This document shows positions 1 through 64,000 of a DNA stretch of 64,000 nucleotides, in pieces. The translations under genes were made by a program, and so were the position numbers. Every line of letters starts with the position of its first letter. Within the stretch, counting starts at the first letter, position 1. The notes beneath the pieces are model-generated. The model worked only from the letters and a program-made list of their open reading frames with translations. It had not been told where the DNA came from and made no database searches. This DNA is from Deltaproteobacteria bacterium (GTDB taxonomy: Bacteria > Myxococcota_A > UBA796 > GCA-2862545): contig SBGP01000106.1 in NCBI GenBank assembly GCA_006226595.1, forward strand, positions 186,001 through 250,000, read 5' to 3'.

Positions 1-802
1 CCAGCTGCGGGCCGTCGGTGACGGTGTACTCGCAGTTGTCGCGCCACACCTCGCGGGAGTGGGGCTCGCCGTCGACGGTGTAGGTGTGGTTGAGGGCGCA
101 GAATTCGGCGCAGTTGTCGTTCCCGCCGAAGCCGTGGCCGGTGATGAACGAGCGCAGCTCCCAGTGGTTCGCGCCGGACAGGGTCACGGGCTCACCGCCG
201 AAGCGCTCGTCGATCGCGGCCGGATCGCCGGAGTTGAACGAGGTGTGGCCCCACACCGGGACCACCGCGACCGGCTCGGGCGTCGGCGCCGGACCACCGA
301 TGAACTCGAAGTCGGCGGTGTACAGCCAGCCGGCACCGTCCGTGTGGCCCTCGGTCACCCAGGTGTCGATGAACACGCGCAGGGTGCGGTCGCCCCGGAG
401 CAGGGGCCCGTAGGCCGTGAGGTCCGCGGTCCACCCGAACGAGGTCTTGTAGGCGGTGACGAAGCGGTCGATCTCGATCTCGACCTCGTTCTCGGTGCCC
501 GCGTTCTCGACCACGCGCAGGCTGCCGTAGCGATCCCAGTCGTCACAGCCGCCGGCGACCTCGGGGCAGTCGAGGCGGAAGTGCCCGAGGATCTGCAGGT
601 AGGTCTCACTGCCGTCCGGGAAGGCGACATCGACGTCGACGCTGCGTCGGTTCTCTTCGCCGAAGTGCACCCACTCCCGGGCGAAACCCGAGATCGTGTG
701 GGTCGTGCCCGCGGGACGCGTCGGACCGGTGTCCTCTACGGTGCCGCACGCGGCGAGCAGGGTGAGCGCGAGGGTCAGCGGACGAAGGATCGAGTGCGTC
801 AT
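1..802 (-). CDS. PNGase F-like secreted lipoprotein (3' end outside window)
   Basis: Reads 5'->3' from 802 and is still open at base 1, so only the first ~267 residues are seen. The signal peptide ends in a lipobox (LLAAC, Cys19). The rest resembles peptide-N4-(N-acetyl-beta-glucosaminyl)asparagine amidase F, which removes N-glycans from glycoproteins. Recognisable blocks are CDDWDRY (residues 86-92; Asp90 matches catalytic Asp60 of PNGase F), FIDTW (144-148), a VVPV strand at the junction of the two jelly-roll domains (180-183) and CAEFC (231-235; Glu233 matches Glu206). The third catalytic residue, Glu118 in the family, is Asp146 here, so activity may be altered. Last gene of an operon with comF (33 bp upstream) and a secreted repeat protein. 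The family call rests on motif memory, not on an alignment. Confidence 0.72.
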   Translation of the reverse strand, partial: MTHSILRPLTLALTLLAACGTVEDTGPTRPAGTTHTISGFAREWVHFGEENRRSVDVDVAFPDGSETYLQILGHFRLDCPEVAGGCDDWDRYGSLRVVENAGTENEVEIEIDRFVTAYKTSFGWTADLTAYGPLLRGDRTLRVFIDTWVTEGHTDGAGWLYTADFEFIGGPAPTPEPVAVVPVWGHTSFNSGDPAAIDERFGGEPVTLSGANHWELRSFITGHGFGGNDNCAEFCALNHTYTVDGEPHSREVWRDNCEYTVTDGPQL

Positions 803-835
803 GCGGCGCGATGTACAGGATCGAAGGGGCCGGGG

Positions 836-1444
836 TCAACCGTCTTCGCGAAGGGTGGCGCACGCGAAGGCTGCGAACACTTCCGAGGCGCCGGCTCCGA
901 GCAGCTCCCGAGCGCACGCGGAGGCGGTCGCGCCGGTGGTGCGCACGTCGTCGACGAGCAGCACACGACCGGAGATGGGCTTGTGGGCGCGCAGCTTGCC
1001 TGCGAGGGCGCTGCGCCGATCACGCGTGGACAGCGTCGCCTGGCGTCGACCGCGCCGCGCCGAGAGCACGTGGTGGAACACGGGCACGCCGAGCTCGGCC
1101 CCCAGCGCGTTCGCGAGCAAGCTGGAGGTCGCGAAGCCGCGGATCAGCCGCCTCGTCCACGGGGAGGGCACCGGGACGATCGCATCGACCTGGGGCACCG
1201 CGGCGGCGAGCACCGGAGCGACCGCCTGGGCGACGGCCTTCACGAGGGCTCGGTCGCGCGCCCCCTTGGCGGCGAGCACTGCGCGTCCCACGCCGCTGTC
1301 GTAGCGGGCGCTGGCCACGCTGCCGGCGAGCATCTCGGCGGGCTCGAGCACGAGCGCTTCGCGGGGCGTACACGCCGAGCACAGGCGGCGGTCCCCCTCG
1401 GCACCGCAGCCCGCGCACGGAATCGGCCACACCCCGCTGAGCAT
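836..1444 (-). CDS. ComF family phosphoribosyltransferase-like protein
   Basis: 202-residue protein of the ComF/GntX type. An N-terminal zinc-ribbon (CAGCG ... CSAC, residues ~10-28) is followed by a PRTase fold with IVPVPSPWTRRLIRGF and the PRPP-loop motif LLVDDVRTTGATA near the C-terminus. ComF proteins are associated with competence DNA uptake, but many homologues outside Firmicutes have no proven role. The ATG overlaps the stop of the upstream gene (TGATG, 1442-1446), which implies translational coupling. The next gene downstream is the PNGase F-like lipoprotein, an unusual partner, so the operon does not clarify the function. Confidence 0.85.
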   Translation of the reverse strand: MLSGVWPIPCAGCGAEGDRRLCSACTPREALVLEPAEMLAGSVASARYDSGVGRAVLAAKGARDRALVKAVAQAVAPVLAAAVPQVDAIVPVPSPWTRRLIRGFATSSLLANALGAELGVPVFHHVLSARRGRRQATLSTRDRRSALAGKLRAHKPISGRVLLVDDVRTTGATASACARELLGAGASEVFAAFACATLREDG

Positions 1445-2580
1445 CAGAGCGGCAGGGCGTCGTACTCGGCGGTGACCACCTTCGTGGTCGCATCCACCGA
1501 GCCGCGGAGGGTCTCGGCGGTGGAGCGAATCCACGCGTCGCGGCTCACGGCGTCGGCGAACGGCTCGTCGGGGAAGCCGTAGCGCACCTCGCCCGTGCCC
1601 TTGCAGGTCTTGCTCGGATCGAGCTCCCAGTTGAGCTGCAGGGTGGTGGACAGCAGGCCCTCGAGCTGGTCGGGCCAGGCCACGCCGGTCACGGGCGCGG
1701 TGTGGATGTGCACCCGCTTCTTGCCGTTCTTGCAGGTGATGTCCTCGACGGCGACCGCCGCGTAGCTGTAGCCGTTGGACTCGAGGCGCTCGGGCCAGCG
1801 CCAGCGCACCGCCTCGTCGGCGGCGGGCTCGTCGCCCAGCGCGACCAGCGTGTCGCGCGCCTTCTCGACCGCCAGCGGCGGCAGCTTCGGGCCGACGTCC
1901 TTGATCGCGGCCACGGCGGCGGCGGCATCCTTCGGGTCGGCCTCCGGGTCGCCGACGCGCGCAGCATCCGCGAAGAAGCCGATGACGTCGACCAGATCGG
2001 CCTCGCTGTCGAGCGAAGCGGTGAGCTCGCGCAGGGAGTTCATCGCCGCCGGGCCCGCGGCGCGGGCGTAGGTCTCGATCAGGCTCATCCACTGGGTGCG
2101 CACCAGGCGTTCCTGCACCGCCGGGTCCTTCATCGACTCGGAGAGCAGCGCGAGGCTGCCTTCGCTGCGGCAGGTCGCGAGGGCGCGGTACCAGCCACCG
2201 TCCCAGAACGCGTCGGGGTTCACGCCGCGCGTGGACACGAAGAACTCGGTGACGCCGGGCTCGTCGCAGTGGTCCGCGAGGTAGCCCAGCGTCTGGGCGC
2301 TCTCGGAGGGGTCGAGGTTCGCGAGGAAGGCCCGGGACGGCTCCTCCCCGCCGAGCTTGAGACCGGCGACAACCGCGGCGTGGGCGCCGTCGTTCTCGAT
2401 CATCTTGCCGAAGGCCTCGTCCATCGCCTTCTTGGCGGCGCCTTCGTCACAGGCGGCGAGCGCCGTGAACTGCTTGCCGATGGCGGCCGGGGAGGCGTCG
2501 GCGAGCTCCTTGGCGAGCGCCTTGGCGTCGCAGTCCTCGGCGTGGGCAGGGGAGAGAAGAAGCGCGAGCAGCGCGATCAT
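1444..2580 (-). CDS. Secreted alpha-helical protein of unknown function
   Basis: 378 residues. A short signal peptide ([14 protein letters not shown]) precedes an Ala/Leu/Asp/Glu-rich helical body to about residue 270, which looks like degenerate HEAT-type repeats. A C-terminal domain of mixed composition follows, with a [12 protein letters not shown] stretch and a second Cys in a SKTCKG context. No family is recognised. The start at 2580 is chosen because CCGGAGGACACGAC lies directly before the ATG and the signal peptide begins there. First gene of a three-gene operon with comF and the PNGase F-like gene, divergent from mdh. Confidence 0.7.
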
Positions 2581-2806
2581 GTCGTGTCCTCCGGAACGGT
2601 GGGGGCGCCAGTGCAACCCCGGTGAGGGCCACCCTATTCGGTTGGGCCTCCGGGTGCGCGATGAACGCGACCATAGCGACGTCGGCGGCGGCCTGGAACG
2701 CCTGCGGGCGAGTTTTTCGGGTTCCTGTCGAGCGGTCGCGAAAACGCCACTCGACCTCCGCCGCCTGCGGGTTAGGCCCAACAGCCACCCCTCAGGAGAG
2801 GCACAC
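2581..2806. promoter_or_regulatory. Divergent upstream region with a long-range inverted repeat
   Basis: Lies between the minus-strand operon (start 2580) and mdh (start 2807). GTTGGGCCT at 2641-2649 is exactly inverted as AGGCCCAAC at 2774-2782. A weaker pair (GGCGAGTTTTTCG against CGCGAAAACGCC) sits between them. A CTCAGGAGAGG ribosome site precedes mdh. No convincing -35/-10 pair was identified. Confidence 0.35.
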
Positions 2807-3790
2807 ATGAGTCCCAAGGCCCCCATCCGCGTGGCAATCACCGGCGCTGCCGGCAACATCGGCTACTCCCTGCTGTGGCGCATCGCGAGCGGCAACTGCT
2901 TCGGTGCCGATCAGCCCATCATCCTGCAGCTCCTCGAGATTCCGCAGGGCATGGACCGCCTCCAGGGCGTGGTGATGGAGCTCGTCGACTCCGCCTTCCC
3001 GCTCGTGCACGACATCGTCGCGACCGACGACGCCAAGGTCGCCTTCGACGGCGTCAACCAGGCCTTCCTCGTCGGTAGCCGCCCCCGTGGTCCGGGCATG
3101 GACCGCAGCGACCTCGTCGCCGCCAACGGCCCGATCTTCGTGGGTCAGGGCCAGGCGCTCAACGCCGTGGCCGCGGACGACGTGCGCATCATCGTCGTCG
3201 GCAACCCCTGCAACACCAACGCCCTCATCGCCCAGCGCAACGCCCCGGACATCCCGGCCGAGCGCTTCACCGCGATGACCCGTCTCGACCACAACCGCGC
3301 CATCGGTCAGCTCGCCCTCAAGGGCGGCGCGACCCCCGCGGACGTCGAGGGCGTGATCGTGTGGGGCAACCACTCGAACACGATGTACCCCGACGTCTCC
3401 AAGGCGACGGTCAAGGGCGCCTCGGTCGTCGACACCTTCGATGCCGACTGGCTCGCCAGCGAGTTCCACAACACCGTGGCCACTCGCGGCGGCGCCATCA
3501 TCAAGGCCCGCGGCGCGTCGAGCGCGGCGAGCGCGGCGAACGCGGCCCTCGACCACATGCGCGACTGGTGGACCGGCACCAACGGCAAGCCCGTGTCCAT
3601 GGCCGTCCCGAGCAAGGGCTGGTACGACATCCCGGAGGGCCTGATGTACTCGGTGCCCACCATCTGCCACGCCGACGGCACCCTCGAGGTGATCACCGAC
3701 TGGGAGCTCGACGACGCGGCCAAGGCCAAGGTCAAGGCTTCGGCCGACGAGCTGCTCAAGGAGAAGGCGGCGGTCGCCGACCTCGTCTGA
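2807..3790 (+). CDS. mdh: Malate dehydrogenase
   Basis: 327 residues; interconverts malate and oxaloacetate with NAD(H) in the TCA cycle, in the cytoplasm. Visible are the nucleotide-binding loop GAAGNIGY (residues ~13-20), the mobile substrate loop [10 protein letters not shown] with its arginines, [19 protein letters not shown] and the catalytic-histidine region [11 protein letters not shown]. The layout matches the ~325-residue LDH-like MDH group seen in many proteobacteria and actinobacteria. The loop has SRPRG where ARPRG is more usual. The start is set by an AGGAGAGG ribosome site 7 bp upstream. A 13-bp hairpin follows the gene. Confidence 0.95.
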
Positions 3791-3808
3791 TCCACGGCAT
3801 CGAATCGG

Positions 3809-3839
3809 GGCCGGGCTTCCGCATGTCGGAGGTCCGGCC
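3809..3839 (+). terminator. Strong hairpin downstream of mdh
   Basis: A 13-bp stem (GGCCGGGCTTCCG with CGGAGGTCCGGCC, two G-T pairs) closes a CATGT loop 18 bases after the mdh stop. No T-run follows, so termination would depend on the stem alone or the hairpin could protect the mRNA end. Confidence 0.55.
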
Positions 3840-3906
3840 TCGTCGCGTCTGGGCGCGATCGCCCCTCCGCGCCCCGCGATCGCTGCACGAGGCGGGTCGA
3901 TCGGGG

Positions 3907-3930
3907 GATGCACCGCGACATTTGTGCATC
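3907..3930. promoter_or_regulatory. Dyad site, candidate enhancer for the sigma-54 promoter
   Basis: Perfect inverted repeat GATGCAC-N10-GTGCATC, centred about 130 bp upstream of the -24/-12 promoter at 4040. That is the usual distance for a bacterial enhancer-binding protein site. The symmetry is seen directly; the role is inferred. Confidence 0.45.
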
Positions 3931-4039
3931 GGCCGGATCGGGTGATGCCGATCCCACCTGGTGCGGTATTTTTGTCCCACCGACCGGAAGCCGCCGCGGG
4001 ATCGGGCGCTTGACGCGGCTCTGACGCTCTGCCACACTC

Positions 4040-4055
4040 TGGCACGTGGTTTGCT
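4040..4055 (+). promoter_or_regulatory. Sigma-54 (-24/-12) promoter
   Basis: TGGCAC-GTGGT-TTGCT is an exact match to the TGGCAC-N5-TTGCW consensus, in a gene-free stretch 125 bp upstream of the VWA lipoprotein start. Transcription from it would require RpoN and an enhancer-binding activator. Confidence 0.8.
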
Positions 4056-4179
4056 CAAGGGGCGGCGTCGAGGAGCGCTGTGCCGCTCCGTGGCCGTCAT
4101 GGTCGCAGCTTCCGGTATCGGGTGCCAGTCATGACGGTGTAAGCTTCTCCAACCAAGCGTTCGCGCTGCGGGGGTCCCA

Positions 4180-5760
4180 ATGAATCGCTTTACAGTCGCA
4201 CTGTTCGGCGCCGCTATGCTCGCGGGTTGCCAGGACAACGGCCTCTCCGAGCTGGAGAACATCAACCTGGGCGCCGCCCCGGTGATCGAGGTTCGCCCGT
4301 TGGCGCTCGACTTCGGCACCGTCGAGGACAACGGCCAGGAGATCCGGCAGTTCGTGGTCACCAACATCGGTGATGCCACGCTTCACGTCGACAGCATCGA
4401 CCTCGTGGCCGACGCCGGGTTCACGATCCTCACCGAGGAGCTGAACTTCACGCTCGAGCCCATCGACGAGTACCCGGATGCGGTCAAGGTCGTCGACGTG
4501 GCGTTCACGCCGGTCAACGACGACGTCGCCACCGGACAGGCCCTCGTCAACTCCGATGACGAGGTCAACTCGCAGGTGTCGGTGAGCCTCACCGGCTCCT
4601 CCTCGGCGCCGTGGCTGACCATCTCGCCGGATCCGCACGACTTCGGCACCCAGTACGTCGGCATCGAGTGCCTCGAGTCGCAGGTCATCACCCTGACCAA
4701 CGAGGGCCTCGAGGATCTCGTGATCAGCGGCATCGCGCACAACGACGCGTCCGGCCTGATCTCGATGACCCAGAGCCCGACCCTGCCGCTCACCCTGGCC
4801 CCCGGCCAGGCGAGCACCGTCACGGTCGAGTTCGATGCCTTCCAGTCGGGCAACGCCGAGGGCACCCTCGAGGTGACCTCCAACGACCCGCGCGGCATCG
4901 TCAGCGCCATGCAGTACGCGGACACGCAGTACGCGCTGACCACCACCGACACGTTCACGCAGCCCACCGAGGTCCCGGTCGACATCCTGTTCGCCATCGA
5001 CCAGTCCTGCTCGATGGACGATCGCCTCGCGAACCTGCAGGCCAACTTCGACACCTTCATCAACACGATCTCCGGCGTGACCAACGACTGGCGCATCGGT
5101 GTGTCGACGCTGGCTGGCGGCTGCTTCAACAACAACTCGGGTAGCGGCAGCCTCTGGATCGACCAGAACACGCCGAACTACGCGGGCGTGTTCAACTGGG
5201 CCGTCGTCGAGGGCTACGAGACGACCAACAGCGAGAAGCTGTTCACCCAGGCGATCGACAGCCTCACCGCGGGCTGCAACGCCGGCTTCATGCGCAACGG
5301 CGCTCTCCTCCACGTGGTTCTCGTCTCCGACGAGGCCGAGCAGGGCACCATCTCGCCGTCGAGCTTCGTGAGCCAGGTCGAGACGCTCAAGGGCACCTCC
5401 AGCCTGGTCAAGGTCTCGGGCATCGTCTGCCCCGAGCCGCGCTGCAACACCATCTACACCCCGGATACCGCGGTCGGCTACGCCGAGGCGATCACCCTGG
5501 GCGGCGGCGTGCGGCTCAACATCATGAGCAACAGCTGGGGCCAGCAGGTCGAGGACCTCGCCTCCGCGAGCCTCACCGGCATCGGTCGCTACGAGCTGAC
5601 CCAGACGGCTGACCCGAACGCCACCGAGGTGCTCGTCAACGGCCAGACCTGGACCGGCTGGTACTACGACTCGAACACGAACAGCATCGTGTTCACCGAC
5701 ACCCCGCCGGCTGGCGCGACCATCACCGTGAACTACGGCGTCGCGATCAACTGCAACTAG
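4180..5760 (+). CDS. VWA-domain lipoprotein with choice-of-anchor/ASH domains
   Basis: 526 residues. Signal peptide with lipobox LAGC (Cys17). Two Ig-like choice-of-anchor D (ASH-type) domains follow, marked by the phrases LDFGTVEDNG and HDFGTQYVG with VTNIGDATL and LTNEGLEDL. A von Willebrand factor A domain then starts at about residue 265 with the metal-ion motif DQSCS (DxSxS). The tail is Thr/Asn-rich. Surface adhesion or binding is the usual role of this architecture; no enzymatic motif is seen. Expression is probably sigma-54 dependent (promoter at 4040, dyad at 3907). Followed by a bidirectional hairpin. Confidence 0.85.
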   Translation: MNRFTVALFGAAMLAGCQDNGLSELENINLGAAPVIEVRPLALDFGTVEDNGQEIRQFVVTNIGDATLHVDSIDLVADAGFTILTEELNFTLEPIDEYPDAVKVVDVAFTPVNDDVATGQALVNSDDEVNSQVSVSLTGSSSAPWLTISPDPHDFGTQYVGIECLESQVITLTNEGLEDLVISGIAHNDASGLISMTQSPTLPLTLAPGQASTVTVEFDAFQSGNAEGTLEVTSNDPRGIVSAMQYADTQYALTTTDTFTQPTEVPVDILFAIDQSCSMDDRLANLQANFDTFINTISGVTNDWRIGVSTLAGGCFNNNSGSGSLWIDQNTPNYAGVFNWAVVEGYETTNSEKLFTQAIDSLTAGCNAGFMRNGALLHVVLVSDEAEQGTISPSSFVSQVETLKGTSSLVKVSGIVCPEPRCNTIYTPDTAVGYAEAITLGGGVRLNIMSNSWGQQVEDLASASLTGIGRYELTQTADPNATEVLVNGQTWTGWYYDSNTNSIVFTDTPPAGATITVNYGVAINCN

Positions 5761-5780
5761 CCTGACCTTCTCGGTCGAGC

Positions 5781-5810
5781 AGAGCCCCGCCGGTCCGCCG
5801 GTGGGGCTCT
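5781..5810. terminator. Bidirectional hairpin terminator between convergent genes
   Basis: A 13-bp stem (AGAGCCCCGCCGG with CCGGTGGGGCTCT, one G-T pair) and a TCCG loop, placed 20 bp after the VWA gene stop and 13 bp before the stop of the convergent threonine aldolase gene. It can serve both strands. Confidence 0.7.
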
Positions 5811-5823
5811 CTTGCGTCTGGGC

Positions 5824-6831
5824 TCAGCGAGCGAGCGCGCCGAAGGCGTCGATCGTGCGGGCGATGCCCCCGTCGTCGACGTCGAGGTGGGTGACGAGAC
5901 GCAGCGAGTCCGCGGCCACCGCGATGCAGCGCACCCCGTGCTCGGCGAGCGCTTCCTGGGCTGCCGCGGCGTTCGGAAGGCTCACGTAGACGATGTTGGT
6001 CTCGGGGGCGCGCACGGTGAACCCGTGGCCCTCGATGCCTTCGGCGAGCATCCGCGCGCGGCGATGGTCGTCGGCGAGGCGGTGTACGTGGTGCTCGAGG
6101 GCGTACAGGCCGGCCGCCGCGAGGATGCCGGCCTGGCGCATGCCTCCGCCCATCATCTTGCGGATGCGGCGGGCGCGGGCCATGTCCGCGGCGCTGCCGA
6201 CGAGCAGGGAGCCCACCGGAGCGCCGAGTCCCTTGGACAGGCAGAAGCACGCGGTGTCGAAGCCCTCGAGGCGACGGTGCAGGGCGATGCCCGATGCGAC
6301 CACGGCGTTGAACACGCGGGCGCCGTCGAGGTGTGTCTTCAGGCCGAGCTCGGCGGCGGTCGCGGTGAGCGCTGCGAGACGGGCCTTCGGGTACACGCCA
6401 CCGCCACCGCGGTTCGTGGTGTCCTCGACGCACAGCAGCGTAGCCGGCGCGAAGTGCACGTTCTCGGGGCGAATCGCGGAGCGCACGTGCTCGGCGGTGA
6501 GCAGCCCGTCCTCGGTGACGATCAGCCGGGTCTGCACGCCCGAGATCGCCGCGGCCGCACCGGCCTCGTAGTTGTACGGGTGGGCCTTGGCCTCCATGAG
6601 GATCTCGTCACCGGGCTGCGTGTGCAGGCGGATCGCGATCTGGTTGGCCATGGTGCCGGAGGTGACGAACAGCGCCGCCTCCTTGCCCGCGAGCTCGGCG
6701 GCCTTCGCCTCGAGCGCGTTGACGGTGGGGTCGTCGCCGAACACGTCGTCGCCGACCTCGGCGTGGGCCATGGCGTGGCGCATGGCGGCGGTGGGCTTGG
6801 TGACGGTGTCCGAGCGAAGGTCGACGACCAT
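5824..6831 (-). CDS. ltaE: Low-specificity L-threonine aldolase
   Basis: 335 residues; PLP-dependent fold-type I enzyme cleaving L-threonine or L-allo-threonine to glycine and acetaldehyde. Diagnostic segments are [12 protein letters not shown] at the N-terminus, VFGDDPTVN, the substrate region [20 protein letters not shown] (PLP-binding Asp) and the Schiff-base lysine motif [12 protein letters not shown] near residue 195. The ATG at 6831 is chosen because GGGAGGACCC precedes it and the family begins with this VDLRSDT block. It lies 48 bp downstream of a LysR gene in the same direction and may be co-transcribed. Confidence 0.93.
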
Positions 6832-6879
6832 GGGTCCTCCCGAGAGGCGTTGCATCGCACGGGCGGCCGCCCGGCGCAA

Positions 6880-7770
6880 TCAGCGCCAGTGTGCGGCGAC
6901 ATAGTCCAGGAACGCCCGGCGTCTCGGGTGGGGCAGGCTGCTCACCGGCCACAGCAGCGACAGGGTTGCGGCGGGCAGCTCCCACTCTTCGAGCACGGGC
7001 ACGAGGTCCCCGCGGGCGACGTGGCGGGACGCGATGTAGCGAGGGACCGGGGCGATGCCGGTGTCGCGAGCGGCCATGTACGGCAGGAAGGTGATGCTGC
7101 TCGCGCGCAGGCAGGCGTGGAGCTGCAGGCGCTCGACCGTGCCGCTGTCGCGGTGCGTGAGCTCGAAGGCGTACGCGCCCGAGAACGGCGCGAGGATGGC
7201 GTGATCGCCGAGGTCCGCGGGGCACGCCGGCGCGCCGCGCTGCGCAAGATAGCGGGCCGAGGCGTACAGCCCGACGGCGAGCCGGCCGAGACTGCGCGCC
7301 TTGAGCGAGGCCGTGTCCTCGAGCGGGTTCATGTGCCCGCGGAACGCGAAGTCGAAGCGCTCGGCGACGAGGTCCACCTTGCGATCCGAGAGGTCCACGA
7401 ACAGCTCGACCCCCGGGTGGGCCTGGCGAAAGCCGGCGAGGAGATCGAGGAGCTCGTCGGAGAGGCCGATGTCCTGCGGCAACGTCATCCGAAGCTCGCC
7501 GGCGACGTCGTCATGGGCGTCGTGGACCTCACGGGCCGCCCGCTGCAGGTCGCGCACCGCCGAGGCCGAGCGCTCGTACAGGCCGCGTCCCACGTCGGTG
7601 AGCTCGAACAGGCGCGAGTGGCGGCGGATCAGCTCCTCGCCGAGATCGGCCTCCAACCGGGCCACGCGACGACTGACCGTGGACTTGGGCACGCCAAGCA
7701 CGTCGGCCGCGCCCACGAGCGTGCCCGCCTCGACCGCCTCGACGAAGGTCGCGATGTCTTCCAGACGCAT
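6880..7770 (-). CDS. LysR-family transcriptional regulator
   Basis: 296 residues. An N-terminal winged helix-turn-helix (residues ~1-60, with [34 protein letters not shown]) precedes a periplasmic-binding-like effector domain. It is divergent from a doxX/dioxygenase pair with 96 bp between the start codons. In proteobacteria this regulator type often controls an adjacent oxidoreductase or dioxygenase operon, so regulation of the divergent pair is likely. Confidence 0.9.
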
Positions 7771-7866
7771 AGGTTGCCTCCACGCAACGTAGGGTCCATA
7801 TCCTACTGGCTGGTTGCGTCAATGGGTCGGGTTTAGGTTGGAGGCAGACAGAGACCAGGAGGTCCC
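7771..7866. promoter_or_regulatory. LysR/doxX divergent promoter region
   Basis: Contains GTTGC-N6-GCAAC (7773-7788) close to the lysR start and a further GTTGCGTC half-site at 7813-7820. TGCCTCCA near 7776 is inverted as TGGAGGCA near 7839. These are candidate LysR sites. Gene doxX has an AGGAGG ribosome site at its start. Confidence 0.45.
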
Positions 7867-8286
7867 ATGACGACCACGACCGCCACCCGCCCCTCGAACG
7901 CCCTGCACATCGGCCTGTGGGCGGCGCAGGGCCTGCTCGCCCTCGCCTTCCTCGCGGCGGGCTCGATGAAGTTGACCACCCCGAATGCCGAGCTCATCGA
8001 GGCTGGCATGCTCTGGGTCGAGCGCTTCCCGAGCTTCATGCGCTATGTCATCGGCAGCTCCGAGGTGCTCGGCGCCGTCGGCCTCGTGCTTCCCGCCGCC
8101 ACCGGCATCCAGCCCAAGCTCACGCCGCTGGCCGCCGCGGGCCTGACCACCGTGATGCTCCTCGCCACCGCGGACCACGCGATGGCTGGAGAGTTCGGCG
8201 CCCTGCCCGTGAACTTCGTCCTCGGCTCCCTCGCCGCATTCGTGGCCTGGGGCCGCTACACTGCAGCTCCCATCGAGGAGCGCTGA
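7867..8286 (+). CDS. DoxX family membrane protein
   Basis: 139 residues with four predicted membrane helices (around residues 12-35, 58-78, 85-105 and 110-130). It carries the DoxX-like patterns LLALAFLAAGSMKL and IGSSEVLGAVGLVLP. DoxX proteins are small integral membrane proteins, often neighbours of redox enzymes; their biochemical role is poorly defined. An ACCAGGAGGTCCC ribosome site precedes the ATG. The next gene, a dioxygenase, begins one base after the stop, so they are co-translated. Confidence 0.88.
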   Translation: MTTTTATRPSNALHIGLWAAQGLLALAFLAAGSMKLTTPNAELIEAGMLWVERFPSFMRYVIGSSEVLGAVGLVLPAATGIQPKLTPLAAAGLTTVMLLATADHAMAGEFGALPVNFVLGSLAAFVAWGRYTAAPIEER

Positions 8287-8287
8287 G

Positions 8288-9181
8288 TTGGCCCGGAATC
8301 CCACTCGTCGAACCGTCCTCGCTGCCGGCGCCGGAACTGCCGCGCTGGCTGCCATGAACGGCTTTGGAGGAACCATGACTGCCCGTCAGCCCGTCGTGTA
8401 TCTGCCCCACGGAGGCGGCCCCTGGCCCTTCGTCGAGCTCGGCATGCCCAAGCAGGAGCTCGCCGACCTCGCCGGGTACCTGCGCAGCCTCGTCGACCTG
8501 CCGCCCGAGCCGCCCAAGGCCGTGCTGATGATCAGCGCGCACTGGGAGGAGGCCGTGCCGACCGTGATGACCGCCGAGCGTCCGCCGATGCTCTACGACT
8601 ACTACAACTTCCCGCCGGCGGCGTACGAGATCCAGTGGCCCGCTCCGGGCTCTCCGCAGCTGGCCGCCCGCGTCCGCGAGCTGCTCGGCGAGGCCGGCTT
8701 CGACACCGCCGAGAACGCGAGCCGCGGCTTCGACCACGGCGCCTTCGTGCCGCTCAAGGTGATGTACCCGAACGCCGACATCCCCACGGTCCAGCTGTCG
8801 CTGGTCAAGGGACTCGACCCGGCGAAGCACATCGAGCTCGGCCGGGCGCTGGCCCCGCTCCGCGACGAGGGCGTGTACATCCTCGCGAGCGGCATGAGCT
8901 ACCACAACCTGCGCGCGCTGTTCTCGGGCTCCGCTCCTCACAAGGACGCGGCCCGGGCGTTCGACCAGTGGATTCGCGACATCGCGGGTCTCGACCCGGA
9001 CGAGCGCAACGCTCAGCTCGAGGCCTGGCGCAAGGCCCCGGGGGCCATCGCGGCCCATCCACGCGAGGAGCACCTGCTCCCGCTGATGGTCGCGGCGGGT
9101 GCGGCGGGGTCCGATGCGGGCGTGAGTCCGTGGAGTGGCCCGGTGATGGGCTTCCCGGTCTCTGCCGTGCACTTCGGCTAG
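8288..9181 (+). CDS. LigB/4,5-DOPA dioxygenase-type extradiol dioxygenase, probably Tat-exported
   Basis: 297 residues if translation begins at TTG 8288, which gives an N-terminus with a twin-arginine motif (TRRTVLAAGAG, residues 6-16), so the enzyme would be exported folded. An ATG at 8375 behind a perfect GGAGG would give a cytoplasmic form starting MTARQPVVYLPHGGG. Metal and substrate histidines typical of the YgiD/DODA class are seen: HGGGPW (His41), SAHWE (His85), FDHGAFVP (His150) and GMSYHNLR (His206). The family opens catecholic or other aromatic rings. Its stop codon shares CTAG with the convergent gene's stop. Confidence 0.85.
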   Translation: MARNPTRRTVLAAGAGTAALAAMNGFGGTMTARQPVVYLPHGGGPWPFVELGMPKQELADLAGYLRSLVDLPPEPPKAVLMISAHWEEAVPTVMTAERPPMLYDYYNFPPAAYEIQWPAPGSPQLAARVRELLGEAGFDTAENASRGFDHGAFVPLKVMYPNADIPTVQLSLVKGLDPAKHIELGRALAPLRDEGVYILASGMSYHNLRALFSGSAPHKDAARAFDQWIRDIAGLDPDERNAQLEAWRKAPGAIAAHPREEHLLPLMVAAGAAGSDAGVSPWSGPVMGFPVSAVHFG

Positions 9182-9750
9182 TCGCGCAGGCTGCCGTTTG
9201 CCCAGCCCCGGCGTCGCCAGGGGCCGAGGTGCACGGTGACGCAGCCCGGTCCTTCGTCGAACTGGTCCAGGCCATGCTCGACGAGGGCCGCGAGCAGCGA
9301 GATCCGCACGAGCTCGGCGGGGGAGAAGCCCCAGCCGCCGTACCACAGGCCGAGCTTGCCCTCGTCCTGCGCGGCCTCGAGACCGACGTCCGTGTAGAAC
9401 ACGAAGCCCTGCAGGTGAAGCGGGTCTTCGTGTTCGTCCTTCAGGACCTGCCGAACCTCGTTGTAGGCCTGGAGCGGACTACCGAGCTCGGCTTCGAAGA
9501 CCTCGATCTTCGCGTCGACCAGGTCCTGGAAGGCGGCGAGCAGCCGGTCCACCGTGGTCGGTTCCTCGCCCCAGGTCAGCTCCTTCGCGATCTGAGCGCG
9601 AATCGCGGCCTCGATGAGCGGGCCCGCCTCTTCGGCGTCGTCGCCCTCGGCCTCGAGCAGCTCGACGGTCATGTCGTGGATCTGGTCGAGGGTGTAGGTC
9701 GCGCTCGCGACCCACAGCGCGACGTACTGCAGGGTGTCTTCACTTGCCAT
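9178..9750 (-). CDS. Hypothetical acidic cytoplasmic protein
   Basis: 190 residues with no signal peptide and no membrane segment, rich in Asp/Glu and aromatic residues. It has a helical N-terminal half (ELLEAEGDDAEEAGPLIEAAIRAQ) and a more mixed C-terminal half with LWYGGWGF. No family was recognised. Its stop overlaps the stop of the convergent dioxygenase gene within a CTAG. The lipoprotein gene 9 bp upstream may not be co-regulated, as its start is 450 bp away. Confidence 0.7.
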   Translation of the reverse strand: MASEDTLQYVALWVASATYTLDQIHDMTVELLEAEGDDAEEAGPLIEAAIRAQIAKELTWGEEPTTVDRLLAAFQDLVDAKIEVFEAELGSPLQAYNEVRQVLKDEHEDPLHLQGFVFYTDVGLEAAQDEGKLGLWYGGWGFSPAELVRISLLAALVEHGLDQFDEGPGCVTVHLGPWRRRGWANGSLRD

Positions 9751-9759
9751 GGCCGGCGT

Positions 9760-10203
9760 CTATTGGCTCTCCGCGGGCTCGATGGCAAACACGAGTGTGG
9801 CGGAAGTCGCGTGGATCTCGACGATGTGCCGTTCCGCGCCCATGGCCCACGTGTGGCGCACGGCCATCTCGTCGCAGGCGTCCTCGACGCTGTCCTCGGC
9901 GCGGACCTCGTCGCCGGCGCCGTCGTAGACCGTGACCGTCGGAACGCTCTCGAAGCCGAGCGCGTAGCTGCCGGCGCTGTCCGGCGTGAGCGTGAAGTAG
10001 CCGCTGAACCCGCCGCTGCCGTCGTCGTTGAGGGTGAGCTCGACGGTGGTGTCGGTGGCGAACAGGTCCGGACCCTGGCCGGGCGCGCTGCCCGTGGCCG
10101 AGGCGGTGGGCGAGGCGGCCAGACGCGTGCACAGGGCATCGGACAGGGCCGCGCCCGACGGATCGCAGGCGGTGAGGAACAGCAGGAAGGGCAGGGGACG
10201 CAT
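9760..10203 (-). CDS. Small lipoprotein of unknown function
   Basis: 147 residues. The N-terminus [13 protein letters not shown] is a short signal peptide with lipobox LTAC (Cys13). The mature part is a likely beta domain with two further cysteines, one near residue 25 (DALCTRL) and one in VEDACDEMA. No known domain is recognised. It lies 9 bp before the acidic hypothetical gene and 29 bp after the ferritin-like gene on the same strand, so the three probably form one unit. Confidence 0.72.
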
Positions 10204-10232
10204 CGGCACTCCGCGGAGGGCCGGATTCTCGC

Positions 10233-10967
10233 TCAGGCCAGCCCGCTGAGCAGGCGCGTATGCGTCGCTCGCAGGCGCACGGCCGCGAACAGGCTGCGAC
10301 GAACGATCCAGCGCCACCGGCGAGGGGGGCGTGCGCCCAGGGCGCGGAAGAGCATCGCCTGGATGAACGCGAGGTGCTCCTCGCGGTACAGCGCATACAC
10401 CCGGCTCATGTACTCCCTCCGGCTGCGGCGGTGGTGGTAGTCGCCGTCGCCATAGGCGCAGTGGGCCGCAAACGCGATCTGGTCGTCGTCGAGCTCGCGG
10501 ACTCGCCTCGCGATCACCCGCGTTCGCGCGGGCCACGACAGGTCCGGCCGCGCGGCGAGATGGGTGCGAAACCCCTTGTAGTGCCGCACTTCGTCGCGCA
10601 TGAGGGTCGCGCACAGCGCTTGGAGCTCCGGCGTGCGCGCGGCATCGCGCAGGGCCCGGTAGAAGCCCGCGGCGAGCGCCTCCACCACGCAACGGGACAG
10701 GAGTTCCTCGGCGGGAGGTCGGGCGTCGTCCTCGTGGTAGGGCAGGTCGGCGAGCCTCGCGAAGGCGCGGTCGAAGTCGAAGTCCGGGTCGTGCACGGCG
10801 AGGTAGTCGCGCAGGCGCGCCCCGTGGGTGGCCTCCTCGGCGGCCCAGGCGTCGATCCACGGCTGCTCGCCGAGCACCGTCGCGAGGTACGCGCCGTACT
10901 GCTCGGAGCGCGACTCGAGCAGGCACACCGTGCGCAGGATGGGGAACAGGGCGGCATCGTCGTGCAT
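10233..10967 (-). CDS. Ferritin-like di-iron protein, acyl-ACP desaturase-like
   Basis: 244 residues, mostly helical. Two E-x-x-H motifs at the expected spacing for a carboxylate-bridged di-iron site are visible: [13 protein letters not shown] (residues ~43-55) and DEVRHYKGF (~123-131). An additional Glu lies in the first helix ([10 protein letters not shown]). The motifs resemble soluble acyl-ACP desaturases more than rubrerythrins, but the protein is shorter than classical desaturases (~330 residues), so a generic ferritin-like oxidase is also possible. Two more Glu/His sets occur in the C-terminal half (REEHLAFIQ). Confidence 0.7.
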
Positions 10968-11077
10968 CGCGACCTCCGCGTGTGAGGTAGGTCGCGGGTC
11001 GCGCGGTCTCCGAGCAGCGGAAGTGCAGAAGTCGTGGAGAACGCCGGTCGCGGTAGGCTGGGGGTCCGGAGGCCCTC

Positions 11078-12898
11078 GTGCGCACGCTCCTCGCCCTGCT
11101 CCTCATCGGCTGCACGCCGGATCCGATCGGCTCCGACAGCGGGGTGGTCGAGTCCGACACCGACACCGATACCGACGCGGATGCGGACACCGACGCGGAC
11201 GCCGACACCGACGCGGACGCCGATACCGACGCGGACGCCGATACCGACGCGGACGCCGACACCGACGCGGACGCCGACACCGACGCGGATGCCGACACCG
11301 ACGCGGACGCCGATACCGACACGGACGCCGATACCGACGCGGACGCCGATACCGACGCGGATGCCGATACCGACGCGGATGCGGACACCGATGCGGACAC
11401 GGACACCGACCCCTCTCCGGTGCCGTACCCCACGCGCTCGACGTACCACCTCAAGGGCATCCAGCCGGACTTCTGGCCGAACAAGCAGGAGCTCTCCGGC
11501 AACCAGGCCGGTGGCGTCGCGATGAACCTCGTGTGGGCGACGTGGGAGCCCACCGTGACCACCGCGCCGTGTGCGAACGGCCAGGAGGCCTACGACGGGC
11601 ACTGCTTCACCGTGCACGCCGCTACCGACGACGCGATCCGGGAGTGGACCGACCTCGGCGTGGTCGTCACCGCCGTCGTCTACGGCGTGCCCGAGTGGGC
11701 GCGTATGCAGCCGTGCGTGCCGGTGACGAGCGGCTTCGAGATCTTCTGCGCGCCCGACGAGCCCGCGGACTACGCGCGCTTCGCCGGGTTCCTCGCGGAT
11801 CGCTACGACGGAAACCACGGCCACGGGCGCATCGCCGACTTCGTCGTCCACAACGAGGTGAACAGCAACGACTGGTTCGACGTCGCGTGCGGCCAGGGCA
11901 CGGCCTGCGACGCGAACGCGTGGCTCGGCGAGATCACCGCCAACTACAACGCCGCCTACGACGCGGTGATCGCCGAGCAGCCGCAGGCCAAGGTCTTCGT
12001 GTCGCTGACCCACCACTTCGGCGACACCTACGACCAGCCGTCGGCGAGCAATCCGCTGCTCTCGGCGGAGACCGTGCTCACCGCGGTGGCCGATGCCGCG
12101 GGCAGCCGCGACTGGCGCGTGGCCTACCACCCGTACCCGCCAGACCTCACCGTGCCCACGTTCTCGGCCGAGGACTGGCCCAAGGTCACCTACGGCAACA
12201 TCGGTACCCTCGCGGGCTGGCTGTACCAGAACTACCCGAACAGCGTGGCCGCGCGAGAGATCCACCTCACCGAGAGCGGGGTGAACTCGATCGCGCCGAA
12301 CGCGACCCAGGCCGCCCAGGCCGACGGCGTGTGCGACAGCCTGCGTAATGTCGTCGCGACGCCGGGTATCGAGAGCTACATCTACCACCGCATGCAGGAC
12401 CACCCGGTCGAGGTCGCGCAGGGCATCGGCCTCGGGCTTCGCGACGACAACGGGAATGCCAAGGCCTCGTGGGCGGTGTGGGCGCTGGCGAATCGCTTCG
12501 ACCTGCAGCCGCCCCAGCTCGACTGCGGCTTCGAGCACCTCCCGTTCACGCGCCTCGCGCGCAGCTACGACAGCACGCGTGGGCACTGGGCGAGCACGCG
12601 CATCGCGCCGGACGGGTTCTCCGAAGAGACCGCATGGCTGCTGTACCGCGAGCCTCAGGCGAACACGCGGCTGCTCTTCGAGTGCCAGGTCGGGCAGCAC
12701 AACCTGGTCACCGCCGATCCCGGCTGCGAGGGCCAGCACCCGCTCGGTCCGCTCGGCTACGCCTCGACCAGCGATACCGCTGACACCGTGCCCCTCTACC
12801 GCTGCCGCACGAGTGGCGGCGACCACTTCGTCAGTGGCGATGCCGCGTGCGAGGGGCAGATCGTCGAGCAGTTGCTCGGCTACGTGTGGGTGCCGTAG
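11078..12898 (+). CDS. Glycosidase-like (beta/alpha)8 lipoprotein with acidic spacer
   Basis: 606 residues starting at GTG 11078 behind TCCGGAGG. Lipobox LIGC (Cys12) is followed by an 85-residue Asp-Thr/Asp-Ala spacer (residues 27-111) and then a TIM-barrel domain. VVHNEVNS (Glu260) and HLTESGVNS (Glu399) sit where a clan GH-A retaining glycosidase carries its acid/base and nucleophile, and the domain resembles the DUF5722 group. The last ~100 residues hold [15 protein letters not shown] and LLGYV phrases of a DUF5648-like repeat, probably carbohydrate- or wall-binding. It would be tethered to the outer membrane and held away from it by the charged spacer. Substrate unknown. Confidence 0.75.
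11156..11410 (+). repeat. Coding tandem repeat, Asp-Thr-Asp-Ala-Asp-Ala spacer
   Basis: 85 codons in which every second residue is Asp. The main period is 18 bp (codons for D-T-D-A-D-A) with drifting third positions (GCC/GCG, GAC/GAT). It encodes the linker of the glycosidase-like lipoprotein. Copy number is likely to vary between strains. Confidence 0.9.
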
Positions 12899-12919
12899 CG
12901 ACGCTCGCCGGGGCGGCGC

Positions 12920-13351
12920 CTAGCCGAGGTCGTCGACCAGCCGCCCCAGCGCATCACGGGTCATCGCCCAGTCCTTGGGCTTGCGGCCCTCGTCGCTCGC
13001 TTCCCAGCGGCGGATGTCCACCTTGCGGGTACCGCTGACCTCGACCTCGACGAACTCGCGCCCACGCATCTCGTCGGGCTTGGTGCGCAGGATGGCGCCG
13101 CCGAGCCTCGGGTCCACCTCGACCGCGTGGATGCGCTCGGGCAGGACGCCGGCGAGCTGGCCGGGCAACTCTTCCGCGGCGGTCTCGATGGGCACGTCGC
13201 GTCCGCGCTCGATCTTCACGCCGCGCACCCGCACACCGACGGGCCCGCTGGTGACCACGTCCACGTGGGCCTTCGCACCGCCGTGCTCCGCGGTGATCGT
13301 GCCCTCGGACTTCTTGTCCAGAGCCTCGGCGAGGGCGTCGGCGAGGCTCAT
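12920..13351 (-). CDS. Small protein at the end of the prkA-spoVR operon
   Basis: 143 residues, no signal peptide, beta-rich with charged termini. Phrases include VVTSGPVGVRVRGVKIERGRD and IHAVEVDPRLGGAILRTKPDE. The start overlaps the spoVR stop by ATGA (13348-13351), so it is translationally coupled to the stress operon. No family was recognised. Confidence 0.75.
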   Translation of the reverse strand: MSLADALAEALDKKSEGTITAEHGGAKAHVDVVTSGPVGVRVRGVKIERGRDVPIETAAEELPGQLAGVLPERIHAVEVDPRLGGAILRTKPDEMRGREFVEVEVSGTRKVDIRRWEASDEGRKPKDWAMTRDALGRLVDDLG

Positions 13352-14880
13352 CCGTCCTCCTTGCGCTCGCTCTTCTTGAGCTCGGTGCCGTCGTGGCTCA
13401 GCCGGATCGGCTTGCCGTCGACGACCGTGTCGAGGTGCACCGAGCGCCGCCAGATGGTGGCGAGGTTCTTGAGGGTGACCGCGGCCCAGTCGAGCTGGAT
13501 GTCGAGGCCCTCGTGGGTGTGCTCGAGCATCAGCTCGCCGCGGTTGAACGCGTTCGCGTCGGTGACCATGACCCGCGGCGTGCCGCGACTCGCGACCATC
13601 TGCAGCAGGCCCTTCTTCACGTCCGCGAAGTCGCGGGAGTCGATGACCCACTCCCGAGCGCGCTTGTCGTAGGCGGTGGTGAAGAAGCCCTGCTGGCGGC
13701 AGAAGTCTGCCGTCAGGAAGGTATCGAGGAAGGTGATGTCGTTGTGGGTGCGGCGGACCTGGAAGATCTTCTCGCGACCCTCCATCGCCCCCGTGTCCCA
13801 CCGACGCCGCTCGCGCGGGTCGTCGCAGTCGACCCAGTCCTTGCCGTGCTGGCCCTTGTCCCAGCGCTCCTCGATGTGCCGCCACAGCTCGACGCCCATC
13901 TTGTAGGGGTTGAGCTGACCCGGCCGCATCGCGGTCGTGCCCGAGTGGTGGTCGCAGTAGTCGATGACCTCGCTGTCATCGAGGATGTCCTGCGTCATCA
14001 TCTTCGTGTGCCAGTACGTGGCCCAGCCCTCGTTCATGATCTTGGTCTGGCCCTGGGGCGCGAAGTACATCGCCTCGTCGCGGATGATCTGCAGGATCTG
14101 GTGCTGCCACGACTCGAGCGGTGCCGCCTCGAGCAGGAAGCCGAGCACGTCGCGCACGGGCTCCTCGGGGTAGCGCCGCATCTTCGCGAGCTCTTCGGCC
14201 TTCTTCTCGCGCTGGGCGGCCAGGAACTCGGGCGGGTTGATGTGCTTGTCCATGTAGCCCTTGGCCGGGATCTTCCCGACCACTTCCCGGTTCGTGTGCG
14301 CTTCCTCGTACTCGGCCTGCGAGGTGCGTCGCTCACGCCGGATGTGCGGGCTGTGCGGATCGACGAGGTTGTCGAGCGACAGGCACAGGTCGATGAAGCT
14401 CTCGACCGGGGACTGCCCGTGCTTGTCCATCAGCTTGCGGACCTTGGCCGCGTGGTTGGCCATCTGGTCGAGCATCTTGCGGTTCGTCGGCGCGAACCAC
14501 AGGTTGTTCTTGAAGAAGTCGACGTGGCCGAACACGTGGCTCATCACCAGCTTCTGGTCGACGACGAGGTTGTTGTCGAGCAGGTAGGCGTAGCTGGGAT
14601 CCGTGTTGATCACCATCTCGTAGATCTTCGACAGACCGTACTCGTAGCTGGTCTGCATCTGGATGTAGTCCATGCCCCAGCGCCAGTGCGGGTAGCGGGT
14701 CGGAAACCCGCCATACGAGGCGATCATGTTGATCTCCTCGTAGGTGCACATCTCGAAGATGGTCTCGAAGAAGTCGAGTCCGTAGCCCTTGGCGAGGGTC
14801 TCGATCTTCTGGCGCCAGTCCTCGAGCTCTTGCGGGAGCGCGCGACCTTCGCGGAGGAAGCGGTTGGAGATCAGCGCCAT
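13348..14880 (-). CDS. SpoVR family protein
   Basis: 510 residues, the usual length for SpoVR/YcgB. Characteristic segments are [59 protein letters not shown] and [10 protein letters not shown]. SpoVR is needed for spore cortex formation in Bacillus. In proteobacteria the gene follows prkA and a DUF444 gene and belongs to the general stress or stationary-phase response; the biochemical activity is unknown. The ATG at 14880 lies 2 bp after the DUF444 stop. In a myxobacterium a link to development would be plausible but is not shown. Confidence 0.95.
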
Positions 14881-14882
14881 GG

Positions 14883-15965
14883 CTACCTTCCCTTCCCGAG
14901 CAGGTCCTTGATCGAGTCCATGATCGCGTCCCGGTTGGGCACGCGGGACAGGGTCACGGCCTCTTCGTCGCCGAAGGCCTCGAGCAGATCCTTGATGAAC
15001 TGGCCGGAGCCGTACTGGCTGTCGACCTGGGCGTACGAGAACTGGTTCGACATCGGGATCAGCGTGTTCTTGAGCAGCTCGATGCATGCCCGCGTGTCGC
15101 TGCCCGACCAGTTGTCCCCGTCGCTGAAGTGGAAGGGGTAGATGTTCCACTCGGCCGGGTCGTAGTCCTTGGTGAGGATCTCGACGCACAGCTTGTAGGC
15201 CGAGGAGATCAGCGTGCCTCCGCTCTCCCGCGTGTGGAAGAAGGTGTGGCGGTCGACCTCGCGGGCGCTGGCATCGTGGATGATGAACCGGGTCTCGACG
15301 TCCTTGTAGTGATGGGACAGCCAGGTATCGATCCAGAAGGCCTGATTGCGCACGATCTCCTTCTGCTCGTTCCCCATCGAGCCGGACACGTCCATCATGT
15401 ACACGACGACCGCGGCCGAGCGGGGCTCGCGCTCGACGACGTAGTGCCGGTAGCGCTTGTCCTCCTTGATCGGGATGATCACGGGACGCTCGGCGTCGAA
15501 GCCGCCGCTGGCGATGGTCCGCTGGAGCGCCCGTCGGTAGGTGCGCTTGAAGTGTCGGAGCGACTCGGGGCCCTGCTGAGCGATGCCCTTGTAGCGGTTG
15601 CGCTCGGCCATCGACTCTTTGGTGCCCTTGGGCTCGATGCGCGGCAGCTCCAGCTCCTCGCCGAGGATCTCCGCGAGCTCGTCGAGGGAGACGTCGACCT
15701 CGAGCACGTGCTCGCCGGCCGCGTCCCCCGCCTCCTGGCCCTGGCCGGCGCCATCGCCCTGCTCGCCGTCACCCTGGCCGACGCCGGACTTGTTCTCGCC
15801 GTAGCGAAGCCGGGGAATGCCGATCTGCGGCAGGGGAATGGACACGACGTTCTTGCCCTTGCGGCCGATGAGCTCGCCCGAGGACATGTACTTCTTGAGG
15901 TCCTTGCGGACCTTGCCCTTCACGATGTCGCGGAAGCGACCGAGGTCGCGGTCGATGTTCAGCAT
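14883..15965 (-). CDS. DUF444 (YeaH-type) protein
   Basis: 360 residues. An N-terminal basic region with [24 protein letters not shown] is followed by a low-complexity Gly/Gln/Asp linker (~60-85) and a VWA-like domain with [14 protein letters not shown] (DxSxS metal site). The latter portion carries [20 protein letters not shown] and FSDGDNW. It is the constant middle partner of prkA and spoVR. Start chosen at 15965 behind GGGAGGCG; an in-frame ATG four codons upstream is possible. A chaperone-like role together with PrkA is inferred from conserved neighbourhood only. Confidence 0.95.
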
Positions 15966-16029
15966 CGCGCCTCCCATCCGCAGGCGGGCGACGCCAGGCG
16001 GCGCCCTGCAAGTCGGAAGCTCGACGTCA

Positions 16030-18063
16030 TCAGGAGCCCTTCGCGGCATCACCGCGCGCGAAGATCGACGCCACGTACTGGAGCACGTCGCCGGCGCAGA
16101 TCTGGCAGTAGCCGTGGCGCTCGATCAGCCGCTGCTTCACGACCTCGATCTTCGCCTGGGTCTCCTCGTCCATCGACTGGCTGACCAGGCTCGTGAGCTT
16201 GATGCTGTCCTTGCTGTCCTCGAACAGCTTCAGCTCGAGCGCGCGGTGCAGGCGCTCGTTCATGGTGTAGTCGAAGGTCTTTCCGTCGAGGGCGAGGCCG
16301 GCGATGTAGTTCATCAGCTCGCGGCGGAAGTCGTCCTTGCGGGCCTCCGGGATGTCGATCTTCTCCTCGATCGACCGCATCAGCCGCTCGTTGGGCTCCT
16401 CGTAGGCACCGGTGAACGCGTTCTTCACCCGCTCCTTGAGCACGTAGGCCCGCAGGTTGTCGATGTAGTTGTCGCTCATGCGCTTGAGCGCGGACTCATC
16501 GGCGGCAATCGCCTTCTGGACCTCGTTCTTGACGATGTCCTCGTACTCGGTCTTCACCACGCCGAGCAGCTCGCGGTAGGCCTCGCGCTGGTCGTCGCTG
16601 GAGAGCAGGCTGTGGTGGGTGAGCCCGCTCTCGAGCTCGTTGAGCACCATGAAAGGGTTGAGGCAGGCGATGTCCGGGTCCTTGACCAGGGAGTTGGAGA
16701 TCTTGTCCTGCACGAAGCGCGGGGAGATGCCCTCGAGGCCCTCGCGGCGGGCGCTCTTGCGCAGCTCCTTCACGTGGTCCTCGGTGAACCCGGGAATCGC
16801 GCGACCGTCGTAGAGCTTGGCCTTCTGGAGCAGGGACAGCTGGTGGTTGCTCGGCTGCTCGAGGCGGGTGAGCACCGCCCAGGTCGCGGCCATGCCGATG
16901 GTGTGCGGGGCCACGTGGGCGCCGACGGTCTCGGCCCGGAAGTCCTTCTCGTAGATCCGGGCTTCCTGGCTCGGGCGCGTGATGTACGGCACGTCGATCT
17001 TGATCGTGCGGTCGCGCAGCGCCTCCATGTACTCGTTGTTCTGCAGGCGCCTGTACTCGGGCTCGTTGGTGTGCCCGAGGATGACCTCGTCGATGTGGGT
17101 CTGGGCGAACTTCTTCGGCTTGATCCGGTGCTCCTGGCTCGCGCCGAGCAGGTCGTAGAGGAAGGCCACGTCGAGCTTGAGCACCTCGATGAACTCGATG
17201 ATGCCGCGGTTCGCGACGTTGAACTCACCGTCGAAGTTGAACGCGCGTGGGTCGGAGTCGCTGCCGAACTCGGCGATGAGTCGGTAGTTGATGTCGCCGG
17301 TGAGCTCGGTGGAGTCCTGGTTCTTCTCGTCCTTCGGCTGGAAGGTGCCGATGCCGACGCGGTCCTTCTCGGAGAGGACCAGGCGCCGCACGCGGATGTG
17401 CTGGGCGAGCTTGAGGAAGTCGCCGCCGACCTCGCGCATGACCTGGCGGTACATGTGGCGGCACACCGGGCACAGGTCGCCCTCGAGCTTGACCTTGTAG
17501 CCGTCGGCGTTGGCGTTCACCTTGGCGAGGATGTCGTCCTTGACCTCGTCGGGGAGCAGGCGCAGCGGCTCCTCGTGCATGGGGCAGGGGGTCTCCTTGC
17601 CGTCGAGCACCCACGAATAGGTGTACAGGCGCCCCTCTTCGGTGCGCGAGTACCGCTCGAGGCCCTTCTTGAACAGCCGCGCGATGGTCGACTTGGCCGA
17701 GCCGACCGGGCCGTGGAGGAGGATGACGCGCTTCTCGGGCCCGAAGCCGAGCGCCGCGGCGCGGAGCACGCGCACCAGCTTCATCAGGTGGATGTCGATG
17801 CCGAACACCGCGTCGGCCCCGTCGTCGAAGGGGTCGTCGAAGAAGTGATACCGGCGGATCACCTTCTTGTACTCGGTGTACTCGGAGTAGCCGTAGCTCT
17901 CGATCAGGTCGTACAGCCGCTGATAGGCGTTGCGAGCGATCGACGGGGAGGCTTCGACCATGCCGAGGTAGTCCGCGTAGCTGCCCTCCCAGAGCAGCTC
18001 CTGGAAGCGGGCCGTGTCCTGCTTGGCTTCGATCAGTCCAAGGAGGTCGGTGGTTTCGGTCAT
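16030..18063 (-). CDS. prkA: PrkA family serine protein kinase / AAA+ ATPase
   Basis: 677 residues. An N-terminal AAA-like domain has Walker [10 protein letters not shown] (residues 118-126) and the zinc-like cluster CPMHEE ... CPVCRHMY; the C-terminal PrkA domain follows. The family is reported to phosphorylate serine on a ~60 kDa protein in Bacillus, and some members act as an AAA+ protease. It heads the operon prkA - DUF444 - spoVR - small gene, with 64 bp before the second gene. No -24/-12 or clear sigma-70 promoter was spotted in the 329 bp upstream. Confidence 0.95.
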
Positions 18064-18392
18064 GTGGGACTCCCGGTCGGCAGACGTTCTCTCTGGCTCG
18101 CGCCCGCCATCGTGGGTGGCTGGGGAAAAGTTCGAATGAGAGAGCGTGCGTCCGGCGAACCGGCGGGCCAGCCAGGTGGCTGGGAGTCAGATGGTCGGGC
18201 TGTAGGGTGGTTGCGCCGCTGCCCCGCGGCACCCCTGCGGGGTAGGACCCCGGAAGATGGGTTTGGGTTCTGTAGAGAGTGTACGGGAGGCGATGCTGGG
18301 CCTCCTGCTCAAACACTAGACGCGTCAAGAAGCTGTTGTCATGTCAAGTCTTGTCGGCTGGGCAATCGTCACCGGGGGTGAGAGGATGCCTC
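18064..18392. promoter_or_regulatory. Gene-free divergent region upstream of prkA
   Basis: 329 bp with no supported gene. It holds a short hairpin (CCCCGC-N9-GCGGGG around 18223-18243) and, near the right end, two direct GTCAAG hexamers 16 bp apart. A GAGAGG ribosome site precedes the plus-strand gene at 18393. Promoters for both directions should lie here, but none was assigned. Confidence 0.3.
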
Positions 18393-19247
18393 ATGCCCAT
18401 TCTCCTGCTCGTTTCAGCCTTCGCCCAGACCGTCGATCTCGCGCTTCCCGAGGAGGTCGCCGTGGGTGAGCCGCTCACCGCGGTGATCACCCTCCGCAAC
18501 GAAGGGGACACCCCCCTGCGCATTCCGGTCGAATGGTCCGCTTCGTCGACCGTGAGCGTGGCGCATCATCCGCCTCGGTCTCGCCTGCCCAAGCAGGCCC
18601 ACGCCTCGGTGGCGACCCCGGTCGACGCGGCTTCGCTGACCTGGGCGGTGCTCGAGCCGGGCGCCGAGCAGGTTCACGAGCATGTGCTCGCAGAGCGGGC
18701 CGTGGCCGGCACCTACCTGGTTCACGTCGCGCTCCCGAACCAGACGCTCACCGGGGGAGCGGAGGACCAGTGGCTGCCGCAGCTCGCGGCGTCTCGCGAG
18801 GTGCGGGTCGATCCGAAGCTCGTGCCGGTTCCGCTCGGATCACGGGTGACGGCCGCGCGCGTCGAAGCCGGCGAGCTCGTGCTCGACGTCGAGGTCACCG
18901 GCCCCGCGGACCGCGCGGTGTGGGTGCCCCAGGCCTACCTCCCGGCCTGCGAGGTGGTCGCGTCCCTGGGCAAGGGTCAGGTGACCGGGGTCGGCGTGCG
19001 CACCGGTGCGGGCGGGCAGCCGCCCATCCTCGACGAGCCGCACCTGACGCTGCTCGAGCCAGGAGCACACCAGGTGGTCACGGTCGGGTGTGGCACGCTT
19101 CCGCCGCGAGCGCGGGTGGTCGCGGCGAGCGTGGTGCTCGCCCTGCCCTCGCCCGTGGTGCCGATCCAGCCGGACAGCGCTCGCGAAGTGCTCGACGGCA
19201 CGCTGCACGTACCGCTGTGGATGAGCGAGACGAAGGCCCTTCGCTAG
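18393..19247 (+). CDS. Secreted protein of unknown function
   Basis: 284 residues. A short hydrophobic leader (MPILLLVSAFAQT) probably forms a signal peptide. An Ig-like opening (VAVGEPLTAVITLRNEGDTPLRIPVEW) suggests a beta-sandwich domain of the type used to bind or shape surface polymers. Two Cys (PACEVV and TVGCGT) may form a disulfide. Divergent from prkA; no other linkage is seen. Confidence 0.65.
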   Translation: MPILLLVSAFAQTVDLALPEEVAVGEPLTAVITLRNEGDTPLRIPVEWSASSTVSVAHHPPRSRLPKQAHASVATPVDAASLTWAVLEPGAEQVHEHVLAERAVAGTYLVHVALPNQTLTGGAEDQWLPQLAASREVRVDPKLVPVPLGSRVTAARVEAGELVLDVEVTGPADRAVWVPQAYLPACEVVASLGKGQVTGVGVRTGAGGQPPILDEPHLTLLEPGAHQVVTVGCGTLPPRARVVAASVVLALPSPVVPIQPDSAREVLDGTLHVPLWMSETKALR

Positions 19248-19286
19248 CCGTCCACCCGGGGCAATGCGCCTTCGGGTTGTGGGGTA

Positions 19287-20291
19287 CTAGCTGTTGCCGC
19301 CGCCGAAGCCGAACCAGCCGCGCCGCTTCTCGGGCTTGACCTTGTCCCAGGCCGCCTGGGCCTCGGCGTGGCCGGGCTCGAGCGACAGGACGAGCTGCAG
19401 CCACTGACGGGAGGTCTCGACGTCGTTCTTCATGGCGGCGATGCGGGCGCGCAGCCACGCGAGCTCGACGTGGGTCTCCATGTGGTGGTCGCCGGCGTGG
19501 CCGACCGCGGACAGCGCCTCGGCGTACAGCTCGCGGCCGTACATGCCCTCGGCGATCTCGAGGATGACGGCGAGGTTGCGCTCGCTGAGCTCGGGGTCCG
19601 GGTTGGTGAGGCCGTAGCGGGCCGCCTGGAGCGCCTTCTGGTACTCCTCGAGCGCGAGCATCAGCTCGCCATAGTCGGTCCACGCTGCGGTGTTCTCGGG
19701 GTTCACGCGCAGGCCGGTCTCGAGTGCGCGGCGGATGCCGGGCACGTTGCCGGTCTCGGCCTCGGCGGCGGCCAGCCAGTCGAACAGCTCCGCGGGAAGC
19801 TCGTCCTCGCCCTCGTCGATCCACCGCCAGGCTTCGTCGAGCGCGTGGTCGGTGAGTCCTCCGGAGGCCATGGCCTTGAGGCGGATGAAGCGCGCGTAGC
19901 TCGGGTCGTCCCCGCTCATCGCCGCGGCGGTGGCGAGCTTGATCGCGAGCACGGCCTTGCCGGACTGCAGGCTGCGCACGGCACCGACGAGCAGGCCAGG
20001 CTGCCCGTTCTCGGCGGTGGCGAGGCGGCGGTGCATGTCGATGCACTCCTGCTTCGTCAGCTCGCAGGTCTCGCAGCGCATCACCATCGGCGCGCCGTCA
20101 CGCCAGGTGTCCTGCTCCATGAGTCCGCCGCAGTGGGCGCAGTTCTGGGGTGCCCAGCGGATCGGTGCAGGAATCACTTCGTTCGCGTGGAGCGTGCCGC
20201 AGCTTCCGCAGCGAATCACCTCGCGAAACTGCTCTCCCTCGATGGTCACGGTCCAATCCGCCACCGGGTTCGCACAGCACGAGCCATCCAT
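19287..20291 (-). CDS. Zinc-ribbon protein with TPR-like helical repeats
   Basis: 334 residues. The first ~80 carry three paired-cysteine knuckles (CGSC, CAHC, CETC), likely zinc ribbons. The remainder is a helical repeat array of TPR type (for example the segments around AWTDYGELMLALEEYQKALQ and ETHVELAWLRARIAA), ending in a Gly/Phe-rich basic tail (KRRGWFGFGGG). Probable cytoplasmic scaffold. The start behind AAAGGAGATGTCCC is clear. Same strand as the dapF-like gene, whose start lies upstream but whose stop is 49 bp before this start. Confidence 0.7.
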   Translation of the reverse strand: MDGSCCANPVADWTVTIEGEQFREVIRCGSCGTLHANEVIPAPIRWAPQNCAHCGGLMEQDTWRDGAPMVMRCETCELTKQECIDMHRRLATAENGQPGLLVGAVRSLQSGKAVLAIKLATAAAMSGDDPSYARFIRLKAMASGGLTDHALDEAWRWIDEGEDELPAELFDWLAAAEAETGNVPGIRRALETGLRVNPENTAAWTDYGELMLALEEYQKALQAARYGLTNPDPELSERNLAVILEIAEGMYGRELYAEALSAVGHAGDHHMETHVELAWLRARIAAMKNDVETSRQWLQLVLSLEPGHAEAQAAWDKVKPEKRRGWFGFGGGNS

Positions 20292-20340
20292 GGGACATCT
20301 CCTTTGACTCACTCTATTCCGCTCGGCGGAGGGTCGCAGG

Positions 20341-21171
20341 CTACCGCCCGTCACTCCGCGCCAACAGCCAGGCCTCCGACACTTCGACGGTGGCGATTCG
20401 CTCGACCGGTCCGACGAGCAGGCAGTCGAGCTCGGGGCTCACGTCGACGTGCAGGATGCCCCCGGGCATGCGCACCTCGATGCGTCCCGGCAACAGGCGA
20501 CCGAGCTTCACGCCGGCGGCCGCGGCGGCGCAGGACGAGCTTCCCGAGGCCTGGGTCGGGCCCGCTCCGCGCTCCCAGATCCGGATCTCGAGGGTCTGAG
20601 CGTCGATGGCGCGGGCGATCTGCACGTTCGTCCGGTTCGGGAACCACGGATGTGTCTCGAGCGCCTCGCCCCACTGGCGCCACGGCACCTTGCCCGGGTC
20701 CTCGTCGACGAACACGACGCAGTGCGGGTTGCCGACGGAGAGCGCGGTGGCGTGCAGGGTGAGGCCGCCGAGCAGGTCGATCTCGCGCTCGATCAGCTCG
20801 TGGTCCACCGGGACCTGGTCCGGCGCGAAGCGGGCCCGCCCCATCTCCACCGAGATCAGCGGCTCGCCGACCGTGCACCGCGCGAGCTCGAAGCCGGTCC
20901 ACACGGTGAAGGTCTCGGGTGCACCGCCATCGCGGAGCCAGCGGGCGAAGATGCGCAGGCCGTTGCCGCTCTTCTCGGCGACCGAGCCGTCCGGGTTCCA
21001 GATGCGCACGCCATAGTCGCCCTCTCCGGGCGCGGTGGGCTCGAGGATGCCGTCGCCGCCGACGCCCGTGTGCCGGTCGCAGATCTCCCGGACGAGGGCC
21101 GGGTCCATGGGCTCGCCGCTCTCGAGGACGAGGTAGTCGTTGCCCAGACCGTGGGCTCGCGCGAGTCTCAT
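20341..21171 (-). CDS. Diaminopimelate epimerase-like protein lacking both catalytic cysteines
   Basis: 276 residues with clear DapF hallmarks: HGLGNDY (7-13), NPDGS (59-63), GNGLR (69-73), VGNPHCVVF and IWERGAGPT (198-206). DapF converts LL- to meso-diaminopimelate for lysine and peptidoglycan synthesis, using one cysteine from a CGNG motif and one from an ACGTG motif. Both are serine here: Ser68 (AGC) in KSGNGLR and Ser209 (TCG) in QASGSSS. It may be a serine-based or functionally divergent member, so the gene symbol is withheld. Good ribosome site (GGAGGCGC) before the ATG. Confidence 0.8.
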   Translation of the reverse strand: MRLARAHGLGNDYLVLESGEPMDPALVREICDRHTGVGGDGILEPTAPGEGDYGVRIWNPDGSVAEKSGNGLRIFARWLRDGGAPETFTVWTGFELARCTVGEPLISVEMGRARFAPDQVPVDHELIEREIDLLGGLTLHATALSVGNPHCVVFVDEDPGKVPWRQWGEALETHPWFPNRTNVQIARAIDAQTLEIRIWERGAGPTQASGSSSCAAAAAGVKLGRLLPGRIEVRMPGGILHVDVSPELDCLLVGPVERIATVEVSEAWLLARSDGR

Positions 21172-21219
21172 TGCGCCTCCGCGCCTGTGCATACCCCGGT
21201 GGGCGAGGTACACGCAGGC

Positions 21220-21909
21220 ATGGACTGGATGCTGCCGCTGTTCGCCGCTCCCATCCTGCACTTTGCCCGGGTCGACGACCGCGTGTACGAGGCGCGCTTC
21301 TACGAGGTTCGCGAAGAGCCCTCGGCGCAGGCGGTGTGGAAGAAGGACGATGGCGCGTACCGCGCCTGGACCCTGCGCGACCGGCGGGTGATTCGCGCGG
21401 AGCGGCTCTTGGACGGGCAGATCGCCGAGGTGGTGCGCTACGACGTGACCGGGCGGGCCGAGAGCCGGGGACGCGTCGACGGCACCGAGCTGGTGTCGGT
21501 GTGGGTCGACGGCGGCGAGGTCGACGTGCGCGGCTGGACCGCGGTCGAGGTGGGGTCCGTGAGCCTGCCGATGCCGCCGGGGCAGGGGTCCCGGCGCGAT
21601 GTGGGCGAGGTGCGTCTCGATGCGGTGTTCGCCCCCAGCGCCGACGTGTTCGCCGCCGAGTTCGCCGAGCAGCTCGAGGCGGGCTGTGGCTGCCGGGTGC
21701 TCAGCGGCGCGACGACCTGGCTCGCGGGAAAGCCCGTGGCGCGGTTCTCCGCGTCCCTCGACGGCGGCGATCGGCGCACCGCCGAGCTGTGGGCGGTGCC
21801 CGTGGACGGAGGGACCCTGCTCGTCGCGTCTTCGGCGCCAGACTGGCGCGATCACACGCTGGTGCGGGCGATGATGGCGACCTGGGACTTCGAGGCCTTG
21901 TCGCGCTGA
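21220..21909 (+). CDS. Hypothetical protein
   Basis: 229 residues from the ATG at 21220; the frame is open further upstream, and a GTG near 21187 is an alternative start. It begins MDWMLPLFAAPILHFARV with no clear cleavage site. The body is beta-rich (RVYEARFYEVREE, GRAESRGRVDGTELVSVWVDGGEVDV). A CGCRV pair and the phrase TTWLAGKPVARFSASLDGGDRRTAELW are seen. No family recognised. Divergent from the dapF-like gene with about 48 bp between starts. Confidence 0.6.
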   Translation: MDWMLPLFAAPILHFARVDDRVYEARFYEVREEPSAQAVWKKDDGAYRAWTLRDRRVIRAERLLDGQIAEVVRYDVTGRAESRGRVDGTELVSVWVDGGEVDVRGWTAVEVGSVSLPMPPGQGSRRDVGEVRLDAVFAPSADVFAAEFAEQLEAGCGCRVLSGATTWLAGKPVARFSASLDGGDRRTAELWAVPVDGGTLLVASSAPDWRDHTLVRAMMATWDFEALSR

Positions 21910-22884
21910 CTACACGAAGCGGGCGACGCCGACGACGTCGGCCTCGTCCTCGCTCGCGGCGGGCCCGTGCTGCGGATCGAGCAGCTTCTCGATGCGCGAC
22001 ATCATCGCCTCGGTGCCCGCCTGGAGCGCTTCGGCATGCTCGCGCTCGCTGGACGGCAGGAAGGGCACCAGGCCCTCGATGGGATCGGGGCGGTAGGCCT
22101 CGCCGATGCGCATGACGACGGTGCCGCCGGGCTTCGGGAAGATGCGGCCCTTCTCGCCGTAGGCCTGTGGGAAGCCGTTGATGCCGACGGGCACGATCGG
22201 AAGGTCGAGGGCCAGCGCCGCCTGAAGCGCACCGGGATGCCCGTGGGTGAGGCGCATCGAGGTCACGCCCTGGGGCATGATCTGCAGGTCGATGCCCTGC
22301 GCGCACAGGGTCCTGGTGTGGGCGAGCGTGGCCTCCATCATCTGGTGGAAGAGCCGCTCGACGCAGGCGCGCCAGTCCTCAGCGGAGGGGTCGAAGCGAA
22401 TGCCGAGGATGTCGCGCGGCGTGCTCGCGATCTTGTCGAAGAACGCGCCCTCGGGCAGCGGCGTGCCCTCATCGAGGTGGTCGCGGAGCACGCGGTACTG
22501 CGTCTCGTCGGGCGGCTCACCGCACAGGGAGCGCACGTCGGCCGAGATCAGGTAGCCGCGGGACACGACCGGGATGTTGCCGGTCTTGTTGAGGAAGCGG
22601 TCCCAGCCCTCCTCGTACGTGCGTGGCTTCACCCAGTTGCACAGGGTGCGGTGCCGCCAGTAGCCGACCCAGCGCAGCGCGATCCAGTCGAGCCAGTGGG
22701 TGTGGTTGCACACCATCACCGTCGGCGCGTCGGGGATGGTCTCCCAGCCCTCGACCTCGAAGTGCAGGCCGCGTCCGGGCAGGTGCAGCCCCACGGTGAG
22801 CAGGCCCACCATGCCCGCCGTGAGCCGACGGGAGGAGCCGGGCTCGAGGGACTGCAGGGCCTGGAGGGTCATCGGACCGGACAT
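21910..22884 (-). CDS. PlsC-type 1-acylglycerol-3-phosphate acyltransferase-like protein
   Basis: 324 residues. It carries the acyltransferase HX4D motif in CNHTHWLDW, and GVTSM following PQ stands in for the EGTR block. LPIVPVGINGF and MRIGEAYRPD resemble later PlsC motifs. It likely transfers an acyl chain to a glycerophospholipid or related lipid at the inner membrane. The start at 22884 is immediately next to a probable -10 hexamer, which would make the mRNA leaderless; an internal ATG at 22872 is the alternative. It is convergent with the hypothetical gene ending at 21909. Confidence 0.75.
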   Translation of the reverse strand: MSGPMTLQALQSLEPGSSRRLTAGMVGLLTVGLHLPGRGLHFEVEGWETIPDAPTVMVCNHTHWLDWIALRWVGYWRHRTLCNWVKPRTYEEGWDRFLNKTGNIPVVSRGYLISADVRSLCGEPPDETQYRVLRDHLDEGTPLPEGAFFDKIASTPRDILGIRFDPSAEDWRACVERLFHQMMEATLAHTRTLCAQGIDLQIMPQGVTSMRLTHGHPGALQAALALDLPIVPVGINGFPQAYGEKGRIFPKPGGTVVMRIGEAYRPDPIEGLVPFLPSSEREHAEALQAGTEAMMSRIEKLLDPQHGPAASEDEADVVGVARFV

Positions 22885-22891
22885 ACCTCTG

Positions 22892-22909
22892 GCATAGCAC
22901 GCGCTATGC
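22892..22909. promoter_or_regulatory. Symmetric dyad in acyltransferase/nadK divergent promoter
   Basis: GCATAGC-N4-GCTATGC places a TATGCT-like -10 element on the plus strand and a TATGCC-like one on the minus strand. One protein or polymerase footprint could therefore control both genes. Confidence 0.4.
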
Positions 22910-22954
22910 TCCCGCACGCTGCTGCGACCTGCTGCGGGGGAGCGAGGAGGCATC

Positions 22955-23698
22955 ATGATCGTCGCCGACGAGCGAAATCCAAGGGCCATGGCCCTGAAAG
23001 CCGCGCTCGCTCCCATGCTGAAGCCGCAGCCGGAGGACCTGTGCCTGGTGATCGGCGGTGACGGCTTCTTGCTGCACACGGTGCACACCCACGGCCTGGA
23101 CCTGGCATACCTGGGCCTGAATGCGGGCACCCTTGGCTTTCTGCTCAACGACGTGGTCGACGTCGAGCGCACGGCCAAGCTGATCAACGCCGGGCGCTAT
23201 CAGCGGCGCCGGTTCCCGGTCCTCGAAGGGCGTGCGACGACGGTGGGCGGCGACGTGCACGCGCTCACCGCCGTGAACGACATCTACCTGGAGCGGGCGA
23301 GTGGCCAGACCGCGCGACTCGAGCTCACCTTCGACGGGCACCTCGCCGTCGAGGCGCTGGTCGCCGACGGCATCATCTTCTCCACCGCGGTGGGCTCGAC
23401 CGGCTACGCGTTCTCCGCCGGCGCGACCGCGGCGCACCCCACGCTGTCCACGCTGACGGTGACCCCGATCTGCCCGCACCAGCCGCGCTTGCCGCCGATC
23501 ACCCTGCCGCGTGGGAGCCGGGCCGAGGCCCGGGTGATCTCGCCCGAGCGGCGCCCGGTGCGCGCGGTGGCGGATGGTCGCCAGCTCGAGGACGTGGTGC
23601 ACCTCGAGGCCGCGCTCGGCGAGGAGCGCCTGTGTCTCGCATACATGGAGGGGCACGACTTCACCGCGCGCATGATCGACAAGCTGATGCGCGCCTAG
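22955..23698 (+). CDS. nadK: NAD kinase
   Basis: 247 residues; phosphorylates NAD to NADP in the cytoplasm. Visible are the GGDG motif (VIGGDGFLLHTVH), LGLNAGTLGFLL, the LTAVNDIYL block (family usually xLNE) and the conserved GSTGYAFSAGA (family GSTAYxxSAGG). The last two motifs each carry a small change (Asp for Glu, Gly for Ala). Shorter than the usual 270-300 residues because the N-terminal strand is trimmed. GAGGAGGCATC precedes the ATG. Confidence 0.88.
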   Translation: MIVADERNPRAMALKAALAPMLKPQPEDLCLVIGGDGFLLHTVHTHGLDLAYLGLNAGTLGFLLNDVVDVERTAKLINAGRYQRRRFPVLEGRATTVGGDVHALTAVNDIYLERASGQTARLELTFDGHLAVEALVADGIIFSTAVGSTGYAFSAGATAAHPTLSTLTVTPICPHQPRLPPITLPRGSRAEARVISPERRPVRAVADGRQLEDVVHLEAALGEERLCLAYMEGHDFTARMIDKLMRA

Positions 23699-23876
23699 CT
23701 CGGCAGCGGGGCCCGGCGGCCCGCGATTCGCGATTTGCGTGCGCCGCCAGCCCAATCGCGACAACGGCGTTTCCCACCGCACTGTCACGCCATCGACAGC
23801 GGGCCCCGTTGACGCGGCCGGCGTGGCTGGCCATCCTGATCGTATTCGCGCGCTCCGCGCGTTGGCCAGGGGGGCC

Positions 23877-24344
23877 GTGAACCACCGACTCACCGACTTC
23901 GAGCTCAGCGAGAGTCCCGGCGTGCGGGAAGCTCGCTGGCTCGGATGGCGACGGCCCGGCGTCTTCGCGTGGTCCGGTCTCGGGCTGTTCCTCGGGAGTG
24001 TCGGCGCCGTGCTCGTCACCTGGGGTGGCCTCGCGCCGTGGTCCGTGGCCCTCGCCGCCGTGTGGGCCGCTGGCGCGGTGGCGCTTTCCGAGCCTCGGCT
24101 CGTCGGTCCGGCTCGGCTCACGGTCAGTCCCTTTGGCGCGGTGAACGTGGCCGGTCCCGGCGGAGAGATGCGCATGCTCACGCTCGACGGCGTGTCGCGG
24201 CTCTCGGGTCGGCGGCTCCGGCTTCGCGGCACGCTCGGAGAGTCCGTGGACATCGACCTCAGCGCGTATCCCTTCGCGTGCGTCGAGGCGCTGGGCGAGA
24301 TGCTCGATCGCGCCCGCCGCGAGGCCCGGCAGCGCGAGATCTGA
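23877..24344 (+). CDS. Two-helix membrane protein of unknown function
   Basis: 155 residues from GTG 23877, chosen for the AGGGGG ribosome site; the frame extends upstream without a better start. Two adjacent membrane helices (about residues 28-70) are followed by a beta-rich cytoplasmic domain (RLTVSPFGAVNVAGPGGEMRM ... RLRLRGTLGESVDIDLS), which resembles a small bacterial PH-like fold. A terminal helix is rich in Arg and Glu. No family is claimed. Confidence 0.6.
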   Translation: MNHRLTDFELSESPGVREARWLGWRRPGVFAWSGLGLFLGSVGAVLVTWGGLAPWSVALAAVWAAGAVALSEPRLVGPARLTVSPFGAVNVAGPGGEMRMLTLDGVSRLSGRRLRLRGTLGESVDIDLSAYPFACVEALGEMLDRARREARQREI

Positions 24345-24388
24345 CGGAACTTCCCGCGGTCCTCGCTGTCCATCCGCGAGGAGGTCCC

Positions 24389-25630
24389 ATGGGGTGGTTC
24401 CTGCTCGTCGCGGTGGCGTTGGCCTGTCCGCGACCGGTGATCCGGCAGCGCGTCGTCGAGATGCCCGCGAGTCCGTGGACGCCCGCCGAGGCGGTGGTGC
24501 GCCGCGTCGACCCGACGCTTGCAGGCCTCGAGCCGGTCCTCCTTCCCAGTGCGCCAGATGCCATCGAGCCCGAGCGTCTGCGGTTCGGCGCCTGGGTCTG
24601 GGACTTCCGGAGCGGTCAGGGGCGCTACGACGGCACCGGTCTCGCGCCGCGTGGACAGTGGTGGGCGCTGGACCGTGACGAGGTGGCGGCGGTGCGTTGG
24701 CGTGCACGACACGAGGACCGCGGAGGCCCGCTGCGCCTCGACCTCGCGACCGGTGTGTTCGAGGTGCGCGCCGACGGCGTGTGGCGCGAGGATCCGTGGG
24801 GCGAGGCGGTGGTGTGGCAGGGCACGGTGCGCGCGGTGAGGGCCTCGGCGCTCGGACGCTACGTGCTGATCGACACCGGCGAGAACCTCGTGTCCATCGA
24901 CACCGCGACCGCGGAGGTCGCGGATCGGGCCCCCGGCAAGGTCGAGGCGTCCAACTTCGACCTCGATCCCTGGACCGGGGCCATCCACCCGGCGCACGAC
25001 GCCTCGCTGTCCCAGGTGACCGGCGCGTGCGGCGAGGACTGCTTCGCGCGGTTCGCGCCGACGATGCCGAGCATCGGGCGTCCGGCGCGCGTGCTCGACT
25101 GGCAGGGTGAGCCGATCACCGCGCTCGTCCCGCTCGCGCCCACCTGTGCGGTGGCGACGCCGGAGCAGCTCACCGTGTGGGCGCACGGCCGCGAGCGCGT
25201 GTACGACGTCGCGAGTGGCGAGCTCGTCGGGGACGAGCCGAACGACCGCTCCACCTGGCTCGTGTCGTCCCGCGCCATGCTGTTGGATGGCGCCTTGATG
25301 GGCATCGGCGCCCGTCCCCGTCACCGCGAGCTCCAGCGCGGTGTCTGCGGCGACCGGGCCGAGACCGAGGGCTTGCGGGTGTGGACCTTCGCCGACGGCA
25401 CATGGATCAGCCTCACCGATGGCGGCGTGGTCCGCGGGACCCAGGTCGCGGGTCACCTCGGCTGGCAGGTCGACGACGCGTTCGTGCCCCTCTTGCCGCC
25501 CTCTGCGCTCGATCCGGAGCCTCCGACGGAGTGGGGGTCGGGGTCATGGACCGCGGGAGGCGCGCTGTGGGCCGGTCTCGGCATGATCGCCGCTGTCCCG
25601 TGGCGGCGGCCGCGTCGCGAGGACTGCTAG
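24389..25630 (+). CDS. Exported protein with C-terminal membrane anchor, unknown function
   Basis: 413 residues. It begins MGWFLLVAVALACP, a signal peptide with a cysteine in near-lipobox context. The body alternates Asp/Gly-rich beta motifs that may form a beta-propeller. It contains pairs of cysteines (GACGEDC, VCGD), and the C-terminus has a hydrophobic helix followed by RRPRRE, the layout of a Gly-rich C-terminal sorting anchor. GAGGAGGTCCC precedes the ATG. The stop codon shares CTAG with the convergent hydrolase gene. Confidence 0.65.
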   Translation: MGWFLLVAVALACPRPVIRQRVVEMPASPWTPAEAVVRRVDPTLAGLEPVLLPSAPDAIEPERLRFGAWVWDFRSGQGRYDGTGLAPRGQWWALDRDEVAAVRWRARHEDRGGPLRLDLATGVFEVRADGVWREDPWGEAVVWQGTVRAVRASALGRYVLIDTGENLVSIDTATAEVADRAPGKVEASNFDLDPWTGAIHPAHDASLSQVTGACGEDCFARFAPTMPSIGRPARVLDWQGEPITALVPLAPTCAVATPEQLTVWAHGRERVYDVASGELVGDEPNDRSTWLVSSRAMLLDGALMGIGARPRHRELQRGVCGDRAETEGLRVWTFADGTWISLTDGGVVRGTQVAGHLGWQVDDAFVPLLPPSALDPEPPTEWGSGSWTAGGALWAGLGMIAAVPWRRPRREDC

Positions 25631-26379
25631 AGCCCGTCGAGGATCGCGAGGACCAGGGTGCGAGTCGCCTCGGGCGCCTCCCACATCGGGTAGTGGTCCG
25701 GCCCTTCGAGCGTGTGCAGCTGCGCCCCGGCGATGGGCTGGACCACCGCCTGGTCCAGGAATGCTGGCGGCAGGAAGGGGTCGGAGGTCGCGATGACATG
25801 CGTGGGGGCGCGGATCTCGCCGAGTCGGTCCGCGAAGCCTCCGGTCGTCCACGCGACCAGGGACTGGTGGACGGCCTCGGGCACGACGGTGCCCGCGATG
25901 TCGAGCAGCTGGTGGAGCCCGTCCTCGTCGAGGGTGAGCGTCGCCAGGCCGAGGATGACCTGCTGCTTGTCGCGGTCGCCGCCACTGGTGCCGAACAGGC
26001 CCATGGCCTCGTCGGGGAGCGGCAGCCCGCTCGCGGGCACGGGGTTGAGCAGGATCAAGCCCCGGACGGACTCGGGTCGCGCGATGGCGACGAGCTGCGC
26101 GAGGGCCCCGCCCATGCTGTGGCCGAGGATCACGCACGGTCCGATGGCATCGACCACGGCGGCGAGGTCGTCGGCGTATCCAGCGAGCGTGTAGTCCTCG
26201 GTGGGGTCCGACTTCCCGGAGCCGCGAAGATCGGGCACCACGACCCGGTACCCGGCGTCGAGCAGGGCTTGGCGCAAGGGTGTGAACACCGCACCCGCCA
26301 TCATCCACCCGTGAACGAGGAGGACCGTGTCGCCGGTGCCGTGATCGTCGATGTGCAGCTGTCGGCCGTCGAGCCGCAT
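25627..26379 (-). CDS. Alpha/beta-hydrolase
   Basis: 250 residues. Oxyanion region LLVHGWMM, nucleophile elbow GHSMGG (Ser near residue 90), acid loop ATSDPFLP and catalytic-histidine region GPDHYPMWEAP are all present. An LVVPDLRGSGKSD motif links it to the epoxide hydrolase / bromoperoxidase-like fold group. Substrate cannot be inferred. It starts at the ATG at 26379; 86 bp separate it from the histidine kinase stop. Confidence 0.9.
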   Translation of the reverse strand: MRLDGRQLHIDDHGTGDTVLLVHGWMMAGAVFTPLRQALLDAGYRVVVPDLRGSGKSDPTEDYTLAGYADDLAAVVDAIGPCVILGHSMGGALAQLVAIARPESVRGLILLNPVPASGLPLPDEAMGLFGTSGGDRDKQQVILGLATLTLDEDGLHQLLDIAGTVVPEAVHQSLVAWTTGGFADRLGEIRAPTHVIATSDPFLPPAFLDQAVVQPIAGAQLHTLEGPDHYPMWEAPEATRTLVLAILDGL

Positions 26380-26465
26380 GCGCCCCCGCCCGTCCCTCGC
26401 GTGCCGTGGGGGCGACCCGCGAGGCCGTATCCAGAAGAATCCAAGCCGATTCTACAGCCCGTGCG

Positions 26466-27950
26466 CTAGCTGTCGAAGATCCGTTGCAAAGCTTCTTTCA
26501 CTTTCTTGAGCGTGTAGGGCTTCTGGAGGAAGTGTCCGCCTCGCTCCACGCCTCTGCGCACGACCTCGTCGTCCGCGTAGCCCGAGACGTAGAGCACGTG
26601 CGTGTCGGGATACGCCGCGGAGAAATGCTGTGCGAGCTCACCGCCGCCCATGCGCGGCATGACCACGTCGGTGATCACGAGATCGATGGGACCTGTGTGC
26701 GCCTGGGCCAGCTCGATCGCGTGGACGCCGTCTTCCGCGGCGATCACCGTGTGGTTGCACGCCTCGAGCATGGCCTTGAGCACCGCGCGCACCGAGCGGC
26801 TGTCCTCGGCGATGAGCACCGTGCGTCGGTCACCAACAGATTCGGCCATGGCGGGCTCTGGAGCCACCGCGCTCGGGGGCTCGGCAGGGGGGAGCAAGAT
26901 GCGGAACGTCGTCCCTACTCCTTCCTGTGTCTCGACATCGACCTCGCCGCCACTCTGACGCACGATGCCGTACACCGAGGCCATGCCCAGTCCGGTGCCC
27001 TTTCCCTTCCCCTTCGTGGTGAAGAAGGGCTCGAACACGCGGGCGGCGGTCTCGGGATCCATGCCCGTGCCCGTGTCGGTCACGGAGAGCTGCACCCAGC
27101 GCTCGCCCGCGCGGTACACCGCGTGAATGCCCAGGTGGAGCTGTCCGCCGCCGGGCATCGCGTCGCGTGCGTTGGCCGAGAGGTTCATCAGCAGCTGCTC
27201 GATCTGGGTGGGGTCGGCCTTCACCCACATGGGGCGCATCGCGAGGGAGGTGTGGATGTCGATGTCGGCGCCAATGAGCCGCTGGAGCATGTCCGTCGAC
27301 GCGCGCACGACCTCGTTCAGGTCGAGCACCTCGGCCTTGAGCACCTGACGACGGCTGAAGGCGAGCAGCTGGCGAGTGAGGTCCGCGGCACGCTCGGCGG
27401 CGTGGCGAATGGCCTGGGCTCCTCGGGCGACGAGGGCGGGATCCTGTTCGATCGAGAGCGTGTCGCTGTACGCGAGGATCACGGTGAGCAGGTTGTTGAA
27501 GTCGTGGGCGACGCCGCCCGCGAGCCGGCCGATCGCCTCGAGCTTTGCGGCCTGCTGGTAGCGAGCCTCGAGCTGCTTGCGCTCGCTGATGTCCTCGAGG
27601 ATGGCCATCGCCCCGCTGACCACGCCGTTCACGTCGTGGAGCGGCGCGGTGGAGATGGCGATGTGCACGAGGTCGCCGTTCTTCCGGGTGCGCACGCTCT
27701 CGACGCCGGTGAAGCCCTGGCCGGAGACCACGGTGCGGAAGAAGCCCTCGAAGCGCTCCCACTCCTCGGCGGGCACGAGCGGGTAGGGGCGCCCGAGCAC
27801 CTCGTCCGCCGACCACCCGAAGATCCGCTCGGCCGCCGGGTTCCACATGGTGACGTTCATCTCCAGGTCGAGCGTGAGGATCGCCACTGGCGCCGCGTTG
27901 ATGAGCGCGGTGAGGATCGCTTCCTGGGATGTCAGCGGTGTGCCCGGCAC
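26466..27950 (-). CDS. PAS-containing hybrid histidine kinase with C-terminal receiver
   Basis: 494 residues, soluble. A PAS domain (~13-120) is followed by HisKA with GGVAHDFNNLL (His149), then HATPase_c with NLSANARDAM (N-box) and DTGTGMD, FFTTKGKGKGTGLGM and a GEV-like block. A receiver follows, with acidic residues AEDS (382-383) and phospho-acceptor Asp428 in VITDVVMPRMGG. The C-terminal Lys (QKPYT) is present. Input ligand is unknown. It ends 86 bp after the alpha/beta-hydrolase start region and is preceded by the kinase-ATPase gene 41 bp upstream on the same strand. Confidence 0.93.
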   Translation of the reverse strand: MPGTPLTSQEAILTALINAAPVAILTLDLEMNVTMWNPAAERIFGWSADEVLGRPYPLVPAEEWERFEGFFRTVVSGQGFTGVESVRTRKNGDLVHIAISTAPLHDVNGVVSGAMAILEDISERKQLEARYQQAAKLEAIGRLAGGVAHDFNNLLTVILAYSDTLSIEQDPALVARGAQAIRHAAERAADLTRQLLAFSRRQVLKAEVLDLNEVVRASTDMLQRLIGADIDIHTSLAMRPMWVKADPTQIEQLLMNLSANARDAMPGGGQLHLGIHAVYRAGERWVQLSVTDTGTGMDPETAARVFEPFFTTKGKGKGTGLGMASVYGIVRQSGGEVDVETQEGVGTTFRILLPPAEPPSAVAPEPAMAESVGDRRTVLIAEDSRSVRAVLKAMLEACNHTVIAAEDGVHAIELAQAHTGPIDLVITDVVMPRMGGGELAQHFSAAYPDTHVLYVSGYADDEVVRRGVERGGHFLQKPYTLKKVKEALQRIFDS

Positions 27951-27991
27951 GCGTGTCCTTGTGTGCAGTCACATGGTGGGTTTCGACAGGA

Positions 27992-30900
27992 CTATCGCAA
28001 ATTCTCCCCGCCGGGGGCTGCTTGGTCCGTCAGGGCCATGACCTCGATCAGGCGCAGGGCGAGTTCGGGATCGTGACTCAGGTCGGAGCCACCGTATGCC
28101 ACTTCGGCTTGTCGAATCCATCGATGAACGCCGTCCGGGTCTCCACGGCGTGCGCTGATCTCGGCGCGCGCGAGCAGCAGTGCGGCGTGGTTGGTGCGGT
28201 GGACGCCGCGAAGCATCGGTTGGGCCTCGTCGAGCAGCTCCTGGGCCTCGTCGAGGCGACCCTCGCGGGCGTAGAGGCGGGCGAGGGTCGTCCGGAAGGT
28301 GCCGGCGACGACGGGCCAGGTCTTGTCGCCGATCGCGATGGCGCGGGTGAGCTCCTCTTCGGACTCGGCGGTGCGTCCGACGACCATCAGCGTCTCGCCG
28401 AGGTTGCCGCGGGCGATGGCCTCGTGGCCGATACTGCCCGTGCGACGGGCGATCCACGCGGCACGGCGGAACGCGCGCTCGGCCCCACGTCGGTCGCCGA
28501 TCTGGTGCAGGCGTACGCCGAGGTTGCCGAGCACGCGGCCCTCCTGGACCGTGTCGCCCATGCGGCGGGAAGCGCGGAGGGCGAGTCGCTCGTACACGCT
28601 GGCCTCCTCGGGGCGTCCCTGGTGGGCTCGCAGCGTGCCGACGTGGATGTGGCACAGCGGGACGTCGGTGACGTTGCCGGCCTCTTCGAGCAGGGCGAGG
28701 GCCGTGTGAATCGAGCGATCTGCGGCCTCGAAGGCCCCCATGTGCTGCTGGACGGCGCACAGCTGACGATGCACCAGCGCGCGACGCCAGGGCGGACTGT
28801 CCTCGGTGAGAAGCTCCAGCGCGCGCTCGTAGTGGGCCTCGGCCTCGAGGGGCTGTCCGCGGTGGTGCGCGACCATGCCGAGTCGGGTGAGGGCCTCGGC
28901 CTCGAGGGTCGCGTCGCCCGCGTCCGCCGCGAGAGCTTCGGCGGTCTTGAGGGCCGAGACGCACGGGCCGTATTGGTTGGTGTTCACGAGCAGCTGGCCC
29001 AGCGTGATGTACAGCTGAGCGCGCCCCGCGGCGGTGTGGCCGTCCATCGCCAGCGCCTGCTCGATCTTGCGGATGCCGGCCTGCGGCGGGCCGACGCGAG
29101 AGAGCACCTCCCCGATCCCGGCGGCGCACAGCACGGCCTGGGCGGGTTCTCCGAGGCGGATCGCCGTGTCGAGCGCGTGGACCACGTTCTCGTTGTCGGC
29201 GATCATGCGCAGTGTCGCCTCGGCACCCGCGGGACCCTTGCGCAGCTTCTCGCCCTCCGGGCCGGACAGGGCCGCGAACCACGCGAGGTGGGCGCGCTCG
29301 GCGGCCTCGCGCTCGGTCGGGTGCAGCTTGTCGTGTACGAAGGTGCGCACCGAGGCGTAGGGATGCAGGCGTTGGGTGTCCTCGCCGAGGGTGCGGATCG
29401 CGATCAGGCTGTGATCGACGAGGCGGTGGATGACCTGCATCGCGTCAGGGGCGATGGGCCACGGCGACAGGTCGATCATCGCCTCGAGGGCTTCGGGGAA
29501 CAGCCCGCCGCGGAACACCGAGCAGCAGCCGAGCACGTGCCGCTCCCATGGCGCGAGCAGGCGCCACGACCACTCCAGCGCGACCTGCATCGCCTTGTCC
29601 TGGGCACCGGCGCGCAAGGCCTCGAGCAGCTCGCCGATGCCGTCCTCGACGACGCGGGAGGCGGCGAGCTCGAGGGCCAGGGGGTTGGCCTCGAGCCGCT
29701 CGATGAGCTCGGAGATCTGAGCCTGTTCTTCGGGCGAGAACTGCAGGTTGGGCTGGCGGCGGCGCGCGCGATCCTGGAACAGCGCCCGCGCGTTCGGCGT
29801 GTCGAGCGGACCCACGTCGTACACGGCCTCGGACGCGACATCGAGCCGCCGGCGAGAGGTGACGAGGAACCGTGCCTCGGGTGCGGCGAGCACGAGCCGT
29901 GGAAGGATGGCGAGCAGCGGATCGAGGACCTGCTCGGCGTTGTCGAGGACCACGGTGGTGTCCCCGCGTCCCTCGATGGCGAGGGCGATGCGCTCGACCG
30001 GATCCTCGCCCGCGAAGGGAAGTCCCAGGCCGGCGGAGAGTGCAACGAGCAGCCCGGACTCGGTGCGGGCCTCGGTGAGGTAGCACTGGACCCAGTCGCT
30101 GCCGTCGGCGGCGCGGGAAGCGGCGACCCGCGTGGCGAGGTGGGTCTTGCCGATGCCTGGGGCGCCGCGGAGCGTGACCACGCGGTGGCGCTTCATCAGC
30201 TTGCGCACCGCTTCGGTCTCTTTGTGGCGACCGAAGCTGATCGCGAGGGAGGCGTCGGTCTGATCGGGCAGGGCCGGCGTGTTCACCTCGGTGATGTCGT
30301 CGCTGGCCGTGGGCTCGGGCTTGTCGTCGTCCACGCCGCGCACGACCCAGTCCGGGAAGCGCGCCATGCCGTCCCAGGCGCGTCGCAGGGTTGCGACGTC
30401 GGCGGGTCGGCGGCGGGGGCTCGGGTCGAGGGCCCAGTGGATGGCTAGCGCCCAGCGCTCCGGTAGGTCCGGAGCGAGCACGGTCACCGGCGTGAACCGC
30501 CCGGCGCAGCTGCGATCGACGACCTCCTGCCAGCTACTGCCCGAGAATGCGCGTCGACCGGCTGCCATCCAGTACAGGACCGCGCCCAGACCGAAGAGAT
30601 CGGCACGGGCGTCGACCAGCTCGCGTCCCTGGTGCTGCTCGGGCGCCATGAACCCGGCGGTGCCGACGGCGAGCCCACGCCCGGAGAGGTCGTCTCCCGG
30701 GCTGAACGGCGAGGCCTCCACGGCGATGCCGAAGTCGGTGATCTTCGCCTGATAGCCGCCGTCCTCCCAGGTGAGGAGCACGTTCCCAGGCTTGAGATCG
30801 CGGTGCACCAGACCCTTGGCGTGCGCGGCCTCGACCCCGGCGAACATCTGGTGGGCGAGGCGATCGAGCAGCTCGGGATCGATGGGCCCGCGGCGCAGAA

Positions 30901-31186
30901 GCTGGCGCAGGGACAGCCCGTCGACGAGCTCGCTGGTGATCACCGGCACGCCGTCGTGGATCGCGAACTCGTGGATGCGCACGATGTGGGGATGCTGGAT
31001 CTGCCCCTGCAGGCGGGCCTCGCGCATGGCGCGCAGCATCGCGTGCGAGTCGCCCTTGGTGAGGACCTTGAGCGCCACCTCGCTGCCGTCTGGGCGCCGT
31101 CCCGCCCACACCTCACCCTGGCCGCCCGAGCCCAGGCGTCGGGTGAGCGTCACATCGGCGATGGTGGTGCCGGAGTCGAGCCGCAT
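27992..31186 (-). CDS. Ser/Thr protein kinase fused to an ATPase and helical repeats
   Basis: 1064 residues. The Hanks-type kinase domain has glycine loop GSGGQG (19-24), catalytic Lys40, HRDLKPGN (Asp130) and DFG (151-153), with APE following. A P-loop GAPGIGKT (341-348) starts an AAA/STAND-type ATPase. The C-terminal ~500 residues are TPR-like repeats (for example AQLYITLGQLLVNTNQYGPC and RVLGNLGVRLHQIGDRRGAE). This kinase/ATPase/TPR form is common in myxobacteria and relatives, where such kinases control development. The start is at 31186; upstream open sequence is out of frame with kinase start signals. Confidence 0.93.
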   Translation of the reverse strand: MRLDSGTTIADVTLTRRLGSGGQGEVWAGRRPDGSEVALKVLTKGDSHAMLRAMREARLQGQIQHPHIVRIHEFAIHDGVPVITSELVDGLSLRQLLRRGPIDPELLDRLAHQMFAGVEAAHAKGLVHRDLKPGNVLLTWEDGGYQAKITDFGIAVEASPFSPGDDLSGRGLAVGTAGFMAPEQHQGRELVDARADLFGLGAVLYWMAAGRRAFSGSSWQEVVDRSCAGRFTPVTVLAPDLPERWALAIHWALDPSPRRRPADVATLRRAWDGMARFPDWVVRGVDDDKPEPTASDDITEVNTPALPDQTDASLAISFGRHKETEAVRKLMKRHRVVTLRGAPGIGKTHLATRVAASRAADGSDWVQCYLTEARTESGLLVALSAGLGLPFAGEDPVERIALAIEGRGDTTVVLDNAEQVLDPLLAILPRLVLAAPEARFLVTSRRRLDVASEAVYDVGPLDTPNARALFQDRARRRQPNLQFSPEEQAQISELIERLEANPLALELAASRVVEDGIGELLEALRAGAQDKAMQVALEWSWRLLAPWERHVLGCCSVFRGGLFPEALEAMIDLSPWPIAPDAMQVIHRLVDHSLIAIRTLGEDTQRLHPYASVRTFVHDKLHPTEREAAERAHLAWFAALSGPEGEKLRKGPAGAEATLRMIADNENVVHALDTAIRLGEPAQAVLCAAGIGEVLSRVGPPQAGIRKIEQALAMDGHTAAGRAQLYITLGQLLVNTNQYGPCVSALKTAEALAADAGDATLEAEALTRLGMVAHHRGQPLEAEAHYERALELLTEDSPPWRRALVHRQLCAVQQHMGAFEAADRSIHTALALLEEAGNVTDVPLCHIHVGTLRAHQGRPEEASVYERLALRASRRMGDTVQEGRVLGNLGVRLHQIGDRRGAERAFRRAAWIARRTGSIGHEAIARGNLGETLMVVGRTAESEEELTRAIAIGDKTWPVVAGTFRTTLARLYAREGRLDEAQELLDEAQPMLRGVHRTNHAALLLARAEISARRGDPDGVHRWIRQAEVAYGGSDLSHDPELALRLIEVMALTDQAAPGGENLR

Positions 31187-31511
31187 GGCGCATCCTACCG
31201 GACCACGGGGTGGACGGTAGTCGCCGATCGTGGACGAGCCTGGAAGTCGCGTCCCGCGGCGACTCGGCTGGGAGGCCGCCAACGGTGCATGTCCGGAGAG
31301 AAAGCGCCCGTCGAGTGCGCCTGGCACGCGGATTGGACTCGTGTGGGCAGGAGGTCTCATGCCCACTGTCCAGCCCGGGTGCGTCCCGAGCAGCGCGCCC
31401 GCATTTCACCGCGGGTTTTCTCGAATCGCAGGGCACACGGCCCGCACTTCGCGGGTTTTCTCGTCGCTCCCCCGCGATCCCATGCGTACAATGCGCCGTC
31501 CTGGAGGTTCG
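31187..31511. promoter_or_regulatory. Gene-free divergent region with direct and inverted repeats
   Basis: 325 bp between the kinase start and the START-domain gene. It contains inverted repeat GTGGGCA-N10-TGCCCAC (31343-31366) and the 14-bp direct repeat CGCGGGTTTTCTCG at 31410-31423 and 31450-31463, exactly 40 bp apart. CTGGAGGTTCG is the ribosome site of the following gene. No -35/-10 was assigned. Confidence 0.4.
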
Positions 31512-32279
31512 ATGTCGCTCGTTCGTGCGGCTGCCGCCGTCTGTCTGTCCCTCGCGTTCACCCTTCCCGCTGCCGCCGGCGAGCTCGCCTGGGAGCAGAT
31601 CTACGAAGAGGAGGGTGTGGTCGTCGAGCGCGCAGGCGTCGAAGACAGCAAGCTCTACGCCTTCCGGGGCACCAAGACCATGAAGGGCACGCCCCAGAAC
31701 GTGGTCGGCGTGCTCATGGACAACGAGCACCGCATCGAGTGGGTCAACCGACTCGCCGAGAACTACATCCTCGAGCAGAAGAGCGACTTCGACTACGTGC
31801 TGTACCAGCGCTTCGAGCTGCCGGCGCTGTTCGCGGATCGCGACTACGTCTACCACGGCACCCTCGTCGAGAATGACAAGACCGGGGTGCTCACGCTGAC
31901 CATGCAGTCGATCGAGCACGCTAAGGCGCCCGAGACCGCCGGCGTCCGCGCTGAGCTGATCAACAGCCGCTACGTGATCACGCCGGTCTCCGACACCGAG
32001 ACCCAGGTCCAGGTCGAGATCATCACCGACCCCAAGGGCATGATGCCCAGCTGGCTGGTGAACATCATCCAGAAGGACTGGCCGCTCGAGACGCTGACGT
32101 CGCTCGAGGCGGAGTTCGCGAAGCCGTACCACAAGCCGCACGCGACCCCGAGCGATGTGCGCAAGGCCGCCGAGGCGGAGGCCGCGGCCAAGGCCGAAGC
32201 CGAGGGTGAGGCCGAGGCTGCGACCGAAGAGGGCGGCGGCGGCGGCGGTGTCGAGACCGGGCCGGCGATCAGCGAGTAA
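31512..32279 (+). CDS. Exported START-domain (lipid-binding) protein
   Basis: 255 residues. A signal peptide (cleavage near AAAG-E) is followed by a START-like domain with WEQIYEEEGVVVERAG, GVLMDNEHRIEWVNRL and ADRDYVYHG, and MMPSWLVNIIQKDWP at its C-terminal helix. The low-complexity tail is Ala/Glu/Gly-rich. The family binds a lipid or hydrophobic ligand in a deep pocket. Convergent with a fatty acid desaturase, a thematically compatible neighbour, across a 104-bp repeat array. Confidence 0.85.
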   Translation: MSLVRAAAAVCLSLAFTLPAAAGELAWEQIYEEEGVVVERAGVEDSKLYAFRGTKTMKGTPQNVVGVLMDNEHRIEWVNRLAENYILEQKSDFDYVLYQRFELPALFADRDYVYHGTLVENDKTGVLTLTMQSIEHAKAPETAGVRAELINSRYVITPVSDTETQVQVEIITDPKGMMPSWLVNIIQKDWPLETLTSLEAEFAKPYHKPHATPSDVRKAAEAEAAAKAEAEGEAEAATEEGGGGGGVETGPAISE

Positions 32280-32299
32280 ATAGGGCGGGACAGGGCTCG

Positions 32300-32640
32300 G
32301 CGATCGCCCGGCCTGTCTACTGAACCGCGTCCAGATCACGCTCGCAGGGCTCGCTTGTGGGAGCTGCCAGGGGGCTGGGCCGCGTTCATGCGCGGCGGCC
32401 TGGGCGATCGCCCAGCCTTGCGACTGAACGGCGTCCAGATCACGCTCGCAGGGCTCGCTTGTGGGAGCTGCCAGGGGGCTGGGCCGCGTTCATGCGCGGC
32501 GGCCTGGGCGATCGCCCGGCCTTGCGACTGAACGGCGTCCAGATCACGCTCGCTGGGCTCGCTTGTGGGAGCTGCCAGGGGGCTGGGCCGCGTTCATGCG
32601 CGGCGGCGTGGGCTATCGCCCAGCCTTGCTACTGAACGGC
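32300..32640. repeat. 104-bp direct tandem repeat, 3.3 copies
   Basis: Copies begin at 32300, 32404, 32508 and (partial) 32612 and differ by only a few bases. Each holds palindrome GGGCGATCGCCC (extended to CTGGGCGATCGCCCAG at 32400-32415) and the hairpin GCCGCG-TTCATG-CGCGGC. Each also carries CTGAACNGCGTCC, the antisense of the last codons of the desaturase gene at 32629-32643. The array fills the whole convergent gap. Confidence 0.9.
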
Positions 32641-33639
32641 GTCCCAGCCGACCATCTTGCCCTGCTTGGGGTCCCACAGCTTTAGCTTCAGGCACGCGCG
32701 GATGTCGGCGATGGCGAAGGTCGTGCGTCCCGGGTCCTGCAGCTCGGGCAGGGCCGCCATGGTCTCGGGCAGGCGGTAGAACGGGATCTTGTGGTTCAGG
32801 TGATGCACGTGGTGGTAGCCGATGTTGCCGGTGAACCAGTGCATGATCGGGTGCATGTCGAACATCGAGCTGCTGCGCACGGCCGCGAAGCTGTAGTCCC
32901 ACTCCCGGCGGTCCTTGAGGATGATGTCCGGGAAGTTGTGCTGCACGTAGAACAGGTACGCGCCGGCGAACATGCTGATCGCGAGGGGCAGCCAGTAGCC
33001 GAAGAACGCGACGCGCCAGCCGAGGGTCGCGGCGAGCACCGCGATGGCCGAGAAGTGCAGGACGAGCGCGAGCGGGCCGCCCCAGTGCTTCTTCGGGTTG
33101 CGGCGGTAGGGCGAGATGCACATGCCGATGCCGAAGATCGTGAAGATGGCGAGCACGATGGTCAGCGGGTGGCGCGCGATGGTGTAGGCGCGCTTGTCGG
33201 CCGGCTTGAGGATCTTCCAGATGCGCGTGGTGACCACCGGGTAGCTGCCGATGGCGGCGCCCACCATCTTCGCGTTGTTCTGGTGGTGGTAGTCGTGGGT
33301 CTCCTTCCACACGCTGGGCGGGTTCAGCGTGTAGTAGCCGACCGCGTGCATGAACACCTTGCCGGCGGTGCTCTTGCGGAAGATCGCGCCGTGCAGGTAG
33401 TCGTGGTAGAAGATGAACATCCGGACGATGGTGAGGCCCGCGAAGATGGCCGCCAGGAACTGGACAATCATCGACGGGTGGAACGCGGCGACCGCCTCGA
33501 AGCCGAGCCAGACGCCGACCGTGGTCGCCCACAGGCGCCAGCTCTTGGCCTTGTCTTCGTCAGCGTGGGGAAAGGTGGCCCGGACCAGCTTGGAGCCGGT
33601 GCGGGGGCCAGTTTCGACGGGGCTGGGCGCGGCGCTCAC
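32629..33639 (-). CDS. Membrane fatty acid desaturase
   Basis: 336 residues from GTG 33639 (CCGGAGGATCTCGA ribosome site). Three histidine boxes of the membrane desaturase family are present: HDYLHG, HDYHHQ and HHVHHLN. They lie between four or more hydrophobic segments, consistent with an inner-membrane di-iron enzyme that introduces double bonds into acyl chains. The last codons are the source sequence of the 104-bp repeats downstream, so the repeat unit extends into the 3' end of the coding sequence. Confidence 0.9.
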   Translation of the reverse strand: MSAAPSPVETGPRTGSKLVRATFPHADEDKAKSWRLWATTVGVWLGFEAVAAFHPSMIVQFLAAIFAGLTIVRMFIFYHDYLHGAIFRKSTAGKVFMHAVGYYTLNPPSVWKETHDYHHQNNAKMVGAAIGSYPVVTTRIWKILKPADKRAYTIARHPLTIVLAIFTIFGIGMCISPYRRNPKKHWGGPLALVLHFSAIAVLAATLGWRVAFFGYWLPLAISMFAGAYLFYVQHNFPDIILKDRREWDYSFAAVRSSSMFDMHPIMHWFTGNIGYHHVHHLNHKIPFYRLPETMAALPELQDPGRTTFAIADIRACLKLKLWDPKQGKMVGWDAVQ

Positions 33640-33834
33640 TCGAGATCCTCCGGAACCGCGGCACATCGGCAGAGGCCGAGGCAGCGTGGGTTGGGCGCGG
33701 ATGTAGCCGGCGATCGGTCGGTTCGCCAGCCGCAGAGGCGCTTTTCGGCGATTTGCTGCACCCCGCGGAGACCGACTCGGCGGTCACAATGGCACGAGCG
33801 TCAGCGAGGGCCCCGGTGCAAGCGGAGAATCCGC

Positions 33835-36246
33835 CTACATCGACTCGAGCGCGCGATGCAGCGGATGATGCGGTCCACGCACGGCGACCACGAAGTCCAT
33901 GGCCGCCTTTCGGCCCTCCTCGGAGAGCAGTCGGCGGAAGGGCTCGACGGGCGCGAGGAGCGCCATCGCCATCGCCGGACGCGCCTGTCGCGGCGCAAAC
34001 GGCGTGGTGATCGACGAGAAACGGCCGATGGGCGTGTCGCGTGAGCCCTCGTAGTGCACGCCCTCGACCGGGTGGCCGAGGTCGATGAGCATCTGTGCGA
34101 TGCGCACCAACCGGGAGTTCACGAGCTCGGCGGGCACGGCGTAGAACACCTGGCCCGCGGTGGGCATGGGCTTGCGCGGGTCGACGCCGAGCATGCGGGC
34201 GAGCTCGAACACCTGGGCCTCGAGCAGGGTGCTTCCCGCGAAGGTCGTGGTCACGAGCCGCACGGCCTCGCGGATCTGATCGGCCGGTGGCAGCGTGCCG
34301 CCCCTCGCCAGGCGGATCGCGCCGAGGTTGAGCACGAGCTCGGCCCACACGACCCGGTCGGGGGAACCCTCGATGATGGCGAGGCCGCGCTCGGTGAGCG
34401 CTTCGGCCTGCTCGATGTCCCCCTCGAGGAACAGGGCCACTGCGTAGGAGCCGAGCGCGCAGGCGCGCTGGTAGGACTCGAGGGCGTCGTTCTCGCCGAG
34501 CTCTGCGGCCTGTGCGAGGTAGTGCAGCTGAGCCTGGGTGCCCTCGGCGTACTGCTTGACGGCGGCGGCGAAGAGCAGGGCGGAGGCGACGCGTTCCGGA
34601 GGCCCGACCTCGCGGGCGGCGCGCACGGCAGGCTCGCACCACTCGCTGGCGGCACCGTGGCGCTGGCGACGCAGCCACCACCACACCATCAGCATCCAGC
34701 TCGCGTCGCGCACGTCCTCGTCGTTGTGCTGGTCGCGGGCGGCCGACAGTGCGGCGGTGAGCCACGCGCCTGCCTCGTCCGGCGGCTGGTAGATGAGCAG
34801 CGAGCGCATTGCCCGCAGGGCGCGACCGACGGGAAGGTCTGCGCGCAGCGGGCTCGGCACGTCCGCGGGGCTACGTGCCGCGCGAGGGCTGTCGCCGAGG
34901 ACCTCGCGGGTCATGCGGTCGAGGATCAGGCCCAGGGTAGGCAGGTCCGCGTCGAGGCGGGCGGCGGCCTCGACGTTGGTGTCGCCGCCGATCGGGTCGC
35001 CAGCGAGCTCTTCGCCGAGGTCGGGAGCCGCGGCGATCAGCCGGTTCATCGCGCGCTGCGACTCCTGGCTGTCCCAGAAGTGGATGCCCCGCGAGGCGGA
35101 GTCGAGTGCGAAGCGGCGGGTGGGGCCGGGTACCTCGCGAAGCAGGTACAGGTCGGAGAGCTGCTCGAGGAGCAGGCGGGTGCCGACCTCGGAGAGACCG
35201 GTGGCCACCCGCGCGAAGGGGAGCGAGAACGGCCGGTCCTGGAAGACGTACAGCGCACCGATGCGCGCGTGGTCCTCGGTGCCGAGTCCCTCGATGCCGG
35301 CTCCCTCGATCTCGGCGGCGTAGTCGGTGGGCGCGGTGTAGCGGCGTCGACGCAGGGCCTCGCCCATCTGGCGGGCGATGAGGGGAAGGCCGCCGGAGCG
35401 CTCGGCGAGCGCCTCGACGCCTTCGGGGTCGGCCTCGGTGCGGTGGTCGTCGACCACGCGCTCGAGCAGTCGGGTCGCGTCTGCAGTGGACCAGCGCTCG
35501 ATGCGGTGCCGGTGTCCGCCGAGCTGGTCGGCGACGTAGCGGCTCGAGGTGGTCGCGAGCATCCACTGCGGGTGCTCGGGCTCGAGCAGGCGCTGCACGT
35601 GGCGGGCATCCTGCACGTCGTCGAGTACGAGCAGGCGCTTGCGGGACCACAAGCGGGCGGCGAAGGCCCGGTCGAAGGCCTCGCCGGTGACGAGGTCCGG
35701 GTCGGGCAGGAGCTCGGCAAAGCCGAGGCACGCGGCGACGTCGCGCTGGACCCGGTGCAGGCGTCCCGGCTCGTCGAGCTTGGCCGCGGCGAGCCAGATG
35801 GCGCCGTCCGGGAACTCGTCCATCACCTCGTTCGCGAGCCAGCGCGCGGCGGAGGACTTGCCGATGCCGGCGGGACCCTCGAGGACCACGAGCCCGCCCT
35901 TCTCGGCGGTGAGCAGCCGGGTGAGAGACGCGAGCTCGTCGCGCTCGACCCAAGGCTCGGGCGGATCGAGCAACGCGTAGCCCCGCTCGAGCAGGCGGTT
36001 CTGCAGCTCCTCGGGTGACTTGCGCACGAGCTGGACGTAGGGCAGGCCCAGGGTCACGGCGAGCTGCATCGCGGTGTCGGTCGACACCGGGTCGCCCTTC
36101 TCGGCGGCGCGTACCGTGCGCGCGCCCATCCGCGCCCTCTCCGCAAGGTCGCTCTGCGACAGCGCGAGGGCCTTGCGGCGGGACCGCATCAGCTCGTTGT
36201 CGACCACGACTCCCGCAGGACGGCCGCGGCGCCTACCCTCTGGCAT
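33835..36246 (-). CDS. HTH-containing STAND/NB-ARC-like NTPase with C-terminal helical repeats
   Basis: 803 residues from ATG 36246. GRRRGRPAG is an AT-hook-like stretch, followed by a Cro/CI-type helix-turn-helix (residues ~19-72: RSRRKALALSQSDLAERARMG). The NTPase core has P-loop GPAGIGKS (124-131), Walker B RLLVLDDVQ and GLPLIARQM. The remaining ~400 residues are a helical repeat domain of TPR type. Such proteins are transcriptional activators or signal-transduction switches. A second start at 36414 with a better GGAGG site would add 56 residues. It is the last gene of a unit encoding three large surface lipoproteins. Confidence 0.85.
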   Translation of the reverse strand: MPEGRRRGRPAGVVVDNELMRSRRKALALSQSDLAERARMGARTVRAAEKGDPVSTDTAMQLAVTLGLPYVQLVRKSPEELQNRLLERGYALLDPPEPWVERDELASLTRLLTAEKGGLVVLEGPAGIGKSSAARWLANEVMDEFPDGAIWLAAAKLDEPGRLHRVQRDVAACLGFAELLPDPDLVTGEAFDRAFAARLWSRKRLLVLDDVQDARHVQRLLEPEHPQWMLATTSSRYVADQLGGHRHRIERWSTADATRLLERVVDDHRTEADPEGVEALAERSGGLPLIARQMGEALRRRRYTAPTDYAAEIEGAGIEGLGTEDHARIGALYVFQDRPFSLPFARVATGLSEVGTRLLLEQLSDLYLLREVPGPTRRFALDSASRGIHFWDSQESQRAMNRLIAAAPDLGEELAGDPIGGDTNVEAAARLDADLPTLGLILDRMTREVLGDSPRAARSPADVPSPLRADLPVGRALRAMRSLLIYQPPDEAGAWLTAALSAARDQHNDEDVRDASWMLMVWWWLRRQRHGAASEWCEPAVRAAREVGPPERVASALLFAAAVKQYAEGTQAQLHYLAQAAELGENDALESYQRACALGSYAVALFLEGDIEQAEALTERGLAIIEGSPDRVVWAELVLNLGAIRLARGGTLPPADQIREAVRLVTTTFAGSTLLEAQVFELARMLGVDPRKPMPTAGQVFYAVPAELVNSRLVRIAQMLIDLGHPVEGVHYEGSRDTPIGRFSSITTPFAPRQARPAMAMALLAPVEPFRRLLSEEGRKAAMDFVVAVRGPHHPLHRALESM

Positions 36247-36428
36247 CTCGCTCCCAGGGGGGCAAGATAGCATCGGGACGAGCGGGGGCTCGGGTTCGGG
36301 CTCGGGAAGCGCCTCGACGGCGCGTCGACCCCTTGCGTGGCTGGGCTTTTCGGCGGCCCAGAACGCCGCGAGGCGGAGCACCGGCTCCGCGCTCGGTTCT
36401 CCGCCTCGGTCCATGACGGCCTCCGGTC

Positions 36429-39400
36429 CTAGTAGCTGAAGGTGAGCGTGCCGGAGCCCTTCTTCCACGAAGGACCGTCGACGGTGACGTAGAGCACATC
36501 GCCGGTGACCACGGGCACCGAGACGCTGTTGTTCGGCACGGTGGACCCGTTGGGGATGTGGTTGCTGCAGCCGAGCACCGCCGCTTCGTTCACGCACTCG
36601 GCGGCGCGGACGAAGAGGTAGCCGGGGTGCGCGTCGCCATCGGTGGAGGCGCTGGTGATGGTCAGCGTGCCGTCCTGGGTCGCGGTGTACTCGAAGGCCT
36701 GCTCGCGGCCGTTCGGGTTGTTGCTCGCGCCGCAGGTGGCGTACTCGCTGTAGGTGTCCACGCCGGTGCCGCTGGTCATCGTCCACGTCATCACGTCGCT
36801 GTCGACCACGGTCACCGGCACGCCGGCGCAGGGGTCGGCGACGTCGTTGGCGCACACCGTGGTGTCGCAGGCCAGGCCGGCGTGGCAGGTGTCGGCCACC
36901 TCGGTCGGGTCGCAGGTGTCGTCGAGGCCGACGTGCGGGGTGATGAAGAAGCTGCCGCTGTCGCTGAAGCCGCCCTCGTCGACGACGGTGACGCTGACGA
37001 AGCGCTCGTCGATGAGCGCGCCAGTGCCGACGCCGGGGACCGCGACGTCGAAGCTGAAGCTGTTGCCGTCCCAGGTCGTGTTGTAGGAGCTCATCGACTT
37101 CTCGACCGTCTTGCCGCCGAGGGTGACGATGGCCTTGCGCAGCTGCTGCGCGGAGCCGGTGTAGTCGTCGAGACCGGTGAGGGTGACCACGGCGTCGCGG
37201 CCGTAGTTCTGCCAGGCCACGGTCGCGCCGGACAGCTGCGGCTCGTAGGCGAAGCACACGCCGTCGAGGCACTCGCTGCCCTCGACACACATGTCGATGG
37301 TGTCGTCACCGGAGCAGGTGTCGCCGGCGCCGCGGATGGGCGGCACGGTCAGCGTGATCTCGTTGGACTGCGCGAAGCCCCAGTCCGAGAGGCTCACGGT
37401 GAGGGTGACCTCGGCGTTCGCGTCGTCGATGCTGCCGGTGAAGCTGCTGATGAAGCTGGTCGAGCCCTCGATCGGCAGGTCGAAGTCGAGGTTGACCGGC
37501 TCGCGGGTGACCTCGCCGTTCTCGTCCTTGATGACGATGGCCTTGAGCGCGTCTCCGTTCATGTCGGTGCCGTCGAAGTCCACCTGGTACTGGGTGGCGC
37601 CGGTGCGGCGCACGGTGGCGCTGGCGAGCACGGGGGCCGCGTTGGCCTCGCACACCGGGGTCTCCGCGCCAAGCGCACAGGTGTCCCCGGCCGGCACGTC
37701 GCAGTAGGTCACCGGCGGCTGGCAGCCGAAGAAGCTGCAGGTACCGGTGCTGCACACGTCGCCCTGGGCCTGGGTGTCGACACCGGAGACGACGGCGGAC
37801 TCGGAGGTGAGGCCCTCGCTGTCGACCACGGTCACCTGGGACAGCCAGCTGCCGCCGTTGACGAAGATGCTTCCGGTGTAGGACTGCGCGCCGAACGGGG
37901 AGGGGTTCCACGCGAAGTCGAAGCCGTAGGGCTCCATGTGCCACGGGATGCCCTTGACGGCCTCGATGCTGACCTCGGCCCAGTCAGCGTTCGCGTCGTA
38001 GGCCTCGAAGTCGAGGGTCAGGCTGGAGAAGAAGCCACCCTGGAACACGCCGGTGGCCCAGAGGAGCTCGGGGGCCTCCGGGTCCAGGCAGCCGGGCACG
38101 CCGGAGAGGGTGGGGGAGCAGACCGTGCCGTCCTCGCAGGACGTCGCCCATCCTTCCAGGTCGCACTCGGCGCCCGCCGAGACCTCGACCGGAGCGGTGT
38201 AGTCGACCCAGTCGACGATGGTCGCGGTGTCGGTGGTCGCGCTCGGGTAGCCGCGGTCCTCCCAGAAGATCTCGAGGTAGTCGATGTCGGCGACGCTGCT
38301 CGCGTCGAAGGCGCCGCGGGCGACGAAGTGGCCGCCGTTCCACACCTCACCGCTGAGGTAGGCCACACCGAGGTCGAAGCTCTCGGCGCCGGTGGTCACC
38401 GCGGTGATGTGCGCGTTGATGCCCTGGTAGTGGCGGAAGTCGAAGCCCTCGAGCACGAGGATGGACTCGGGGCCCGCCCAGTACATGGACGCGCTCTCGA
38501 CCTCGATGGGGTCGTTGACGTTCTTGTCGGTGCAGGTGGCGGTGGTCCCGGTGCGGTCGTCCCAGGTGCACTCGAGACCGGGGATGGTCACGGTGCTGTC
38601 GTTCGGGTCGGTGTGCGGGTTCGGGTTGCAGTAGTTCGGGAACCCGTTGGTGTTGCCGCTGCAGTCGACGCACATGTCGCAGGCGTCGCCAACGTAGTCC
38701 TGGATCGCGTTGGTCTCGGCCTCGGGGTAGGTCAGCGACACCGTGGGGCTGGGCAAGCCGCTCGCGTCGAGGACGGCGACTTCGATGCTGGCGGCGTCGG
38801 TGAGTCCCGTGGTCGGCCAGTGGATGCTCACCGTCGAGGTCGCGGTGAACGCGTCGCCCTGCCAGTCGATGCGGCTGTCGATCACGACCGCGGACTCGCT
38901 CGCGTCGTCTCCCCAGACATCGCCGAGGATGTCGTGGATGCGCTCGACGCTGACCTTGTTCACGTCGTGGTTTGCGTCGGTGCCCTCGAGGGTGAGCAGG
39001 TACTCGTAGTAGTCGACCTGCACGAGGGTGGCGTCGGTGATCTCGGGGGCGACGAGGTCGACACAGGTTCCGTCGACACAGGTGGCGCCGGTCTCGCACA
39101 CGACGGTGTCGTCGCAGGTGCCGCCGGTGGTCGCCGTGCCCTCGATGGGGCCGAGGGAGAGGTGCCAGCTGCCCTCGGTGTCGCCGAGCATCTCGATCAC
39201 GGCGACGAAGGCGTCCCCAGCGAGACCGTCGACGATCACGGCCTGAGCGCCGTTCGGGCCGGTGGTGCCGCCGACGGAGCACGAGATCTCGCTGCGGTCG
39301 TCGCAGTCGGTGCGCAGGGACAGGGCGGTGGGGACCAGCGTCTGCGGGTTGTCGGTGGTGAGCAGCCACGTGCCGTCGGCGGGCAGCGTGAACGAGACGA

Positions 39401-39824
39401 CCGCGTTGTGGGTCGCGGGCTCGACGCAGCCGGTGCTCAGGTCCGAGGAGCCGCTGAAGCGGTGGGAGAGGTGGTAGCGACCGTCGGGCTGCGCGGTGGT
39501 GGTGTCCAGCGCGTAGCTCGGGCCGGTGACGTCGGTGCAGGTCTGCCAGTTGTTGAACGTGCAGTCTTCGGCACAGGAGGCGTCGGGGCCGTTGGCGTCG
39601 CCGTCGTCGCACTCCTCGCCGGTATCGAGCACGCCGTTGCCGCACGGGTCGGTGTCCGTGTCGGTATCGGTGTCCGTGTCGGTATCGGTGTCCGTGTCGG
39701 TATCGGTGTCGGTGTCGGTCTCGACCACACCGGTGTCGTCGTCGATCGGGTCCTCACCGGCATCGGTGCAGGCGATGAGCGAGGCGCAGAGCGCCACCGC
39801 GAGCAGTTCGCGAGAGATCGTCAC
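36429..39824 (-). CDS. Large multidomain lipoprotein with acidic spacer and disulfide repeats
   Basis: 1131 residues from GTG 39824 (GGGAGGAACCC upstream). Lipobox IAC near residue 19 is followed by a (Thr-Asp)n spacer, residues ~36-59. A myxococcal disulfide motif (CGNGVLDTGEECDDGDANG) comes next. A long array of Cys-paired beta domains follows, punctuated by CxxG-type clusters such as CVDGTCVD, CEDGTVC and CLDGVCF. No catalytic signature was found. A surface structural or adhesive role is likely. Third of three lipoproteins in one unit. Confidence 0.85.
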   Translation of the reverse strand: MTISRELLAVALCASLIACTDAGEDPIDDDTGVVETDTDTDTDTDTDTDTDTDTDTDTDPCGNGVLDTGEECDDGDANGPDASCAEDCTFNNWQTCTDVTGPSYALDTTTAQPDGRYHLSHRFSGSSDLSTGCVEPATHNAVVSFTLPADGTWLLTTDNPQTLVPTALSLRTDCDDRSEISCSVGGTTGPNGAQAVIVDGLAGDAFVAVIEMLGDTEGSWHLSLGPIEGTATTGGTCDDTVVCETGATCVDGTCVDLVAPEITDATLVQVDYYEYLLTLEGTDANHDVNKVSVERIHDILGDVWGDDASESAVVIDSRIDWQGDAFTATSTVSIHWPTTGLTDAASIEVAVLDASGLPSPTVSLTYPEAETNAIQDYVGDACDMCVDCSGNTNGFPNYCNPNPHTDPNDSTVTIPGLECTWDDRTGTTATCTDKNVNDPIEVESASMYWAGPESILVLEGFDFRHYQGINAHITAVTTGAESFDLGVAYLSGEVWNGGHFVARGAFDASSVADIDYLEIFWEDRGYPSATTDTATIVDWVDYTAPVEVSAGAECDLEGWATSCEDGTVCSPTLSGVPGCLDPEAPELLWATGVFQGGFFSSLTLDFEAYDANADWAEVSIEAVKGIPWHMEPYGFDFAWNPSPFGAQSYTGSIFVNGGSWLSQVTVVDSEGLTSESAVVSGVDTQAQGDVCSTGTCSFFGCQPPVTYCDVPAGDTCALGAETPVCEANAAPVLASATVRRTGATQYQVDFDGTDMNGDALKAIVIKDENGEVTREPVNLDFDLPIEGSTSFISSFTGSIDDANAEVTLTVSLSDWGFAQSNEITLTVPPIRGAGDTCSGDDTIDMCVEGSECLDGVCFAYEPQLSGATVAWQNYGRDAVVTLTGLDDYTGSAQQLRKAIVTLGGKTVEKSMSSYNTTWDGNSFSFDVAVPGVGTGALIDERFVSVTVVDEGGFSDSGSFFITPHVGLDDTCDPTEVADTCHAGLACDTTVCANDVADPCAGVPVTVVDSDVMTWTMTSGTGVDTYSEYATCGASNNPNGREQAFEYTATQDGTLTITSASTDGDAHPGYLFVRAAECVNEAAVLGCSNHIPNGSTVPNNSVSVPVVTGDVLYVTVDGPSWKKGSGTLTFSY
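39648..39719 (-). repeat. Coding tandem repeat, Thr-Asp spacer
   Basis: 24 codons alternating Thr and Asp, built from a 12-18 bp unit (reading GTGTCCGTGTCGGTATCG on the plus strand). It encodes the spacer just after the lipid anchor of the large lipoprotein. Confidence 0.9.
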
Positions 39825-39873
39825 GGGTTCCTCCCTGGGTGGGGTTGGTGGTTGCGGGCAATCCCGCGCGAAG

Positions 39874-40992
39874 TCACTGGAAGAGCGGATCGAGCGCGCC
39901 CTCGGGGAGCACGATCACGTAGGAGCCCACGTCCTCACCGACCGCGCCGCGGCCGATGATGTGGGTGCGGTCCGGCGTACAGGCGACCGCGTCGAGCAGG
40001 CGGGTCTGGTCGGGGAACTCGACGCCGAAGTCCTCGAGCAGGTCCTGGAGCATCACGAGACCAGTGGACTCGGTCCACGCGATGGCGACGCCGCCGGCGA
40101 GGCTGTCGCGGCCGATGATCATCTGGTCGTCGCCGCCACAGAAAGCGTGGGCGGCCGCACTGCTCGCGCCGGGGGAGCCGACCGTGCCGAGCAGGGTGTG
40201 GCCGTCGACCACGTCCCACACCGCGGCCTTGGAGCCGAGCTGGCCCACCGCCTTGGTGCCGGCGTCGTTGACGCCGTAGAACTCGCCGGGGAAGGCCATG
40301 TTGAGGACCTCGCCCGTGCCGTCCTCGTACCAGACCGCGGGGGTACGGCTGCCATCGCCCTGAGCGAAGCCCGCCATCAGCTCGCCGTTGCGGGACATGG
40401 CGCTGATGCGGTTGCCGCCGTTGCCGAGAGGCTCGGTTGCGACCATGCCGCCGTCCGCGTCCCACAGGAAGCCGCGTCCGCTGCAGCCGCTGAATGCGAG
40501 GCCCGCGGCGAGGGTTCCGTCGGCGGAGAGCGCGTAGCCCGCGGACTGCATCGGGCAGTCGAGGGTGTCGGGGAGCGCCCCGAGCTTCACCCAGCCATCC
40601 TCCTCGGTCCAGGTGGCCGCCTGGGTGTCCTCGTCGTTCATGTAGTTGCCGTAGTCACCGATGATCTTGGTGCCGTCGGCGCTGATGTCGTGGACGGTGT
40701 TGAAGTAGGCGCCGGTGGTGGTCTTCCACTCCAGCCCCTCGTCCTCGGTCCAGATGTAGGTGTCGCCGCCGGTCTCCCACTCCCAGAGCAGGACGTGGCC
40801 GAGGTCCGAGACCGCCGCGGGGGTGGTCGGGAACAGGAGGTAGAACCGCGGGGAGGGCGGCACGGGTGCGGGCACCGCCTCCAGGCTCTCGGGCCGGGGC
40901 TCACCGGGAGGCACGGGCTGCTCGGTGAAGCCGTTGTCGTTCTTGCACGCGGTGAGGGCGATCATCGCGACGAAAAGCATGCGAGCGCGCAT
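39874..40992 (-). CDS. Lipoprotein with HAF-type repeats
   Basis: 372 residues. The signal peptide MRARMLFVAMIALTAC ends in lipobox LTAC (Cys16). The mature part contains short repeats of the kind HDISADGTKIIG, YALSADGTLAAG, AMSRNGELMAG, GVNDAGTKAVG, which are HAF-family extracellular repeats predicted to form a propeller-like structure. Its stop is 49 bp before the next lipoprotein start, and its start is 15 bp after the previous gene's stop, so it sits mid-operon. Confidence 0.82.
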   Translation of the reverse strand: MRARMLFVAMIALTACKNDNGFTEQPVPPGEPRPESLEAVPAPVPPSPRFYLLFPTTPAAVSDLGHVLLWEWETGGDTYIWTEDEGLEWKTTTGAYFNTVHDISADGTKIIGDYGNYMNDEDTQAATWTEEDGWVKLGALPDTLDCPMQSAGYALSADGTLAAGLAFSGCSGRGFLWDADGGMVATEPLGNGGNRISAMSRNGELMAGFAQGDGSRTPAVWYEDGTGEVLNMAFPGEFYGVNDAGTKAVGQLGSKAAVWDVVDGHTLLGTVGSPGASSAAAHAFCGGDDQMIIGRDSLAGGVAIAWTESTGLVMLQDLLEDFGVEFPDQTRLLDAVACTPDRTHIIGRGAVGEDVGSYVIVLPEGALDPLFQ

Positions 40993-41006
40993 GGAGGCTC
41001 CAGGAA

Positions 41007-42881
41007 TCAGTTGGTGCACGAGACCGCTCCCCAGACCGCGACGTTGTCGTCTTCGTCGCACTCCGCGTAGGCCCCGCTGCCGGTGCCGATGTCGTCGACC
41101 CGCAGGTACAGGTCGCCGAGCTTGGCCCAGCTCCAGGTGATGTCGAAGGTGAGGTTGACCACCGCGCCAGGCAGCACCGGGTCCAGCTCGCGGACCTCGA
41201 CGGCGACGGGTCCCTCGGGGGTGTCGATGTACAGGGCCGCACTCACGCCCTCGGGCGTCGCGACCGTGCCGCCGTTCGAGACCTGGGCGGCGATGCGCAC
41301 CATGCTGTCGTCGTTGCAGGCATCCGCGCACACATCGACGATCTGCGCCTCGAGGTCGATCGGGGTGATGTCGATGACCGGGCGGGTGCGGAAGGTGTTG
41401 TGCTCGAGCCAGTACAGCGGCGGGGCGGTGGGGACGTGGCCGTCCTCGCCGAGGTTGGTCACCGCGAAGTCGTGGATGGCCCAGGTGGTGCCGGCGGCGG
41501 CCCACTCGCTGTCGACGTGGCCGAGCACCGAGAGCAGCGGCATGGTCTCGTCGTTGCTGCGCACGAAAAGCACCTCGGCGCTGCCGTCGAGGTCGACGTC
41601 GGCGACGACCGGGTACTCGTACACGGTGCCGGAGGCGTGGTCGGTGGTCGACCAGCGGACGTCACCGGTCGCCCCGTCGAAGATGAACAGCTCCTTCTCG
41701 TCGGCGTAGACCAGCTCGATGGCACCGTCGCCGTCGAAGTCGTAGCCGCTGCAGCCCGCGATGCCGGACTTGTCCTCGACCGGGCGGGACCACACCAGCG
41801 TGCCGTCGATCTCGTAGACCTGGAACAGCGCCGGGTCGCCGGACAGGTTGCCGTCGGTGCCGCCGATGCCGATCTCGGAGGCGCCGTCGCCATCGAAGTC
41901 ACCGATGCACGGGGCCGAGCCGCCGCGGCGGGCCATGTCGTTGCGGTACAGCTCGCGGCCGTCGGTGTCGAAGAACACCATGCGGGTCGCGGCGACCATG
42001 AGGATCTCGGCCTCCGGGTCGTCATCCGCGTTGAGCACCGCGCCGAAGTGGCCGTAGCCGCCGGACAGGTTGGTGTCCCACATCACGGAGCCGTCGTGCT
42101 GGTGCACCGTGTTGCCGTAGATGACCTCCTGGGTGCCGTCGAGGTCGATGTCGGCGACGATGGGCATCGTGTAGGGCACGTCGTTGTCGGTGCGCAGCTC
42201 GAAGAGCAGGCGGCCGGTGGCCCCGTCGAGGACGAGGTTGTCGGCGAGCACCTCGGGGTGACCGTCCGCGTCGAGGTCGGCGACCGTGGCCTGCGGGTAC
42301 ATGCCGTCGGTGCTCTCGCGGCTGGTCCACACCTCGTGGCCCTCGTGATCGAAGAGCACCACGCGGCGGCCCGGGTCGAAGGCGACCACGTTGGGGTAGC
42401 CATCGGCGGTGACGTCCGCGACCGCGTGCCCGGTGGCGTAGTACACGCCCGGCGCCTGCCACAGGACCTCGCGGGTGACGCCGTCGAGCACGAGGATGCT
42501 GCCCTCGCGGGTGGTGGCGAGGTTCGACGGGAAGGTGACCATCACGATGTTCGGGTGGTCGAGCTCGTCGATGACGCCGTTGCCGTCGGTATCGGTGAGA
42601 CGGGCGACCAGCGGCGGGCTGTAGCTGGAGTTCTCGACCTGGTCGTTGCCCGTGGCCGCGAAGAAGTTCCACTCCTCGTGCACGTTCCACGGGTCCGCGA
42701 TGTCCGGGACCTCGCCGCAGGTCGGGTCGATCTCGGGGGCGACGGCGCTCGAGATGTCCGGGCGGCACACCGCACCGGGCTCGGGACCGATGTCCTCGCT
42801 CAGACCGATGTCCGAGTGGCAGGCGATGAGGGAGAGGGCGAGAAGCCCGGTTCCGACGGGAAGGCGGTGTGTCATGAGCAT
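41007..42881 (-). CDS. FG-GAP/VCBS repeat lipoprotein
   Basis: 624 residues from ATG 42881 (42875 also possible). Lipobox IAC (around Cys21). At least six FG-GAP-like calcium-binding repeats are seen with DxDxDG cores (for example DTDGNGVIDELDHPN, DLDADGHPEV, DIDLDGTQEV, DFDGDGASEI, DFDGDGAIEL, DVDLDGSAEV), probably a beta-propeller. A C-terminal Ig-like domain ends in an Asp-rich cysteine loop (YAECDEDDN). Surface calcium-dependent binding protein. First gene of a unit with two more lipoproteins and the HTH/NTPase gene; its promoter must lie in or next to the 115-bp inverted repeat upstream. Confidence 0.85.
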   Translation of the reverse strand: MLMTHRLPVGTGLLALSLIACHSDIGLSEDIGPEPGAVCRPDISSAVAPEIDPTCGEVPDIADPWNVHEEWNFFAATGNDQVENSSYSPPLVARLTDTDGNGVIDELDHPNIVMVTFPSNLATTREGSILVLDGVTREVLWQAPGVYYATGHAVADVTADGYPNVVAFDPGRRVVLFDHEGHEVWTSRESTDGMYPQATVADLDADGHPEVLADNLVLDGATGRLLFELRTDNDVPYTMPIVADIDLDGTQEVIYGNTVHQHDGSVMWDTNLSGGYGHFGAVLNADDDPEAEILMVAATRMVFFDTDGRELYRNDMARRGGSAPCIGDFDGDGASEIGIGGTDGNLSGDPALFQVYEIDGTLVWSRPVEDKSGIAGCSGYDFDGDGAIELVYADEKELFIFDGATGDVRWSTTDHASGTVYEYPVVADVDLDGSAEVLFVRSNDETMPLLSVLGHVDSEWAAAGTTWAIHDFAVTNLGEDGHVPTAPPLYWLEHNTFRTRPVIDITPIDLEAQIVDVCADACNDDSMVRIAAQVSNGGTVATPEGVSAALYIDTPEGPVAVEVRELDPVLPGAVVNLTFDITWSWAKLGDLYLRVDDIGTGSGAYAECDEDDNVAVWGAVSCTN

Positions 42882-42918
42882 GAAGCTAAGGAATCGGCCC
42901 TTCACCTCGCCTGGCGAC

Positions 42919-43033
42919 AAAGCGGCAAGAAATAGGCAGCCGTGCATGCCGGTGCTGGATCCGCTGCCTATCAGCGTTCGTAGGCAGCGAATCGCACCGG
43001 CGAGACCCCTGCACGGCATTTTCTTGCCGCTTT
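42919..43033. repeat. 115-bp imperfect inverted-repeat element
   Basis: Terminal arms AAAGCGGCAAGAAA (42919-42932) and TTTCTTGCCGCTTT (43020-43033) are exact inverted copies. Nested inside are GCCGTGCA/TGCACGGC (42939-42946, 43010-43017), CCGGTG/CACCGG (42949-42954, 42995-43000) and a central GCTGCCTA-N10-TAGGCAGC (42963-42988). It sits 37 bp from the minus-strand start and 52 bp from the plus-strand start. Confidence 0.85.
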
Positions 43034-43085
43034 TGAAAGGCCCGTTGCCGATCCCTGGTGGGCGGTGGCGTGGTATGCGGCGGTG

Positions 43086-43862
43086 ATGCTCCTCACCGCT
43101 CGCCAGCTTCGTGTGCGTGCCGGCGAACGGGTCCTGCTCGACGGGGTGGACCTGACGCTGGGAGCCGAGGAGTGCGCGGTGGTCGTCGGCCGCAATGGGG
43201 CAGGCAAGACGACCTTGCTGCGGGCGCTGCTCGGACTGGTCCCGGCGGAGGGCGAGGTCGCGCTCGGGTCGATACCGCGCGGCTCGTTGGGTCCGAGGGA
43301 GCGCGCGGCGGCGGTGGGCTGGCTGCCGCAGAGCTTGAACCTGGCAGAGCCCGTGCGGGCGGTCGAGCTGGTCGCCGCCGGTCGGTTCCGCTTTGGCGAG
43401 GGGCGGCGGGCGCGGCACGAGGCGGCGGTTCGGTCGATGGCCGAGGTCGGCGTGGAGGGCTTCGCCGAGCGTCTGGTGCACACACTGTCGGGTGGCGAGC
43501 GCCAGCGGGTGGCCCTGTCGGCGCTGGTCGCCCAGGAGGCGGGGCTGTGGCTTCTCGACGAGCCGGCGAGCCACCTCGATCCCGGCGTGCAGGAGCGCGT
43601 GTACCGCTTCCTCGTCGACCAGTGGCGCGGGGGGCGGGGACTGCTGCTCGTCACCCACGACCCGGACCTGATGCTGCGCGTGGTCTCCCGCGAGGAGGCC
43701 GCCAAGGTGCGGGTGCTCGGGCTCTCGGAGGGTCGCCTGGCGCTCGAGGCGCGGCTCTCGGACGAGGACCTGCCCGAGAAGCTCGGTGAGCTGCTCGACG
43801 TGCGCATGTGCTGGGCCGAGCTCGGCGAGCGGCGGGCCCTCGCGGTGCTGGGGGCGCGATGA
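43086..43862 (+). CDS. ABC transporter ATP-binding protein, iron/cobalamin-type
   Basis: 258 residues. Walker A GRNGAGKTT, Q-loop LPQSLN, signature LSGGERQRV, Walker B LWLLDEPASHLD and switch His in THD are all present. The following gene is a FecCD-type permease overlapping by ATGA, so this is the ATPase of a siderophore, haem or cobalamin importer. A weak ribosome site precedes the ATG; a GTG at 43065 is an alternative. No substrate-binding protein gene is adjacent. Confidence 0.9.
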   Translation: MLLTARQLRVRAGERVLLDGVDLTLGAEECAVVVGRNGAGKTTLLRALLGLVPAEGEVALGSIPRGSLGPRERAAAVGWLPQSLNLAEPVRAVELVAAGRFRFGEGRRARHEAAVRSMAEVGVEGFAERLVHTLSGGERQRVALSALVAQEAGLWLLDEPASHLDPGVQERVYRFLVDQWRGGRGLLLVTHDPDLMLRVVSREEAAKVRVLGLSEGRLALEARLSDEDLPEKLGELLDVRMCWAELGERRALAVLGAR

Positions 43863-44776
43863 GGCTCGCGATCGTGCTCGTCACCGTGGCCCTGGTGCTG
43901 GGCGCCCCCCTCATCGGGCCGTCGATGCCGAGCGGTGCCGAGGCGTTCATCTTCTGGCAGCTGCGGGTGCCGCGAGTGCTGGTCGCGGCGGCGGCGGGGG
44001 CGGTGCTCTCGGTGATCGGCGCGGCGTTCCAGGCGCTGTTCGAGAACCCGCTCGCCACGCCGTCGACGACGGGTACGACGGCAGGGGCGGCCCTCGGGGC
44101 GCTGATTGCCATCCTGTTCCTGCCAGGGCAGGCGGCGGTGATGATCGGCGCCTTCGTCGGCGCCCTGCTCGTGTCGCTGCCGGTGGCGGCGTGGGCGGCG
44201 AGGGCCGAGGCGCGGGTGCAGGACGTGCTCCTCGGAGGCGTGGCCCTGACCCTGGCGGCGGGGGCGATCTCGTCGGGACTGCAGATGACCGCGGACGCCG
44301 AGGAAGCGCTGCGAGCGGTGCGCTGGTCGCTCGGGAGCGTGGGGCAGGTCGGCTACGCGGGCGCGGCGGTGCTCGGACCCATTGCGGTCGCGGTGATCGC
44401 GGTGGTGCTCGCGCACAGTCGAGGGCTGCAGGCACTGGTGGCTGGCGAGGCGCGGGCGGCGTCCCAGGGTGTAGACGTCGCGGCGCTGCGCGCGCAGGTG
44501 CTCGTCGCCGGAAGCCTCGGGGTAGGGGCGGTGGTCGCATGGTGCGGGCCCATCGCCTTCGTGGGGCTGGCGGTGCCGCACCTCGTGCGCAAGCTGGTCG
44601 GGCCCGGTCGCGAGGACCTGTTCTGGCTGTCCGCGGTGGCGGGGGCTGGGTTTCTCGTCGGAGCGGATGTCGTCGCGCGGGTGCTCATCAGCGGACGCGA
44701 GCTGCCGGTGGGGGTCGTCACCTCCGCCATCGGCGCGCCCCTGCTCGTGGGGCTCGTGTTGCGGCCACGTCGCTGA
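43859..44776 (+). CDS. FecCD-family ABC permease
   Basis: 305 residues with eight to ten hydrophobic segments. LRVPRVLVAAAAGAVLSVIGAAFQALFENPLATP, VLLGGVALTL, SQGVDV and FVGLAVPHLVRKLVGP are diagnostic blocks of the BtuC/FecD fold. It begins with ATG overlapping the ATPase stop (43859-43862). It would form the membrane channel of the importer. There is no adjacent binding protein or TonB receptor, so these must be encoded elsewhere. Confidence 0.92.
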   Translation: MRLAIVLVTVALVLGAPLIGPSMPSGAEAFIFWQLRVPRVLVAAAAGAVLSVIGAAFQALFENPLATPSTTGTTAGAALGALIAILFLPGQAAVMIGAFVGALLVSLPVAAWAARAEARVQDVLLGGVALTLAAGAISSGLQMTADAEEALRAVRWSLGSVGQVGYAGAAVLGPIAVAVIAVVLAHSRGLQALVAGEARAASQGVDVAALRAQVLVAGSLGVGAVVAWCGPIAFVGLAVPHLVRKLVGPGREDLFWLSAVAGAGFLVGADVVARVLISGRELPVGVVTSAIGAPLLVGLVLRPRR

Positions 44777-44808
44777 GCACGCGTTACCCGGGCCTTCCCG
44801 GAGGCGTC

Positions 44809-45180
44809 ATGGCGAGCGAGAGCATCATCCTGCGGACGCGCGACAAGCGCGAGGTCGAGGGCACCGCCGAGGTGCACCGCACCAACCCGGCGTCTCGCAC
44901 CGCGTACATGGTCGGCTTTCCTGTGGCGGGGCTCATCCTCGGCATCCCGACCATCTTCATTCCCGGCGTGCACTTCGTCGCGCCGTGGGCCCTGCCGCTC
45001 GCGGGGCTCGTGGTCGGTGGGTACATGGCCGGCCGGACCGGGGTCGTGAGCGACGTCAAGGGCACCTGCCCCGAGTGCGGCGAGGCGTTCACCGCCGAGG
45101 GCGGGTCGCTGGGCAACGACACGCTGTACGTGCGGTGCACCGGCTGCAAGACACCGCTCGAGGTCGTCATCCCCGAGTGA
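44809..45180 (+). CDS. Small membrane protein with zinc ribbon
   Basis: 123 residues. It has a charged N-terminus, two membrane helices (about residues 33-48 and 55-73) and a C-terminal zinc ribbon CPECGEAF ... CTGCKTP. CCGGAGGCGTC precedes the ATG. It lies 32 bp after the permease gene and may be co-transcribed. No specific function is recognised. Confidence 0.72.
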   Translation: MASESIILRTRDKREVEGTAEVHRTNPASRTAYMVGFPVAGLILGIPTIFIPGVHFVAPWALPLAGLVVGGYMAGRTGVVSDVKGTCPECGEAFTAEGGSLGNDTLYVRCTGCKTPLEVVIPE

Positions 45181-45231
45181 GGCGGATATGCGCGGTGTGC
45201 GGCGGAGAGACGCTGTGTCCGCGTGGAATCC

Positions 45232-45308
45232 GCTCCCGTAGCTCAGTTGGATAGAGCACCGGCCTTCTAAGCCGATGGTCGCAGGTTCGAGTCCTGCCGG
45301 GGGCGCCA
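45232..45308 (+). tRNA. tRNA-Arg, anticodon TCT
   Basis: A 77-base cloverleaf. Acceptor GCTCCCG pairs with CGGGGGC, D-arm GCTCAGTTGGATAGAGC, anticodon loop CTTCTAA (TCT, reads AGA), T-arm GCAGGTTCGAGTCCTGC, and CCA is encoded. The outermost anticodon-stem pair is C-A instead of a Watson-Crick pair. A fragment of this tRNA is repeated 418 bp downstream. Confidence 0.95.
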
Positions 45309-45840
45309 TCCGCGCAGGTTTGCGGCGTGGGGACGTCGACGGACGACCACGGTTCCTAGGCCGATGACCTCTCGATCTCGCCTACGGGAGCAGGAAGATG
45401 TGCGAGCCGCTGGCGTAGGTCGGGCGTCCCGGCGGGTTCGTGGGGGTGTCCACGAGTCGCAGGGAGCGCGCGTCGATCCGGGCGGCCATTGGCGGCCGTG
45501 GCCAGGGTGGTCGCCAGCACCCCAAGCTCCGCTCTCCCGAACAGCCTGTTCATCATTCCTCCATTCGCGGAGAGTGCCGCACGCAGGCCCTCACTCGCAT
45601 GCATGTACCTACAATGTCCGTACAGCCGCTCAGCCCCTCCCGAACCCGCCAAAACATCGCCCGCGCACCGCGATCCGACACCTTCCAAGCCGATGGTCGC
45701 AGTCCGCCGGACCGGGGTCGAATCCTCCGGGGTGCCTCCGCGCGGCGTGTACTCCGAGCACGACTGCCCGCCGGACCTTGGGCAAAGGGCGGCGTCGAGG
45801 TACGTCGGTACACGTGGCGTAGCCCTCGCGAAGGAGACCG
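45309..45840. other. Gene-poor stretch after tRNA-Arg
   Basis: 532 bp without a supported gene. A 35-codon minus-strand frame (45489-45382, ending ...SHIFLLP) and a frame in another phase that looks like the start of an exported protein (MNRLFGRAELG near 45555) read like two halves of one frameshifted relic. A 22-bp tRNA fragment copy is at 45681-45702. Overall it resembles a degraded insertion scar. Confidence 0.4.
45681..45702 (+). repeat. Partial copy of tRNA-Arg (anticodon loop and variable region)
   Basis: CCTTCCAAGCCGATGGTCGCAG matches the tRNA at 45263-45284 except for one T to C change. It is too short and lacks D- and T-arms to be a gene. A direct copy downstream of a tRNA is the expected footprint of past integration at that tRNA. 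Confidence 0.65.
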
Positions 45841-47238
45841 ATGAGCCCAGAGAGTTTCGACGTAGTAGTCATCGGCACCGGCCCGGGCGGCGAAGGGGCC
45901 GCCATGCGCGCGGTGAAGGGCGGAAAGCGTGTCGCGGTGGTCGACTCGCGGGACCGCGTGGGCGGAAGCTGCACGCACTCGGGCACCATCCCGAGCAAGG
46001 CGCTTCGCCACTCCGTCGGCCAGCTGCTCGCGTTTCGGCAGTCTCCGCTGTTCGGGCACATGGCGCATCAGCTCGACCTGTCGTTTCCCAAGCTGCTGAC
46101 CGCGGCCTCCTCGGTCATCGACAAGCAGAGCACCATGCGGAGGGACTTCTACTTCCGCAACCAGGTGGAGTTCGTCCACGGGACCGCGCACTTCGTCGAC
46201 GCGCACACGGTCGAGGTCGTCGGGCCGACCGGACCCGCGCGACAGCTGAGGGCCGAGCACATCGTCATTGCCACTGGCAGCCGGCCGTACCGCCCGCCCG
46301 GCATCGACTTCGGTCATCCGCGAGTGTGTGACAGCGACACCATCCTCAACCTCACCGAGACGCCCGGCACGCTCGCCATCGTCGGGGCCGGGGTCATCGG
46401 CTGTGAGTACGCGAGCATCTTTCGCAACCTCGGTGTGAAGGTGCAGCTCATCAACGGGCGGTCGGAGCTGCTGTCCTTCCTCGACGACGAAATCGTCGAC
46501 GCGCTCGCCTACCACCTGCGTGATCGAGGCGTCACCATCCGCCACAACGAGACCGTGGACTCCGTGGAGGTCGTCGGGGAGAAGGTCGTGCTCTCGCTGA
46601 AGTCTGGCAAGAGGGTCCGGGCGGACGTGCTCCTCTATGCGGCGGGCCGGTCTGGCAACACCGAGGCCTTGAACCTGCCGGCGATCGGGCTCGTCGCGAA
46701 CTCCCGAGGTCAGCTGGACGTGGACCAGCACTTCCGCACCACCCAGCCGCACATCTACGCGGTGGGCGACGTCATCGGCTATCCAAGCCTGGCGAGTGCC
46801 TCGTACGATCAGGGTCGCTTCGCCGCCGGTCACCTCCTCGAGGGTCACAGTGACGAGCGGCTGATCCGGGACATCCCGACCGGTATCTACACAGATCCCG
46901 AGATCTCCAGCGTCGGTCGAACCGAAGAGGAGCTCACGCGTGATCAGGTGCCGTACGAGGTCGGCCACAGCTTGTTCCGGCACCTGGCGCGCGCGCAGAT
47001 CACCGGCCAGCGCGTGGGCATGCTCAAGCTCCTGTTCCATCGGGAGACGCTTCAGCTGCTGGGCATCCACTGCTTTGGCTACCAGGCGGCCGAGATCGTG
47101 CACATCGGGCAGGCGATCATGACGCAGAAGGGCGAGGCCAACTCGCTGCTCTACTTCGTGAACACGACCTTCAACTACCCGACCATGGCCGAGGCCTACC
47201 GCGTCGCGGCGCTCAACGGGCTGAATCGGCTCTGCTAG
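45841..47238 (+). CDS. sthA: Soluble pyridine nucleotide transhydrogenase
   Basis: 465 residues; FAD enzyme that transfers hydride between NADPH and NAD+. It has the FAD loop [13 protein letters not shown], the SthA-type active-site segment [17 protein letters not shown] (one cysteine rather than the CxxxxC of lipoamide dehydrogenase), a second dinucleotide loop [14 protein letters not shown] and [15 protein letters not shown]. The C-terminal dimer domain is complete. It balances NADPH with NADH produced by the TCA enzymes also found here. GAAGGAGACCG precedes the ATG. Confidence 0.95.
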
Positions 47239-47422
47239 CTCGACTTCGTGGCTGTCGCTGAGGGCGGCTGTCGCCGGCGGCGGCCACCGAGCTGCCGTGG
47301 AGTCGTTGGTCGAGACCTCAGCTTGGACGCCACGCGCGGTGCGCCGCAGGATGCGCTCGCCAGGCTGGCGCAGCGTCCGACAGGGCTGGCGCCCTCGAGC
47401 CTCGTCCGCGCGGATCCAGGCC

Positions 47423-47436
47423 CGCCCATATGGGCG
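47423..47436. promoter_or_regulatory. 14-bp perfect palindrome upstream of sigma-54 promoter
   Basis: CGCCCATATGGGCG lies about 70 bp upstream of the -24/-12 promoter at 47500. It is a candidate activator site. The rest of 47239-47499 contains no supported gene; only GC-rich short inverted repeats were seen. Confidence 0.4.
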
Positions 47437-47499
47437 CCGAGTGCGCCCGTGCGGTCGCCAGAAATCGGCCAGATGCCCAGGAATAGCGGCTTTCTGGTA

Positions 47500-47515
47500 T
47501 GGCACGACCCTTGCT
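47500..47515 (+). promoter_or_regulatory. Sigma-54 (-24/-12) promoter
   Basis: TGGCAC-GACCC-TTGCT matches the consensus exactly, 35 bp before the ATG at 47551. This places the start site close enough for a short leader. Confidence 0.82.
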
Positions 47516-47550
47516 TTCGGCTTTGGCGAAACACTCTTCGTGGAGTCGCC

Positions 47551-48402
47551 ATGAGCCCCCTCGTCCTTCTCGTCGCCCTCACTCACACCGCCAGCGCCCA
47601 GAGCGCCTGCTCCGATGTCGACGCTCGCCTCGCAACTGTCGAGGATCAGCTCGACCAGATCCTGGGGGCCGTCGAGCGCCTCTCCGACCAGGCCACTGGC
47701 ATCAGCGCCGACGTCCAGCGGACCGACAGTCACCTGAGCCAGATGTGGACCGACGTCGACAAGCAGTTCGGCGCCATGAAGGACCGCGTCGACACCCGCT
47801 TCAAGGACCTCTCGGGGCAGGTGTACGCGGTGGGTCAGGGCGTGGCCCTCGTCGATACGGGGCTGTCGGCTCACGCGAGCACCGTGGATGCCGAGCTGGT
47901 GGGCATCGCCGCCGACACCATGGCGACGTCTCGCGCCGTGCGGGAGGTCGGGGCCCGCTTCGACGCGGTGGATGCCGCTCTCGCGGATCAGGCCTCCGCC
48001 GCCGTCACCCTCCAGGACTCCGTGGACGCCATCCCCAGGGGTGAAGCGGTGCGCCTGGCGTTCACCTCGGTCCAGCTCACCTCGCAGGTCCCGAGCCGCG
48101 GTGTCTGGGTGGAGTGCGACCAGCCCTATGAGCTGCTCGACATCTACGCGGCGTGGGATCGTGGCGGCCAGCCGTTCTACGGACACCTCGTCGTCGAGGA
48201 CATGTTTGTCGACCCGACCCAGAGGGCTGGCCGGCACGACTACCGCACGGACGTGCTCGACGCCTTCGACCTGACGACCCTGTCGGCGGGTGCCCACCGC
48301 GCCATCAGCTTCGATGTCGGTCGCCACGATGGCGAGACTGCGGTGGCCGAGATCTCCTTCGTCATCCGCACGGGGGACGACGCGATCTGCACCACCAACT
48401 GA
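47551..48402 (+). CDS. Exported coiled-coil protein of unknown function
   Basis: 283 residues. A signal peptide (cleavage near ASA-Q) is followed by a long heptad-like coiled-coil segment (residues ~20-155, e.g. ARLATVEDQLDQILGAVERL), then a beta-rich C-terminal domain of about 120 residues with one cysteine at each end (VECDQ, AICTTN). The body suggests a periplasmic or surface trimer. Probably transcribed from the sigma-54 promoter at 47500. Followed by a bidirectional hairpin. Confidence 0.75.
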   Translation: MSPLVLLVALTHTASAQSACSDVDARLATVEDQLDQILGAVERLSDQATGISADVQRTDSHLSQMWTDVDKQFGAMKDRVDTRFKDLSGQVYAVGQGVALVDTGLSAHASTVDAELVGIAADTMATSRAVREVGARFDAVDAALADQASAAVTLQDSVDAIPRGEAVRLAFTSVQLTSQVPSRGVWVECDQPYELLDIYAAWDRGGQPFYGHLVVEDMFVDPTQRAGRHDYRTDVLDAFDLTTLSAGAHRAISFDVGRHDGETAVAEISFVIRTGDDAICTTN

Positions 48403-48411
48403 CCAACGACA

Positions 48412-48443
48412 AGCGGCCAGCCCGGAAGCCCGGACTGGCCGCT
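48412..48443. terminator. Bidirectional hairpin between coiled-coil gene and acnB
   Basis: AGCGGCCAGCCCGG pairs with CCGGACTGGCCGCT (one C-A mismatch) around an AAGC loop, 9 bp after the plus-strand stop and 20 bp before the convergent acnB stop. Confidence 0.75.
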
Positions 48444-48463
48444 CGCTTGGTCCTACGAGCTGA

Positions 48464-51235
48464 TCAGCGACGCGGCGGCGCGTAGTTCGTCAGCTTGATG
48501 CCATCGACCGCAGCCACGTACTCGTCGATGCTCGGCGTGCGGCCGAGGATCGTCGACAGCACGACGACCGGCGTCGAAGCGAGCAGGGACTCGCCCTTCT
48601 TCTCGGCGCTGTCGGCGACGACGCGGCCCTGGAACAGGCGGGTGGAGGTGGCCATGACCGTGTCGCCCTTGGCCGCCTTCTCCTGGTTGCCCATGCACAG
48701 GTTGCAGCCCGGGCGCTCGAGGTAGAGCGTGGGCTCGTACTCGGTGCGGGCCTGGGTCTTCGGCGCGGTGTCGTCGAACTCGAAGCCGGCGTACTTGGCG
48801 AGCACGTCCCAGTCGCCCTCTTCCTTCAGCTCGTTGACGATGTTGTAGGTCGGGGGCGCGACGACGAGCGGGGCCTTGAAGGTGACCGTGCCTTCCTTCT
48901 TCTCGATGTTCCGCAGCATCTGCGACAGGATCTTCATGTCGCCCTTGTGCACCATGCACGAGCCCACGAAGCCCAGGTCGACCTTCTTGGTCGCGCCGTA
49001 GAAGGAGATCGGGCGGATCGTGTCGTGGGTGTAGCGCTTGGACGGGTCGTCGTTGTTCACGTCCGGGTCGGCGATCATCGGCTCGACGATCTGGTCGAGG
49101 TCGACCGTGAACTCCGCCGCGTATTCGGCGTTGGCATCGGGCATCAGCGGCGGCTTCACGCCGGTCTGGATCTCCATGATGCGCTTGTTGGCCTTGTCGA
49201 TGAGGCCCTTGAGCATGCCGGCCTCGTTCTCCATGCCGCGGTCGATCATCAGCTGGATGCGGGACTTGGCGATCTCGAGCGACTCGATCAGGGTCTCGGG
49301 CTCGGAGATGCAGATGGAGGCCTTGGCCTTCATCTCGGCGGTCCAGTCGGTGAACGTGAACGCCTGATCGGCGAGCAGCGTGCCGATGTGGACCTCGATG
49401 ACGCGGCCCTGGAAGACGTTGACGCCCTGGAAGTGGTCCAGCATCTGGGCCTGGGTGGCGTGGACCACGTCGCGGAAGTCCATGTGGTCCTTCAGCGTGC
49501 CCTTGAAGGTCACCTTGACCGACTCGGGAATCGGCATGGTGGCCTCGCCGGTGGCCAGCGCCAGGGCCACGGTGCCGGAGTCGGCGCCGAAGGCCACGCC
49601 CTTGGACATGCGGGTGTGCGAGTCACCGCCGATGATGACCGCCCAGTCGTCCACGGTGATGTCGTTGAGCACCTTGTGGATGACGTCGGTCAGCGGCTTG
49701 TATGCGTCCTCGGGGGAGCGCGCGGTGACCAGGCCGAAGCGGTTCATGAAGCCCATCAGCTTCGGGATGTTGCGCTTGGCCTTGGTGTTCCACACCGACG
49801 CGGTGTGGCAGCCGGACTGGTACGAGCCATCGAGGCTGGGCGAGACGACGGTCGCCGCCATCATCTCGAGCTCCTGGCTGGTCATCAGGCCGGTGGTGTC
49901 CTGCGAGCCCACGATGTTGACCTTGACGCGCACGTCGGAGCCGGCGTGCAGGGTCTTGCCCGGCGTCACGCCCACCGCGTTCGCGTTGAAGATCTTCTCG
50001 ACCGCGGTCAGGCCCTGGCCCTCGTGGGAGATCTCCTTGGAGCTGGCGTAGACGACCGGCGGCTCGACGCCGAGGATGTCGGCGGCGGTGCTCTGCAGCT
50101 TCTTGCCGAAGACCACGGCGTAGGAGCCCTTGGCGCGGATGAACTCCTGCTTCTGCGGGGTCAGCGCGGAGCTGATGTCGGCAAGCTCCTGGGTGCCGTC
50201 CTCGTTGTAGAGCTTCTTGGTCCGGGTGTTGATGGTCAGCACCGTGCCGGTGTCGATCGAGAACACCTGCTCGAGCACGAACTCGCCGTCCTCGTCCATC
50301 ACGGGCTTGCCGTTGGCATCGAGCTTCTTGACCCAGTTCTTGAGGTCGATGCCGATACCGCCGGTCACGCCGACGGTGGTCTGGAAGATGGGGGCCAGGC
50401 CGTTGGTGCCGCCGACGATGGGAGCGATGTTGATGAACGGCACGTAGGGGCTGGCCTGGACGCCGGTCCACAGCGCGACGTTGTTCACGCCGGACATGCG
50501 CGACGAGCCCACGCCCATCGTGCCCTTCTCGGCGACCAGCATCACGCGCTTGTCGGGGTGCTGCGTCTTGAGGTCGAGCAGGGCCTGCTGCTTGGCCTTG
50601 TCGTGCTCGAACATGCACTGGCCGTGGAGCTCGCGGTCCGAGCGGGAGTGCGCGTCGCTGCCGGGGGAGAGGAGGTCGGTGGACACGTCACCCACCGCCG
50701 TCACGTAGGTGACGACCTGGATGGTCTCGTCGATCGGCGGCAGCTCGGTGAAGAACTCGGCCTTGGCGTAGCTCTCGAGCAGCTCGGTCGCGAGCGCGTG
50801 ACCGGCCTTGTGGGCCGCGGCGAGGCGGTCGGTGTCGGCGTCGTAGAGGAAGACCTGAGTCTTGAGGACCTCGGCCGCCTGCGCGGCGATGCCAGCGTCG
50901 TCCCCGAGCAGCAGGTCGATCAGCACCTCGACGGAGGGGCCGCCCTTCATGTGGGACAGCAGCTCGAAGGCGAAGGTCGGGGAGATCTCCTCGACGTTCT
51001 TCTCGCCGAGGATGATGGCCTTGAGGAAGGCCGCCTTCGCGCCAGCGGCGCTCGTGGTGCCGGGGAGCGTGTTGTAGATGAAGAAGTTCAGCGAGTCTGC
51101 GCGGTGGGCGTTCCCCGTGTCCTCGATCTGCGCGATCAGCTCCTCGACGAGCTCGGCATCCTCGATGGGCTTCGGGTGGAGGCCCTCCTGCGCGCGCTGG
51201 TTGATTTGCTCGAGGTAGTCCGCGTACAGGCTCAT
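48464..51235 (-). CDS. acnB: Aconitate hydratase B
   Basis: 923 residues; converts citrate to isocitrate through cis-aconitate. The 4Fe-4S ligands are seen in GSCMVHKGDM and CNLCMGNQ, and GGDSHTRM and IFNANAVGVTPGKT are substrate-site blocks. The N-terminal HEAT-like domain of AcnB is present (residues ~1-160). ACGAGGAGACGACC-type ribosome sequence (CCGGAGACGACC) precedes the ATG. Together with mdh (2807) and sthA (45841) it forms a core central-metabolism set, although these genes do not form one operon. Confidence 0.97.
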   Translation of the reverse strand: MSLYADYLEQINQRAQEGLHPKPIEDAELVEELIAQIEDTGNAHRADSLNFFIYNTLPGTTSAAGAKAAFLKAIILGEKNVEEISPTFAFELLSHMKGGPSVEVLIDLLLGDDAGIAAQAAEVLKTQVFLYDADTDRLAAAHKAGHALATELLESYAKAEFFTELPPIDETIQVVTYVTAVGDVSTDLLSPGSDAHSRSDRELHGQCMFEHDKAKQQALLDLKTQHPDKRVMLVAEKGTMGVGSSRMSGVNNVALWTGVQASPYVPFINIAPIVGGTNGLAPIFQTTVGVTGGIGIDLKNWVKKLDANGKPVMDEDGEFVLEQVFSIDTGTVLTINTRTKKLYNEDGTQELADISSALTPQKQEFIRAKGSYAVVFGKKLQSTAADILGVEPPVVYASSKEISHEGQGLTAVEKIFNANAVGVTPGKTLHAGSDVRVKVNIVGSQDTTGLMTSQELEMMAATVVSPSLDGSYQSGCHTASVWNTKAKRNIPKLMGFMNRFGLVTARSPEDAYKPLTDVIHKVLNDITVDDWAVIIGGDSHTRMSKGVAFGADSGTVALALATGEATMPIPESVKVTFKGTLKDHMDFRDVVHATQAQMLDHFQGVNVFQGRVIEVHIGTLLADQAFTFTDWTAEMKAKASICISEPETLIESLEIAKSRIQLMIDRGMENEAGMLKGLIDKANKRIMEIQTGVKPPLMPDANAEYAAEFTVDLDQIVEPMIADPDVNNDDPSKRYTHDTIRPISFYGATKKVDLGFVGSCMVHKGDMKILSQMLRNIEKKEGTVTFKAPLVVAPPTYNIVNELKEEGDWDVLAKYAGFEFDDTAPKTQARTEYEPTLYLERPGCNLCMGNQEKAAKGDTVMATSTRLFQGRVVADSAEKKGESLLASTPVVVLSTILGRTPSIDEYVAAVDGIKLTNYAPPRR

Positions 51236-51413
51236 GGTCGTCTCCGGGGCTCAGAGGTCGTGCGTGAAGGCTCCCCCTAATCCGGCGGCAGGGGCAGTGG
51301 GCGCACGATTCGGTGACCGAGGGACGGAGCGCGGATCGGCGTGTGCCGCCCGCGCGATGCGCGGTCCGGTGGGGCTCGGGGGGCGCGGCCTGGACGGCGA
51401 GCCCCTGCCCCGA

Positions 51414-52307
51414 TCACCGCCCTGCAATCGGGCTCAGCACCATGCGGTCCGGCGCGCCGCCCTCACACTCCGAAGCGGGCCAGCACGCTGCGAGATCGAG
51501 CACGAGGTCGTCTCCGCTCACGCTCATGTCGAACTGCAGCTGCATCGCGGGCGGTCCGGCTTGCGAGCCGGCGATGTACAGGCGGAGCGCTCCCTCCTCT
51601 TCTTCGACCAGCGCGTCGAGCACGGTGACCTCGGTGCTCTCGAGCTGGGTGCAGTCCACGTCGAGGTAGCGCGACTCGGTCAGCGTCTCGGTGAGCAGGT
51701 AGCGCTCGTCGATCGCGAGCTCGAAGGTGAACGCGTTGCCGCCGTCGCACGCACCGGCGGGTACGGTCTGGGACCCGAAGGTGGCCGACGCCAGCGCCCA
51801 GCGCCCCACGCTCAGGCCGGCGGGCTCGGGAATGCGGGCGAGGGTCATGCTCGAGGGACCGTCCTCGCCCCCGGTGTGGCGAGGGTCGTCGCCCTGTGCG
51901 GTGAGCGACAGGGTGTCGCCGTCGAGGTGGGGCGCGAACACCAGCGTGTCGCCGGTGTCGAGCAGCCACATGCCATCGCTGGCCACCGTGAATGGAAACT
52001 CGGGGGCGTCGAGGTCTCCGTCGGGCGTCTCGTCGATCAGCGCAGCGATGCGGATCGAGAGCTGTCCCGTCTGGGCGTCGGTCATCGACACGACGATGTC
52101 GCCGGCCACACCGGGGTTTCCGCCGCGGGTGAGGCCGCCGCCGTCCCAGCTCTCCACCGCCATGAATCGCCAGCGTCCCTCCACGCCCTCCGCGGTGACG
52201 GGTTCGCCGGTATCGGTTCCGCTGTCGGACGACACCTCGTCCACGGTTCCATCCGGTGAACCGGTGCAAGCGAGGACGAAGGCCAGGGGGAGAAGTCGAA
52301 GAGTCAT
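51414..52307 (-). CDS. Lipoprotein of unknown function
   Basis: 297 residues. Signal peptide MTLRLLPLAFVLAC (lipobox VLAC-like, Cys14) is followed by an Asp/Ser/Thr-rich linker (SSDSGTDTGEP) and a mature part that looks like a lipocalin-type beta barrel (GRWRFMAVESWDGG, WLLDTGDTLVF, GRWALASATFG). GGAGGTGCCC precedes the ATG. The next gene upstream, ending at 52489, is 181 bp away, so it may be monocistronic. Confidence 0.75.
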   Translation of the reverse strand: MTLRLLPLAFVLACTGSPDGTVDEVSSDSGTDTGEPVTAEGVEGRWRFMAVESWDGGGLTRGGNPGVAGDIVVSMTDAQTGQLSIRIAALIDETPDGDLDAPEFPFTVASDGMWLLDTGDTLVFAPHLDGDTLSLTAQGDDPRHTGGEDGPSSMTLARIPEPAGLSVGRWALASATFGSQTVPAGACDGGNAFTFELAIDERYLLTETLTESRYLDVDCTQLESTEVTVLDALVEEEEGALRLYIAGSQAGPPAMQLQFDMSVSGDDLVLDLAACWPASECEGGAPDRMVLSPIAGR

Positions 52308-52488
52308 GGGCACCTCCGCACCTGAGACCAGCGAGGCCGCACCGCCATTCGCCGATCGCAGCGGTCTTCGACGGCTTGCCGCACACTTGCCATGATATCG
52401 AAACAGTGCCGAATTTTTTGGGGTGTTGTTGCGGGTTCCGGCACGAATGGGCGAAGGGTCTCCGTCGTCGTCCACGGAAGGCCCGGGC

Positions 52489-53322
52489 TCACGGATTGCA
52501 GAACACGCACCGCCCCGGGTCCGCCAACCTCGTCGCCTCCAGCCGGTCCACGGTCTGGGCGCATCGCACGCAGGCCAGGCGCTGCCCCTTGGGCTCGTGC
52601 GTCGGCAGGCCGCATCCCGCGCAGCGAAGGCCCGGAATGGGTGCGGTCACGCCGAAGCCCGGTGCCCCGCACGCGGGACACGCGGTACTCAGCCGCAGGG
52701 CCAGGTCCCGCGCGGCTTCGCCGATCCGCGCCATGCGCATCGGGTGGCGGTGTGCGCGAAGGTCCTGCTCGACGTGTACCGCGCCAGTCTCGGAGAGCGC
52801 CCGGGCCTCGCGGTAGGCCACGACGAGCCCGCCCAGGGTGCCGCGGTCCTTGAGCACGGGATGCCCGTCGTCGCGCTCGGGGCGCAGCACCAGCCCATAC
52901 GTCGGAAAGTCGACATCCGCGGCGAAGGCGAGCAGCTCGTCCTCGCGGCGCACGATCGCGTGCGCGTGTCGAGACGGGCCGCTGGAATGGCCCACCACCT
53001 CGATGCCGAGCCTCGCGTCGACGAGCACCACGAGCTCCCGGTTCCACGCCCCCAGTCCCAGCGGATCCGGAGTGAACGCGCCCTCGCTGGCGAGGCCCAC
53101 GTCGCGTCCCGAGGCGCGCATGCCCGCGAGCGACTTCGCCCGTGCCGCCTCGAGCTGGTCGCCGGCACGCGGCACGTCGCGGGTGAACGTCCCGAAGGCA
53201 TCGGTGTCGACGCCGTCCGCGACCTCGAGCGCGATGCCCAGCTCGGCGAGGACCGGGCCGATCACGCGCTCCTTGCCGTGCATCGTGGCCAGCGCGACGC
53301 GGCGCCCGGCGTAGGGGCTCAT
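52489..53322 (-). CDS. Zinc-knuckle protein coupled to dabA, DUF6671-like
   Basis: 277 residues. It begins MSPYAGRRVALATMHGKERVIGP with a VDTDAFGTFTRDVPRAGD block; these match what I recall of DUF6671, but this is from memory. The C-terminus has paired cysteines CPACG, CAGCG, CVRCA and CVFCNP, likely two zinc ribbons. No signal peptide, so cytoplasmic. Start overlaps the dabA stop by ATGA (53319-53322), so it is the third gene of the carbon-pump operon. A role with DabA is inferred from this coupling only. Confidence 0.75.
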   Translation of the reverse strand: MSPYAGRRVALATMHGKERVIGPVLAELGIALEVADGVDTDAFGTFTRDVPRAGDQLEAARAKSLAGMRASGRDVGLASEGAFTPDPLGLGAWNRELVVLVDARLGIEVVGHSSGPSRHAHAIVRREDELLAFAADVDFPTYGLVLRPERDDGHPVLKDRGTLGGLVVAYREARALSETGAVHVEQDLRAHRHPMRMARIGEAARDLALRLSTACPACGAPGFGVTAPIPGLRCAGCGLPTHEPKGQRLACVRCAQTVDRLEATRLADPGRCVFCNP

Positions 53323-55709
53323 GCCTTCAGGCGCTCGCAGCGGCCGGTGAGCGGGTCGAGCACGAACAGGTGCAGCCACTCGTGCGCGACCAGCCGCCGT
53401 ACGGTCTCGTGGCGGGCGACCAGCGTGGCGACCCGGTCGCGAGGGGCCTCGACGAACACGCCGAGTCGCAGCGGCTCGTGGACGAAGCGCTCACCGTCGT
53501 GCAGGGACTGGAGCGCGAGTCCGGTGCGCAGGTCGCCGCCGGTGCCCTCGAGCACGCCGATGCCGCCGCCGACCACGTTGTGGAGCACCTTGTTGCCGCT
53601 GCCGAACCGCAGGTTGTCCGTGGTGGAGGCGTAGTACTGGAGGTTGATCCAGTGGGTGACCACCATCGGCGCGGTGAGGATGCCCTCGAGCACCGCGCCG
53701 TCGACGTCCTCATCCCAGCGATACTCGTGGAGGAAGGCTCGACCCTCGAGGTCCAGGCCCTGCGTGCGGCTGCGCGGCGCGACCACGAAGGCCGCGTTGC
53801 CGGCGAGTCCCCACTCGGGTCGCACCTGTGACCAGTCCCTCGCCCTCGCCTCGAACGCTTCCTTGTGACTGCTCTGACCCGCGCGCGAGGCCCGCTCTCG
53901 GCGGGTGCGCTCGCTCGCGCCGTCCAGCCACCGACGGAGCGTCGCCAGATCCTCGCGGTGTGTGACCGGTGCCTCGTCGAGGTCGAAGAGCGTCACCTCC
54001 TCGGTGGTCGTGTCGTGGAGCGCCGGAACGAACCACGTCGACGCGGGAATGGCGATGCCTCGCGCATGGAGGGCCTCGCGTACCGCGGTCTCGTTGAGCA
54101 GCGCACACACCGCTCTGGCGTTCACTTCGCCGCTCTGGCCGCAACATGCGCCGCAGTCCAGTCCCGACGCATGGGGGTTGTTCACGCTGCGGCTGCCGTG
54201 CCCGACGAGCGCCACCAGCCGCGCAAAGCCCCGCGTCAGGCTCATGTTCCGCAGGATGCCCGCGGCGAGGTCCGCCCGCTGCGCTACCGACAGGGGCTCG
54301 CCGTCGACGGTCTCGGTCAGCCGCGGCTTGCGCAGCCGGTGCGCGCTCTCCGAGAGGCCGGCGCGGTGCGGGTCGGCGAATGGCCGCGTGAGACCGAGCG
54401 CGTCCGAGAGCAGCTTCGGACCGTAGAGAAGGCCCACCGCCTCGACGAAGGAGAAGCCCGACAGCGCCGCGTAGCGAAAGCCCTTCCACGCCGCGCTCAG
54501 CCGGAGTCGCTGCTGCCGCGCGGCCGCCGTCTCGCCAGGCAGCCCGGTGTCCGTGACCCTCAGCTGTGGACGCAGAAGACCGGGAAGCTGCGCGATGCCC
54601 CGGGTCGCCCCGATGGCGCGGTACTCAGCCGGCAGCCCGAAGAAGCCCGCGAAGCCGAGGGTGTGGACCTGCCCGCTCTCAGCCTCCAGCGCGCGTCGGA
54701 GCACCTCGGAGCGCACGTCGATGCAGAAGGCGGCCTGCACGCGGGTCTCGACCTCGACGGGAGGAGCGGCCTGCTCCAGCGAGCGGGCGAGGGCCCGGTG
54801 ATAGCCGCGCTCGAAGGCGTCCTGGAGAACCCAGTCCACGACCTGCTGCTCGGCGACCTGGTCGCTGATGGTGGGCCACTGGCGCACTGCGCGTTCCCAG
54901 GCCTGGGCCAGCCGCTCGGCGGCCGACGACCACAGCACCCACTCCCAGGCGAGTCGCGCCGCGAGCAGCTCGATCAGGCTGTCGTCGTCGCTGCCCTCCA
55001 GCCGGGCGCTGAACCGGCGGAACGCGCACCACGAGGCCCAGCCGAGGATGTCCTGTAGCAGCGCGACCAGGTAGGCCTCGCGCTGGTCCGGTGGCACGCC
55101 GAGGGCGTCCAGGGCGAGGGGGAACACGTCGTTCGCGGCGATCGGCAGCTGCGTCACCGCGGGCAGAGGCATACCGAGGAGCAGCGGCGCGCTGGGATCC
55201 GCGACCAGGCGCGCTCGCCACGCGCCGTAGAAGCCCTGGGCACGCGCGGGTCGCAGCAGGGCCTGGCCACGGTCGAACCAGGCGGCACAGTGCCGCGACA
55301 GGTCCTCGCGCACGACCTGGGAGGGACTCAGCTCGCCGGCCGGATCGGCCTGCGCGTCGAGCAGATCCGTGATCCGCGCCCGGCGCGGGAGCTGGGGGTC
55401 GACGGCCGCTTCCAGCGCCTCGAGCACGCGCTCGCGCGGGAGGCCAGCCCCCAGCGTGGCCAGGGCGATGTCGAGGTCCTCCTCGTCGAAGCGACCCTCG
55501 GTCCATCGCTCGCGGTACCAGGCCCTGGGCATCGTCAGCCGGGCGCCGCTCAGCGCACCGACCTCCGCGGAGGCCGTCGGCATCGGGCGATCCACAAAGC
55601 CCCACAGCGGATTCACCGCGATGAAGCGGTCCAGGGGCCACACGGGCGCGATCCGGTCGCACACCTGGTCGAGCACGTCGTGGAGGTCGGGTGAGGCGGT
55701 GCCGTGCAT
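53319..55709 (-). CDS. dabA: DabA-type inorganic carbon uptake protein (DUF2309)
   Basis: 796 residues. It is a zinc-dependent beta-carbonic anhydrase-like protein thought to work with DabB to convert CO2 to bicarbonate vectorially, using the proton gradient. Active-site ligands expected from Halothiobacillus DabA are present: Cys329 and Asp331 in FCIDVRSEV, His504 in GHGSRSVNN and Cys519 in DCGACCG. The segment VNPLWGF near the N-terminus is also typical. The start overlaps the dabB stop (TGATG), giving tight translational coupling. Confidence 0.93.
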   Translation of the reverse strand: MHGTASPDLHDVLDQVCDRIAPVWPLDRFIAVNPLWGFVDRPMPTASAEVGALSGARLTMPRAWYRERWTEGRFDEEDLDIALATLGAGLPRERVLEALEAAVDPQLPRRARITDLLDAQADPAGELSPSQVVREDLSRHCAAWFDRGQALLRPARAQGFYGAWRARLVADPSAPLLLGMPLPAVTQLPIAANDVFPLALDALGVPPDQREAYLVALLQDILGWASWCAFRRFSARLEGSDDDSLIELLAARLAWEWVLWSSAAERLAQAWERAVRQWPTISDQVAEQQVVDWVLQDAFERGYHRALARSLEQAAPPVEVETRVQAAFCIDVRSEVLRRALEAESGQVHTLGFAGFFGLPAEYRAIGATRGIAQLPGLLRPQLRVTDTGLPGETAAARQQRLRLSAAWKGFRYAALSGFSFVEAVGLLYGPKLLSDALGLTRPFADPHRAGLSESAHRLRKPRLTETVDGEPLSVAQRADLAAGILRNMSLTRGFARLVALVGHGSRSVNNPHASGLDCGACCGQSGEVNARAVCALLNETAVREALHARGIAIPASTWFVPALHDTTTEEVTLFDLDEAPVTHREDLATLRRWLDGASERTRRERASRAGQSSHKEAFEARARDWSQVRPEWGLAGNAAFVVAPRSRTQGLDLEGRAFLHEYRWDEDVDGAVLEGILTAPMVVTHWINLQYYASTTDNLRFGSGNKVLHNVVGGGIGVLEGTGGDLRTGLALQSLHDGERFVHEPLRLGVFVEAPRDRVATLVARHETVRRLVAHEWLHLFVLDPLTGRCERLKA

Positions 55710-57211
55710 CAGTTCTCCGTGGCAGAGGGACGGCGAGGGGAGGGCCACAGCTGGCGGGTGAGCCGGGTGACCAGCGGGTCGAGGTACAGGCCCGCCGCGA
55801 GGCGCGGGTAGAGCGCACGGGTCAGCGCGCTCTCGGGGGCTCCGTGCATCCACGCCTGGAGCGCGAAGCCGCTCGCGAAGCCGACGATGACGATGCCGAC
55901 GCGCACAGCGTCGGTGTGGCCCGGAGGCAGCATGGCCGCGAACACCGCGTGCCAGCCGAAGTACAGGGTGGCCACCGAGAGACCGGCGAGTGCGGAGAGT
56001 CCGAACACGCGCCGGCCGCCGAGCAGGAGCGGGGCGAGCGCGAGGCTCAGGACGGTCGACAGCGACCACAGGGCGGGCTCCTCCACGGGGTTGGCGCCGA
56101 AGGCCCAGCCCACGGCGGTCACGCCGAGCACCGCGAGTCCGGCGGCGCCGAGCCAGCTGCCGACCGTCGCCCCGCCGCTTTCCTTCGCGAGGCCCAGGGC
56201 ACGGGCCTGGTCCACGGTGCTCCCGGAGGACAGGAAGGCGTGGGCCTTGTACAGCGAGTGGCCGAGCAGGTGCAGCAGAGCCAGCGGCCACGCGCCCAGC
56301 CCGCACTGCATGAGCATGAAGCCCATCTGCGCCATGGTCGACCACGCGAGCATGGCCTTGATCGTGGTCTGGGTGGTCATCACCAGGCCCGCGACCACCG
56401 CGGTGGTCGTGCCGACGGCGACGAGCAGGGTCTGCGCGGCCGGCGCCTCCGCGAACAGGAAGGCCATGCGCAGGAGCACGAAGCCGCCGATGTTGACGAT
56501 GCCCGCATGCAGCAGGGCCGAGACCGGGGTGGGGGCCTCCATCACCCGGGCGAGCCAGCCGTGGAACGGCAGCTGCGCACTCTTGAGGATGACGCAGCCG
56601 GCGACGAGCACCGCGGCGAGCTGAAGCAGGGGGCCGGGGTCGGCGTCTCCGAGCGCAACCGCGGCGCCGGCGAGCGACAGCGTGTGCAGTTCCTGCCACA
56701 CCAGCCACAGCGCGCCGAGGAACAGCGCGTCCGCGGTCCGGCTGACCACGAACTTCATGTGCGCGGCGACGTGGGCGGCGGGCCGATCGAAGTGCACCAG
56801 CAGCTGGTGCAGGCACAGGCTCGACGCGGTCCACGCGACGGCGATGACGAGCAGGTGGTCGGCGATCACCAGGGTCGACACCGCGGCGAGCGTCGCGGAC
56901 AGCCAGCGGCTGTAGCGCACCAGGTGGGGGTCGCCGTCGAGGTAGCTCGTGGAGAAGCGGGTGATCACGAGGGCGACGAGGTGCACCAGCGCCATCATCG
57001 CGACGGTGAGCCCATCGACGCGCAGGGGAGGCGCGAGGACCGAGCCGCCGAGCGCGACCGCCCCGGCCAGGGCCAGGGTCGCGAAGAACGACCAGGTCGC
57101 GGCGACGCTCGGGCCGCGCAGGGGGCGGTGGGAAGAGGGGAACAGGGCGGCGAGCGCGTAGACCAGCGGAGTCGACGCGGCGCCGAACAGCAGGACGGAG
57201 TGGGGTGTCAT
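55709..57211 (-). CDS. dabB: DabB, NuoL-like membrane subunit of carbon pump
   Basis: 500 residues with about 13 membrane helices, a member of the proton-conducting quinone oxidoreductase/antiporter family. Segments such as KSAQLPFHGWLARVMEAPTPVSALLHAG and MLAWSTMAQMGFMLMQCGLGAW match NuoL/DabB channel motifs, including a lysine in the central broken helix. It energises DabA through cation flow. First gene of the operon dabB-dabA-zinc protein; divergent from the LysR gene with a short promoter region holding a T-N11-A site. Confidence 0.9.
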   Translation of the reverse strand: MTPHSVLLFGAASTPLVYALAALFPSSHRPLRGPSVAATWSFFATLALAGAVALGGSVLAPPLRVDGLTVAMMALVHLVALVITRFSTSYLDGDPHLVRYSRWLSATLAAVSTLVIADHLLVIAVAWTASSLCLHQLLVHFDRPAAHVAAHMKFVVSRTADALFLGALWLVWQELHTLSLAGAAVALGDADPGPLLQLAAVLVAGCVILKSAQLPFHGWLARVMEAPTPVSALLHAGIVNIGGFVLLRMAFLFAEAPAAQTLLVAVGTTTAVVAGLVMTTQTTIKAMLAWSTMAQMGFMLMQCGLGAWPLALLHLLGHSLYKAHAFLSSGSTVDQARALGLAKESGGATVGSWLGAAGLAVLGVTAVGWAFGANPVEEPALWSLSTVLSLALAPLLLGGRRVFGLSALAGLSVATLYFGWHAVFAAMLPPGHTDAVRVGIVIVGFASGFALQAWMHGAPESALTRALYPRLAAGLYLDPLVTRLTRQLWPSPRRPSATEN

Positions 57212-57263
57212 GCCGCCCGTCTATGTCTGACGAGAGTTCATGAAAAATTCAATAAATGTGGCT

Positions 57264-57288
57264 AATCGTTCGTTCATGCAGAACGATT
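57264..57288. promoter_or_regulatory. LysR-type T-N11-A operator
   Basis: AATCGTT-N11-AACGATT, a perfect 7-bp dyad with T-N11-A geometry, in a notably AT-rich patch (57232-57290) between dabB and the LysR gene. It overlaps the proposed LysR start, a common auto-regulatory arrangement. Confidence 0.7.
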
Positions 57289-58184
57289 TTCCGTCGACCC
57301 AGCTCAACTTCCACCACCTTCGCTACTTCTGGCTCGTGGCGCGTGAGGGGCACCTGACCCGGACCGCGCGTGCGCTGCGGGTGAGCCAGTCGGCACTGTC
57401 GACGCAGATCCGCGAGCTCGAGTCGCAGCTCGGCGAGCCCCTGTTCGACCGGGTCGGACGCAGCCTCGAGCTCACCGAGGCCGGTCGCATCGCCTTCGCC
57501 TATGCCGAGGAGATCTTCACCTCCGGGAGGCTGCTGCTCGCCGCGCTCCAGGGAGGGCGGGACCACGATGACGTGCTTCGCATCGGGGCGATGGCCACGC
57601 TGTCGCGCAACTTCCAGGACTCCTTCCTGCGGCCGCTGTTCGCGGACGGCGTGCGCATGCGGCTGGTCTCGGGCACCTTCGAGCACCTGCTCGCGCGGCT
57701 CGAGGCCCACGAGCTGGACCTGGTGCTCTCGAACCAGCCGGTCAGAGGCGAGGCGGCATCGAACTTCGTGTGTCGCCGCCTGGCGCGCCAGCCGGTGAGT
57801 CTGGTCGGTCCGCCGCACGAGCGTCGCCGCCGCTTCCCCGACGACATCGAGGGCGTGCCGCTCATCGTGCCGACCCCCGACAGCGAGCTGCGCACCGCCT
57901 TCGACACCGTGTGCGCGCAGCTCGGTGTCGTGCCCGAGGTCTACGCCGAGGTCGACGACATGGCGCTGCTACGCCTGCTCGCCCGCGACACGGGCGCGCT
58001 CGCGCTCATCCCGTCCGTCGTCGTCCGCGACGAGCTCCAGGCTGGCCTGCTCCAGGAACACGCGGTGATTCCCGGCCTGCACGAGGTGTTCTACGCGATC
58101 GACGTGCGCCGCCGCTTCCCGCATCCGCGCCTCGAGCCGCTGCTCGCGCGGACCGAGGCCGACATCCTCGCGATGGAGGGCTAG
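57276..58184 (+). CDS. LysR-family regulator divergent from dab operon
   Basis: 302 residues from ATG 57276. An in-frame ATG at 57240 with GAGAG upstream would add 12 residues but would leave only 28 bp for two promoters. N-terminal HTH: FHHLRYFWLVAREGHLTRTARALRVSQSALSTQIRELESQLGE (~10-50). The effector domain is complete. It is likely to control the divergent dab operon in response to carbon status, in the way CbbR-type LysR proteins do; the ligand is not known. Convergent with the envelope gene whose stop is 6 bp away. Confidence 0.88.
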   Translation: MQNDFPSTQLNFHHLRYFWLVAREGHLTRTARALRVSQSALSTQIRELESQLGEPLFDRVGRSLELTEAGRIAFAYAEEIFTSGRLLLAALQGGRDHDDVLRIGAMATLSRNFQDSFLRPLFADGVRMRLVSGTFEHLLARLEAHELDLVLSNQPVRGEAASNFVCRRLARQPVSLVGPPHERRRRFPDDIEGVPLIVPTPDSELRTAFDTVCAQLGVVPEVYAEVDDMALLRLLARDTGALALIPSVVVRDELQAGLLQEHAVIPGLHEVFYAIDVRRRFPHPRLEPLLARTEADILAMEG

Positions 58185-58190
58185 CCGTGG

Positions 58191-58784
58191 CTACGGCTGG
58201 AACTCGAAGCTGAGCCCGAGCCGGGTGTACGGCGAGTGCAGGACGTTCGCGTCCTGGAACAGCTGCAGCATCACCGCGCGATGCCGCCCGTGGGCCGAGG
58301 GGAGGTACACGCCCGTGCCGAGGGCGATGCCGCCAGAGAACGGCGGCAGGTCCTCGTTGTCGAAGGGCGCGAACGGCGACATCCGATAGCCGACTTCGTC
58401 GCCGTCTCCGGCGCCGGAGCGCACGCTCTCGTTCACCAGCCCCACGAGCCCGAACTCGAAGGCCCACGGGCGCTTCTTGCGCTGGCGGATGGACCGCACG
58501 CCCACCTCGAACATCCACTTGCCGAGGCCGTAGTGCAGGTTGGTCGCGCCGTGGATCTCGTGCTGAAGTGCGAGCAGCAGCTGCCGCTTGTCGGGGGAGC
58601 CATAGGTGAGCTGGACGCCGTACATCCACCGCGTGTAGGGAAACCAGCCGGCCTGGGGTTGGATCGCCCAGTTGAGTGTGGGGCCCGCGCGAAGCGCGAT
58701 CACCGGCCGTGGCGAGGTGGCCTCGGGGTGTGCCGCCACCGGCGTCGACAGCAGCAGCAGGCCAGCAAGCGCGAGCCACTTCAT
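58191..58784 (-). CDS. Exported beta-barrel-like protein, third in envelope operon
   Basis: 197 residues. Signal peptide MKWLALAGLLLLSTPVAA is followed by alternating aromatic/hydrophobic beta strands, ending in GLSFEFQP, close to the Phe-terminal motif of outer-membrane barrels. Twin charged loop RQRKKRPW. The start overlaps the preceding lipoprotein gene stop by ATGA (58781-58784). No family is recognised. Confidence 0.72.
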   Translation of the reverse strand: MKWLALAGLLLLSTPVAAHPEATSPRPVIALRAGPTLNWAIQPQAGWFPYTRWMYGVQLTYGSPDKRQLLLALQHEIHGATNLHYGLGKWMFEVGVRSIRQRKKRPWAFEFGLVGLVNESVRSGAGDGDEVGYRMSPFAPFDNEDLPPFSGGIALGTGVYLPSAHGRHRAVMLQLFQDANVLHSPYTRLGLSFEFQP

Positions 58785-59542
58785 GACTCCTCCATCGTGA
58801 ACGGGGTCGAGAGGTAGCAGTGCTCGTCTGCGTTCTCGCGGGCGACCTCGCGGCGTCCCTCGTGCGAGGACGGCCGAAAGTGAAAGTCCGTGTGGGCGAG
58901 GGTGGACTGCTCGGCCGATTCCGTCTGTTGCAGGCGCTCGATGTAGAAGGAGCGGCTCTCTTCGGTACCGGGGAGGGCCAGGCCGGACTCGGGGAACACG
59001 GCAACCGCGAGGCGCTCACGCGCCGGGTTGTACAGGGGCAGGAAGTCCACGTACACGTGATGCGCGAAGTGCAGCTCGACGGCTTCGCGAGGTGGTGGGG
59101 GCGGCTTGCACGGGCTCTCGGAGGGCTCGCGCTCGCCGTAGGTGAGGGTGTATCGGCCAGACAGCGTGGACGTCTTCGGGTCCAGTCGCCATCCCTGCAC
59201 GCGGTGGTCGACCACGCACGCGGGTCCCAGGTCCGGGCGCGCCATACGCAGCCGCCCGTTGGTGATCACGCCGCGGTCGGTCTCCCAGCGGAGGTCGCCG
59301 AGCTCGTCGACGAGGGCGTCCTCCTCCCGAGTGAGCGGGATGCGCGTGTCGAGCGCCGGAAGCCAAGCCTCCAGACCCTCGTCCCCTTCGGTGATCCGCA
59401 CGAGCAGCACGTCGTTGTCGACGGCCCGGTCGAACGGACATCCCTCGGTGGGCGTGTCCTCCTGGAGCTCCCGGGCGACCACCCACTCGCCGTCCACGGA
59501 CGGGGCCTGGCAGCCGACCAACAGCAGCAGCGCCCACCTCAT
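58781..59542 (-). CDS. Lipoprotein, second in envelope operon
   Basis: 253 residues. The very short leader MRWALLLLVGC has lipobox LVGC (Cys11). Mature part has ELQEDTPTEGCPFDRAVDN, a lipocalin-like beta pattern and a Pro-rich loop (CKPPPPPREAVELHF). ATGA overlaps both neighbours (59539-59542 upstream, 58781-58784 downstream). Role unknown; co-translation with two barrel-like proteins suggests assembly in one envelope complex. Confidence 0.75.
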   Translation of the reverse strand: MRWALLLLVGCQAPSVDGEWVVARELQEDTPTEGCPFDRAVDNDVLLVRITEGDEGLEAWLPALDTRIPLTREEDALVDELGDLRWETDRGVITNGRLRMARPDLGPACVVDHRVQGWRLDPKTSTLSGRYTLTYGEREPSESPCKPPPPPREAVELHFAHHVYVDFLPLYNPARERLAVAVFPESGLALPGTEESRSFYIERLQQTESAEQSTLAHTDFHFRPSSHEGRREVARENADEHCYLSTPFTMEES

Positions 59543-60132
59543 CGGCTGAACTCGGCGACGAGCGCCAGGCGCTGGGCCCCAATTCGCAGGCCGTGGTACG
59601 CCTCGACCGCCAGTCCGCCGGTGAGGTGATCGGCGCGCCGCGCGACGCCCAGCGAGATCCGCGGCGCGATGTCGAGGCCTCCGCGTCGCCACGCTCGACG
59701 GCCGACGTACTCCTCGTGGCTGATCATCACCTCTCGCGTGACCCACGCGAAGCTGACGCCCGCCTGGGCTACGCCGGACCAGGGCCCGGAGCCGAGAGTG
59801 AGTCGGGCGGCCGGTGTCAGGGAGATGCGCTGCTGGTAGGTCGCGGTTCGACCGGGTCGGTCGTCCGGGATGCGGATCGAGCCCAGCGTGTCGAAGTGCA
59901 GCATGCCGACGGGCGAAACGCGGACGCTGTCACGACCCGTGGAGGGGCCGTGCACGCCGAGTCCGAGGGTTGGAAAGAAGCCGAGACCCCCGTGGTCGTT
60001 CATCGGGGTCGTGCCGGTGAGCCGAGCAAGTCCGCCGCCAAAGGTGGCCGCTGCCCGCCAGGTGGGCTCGTGGGCCTCGCACACCTGCGAGCCGAGTGTC
60101 GCCGCGACGAGCGCGATCAGGAGCTGACGCAT
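59539..60132 (-). CDS. Exported beta-barrel-like protein, first in envelope operon
   Basis: 197 residues. Signal peptide MRQLLIALVAATLGSQVCEA; mature part has alternating hydrophobic strands with Gly and ends RLALVAEFSR, compatible with an eight-stranded outer membrane barrel. GCAGGAGGCCCG precedes the ATG, and the -24/-12 promoter lies just 23 bp upstream. Same length as the third gene of the operon, but clear sequence similarity between them was not seen. Confidence 0.75.
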   Translation of the reverse strand: MRQLLIALVAATLGSQVCEAHEPTWRAAATFGGGLARLTGTTPMNDHGGLGFFPTLGLGVHGPSTGRDSVRVSPVGMLHFDTLGSIRIPDDRPGRTATYQQRISLTPAARLTLGSGPWSGVAQAGVSFAWVTREVMISHEEYVGRRAWRRGGLDIAPRISLGVARRADHLTGGLAVEAYHGLRIGAQRLALVAEFSR

Positions 60133-60154
60133 CGGGCCTCCTGATCCAATCTGG

Positions 60155-60170
60155 TGCAATGGCCATGCCA
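60155..60170 (-). promoter_or_regulatory. Sigma-54 (-24/-12) promoter
   Basis: Read on the minus strand: TGGCAT-GGCCA-TTGCA, one base off the TGGCAC-N5-TTGCW consensus. It lies 23-38 bp upstream of the first envelope-operon ATG at 60132 and points towards it. Confidence 0.72.
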
Positions 60171-60256
60171 CCGCGGACTCCCCGCCATGGCCGGATCGCG
60201 GGCGGCGACCGCGCGTGCTGGCACAGGCCGAGCGTGGGGAAATGCACAGTTCCCGC

Positions 60257-60601
60257 CTACATCACCCGCAGATCGGTCACGCTCACCGCCTCGCCCGCCA
60301 CCGCGAGCTTCAGGGTCAGGTCGCTCTCCCCCTCTTCCTGGGTCCACAGGGTGACGTCGACCAGCGCCTCTCCGGGCCTTCCGCGTATCGGGTAGACGTC
60401 GACGAGCCGGCGCCCGTCTTCGGGCAGCGGACACAGGGTGCGCCCGTACTCGCGGACCGCGCGCTGCAGCGCCTCCGCGGTGAGTCGCCCACTGCGACCG
60501 TCCGCCTCGATGGCGGCAAAGCGCCCGTCCGCGAGGTCCGCGACAAGCCGGCGCACGGCCGCCCACAGCGCGTCGCTGGGCGGTTCCTCGTCTGTTTGCA
60601 T
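60257..60601 (-). CDS. Small cytoplasmic protein of unknown function
   Basis: 114 residues, no signal peptide. The helical N-terminal half (SDALWAAVRRLVADLADGRFAAIEADGRSGRLTAEALQRAVREYG) is followed by a beta-rich C-terminal half (RLVDVYPIRGRPGEALVDVTLW). The composition and size fit a small immunity- or antitoxin-like fold, but nothing identifies it. 125 bp upstream of the sigma-54 promoter, same strand. Confidence 0.6.
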   Translation of the reverse strand: MQTDEEPPSDALWAAVRRLVADLADGRFAAIEADGRSGRLTAEALQRAVREYGRTLCPLPEDGRRLVDVYPIRGRPGEALVDVTLWTQEEGESDLTLKLAVAGEAVSVTDLRVM

Positions 60602-60648
60602 CTCGGCTCCGCGTGGTGGGTTACCGGCGCGCTGCGGGCACCCCGCGA

Positions 60649-61044
60649 ATGAGGTTCTTCATGTGGTTCGTACTGTTCATGATCGCTTGTGGCCCGGAGA
60701 CCGACACGGTCGAGCCCCCGGCGCCCACCGAGCCCGCGCCCGCCGAGGCTCCCGCCGAGCCCGCGCCCACCGAGGCTCCCGAGGCCGCCGCGGCCTGCGC
60801 CGACGGCCTCAAGGCCTTCCCGTTCACCGCGCTCGAGGCCCCCGGCGTCGCCTTCGTGAAGGCGGACCTGGACGTGATGCTGCTCTGCCAGATGGGCGAC
60901 GAGGCGCCGCGTCCGTCCGGTGTGGATCGGGCCCGCGTGCTCACCGCCGCTCCCCCGGAGATGTCCGTGTGCGTCGACGATGCGCAGGCCAAGGCCCTGG
61001 CGAGCTGCGACCAGATCGCGGTGCTCATCGCTCCGAACCCCTGA
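60649..61044 (+). CDS. Small lipoprotein with Pro-Ala-Glu linker
   Basis: 131 residues. Signal peptide with lipobox MIAC (MRFFMWFVLFMIAC, Cys14), then a linker rich in Pro, Ala, Glu and Thr (PAPTEPAPAEAPAEPAP), then a small domain with several Cys (AACADG, LLCQM, SVCVDD, ASCDQ) that could form two disulfides. Start at 60649 or the in-frame ATG at 60661. Convergent with the spacer lipoprotein stop 7 bp away. Confidence 0.7.
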   Translation: MRFFMWFVLFMIACGPETDTVEPPAPTEPAPAEAPAEPAPTEAPEAAAACADGLKAFPFTALEAPGVAFVKADLDVMLLCQMGDEAPRPSGVDRARVLTAAPPEMSVCVDDAQAKALASCDQIAVLIAPNP

Positions 61045-61051
61045 CGCGCGT

Positions 61052-62803
61052 CTACTGCGCGGAGACCCGGTTCTCCGGAGTATCCGCCAGGTCGAGCCCC
61101 GTCCGCGACAGCGTGGAGAGCGTGCGGATGGTGTGCTCGCCGAGCCGCACCGCGGCCTCGCTGTCGGCGTCGAGCCCGGCGGTGGTCGGGCTGTTTCCGG
61201 TGCGGCTCACGTAGGACATGCTCGCCAGACCCGCCTGAACGGCCGAGGTCGCGTGCACGCCGTCGCTGAGCATCGGCCCGCCCGTCTCGAGCTTGTACTT
61301 CGCGAAGTTCAGGTGCTGCGGCAGCCAGGCCATGTCGCGCCACCCCGCGTTCGCGCTGGCGTTGTAGGAGCGGTCCACGAGGTCGTCCATCGCCTCGATG
61401 CCGTCGTTCGGGGTCGAGTCCCAGTGGCGGTCGTACAGCTGGGCCTGGAACCACGGTGAGCTGCCCGCCGTGCGAAGGTCCGCGGCCGTCACGTCATAGG
61501 CGCGCGCGTACAGCGACTGGTAGGTGTCGGCCTGCATGTACGGGGCGGCAAGATCGACGCAGGCCTGGGTCACGACCTGCGTGCAGCTGATGTCCGTGCC
61601 CACGGCGGTGAGGCCTTCGCGGGCGAGCAGCGCGAGCATGGCAGTGCGATAGCCGCGCTCGGAGCTCGTACCGCTGATCATGAACCGGTACGCATCCGGC
61701 TCTTTGCTCGGCTGGATGACCACGCGGCCCTGGCGAGGGCCGGTGTAGTGCACCTCGGTGAGGTCGTTGACGTACTGGTCGTACACGGCGGTCGCATAGG
61801 TCTGGGCCGTGGCATCGGTGGGCCAGGTGCTGCGCGCGCTCACGTCGAGTCCGGTGAGGGCGGTGTACACGCTGGCGGCCGACAGCCGGGGTCGCTGGCT
61901 CGACCCGACCTCGAGCTCGCCGGAGACCACCCCGGCGGGAGCGGGGATGCTGCCCGTGCCGATCGCCGTGCGCCAGAACAGGTCCTCGGCCGAGGCTCGG
62001 GTGCGGTCGCTCTCGCTTCGAACGCCGCAGTCGGTGCAGTCGGTGCCGAGGTCGCAGGTGGGGTTGGCGATCTCGGGTCCGGCGTCCTCGCACCGCCCGT
62101 TCGACGGCCACTCGCAGGTGTCGCTGCACAGACTGCCGGCATCGGGGACGGGCGAGCTGCGCACGGCCTGCAGGAGGACCGGGGTCGCAGCTTGGGACCG
62201 GGCCTCGTCGGCGAGGGCGAGCACGCTCGCAAAGTGGATCTCCGGGGCTCCGAGCTCGGCCCAGTACACGTCGGCGAGCACGACGTAGTCCCAGCCCTCG
62301 GCCAGCTCCGCCATGCGGGCCTCGCGACCGGTCCACGCGAAGGCGTGGTGGCTCAGCGCCTGGTCGTCGATGACCGTGCCGCGGGCCTCCACGGTCGAGA
62401 AGCGCCCGAGATCGGCCAGGTTCTCCTGGAGGATGCTCGCGATCGTCGCGGGAGCGGCCCACTGGTTGCCGAGCACGAGGATGCGCAGCGGACCGCTCGC
62501 GGGCAGCGCGGGGTCCGGGTCGCTCGGCAGGCTGTAGCCGGCGAAGCCGCCCGGATCGGTGTCGGTGTCCGTATCGGTGTCGGTGTCGGTGTCGGTGTCC
62601 GTATCGGTGTCGGTGTCGGCATCCGTGTCGGCATCCGCGTCCGTGTCGGCATCTGCGTCCGTGTCGGCATCCGCGTCCGTATCCGTATCCGTATCCGTGT
62701 CCGTCTCCGAGGCGCTGTCCGGCTCGTCAGCCGGCGCCTCCGGCTCGCAGGCCCCGAGCAGGGCGAGGAGGAGGAGGGCGTTCACAGGGCGAGGCGCGTG
62801 CAT
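61052..62803 (-). CDS. Lipoprotein with acidic spacer and SGNH-like domain
   Basis: 583 residues. Leader with lipobox LLGAC (Cys19), followed by a 50-residue Thr-Asp/Ala-Asp spacer (34-83). The main domain begins LRILVLGNQWAAP, like the first block of SGNH/GDSL-type hydrolases (with GNQ where GDS is usual), and ends with a DGVHAT phrase resembling the catalytic Asp-His block. In between lies a cysteine cluster (CSDTCEWPSNGRCEDAG...CDLGTDCTDCG) seen in other myxobacterial surface proteins. Esterase activity is possible but the Ser is not obvious. Confidence 0.75.
   Translation of the reverse strand: MHAPRPVNALLLLALLGACEPEAPADEPDSASETDTDTDTDTDADADTDADADTDADADTDADTDTDTDTDTDTDTDTDTDTDPGGFAGYSLPSDPDPALPASGPLRILVLGNQWAAPATIASILQENLADLGRFSTVEARGTVIDDQALSHHAFAWTGREARMAELAEGWDYVVLADVYWAELGAPEIHFASVLALADEARSQAATPVLLQAVRSSPVPDAGSLCSDTCEWPSNGRCEDAGPEIANPTCDLGTDCTDCGVRSESDRTRASAEDLFWRTAIGTGSIPAPAGVVSGELEVGSSQRPRLSAASVYTALTGLDVSARSTWPTDATAQTYATAVYDQYVNDLTEVHYTGPRQGRVVIQPSKEPDAYRFMISGTSSERGYRTAMLALLAREGLTAVGTDISCTQVVTQACVDLAAPYMQADTYQSLYARAYDVTAADLRTAGSSPWFQAQLYDRHWDSTPNDGIEAMDDLVDRSYNASANAGWRDMAWLPQHLNFAKYKLETGGPMLSDGVHATSAVQAGLASMSYVSRTGNSPTTAGLDADSEAAVRLGEHTIRTLSTLSRTGLDLADTPENRVSAQ
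62555..62704 (-). repeat. Coding tandem repeat, Thr-Asp/Ala-Asp spacer
   Basis: 50 codons alternating Asp with Thr or Ala. Mixed units of 12 and 18 bp (TCGGTGTCGGTG and GTCGGCATCCGC types on the plus strand). It encodes the spacer of the SGNH-like lipoprotein. Confidence 0.9.
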
Positions 62804-62899
62804 GTACCGGCTCCAGCCAGTCGGCGTCGCCGACGCGGCACGCTAGCACCCCTGGTCGGCCAGAAGCGTCGTTTCACCGACACTTGCCCTGGAGGCCCG

Positions 62900-63202
62900 C
62901 TAGTCGCCGACCATCTCGAGCACGTACTCCGCCACTTCCCTGGCCTCCTCGGGGTCGAGGCGGATCGGGTCCATGAACCCGCTGCCGTAGAGCACGACCT
63001 CGGCCACGTCGTCGACTGACATGTCCGCGGTGCGCTCGCGAAGATCGGGGCCGAGGTTCGTTCCGCGACCGTCGTCCGCATGGCAGTAGGAGCAAGCCCG
63101 CGCGTACACGTCGGCGGGCGTCTCCGGCGCCTCGAACGCCGTGTCCATCGGCTCCTCGCTCGCGCAGGCGACGAGGAGCAGAGCGAGCAGCGCGCGGGTC
63201 AT
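62900..63202 (-). CDS. Small cytochrome c-like lipoprotein
   Basis: 100 residues. MTRALLALLLVACASEEP is a signal peptide with lipobox VAC. A single haem c motif CSYCHADDGRG (residues 37-47) and a Met in the C-terminal half (GSGFMDPIRLDPEEAREVAEYV) give a class I cytochrome. Start overlaps the stop of the preceding haem-binding gene by ATGA (63199-63202). The pair forms a small electron-transfer or sensing unit at the membrane. Confidence 0.85.
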   Translation of the reverse strand: MTRALLALLLVACASEEPMDTAFEAPETPADVYARACSYCHADDGRGTNLGPDLRERTADMSVDDVAEVVLYGSGFMDPIRLDPEEAREVAEYVLEMVGD

Positions 63203-64000
63203 GGGGCCACGAACAGGCAGCGGGTGAGCGGCTGATACACGTCCGCGAGCACGTACAGGTAGTAGGTCTCGCCGCGGGTCAGCGTCGGAGCCGAGCCCTG
63301 CTCGGGATAGGCCTGGCGCGCTCCGCTCGGCACGGTGCCGTAGCGTGCGCCGGTGGCCAGGGGCTCCGCGTCGTAGGCCACGTCGAGCCGCCACAGCGTG
63401 CCCTCCGGAAGGTCGAGGTTCGGCGGCACGCCGGGAGCGCTGGCGGAGGGGTCGAGCACGTAGATGTAGCGGGCATCGCCACCGCGCCACGTCAGCGTGC
63501 CGTCGGCGTTCACACCTTCTCCCGACGCGCATGCGGAGGGCTCGTACTGCAGCTGGTCGTACAGCGGACCGCCGAACGGCGTGGCCGTCGTGAAGTCGGC
63601 TTCCGTCAGGCCGCGGCGCGACAGCTCACCCTCGAAGAACGCCTTCATGCGCGCCGGATCGGTGCTCGGCGCCCCGGTCGCTTCGCGGGCGAACCCGTTG
63701 TTGTCGTCCGGGTGGAAGGCGCCAAAGGCGGTGGAGTCGATCCACCCGGCGATCATCGCCATGCCGTCGTCGTCGAGCGTGTCCGTCCAGATCGGCTCCG
63801 CCTCGAGGTACCAGCCGGACGGCTCGCCGTTCGGGCTCTCGGCGGTGCTGTGGCAGCACACGCAGGCCGAGGCCTCGACCTGGGAGGTCACCCAGTCGTA
63901 CTCGGCCATCCACGCGCTGTCGGACAGGCGCGGGTCGTTGCTGTTCGTCGTGTTCTCGACGGCGGCGGGGAAGTAGGGCCGCTGGGTGCGGACCACGTCG
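63199..64000 (-). CDS. Haem-binding exported protein (5' end outside window)
   Basis: The frame continues beyond base 64000, so only the C-terminal ~266 residues are seen. A haem c motif CVCCH lies near the left part (SACVCCHSTAESPNGEPS), and SGWYLEAEPIWTDTLDDDG follows. The C-terminal third contains beta strands (GDARYIYVLDPS, GTLWRLDVAYD). It is coupled to the small cytochrome c by ATGA, so the two are probably one electron-transfer or photosynthesis-independent redox pair. The exact family is not recognised. Confidence 0.7.
   Translation of the reverse strand, partial: DVVRTQRPYFPAAVENTTNSNDPRLSDSAWMAEYDWVTSQVEASACVCCHSTAESPNGEPSGWYLEAEPIWTDTLDDDGMAMIAGWIDSTAFGAFHPDDNNGFAREATGAPSTDPARMKAFFEGELSRRGLTEADFTTATPFGGPLYDQLQYEPSACASGEGVNADGTLTWRGGDARYIYVLDPSASAPGVPPNLDLPEGTLWRLDVAYDAEPLATGARYGTVPSGARQAYPEQGSAPTLTRGETYYLYVLADVYQPLTRCLFVAP

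What the first reader, a model, noticed from the sequence alone, without database searches (positions are those of the whole stretch)
20341..21171. DapF-like protein with serine in place of both catalytic cysteines
The fold motifs of diaminopimelate epimerase are intact, but the CGNG cysteine is Ser68 (AGC) and the ACGTG cysteine is Ser209 (TCG). The two Ser codons belong to different codon families, so these are unlikely to be sequencing errors. A Ser/Ser pair implies changed chemistry, another substrate or no catalysis. I have a vague memory of similar Ser/Ser forms in other phyla, so a distinct subfamily may already exist.
Basis: partly seen in the sequence, partly recalled or inferred. Interest (0 to 1): 0.6.

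Follow-up and report, generated by a model that had tools for sequence, protein, structure and literature searches.

The report
DapF epimerase with two catalytic serines
This gene belongs to a large, old branch of a cell-wall and lysine enzyme (diaminopimelate epimerase) in which both textbook catalytic cysteines are serines, and because many bacteria have no other copy, serine probably does a job thought to need cysteine.

Summary
The gene (minus strand, 20341-21171, 276 aa) is a full-length DapF homologue with Ser68 (AGC) and Ser209 (TCG) exactly where the two catalytic cysteines belong. Every residue known to grip diaminopimelate (DAP) is kept. It is not a local oddity. It belongs to a separate Ser/Ser clade (99% branch support with both motifs left out of the tree) found in about 15 phyla. 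Of 241 DapF proteins read, 129 are Ser/Ser, 111 Cys/Cys, one Ser/Asn, and none mixed Cys with Ser.

The genome has no other DapF and no DAP dehydrogenase, yet it keeps a meso-DAP-type MurE and a DAP decarboxylase. In one Bacteroidota family, 40 genomes each carry exactly one DapF (21 Ser/Ser, 19 Cys/Cys, never both). The Ser/Ser genes there mostly adjoin lysA, often with dapL on the other side, and none of those 21 genomes has DAP dehydrogenase.

Best reading: a working DAP epimerase in which two serines at helix N-caps replace the thiol pair. The in vivo role is strongly inferred; activity and chemistry are untested. 'Another substrate' or 'no catalysis' is disfavoured where it is the only copy, but stays open where a Cys/Cys copy coexists. 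I found no published description in the open-access papers searched.

The parts
20341..21171 (-). CDS of the Ser/Ser DapF homologue, 276 aa, ATG start, TAG stop
   Evidence: PF01678 and TIGR00652 matches; 46-66% identity to single-copy orthologues in the same order
20968..20970 (-). Ser68 codon (AGC), at the place of the first catalytic Cys (Cys73 of H. influenzae, Cys75 of Anabaena DapF)
   Evidence: predicted at the N-cap of helix 69-81
20545..20547 (-). Ser209 codon (TCG), at the place of the second catalytic Cys (Cys217 of H. influenzae, Cys224 of Anabaena DapF)
   Evidence: predicted at the N-cap of helix 210-222
20950..20976 (-). first motif E-K-S-G-N-G-L-R-I (residues 66-74); K67 and I74 separate the Ser/Ser clade from Cys/Cys (Met, and Cys or Ala)
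20530..20550 (-). second motif A-S-G-S-S-S-C (residues 208-214); S212 (Gly in Cys/Cys) separates the clades

Best explanation
The gene encodes this organism's only diaminopimelate epimerase. It converts L,L-DAP to meso-DAP for MurE (peptidoglycan) and LysA (lysine). It belongs to an old Ser/Ser branch of the DapF family in which both catalytic thiols are replaced by serine hydroxyls. Each serine sits at the N-cap of a central helix (69-81 and 210-222), on opposite faces of the substrate alpha-carbon. [quoted passage not shown] The substrate's alpha-carboxylate and distal amino acid are held as in ordinary DapF. Shown: the sequence, clade, single-copy status, pathway context and predicted fold. 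Inferred: DAP epimerase activity in vivo (strong) and the Ser/Ser acid-base chemistry (moderate). How serine (solution pKa about 16) is activated is not explained; co-changing residues (Tyr13, Lys67, Ile74, Gln184, Ser212) are candidates.
For: (1) It is the only PF01678 gene in a 97% complete 7.2 Mb genome. 34 of 38 relatives have exactly one hit, and all 30 read are Ser/Ser. (2) The pathway around the step is present in this genome: DapD-like (279 bits, below that model's cut-off; an adjacent dapC-dapD-dapE operon in order member G024), a LysC-LysA fusion (308.8 bits) and MurE with the meso-DAP motif DNPR. No Ddh. (3) Of 50 genomes with a Ser/Ser copy from many phyla, 34 have no other DapF. 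Of 45 single-DapF genomes tested (44 read as Ser/Ser), 22 have LysA and 38 have MurE over the curated cut-off, and none has Ddh over the cut-off. (4) In one Bacteroidota family 40 of 41 genomes have exactly one DapF: 21 Ser/Ser, 19 Cys/Cys, never both. LysA lies within 1.5 kb of 19 of the 21 Ser/Ser genes and DapL of 10; none of the 21 has Ddh. (5) DAP contacts listed for Anabaena DapF (Asn13, Asn66, Asn77, Asn164, Asn197, Glu215, Arg216; PMC12039745) correspond to N11, N59, N70, N148, N182, E200, R201, conserved in both clades. (6) The Ser codons switch between AGY and TCN at least 9 and 7 times on the tree with no Cys or Thr seen, which implies strong selection for serine. (7) Model pLDDT 94.9; best PDB match is Anabaena DapF 9mro, TM 0.90. 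(8) Precedent: a proline-racemase-superfamily 4-hydroxyproline epimerase with a Ser/Cys pair is active (PMC4113996).
Against: Cys-to-Ser single mutants of ordinary enzymes keep under 0.1% activity (PMC8225329) or are greatly reduced (HisR, PMC11602996), so serine is expected to be a poor base. No member of the clade was found with a measured activity. Some genomes carry both kinds (Enterobacterales, Lachnospiraceae, some Myxococcota), so at least those Ser/Ser copies may do something else. In the window itself the gene is not beside other DAP genes. Half of the Ser/Ser-only genomes tested lack a LysA over the cut-off.
Confidence: 0.72

Rival explanations
1. The Ser/Ser protein is not the DAP epimerase. 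It does another reaction on a DAP-like amino acid (another epimerisation, or an elimination as in Ser/Thr 3-hydroxyproline dehydratase), and an unrelated, unrecognised enzyme makes meso-DAP.
For: Loss of a thiol normally all but abolishes DapF-type activity. A Ser/Thr relative in the proline racemase superfamily is a dehydratase. Several lineages keep a Cys/Cys copy beside the Ser/Ser one. In Lacrimispora the Ser/Ser gene adjoins a D-Ala-D-Ala ligase gene.
Against: It would need an unknown epimerase in every Ser/Ser-only lineage. One-for-one alternation with Cys/Cys dapF in one family and placement between dapL and lysA fit DAP epimerase directly. All distal DAP contacts are kept.
Confidence: 0.14
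2. It is a DAP epimerase, but the acid/base pair is not the two serines: other residues (for example Tyr13, Lys67, or the invariant Cys31) or bound water do the proton transfer.
For: Tyr13 and Cys31 are 100% conserved in the clade and Lys67 is 89% conserved, against 15%, 64% and 0% in Cys/Cys proteins.
Against: Ser68 and Ser209 are placed at the N-caps of both catalytic helices, where the cysteines sit in ordinary DapF. Both are invariant through repeated codon-class switches. Cys31 is also common in Cys/Cys enzymes, where it is not the catalytic residue.
Confidence: 0.12
3. The protein binds DAP without turning it over (regulator or relic), and the organism has moved to L,L-DAP in its wall and in LysA.
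For: Binding residues are kept while catalytic residues changed. Actinobacterial walls with L,L-DAP exist (established knowledge, not tested here).
Against: LysA acts on the D-centre of meso-DAP (established knowledge). MurE carries the ordinary DNPR motif. A relic would not hold both serines invariant across a clade with repeated codon switches.
Confidence: 0.05

Closest known systems
Canonical Cys/Cys diaminopimelate epimerase DapF (TIGR00652; Anabaena 9MRO, H. influenzae 2GKE, Arabidopsis 3EJX)
   Same: Whole fold (TM 0.90 to 9mro), length, DAP-contact residues, helix N-cap positions of the two catalytic residues, pathway place
   Different: Both catalytic cysteines are serines; Tyr13, Lys67, Ile74, Gln184, Ser212, Met235 and Pro60 replace Phe, Met, Cys/Ala, Glu, Gly, Leu and Ala; a separate clade
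Ser/Cys 4-hydroxyproline 2-epimerases of the proline racemase superfamily (PMC4113996)
   Same: A serine as one of the two acid/base residues in a two-base epimerase of the same superfamily fold
   Different: Only one Cys is replaced; different substrate and family (hydroxyproline epimerases and relatives match at only 12-17% identity in the fold search)
Other DapF-like racemases: HisR/CntK (histidine), DcsC (O-ureidoserine), PddB (diaminobutyrate)
   Same: DapF fold and cofactor-free stereoinversion
   Different: They use a Cys/Cys pair and none is the organism's DAP-pathway enzyme; Cys-to-Ser mutants of HisR and PddB lose nearly all activity
Engineered DapF mutants C73S and C217S (PDB 2Q9H, 2Q9J)
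   Same: Ser at one catalytic position in a DapF fold (listed)
   Different: Single artificial mutants, described as hindered in catalysis (PMC12039745); not natural double-Ser proteins with co-changed surroundings

Membership tests
DapF (diaminopimelate epimerase) homology family | Sequence match to PF01678 / TIGR00652 over the curated cut-off | tested here: met
   148.2 bits (cut-off 34.7) and 193.8 bits (cut-off 114.65)
DapF (diaminopimelate epimerase) homology family | Two-domain DapF fold | tested here: met
   AlphaFold2 model pLDDT 94.9, TM 0.90 to 9mro
DapF (diaminopimelate epimerase) homology family | Residues that bind both ends of DAP | tested here: met
   N11, N59, N70, N148, N182, E200, R201 (and G210) conserved in both clades
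DapF (diaminopimelate epimerase) homology family | Place in the DAP pathway | tested here: met
   Only DapF in the genome, LysA and MurE present, Ddh absent; dapL-dapF(S/S)-lysA clusters elsewhere in the clade
DapF (diaminopimelate epimerase) homology family | L,L-DAP to meso-DAP activity | not testable with these tools
   needs an enzyme assay
Canonical thiol/thiolate (Cys/Cys) DapF | Two catalytic cysteines | tested here: not met
   Ser68 and Ser209
Canonical thiol/thiolate (Cys/Cys) DapF | PROSITE active-site signature N-x-[DN]-[GS]-[SENGFT]-x(4)-C-[GI]-N-[GA]-x-R | tested here: not met
   The window protein fails only at C; 0 of 129 Ser/Ser proteins match, 126 of 129 match once C is read as S; 77 of 111 Cys/Cys proteins match (signature as quoted in PMC8225329)
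Ser/Ser DapF clade (described here) | Falls in the clade separated from all Cys/Cys proteins | tested here: met
   99* branch with motif columns removed
Proline racemase / hydroxyproline epimerase (PRS) | Best match to the PRS family rather than DapF | tested here: not met
   DapF structures rank first; PRS enzymes only at 12-17% identity; the only Pfam hit is PF01678

The most novel reading that the evidence does not exclude
A whole natural class of cofactor-independent amino-acid epimerases performs two-base alpha-proton transfer with a Ser/Ser pair. It forms one old clade spread over about 15 phyla and can stand in for the Cys/Cys enzyme in an essential pathway, so the thiol/thiolate pair is not required for this chemistry.
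Probability: 0.55. Interest if true: 0.8.

Novelty: new variant of a known kind. Interest (0 to 1): 0.65.

Why it matters
DapF is a textbook case of thiolate acid/base catalysis on a very weak carbon acid and an antibacterial target pursued with thiol-reacting inhibitors. A natural clade without the thiols, used as the only DapF by many lineages, would show that a hydroxyl pair can do the job and make the activation mechanism testable by comparing the two clades. It would also predict insensitivity to thiol-directed inhibitors and oxidation, and it flags database entries named 'diaminopimelate epimerase' that lack the accepted catalytic residues.

Tried and rejected
Frame or alignment artefact: rejected. 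Sequencing error: rejected. A second Cys/Cys dapF elsewhere in the genome: none. DAP dehydrogenase as a bypass: absent. A replacement cysteine: no Cys is specific to the clade; Cys31 is invariant but also in 64% of Cys/Cys proteins, and Cys214 is replaced by Ser/Thr in part of the clade. Searches in the plasmid collection gave only Cys/Cys homologues among the five read, E. coli genomes gave no match, and phage hits were weak and not read. DapL of the plant type is absent from the order; the succinylase cluster is there instead. Ten literature searches found no description of a natural Ser/Ser DapF; most subscription papers and all preprints were not searchable.

Full report
WHAT IS THERE. The ORF lies on the minus strand, 21171 to 20341, 276 aa, ATG to TAG. 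It matches PF01678 (148 bits) and the NCBIfam DapF equivalog TIGR00652 (193.8 bits against a cut-off of 114.65) over its whole length, and solved DapFs at E down to 4e-45. In those alignments the catalytic cysteines fall on Ser68 (AGC, 20970-20968) and Ser209 (TCG, 20547-20545) without gaps nearby.

NOT LOCAL. Among 38 genomes of the same genus, family and order, 34 have a match, each exactly one. All 30 that were read carry EKSGNG-type and ASGSS-type motifs. A scan of 84,980 species genomes found the same double replacement in records named Myxococcota/Deltaproteobacteria, Dadabacteria, Bacteroidota (Prolixibacteraceae, including the isolate Tangfeifania diversioriginum), Chloroflexi, Planctomycetota, Lentisphaerota, Verrucomicrobiota, Armatimonadota, Gemmatimonadota, Methylomirabilota, Spirochaetota, Bacillota (Lachnospiraceae), Enterobacterales (Rahnella, Ewingella, Mangrovibacter) and others. 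Many of these are MAGs, so single phylum labels should not be leaned on. Of 241 DapF proteins read in one alignment, 129 are Ser/Ser, 111 Cys/Cys and 1 Ser/Asn (Faecalicatena). None is Ser/Cys or Cys/Ser. A few loci in that set are second reads of the same gene; the non-redundant set is 96 Ser/Ser and 103 Cys/Cys.

ONE CLADE. A maximum-likelihood tree of 100 divergent proteins, built with both motif stretches (residues 64-76 and 205-216) left out, puts all Ser/Ser proteins plus the Ser/Asn one on one side of a single branch with SH-aLRT 99. The root is not inferred, so this shows one division, not the direction of change. Besides Ser68 and Ser209, positions 67 (Lys/Met), 74 (Ile against Cys/Ala), 184 (Gln/Glu), 212 (Ser/Gly), 55, 60, 235 and 13 (Tyr/Phe) separate the clades. 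Residues that contact DAP in Anabaena DapF (Asn13, Asn66, Asn77, Asn164, Asn197, Glu215, Arg216; PMC12039745) are the window's N11, N59, N70, N148, N182, E200 and R201 and are conserved in both clades.

SELECTION FOR SERINE. At both sites the clade uses both serine codon families: 69 AGY and 27 TCN at site 68, 15 AGY and 81 TCN at site 209, in 96 non-redundant genes. That needs at least 9 and 7 switches on the tree. AGY and TCN cannot interconvert by one base change without passing through another residue (in practice Cys or Thr), yet neither is seen at these positions in the clade. That is strong constraint on serine itself.

DOES THE CELL NEED IT. The window's genome has no other PF01678 gene and no DAP dehydrogenase. 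It has MurE (470.7 bits) with the TSDNPRTEDP motif (DNPR is the meso-DAP signature; established knowledge), a fused aspartokinase/DAP decarboxylase (LysC-LysA) and a DapD-like gene on the same contig (279 bits, under that model's cut-off). A relative in the order shows dapC-, dapD- and dapE-like genes in a row (G024). So L,L-DAP is probably made and meso-DAP is used, and the only candidate for the step between is this protein.

THE SAME ELSEWHERE. Of 50 Ser/Ser-bearing genomes, 34 have no second DapF and 16 have more than one match. Of 45 genomes with a single DapF (44 of them read as Ser/Ser), 22 have LysA over the cut-off, 38 have MurE over the cut-off, and none has Ddh over the cut-off. The clearest test is the family of Tangfeifania. 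Forty of 41 genomes have exactly one DapF; read one by one, 21 are Ser/Ser and 19 Cys/Cys, and no genome has both. LysA lies within 1.5 kb of 19 of the 21 Ser/Ser genes and DapL within 1.5 kb of 10. Ddh occurs in one of the 40 genomes, and that one is Cys/Cys. In Bacteroides and Monoglobus a Cys/Cys dapF sits directly beside dapL, so the two kinds occupy comparable gene neighbourhoods. In a Chloroflexi genome the Ser/Ser gene is the only DapF and also adjoins dapL.

HOW IT MAY WORK. The model (pLDDT 94.9) places Ser68 and Ser209 at the N-caps of helices 69-81 and 210-222, as the cysteines are in DapF, with the closed Anabaena enzyme as best match (TM 0.90). The simplest mechanism is the ordinary two-base proton transfer with hydroxyls in place of thiols. 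Against it stands the chemistry: in ordinary enzymes a single Cys-to-Ser change leaves under 0.1% activity (PMC8225329) or a greatly reduced one (HisR, PMC11602996). For it stands a precedent in the superfamily: a 4-hydroxyproline epimerase with a Ser/Cys pair is active, and in a Ser/Thr relative the Ser is held by an Asn three residues on (PMC4113996). In the Ser/Ser clade the residue three after Ser209 is Ser212 (Gly in Cys/Cys), a comparable place; that parallel is inference. Glu-to-Gln at 184, two residues from the DAP-binding Asn182, would remove a negative charge that may lie near the site; also inference.

WHAT STAYS OPEN. Activity has not been measured. Sixteen of the 50 genomes hold more than one DapF-like match (Enterobacterales, Lachnospiraceae, Spirochaetes and others), and some Myxococcota families also hold both kinds. 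There the Ser/Ser copy may be redundant or specialised (for example beside a D-Ala-D-Ala ligase gene in Lacrimispora). The only Ser/Asn protein is in such a genome.

NOVELTY. Homology to DapF is not in doubt, so this is not a new family. It fails the defining catalytic feature and the PROSITE signature of canonical DapF and forms its own clade, so I file it as a new variant that works like DapF, not as a canonical DapF. Annotation by TIGR00652 would still name these proteins DapF because they score over its cut-off. I found no paper describing them in the open-access library, which lacks most subscription journals.

Noticed in passing
G001 (same genus as the window's genome, 97% complete): No DapF and no DapD match at all, although MurE and LysA are present; both genes lie on one contig in G000, so an assembly gap is possible, or a real loss.
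   Followed up: no
L074:3973-5852 (Lacrimispora), also L072, L085: A Ser/Ser dapF abuts a D-Ala-D-Ala ligase gene in genomes that also have a Cys/Cys DapF (and, in L074's genome, Ddh): a possible specialised role of the second copy.
   Followed up: partly
L071:5001-5828 (Faecalicatena faecalis): The only Ser/Asn member (EKSGNG, MANGTGAC), in a genome with a separate Cys/Cys DapF; perhaps drifting or changed in function.
   Followed up: no
L173:2075-4840 (G000:C117): The DAP decarboxylase of this genome is fused to aspartokinase (AA_kinase, ACT and Orn_DAP_Arg_deC domains in one ORF).
   Followed up: partly
window residue 31 (codon 21081-21079, minus strand): Cys31 and Tyr13 are invariant in all 96 non-redundant Ser/Ser proteins but not in Cys/Cys ones; reason unknown.
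   Followed up: no
window 13348-18063, minus strand: Three consecutive ORFs look like the SpoVR / YeaH (UPF0229) / PrkA kinase trio, judged by eye from the translations only.
   Followed up: no
window 22955-23698, plus strand: An ORF that looks like NAD kinase lies about 1.8 kb from dapF; a similar ORF is beside the Ser/Ser dapF in L033 and on the contig of L037.
   Followed up: partly
L304-L319 (family of Tangfeifania): A divergent Cys/Cys DapF type (MCGNGGRC, ETLACGTGITA) is the single DapF in 16 genomes, alternating with Ser/Ser and with ordinary Cys/Cys types in one family.
   Followed up: partly
L276 (NZ_OY725930.1), L114 (NZ_CP019447.1): Records filed as plasmids carry chromosome-like housekeeping blocks (dapF-dapL-glutamine synthetase; hemCD-cyaA-dapF-xerC-uvrD), so they may be misassigned chromosome pieces.
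   Followed up: no
L064 (record named Bacteroides fragilis MAG): Its dapL-dapF(Ser/Ser)-lysA neighbourhood matches Prolixibacteraceae rather than Bacteroides; the name is probably wrong.
   Followed up: no
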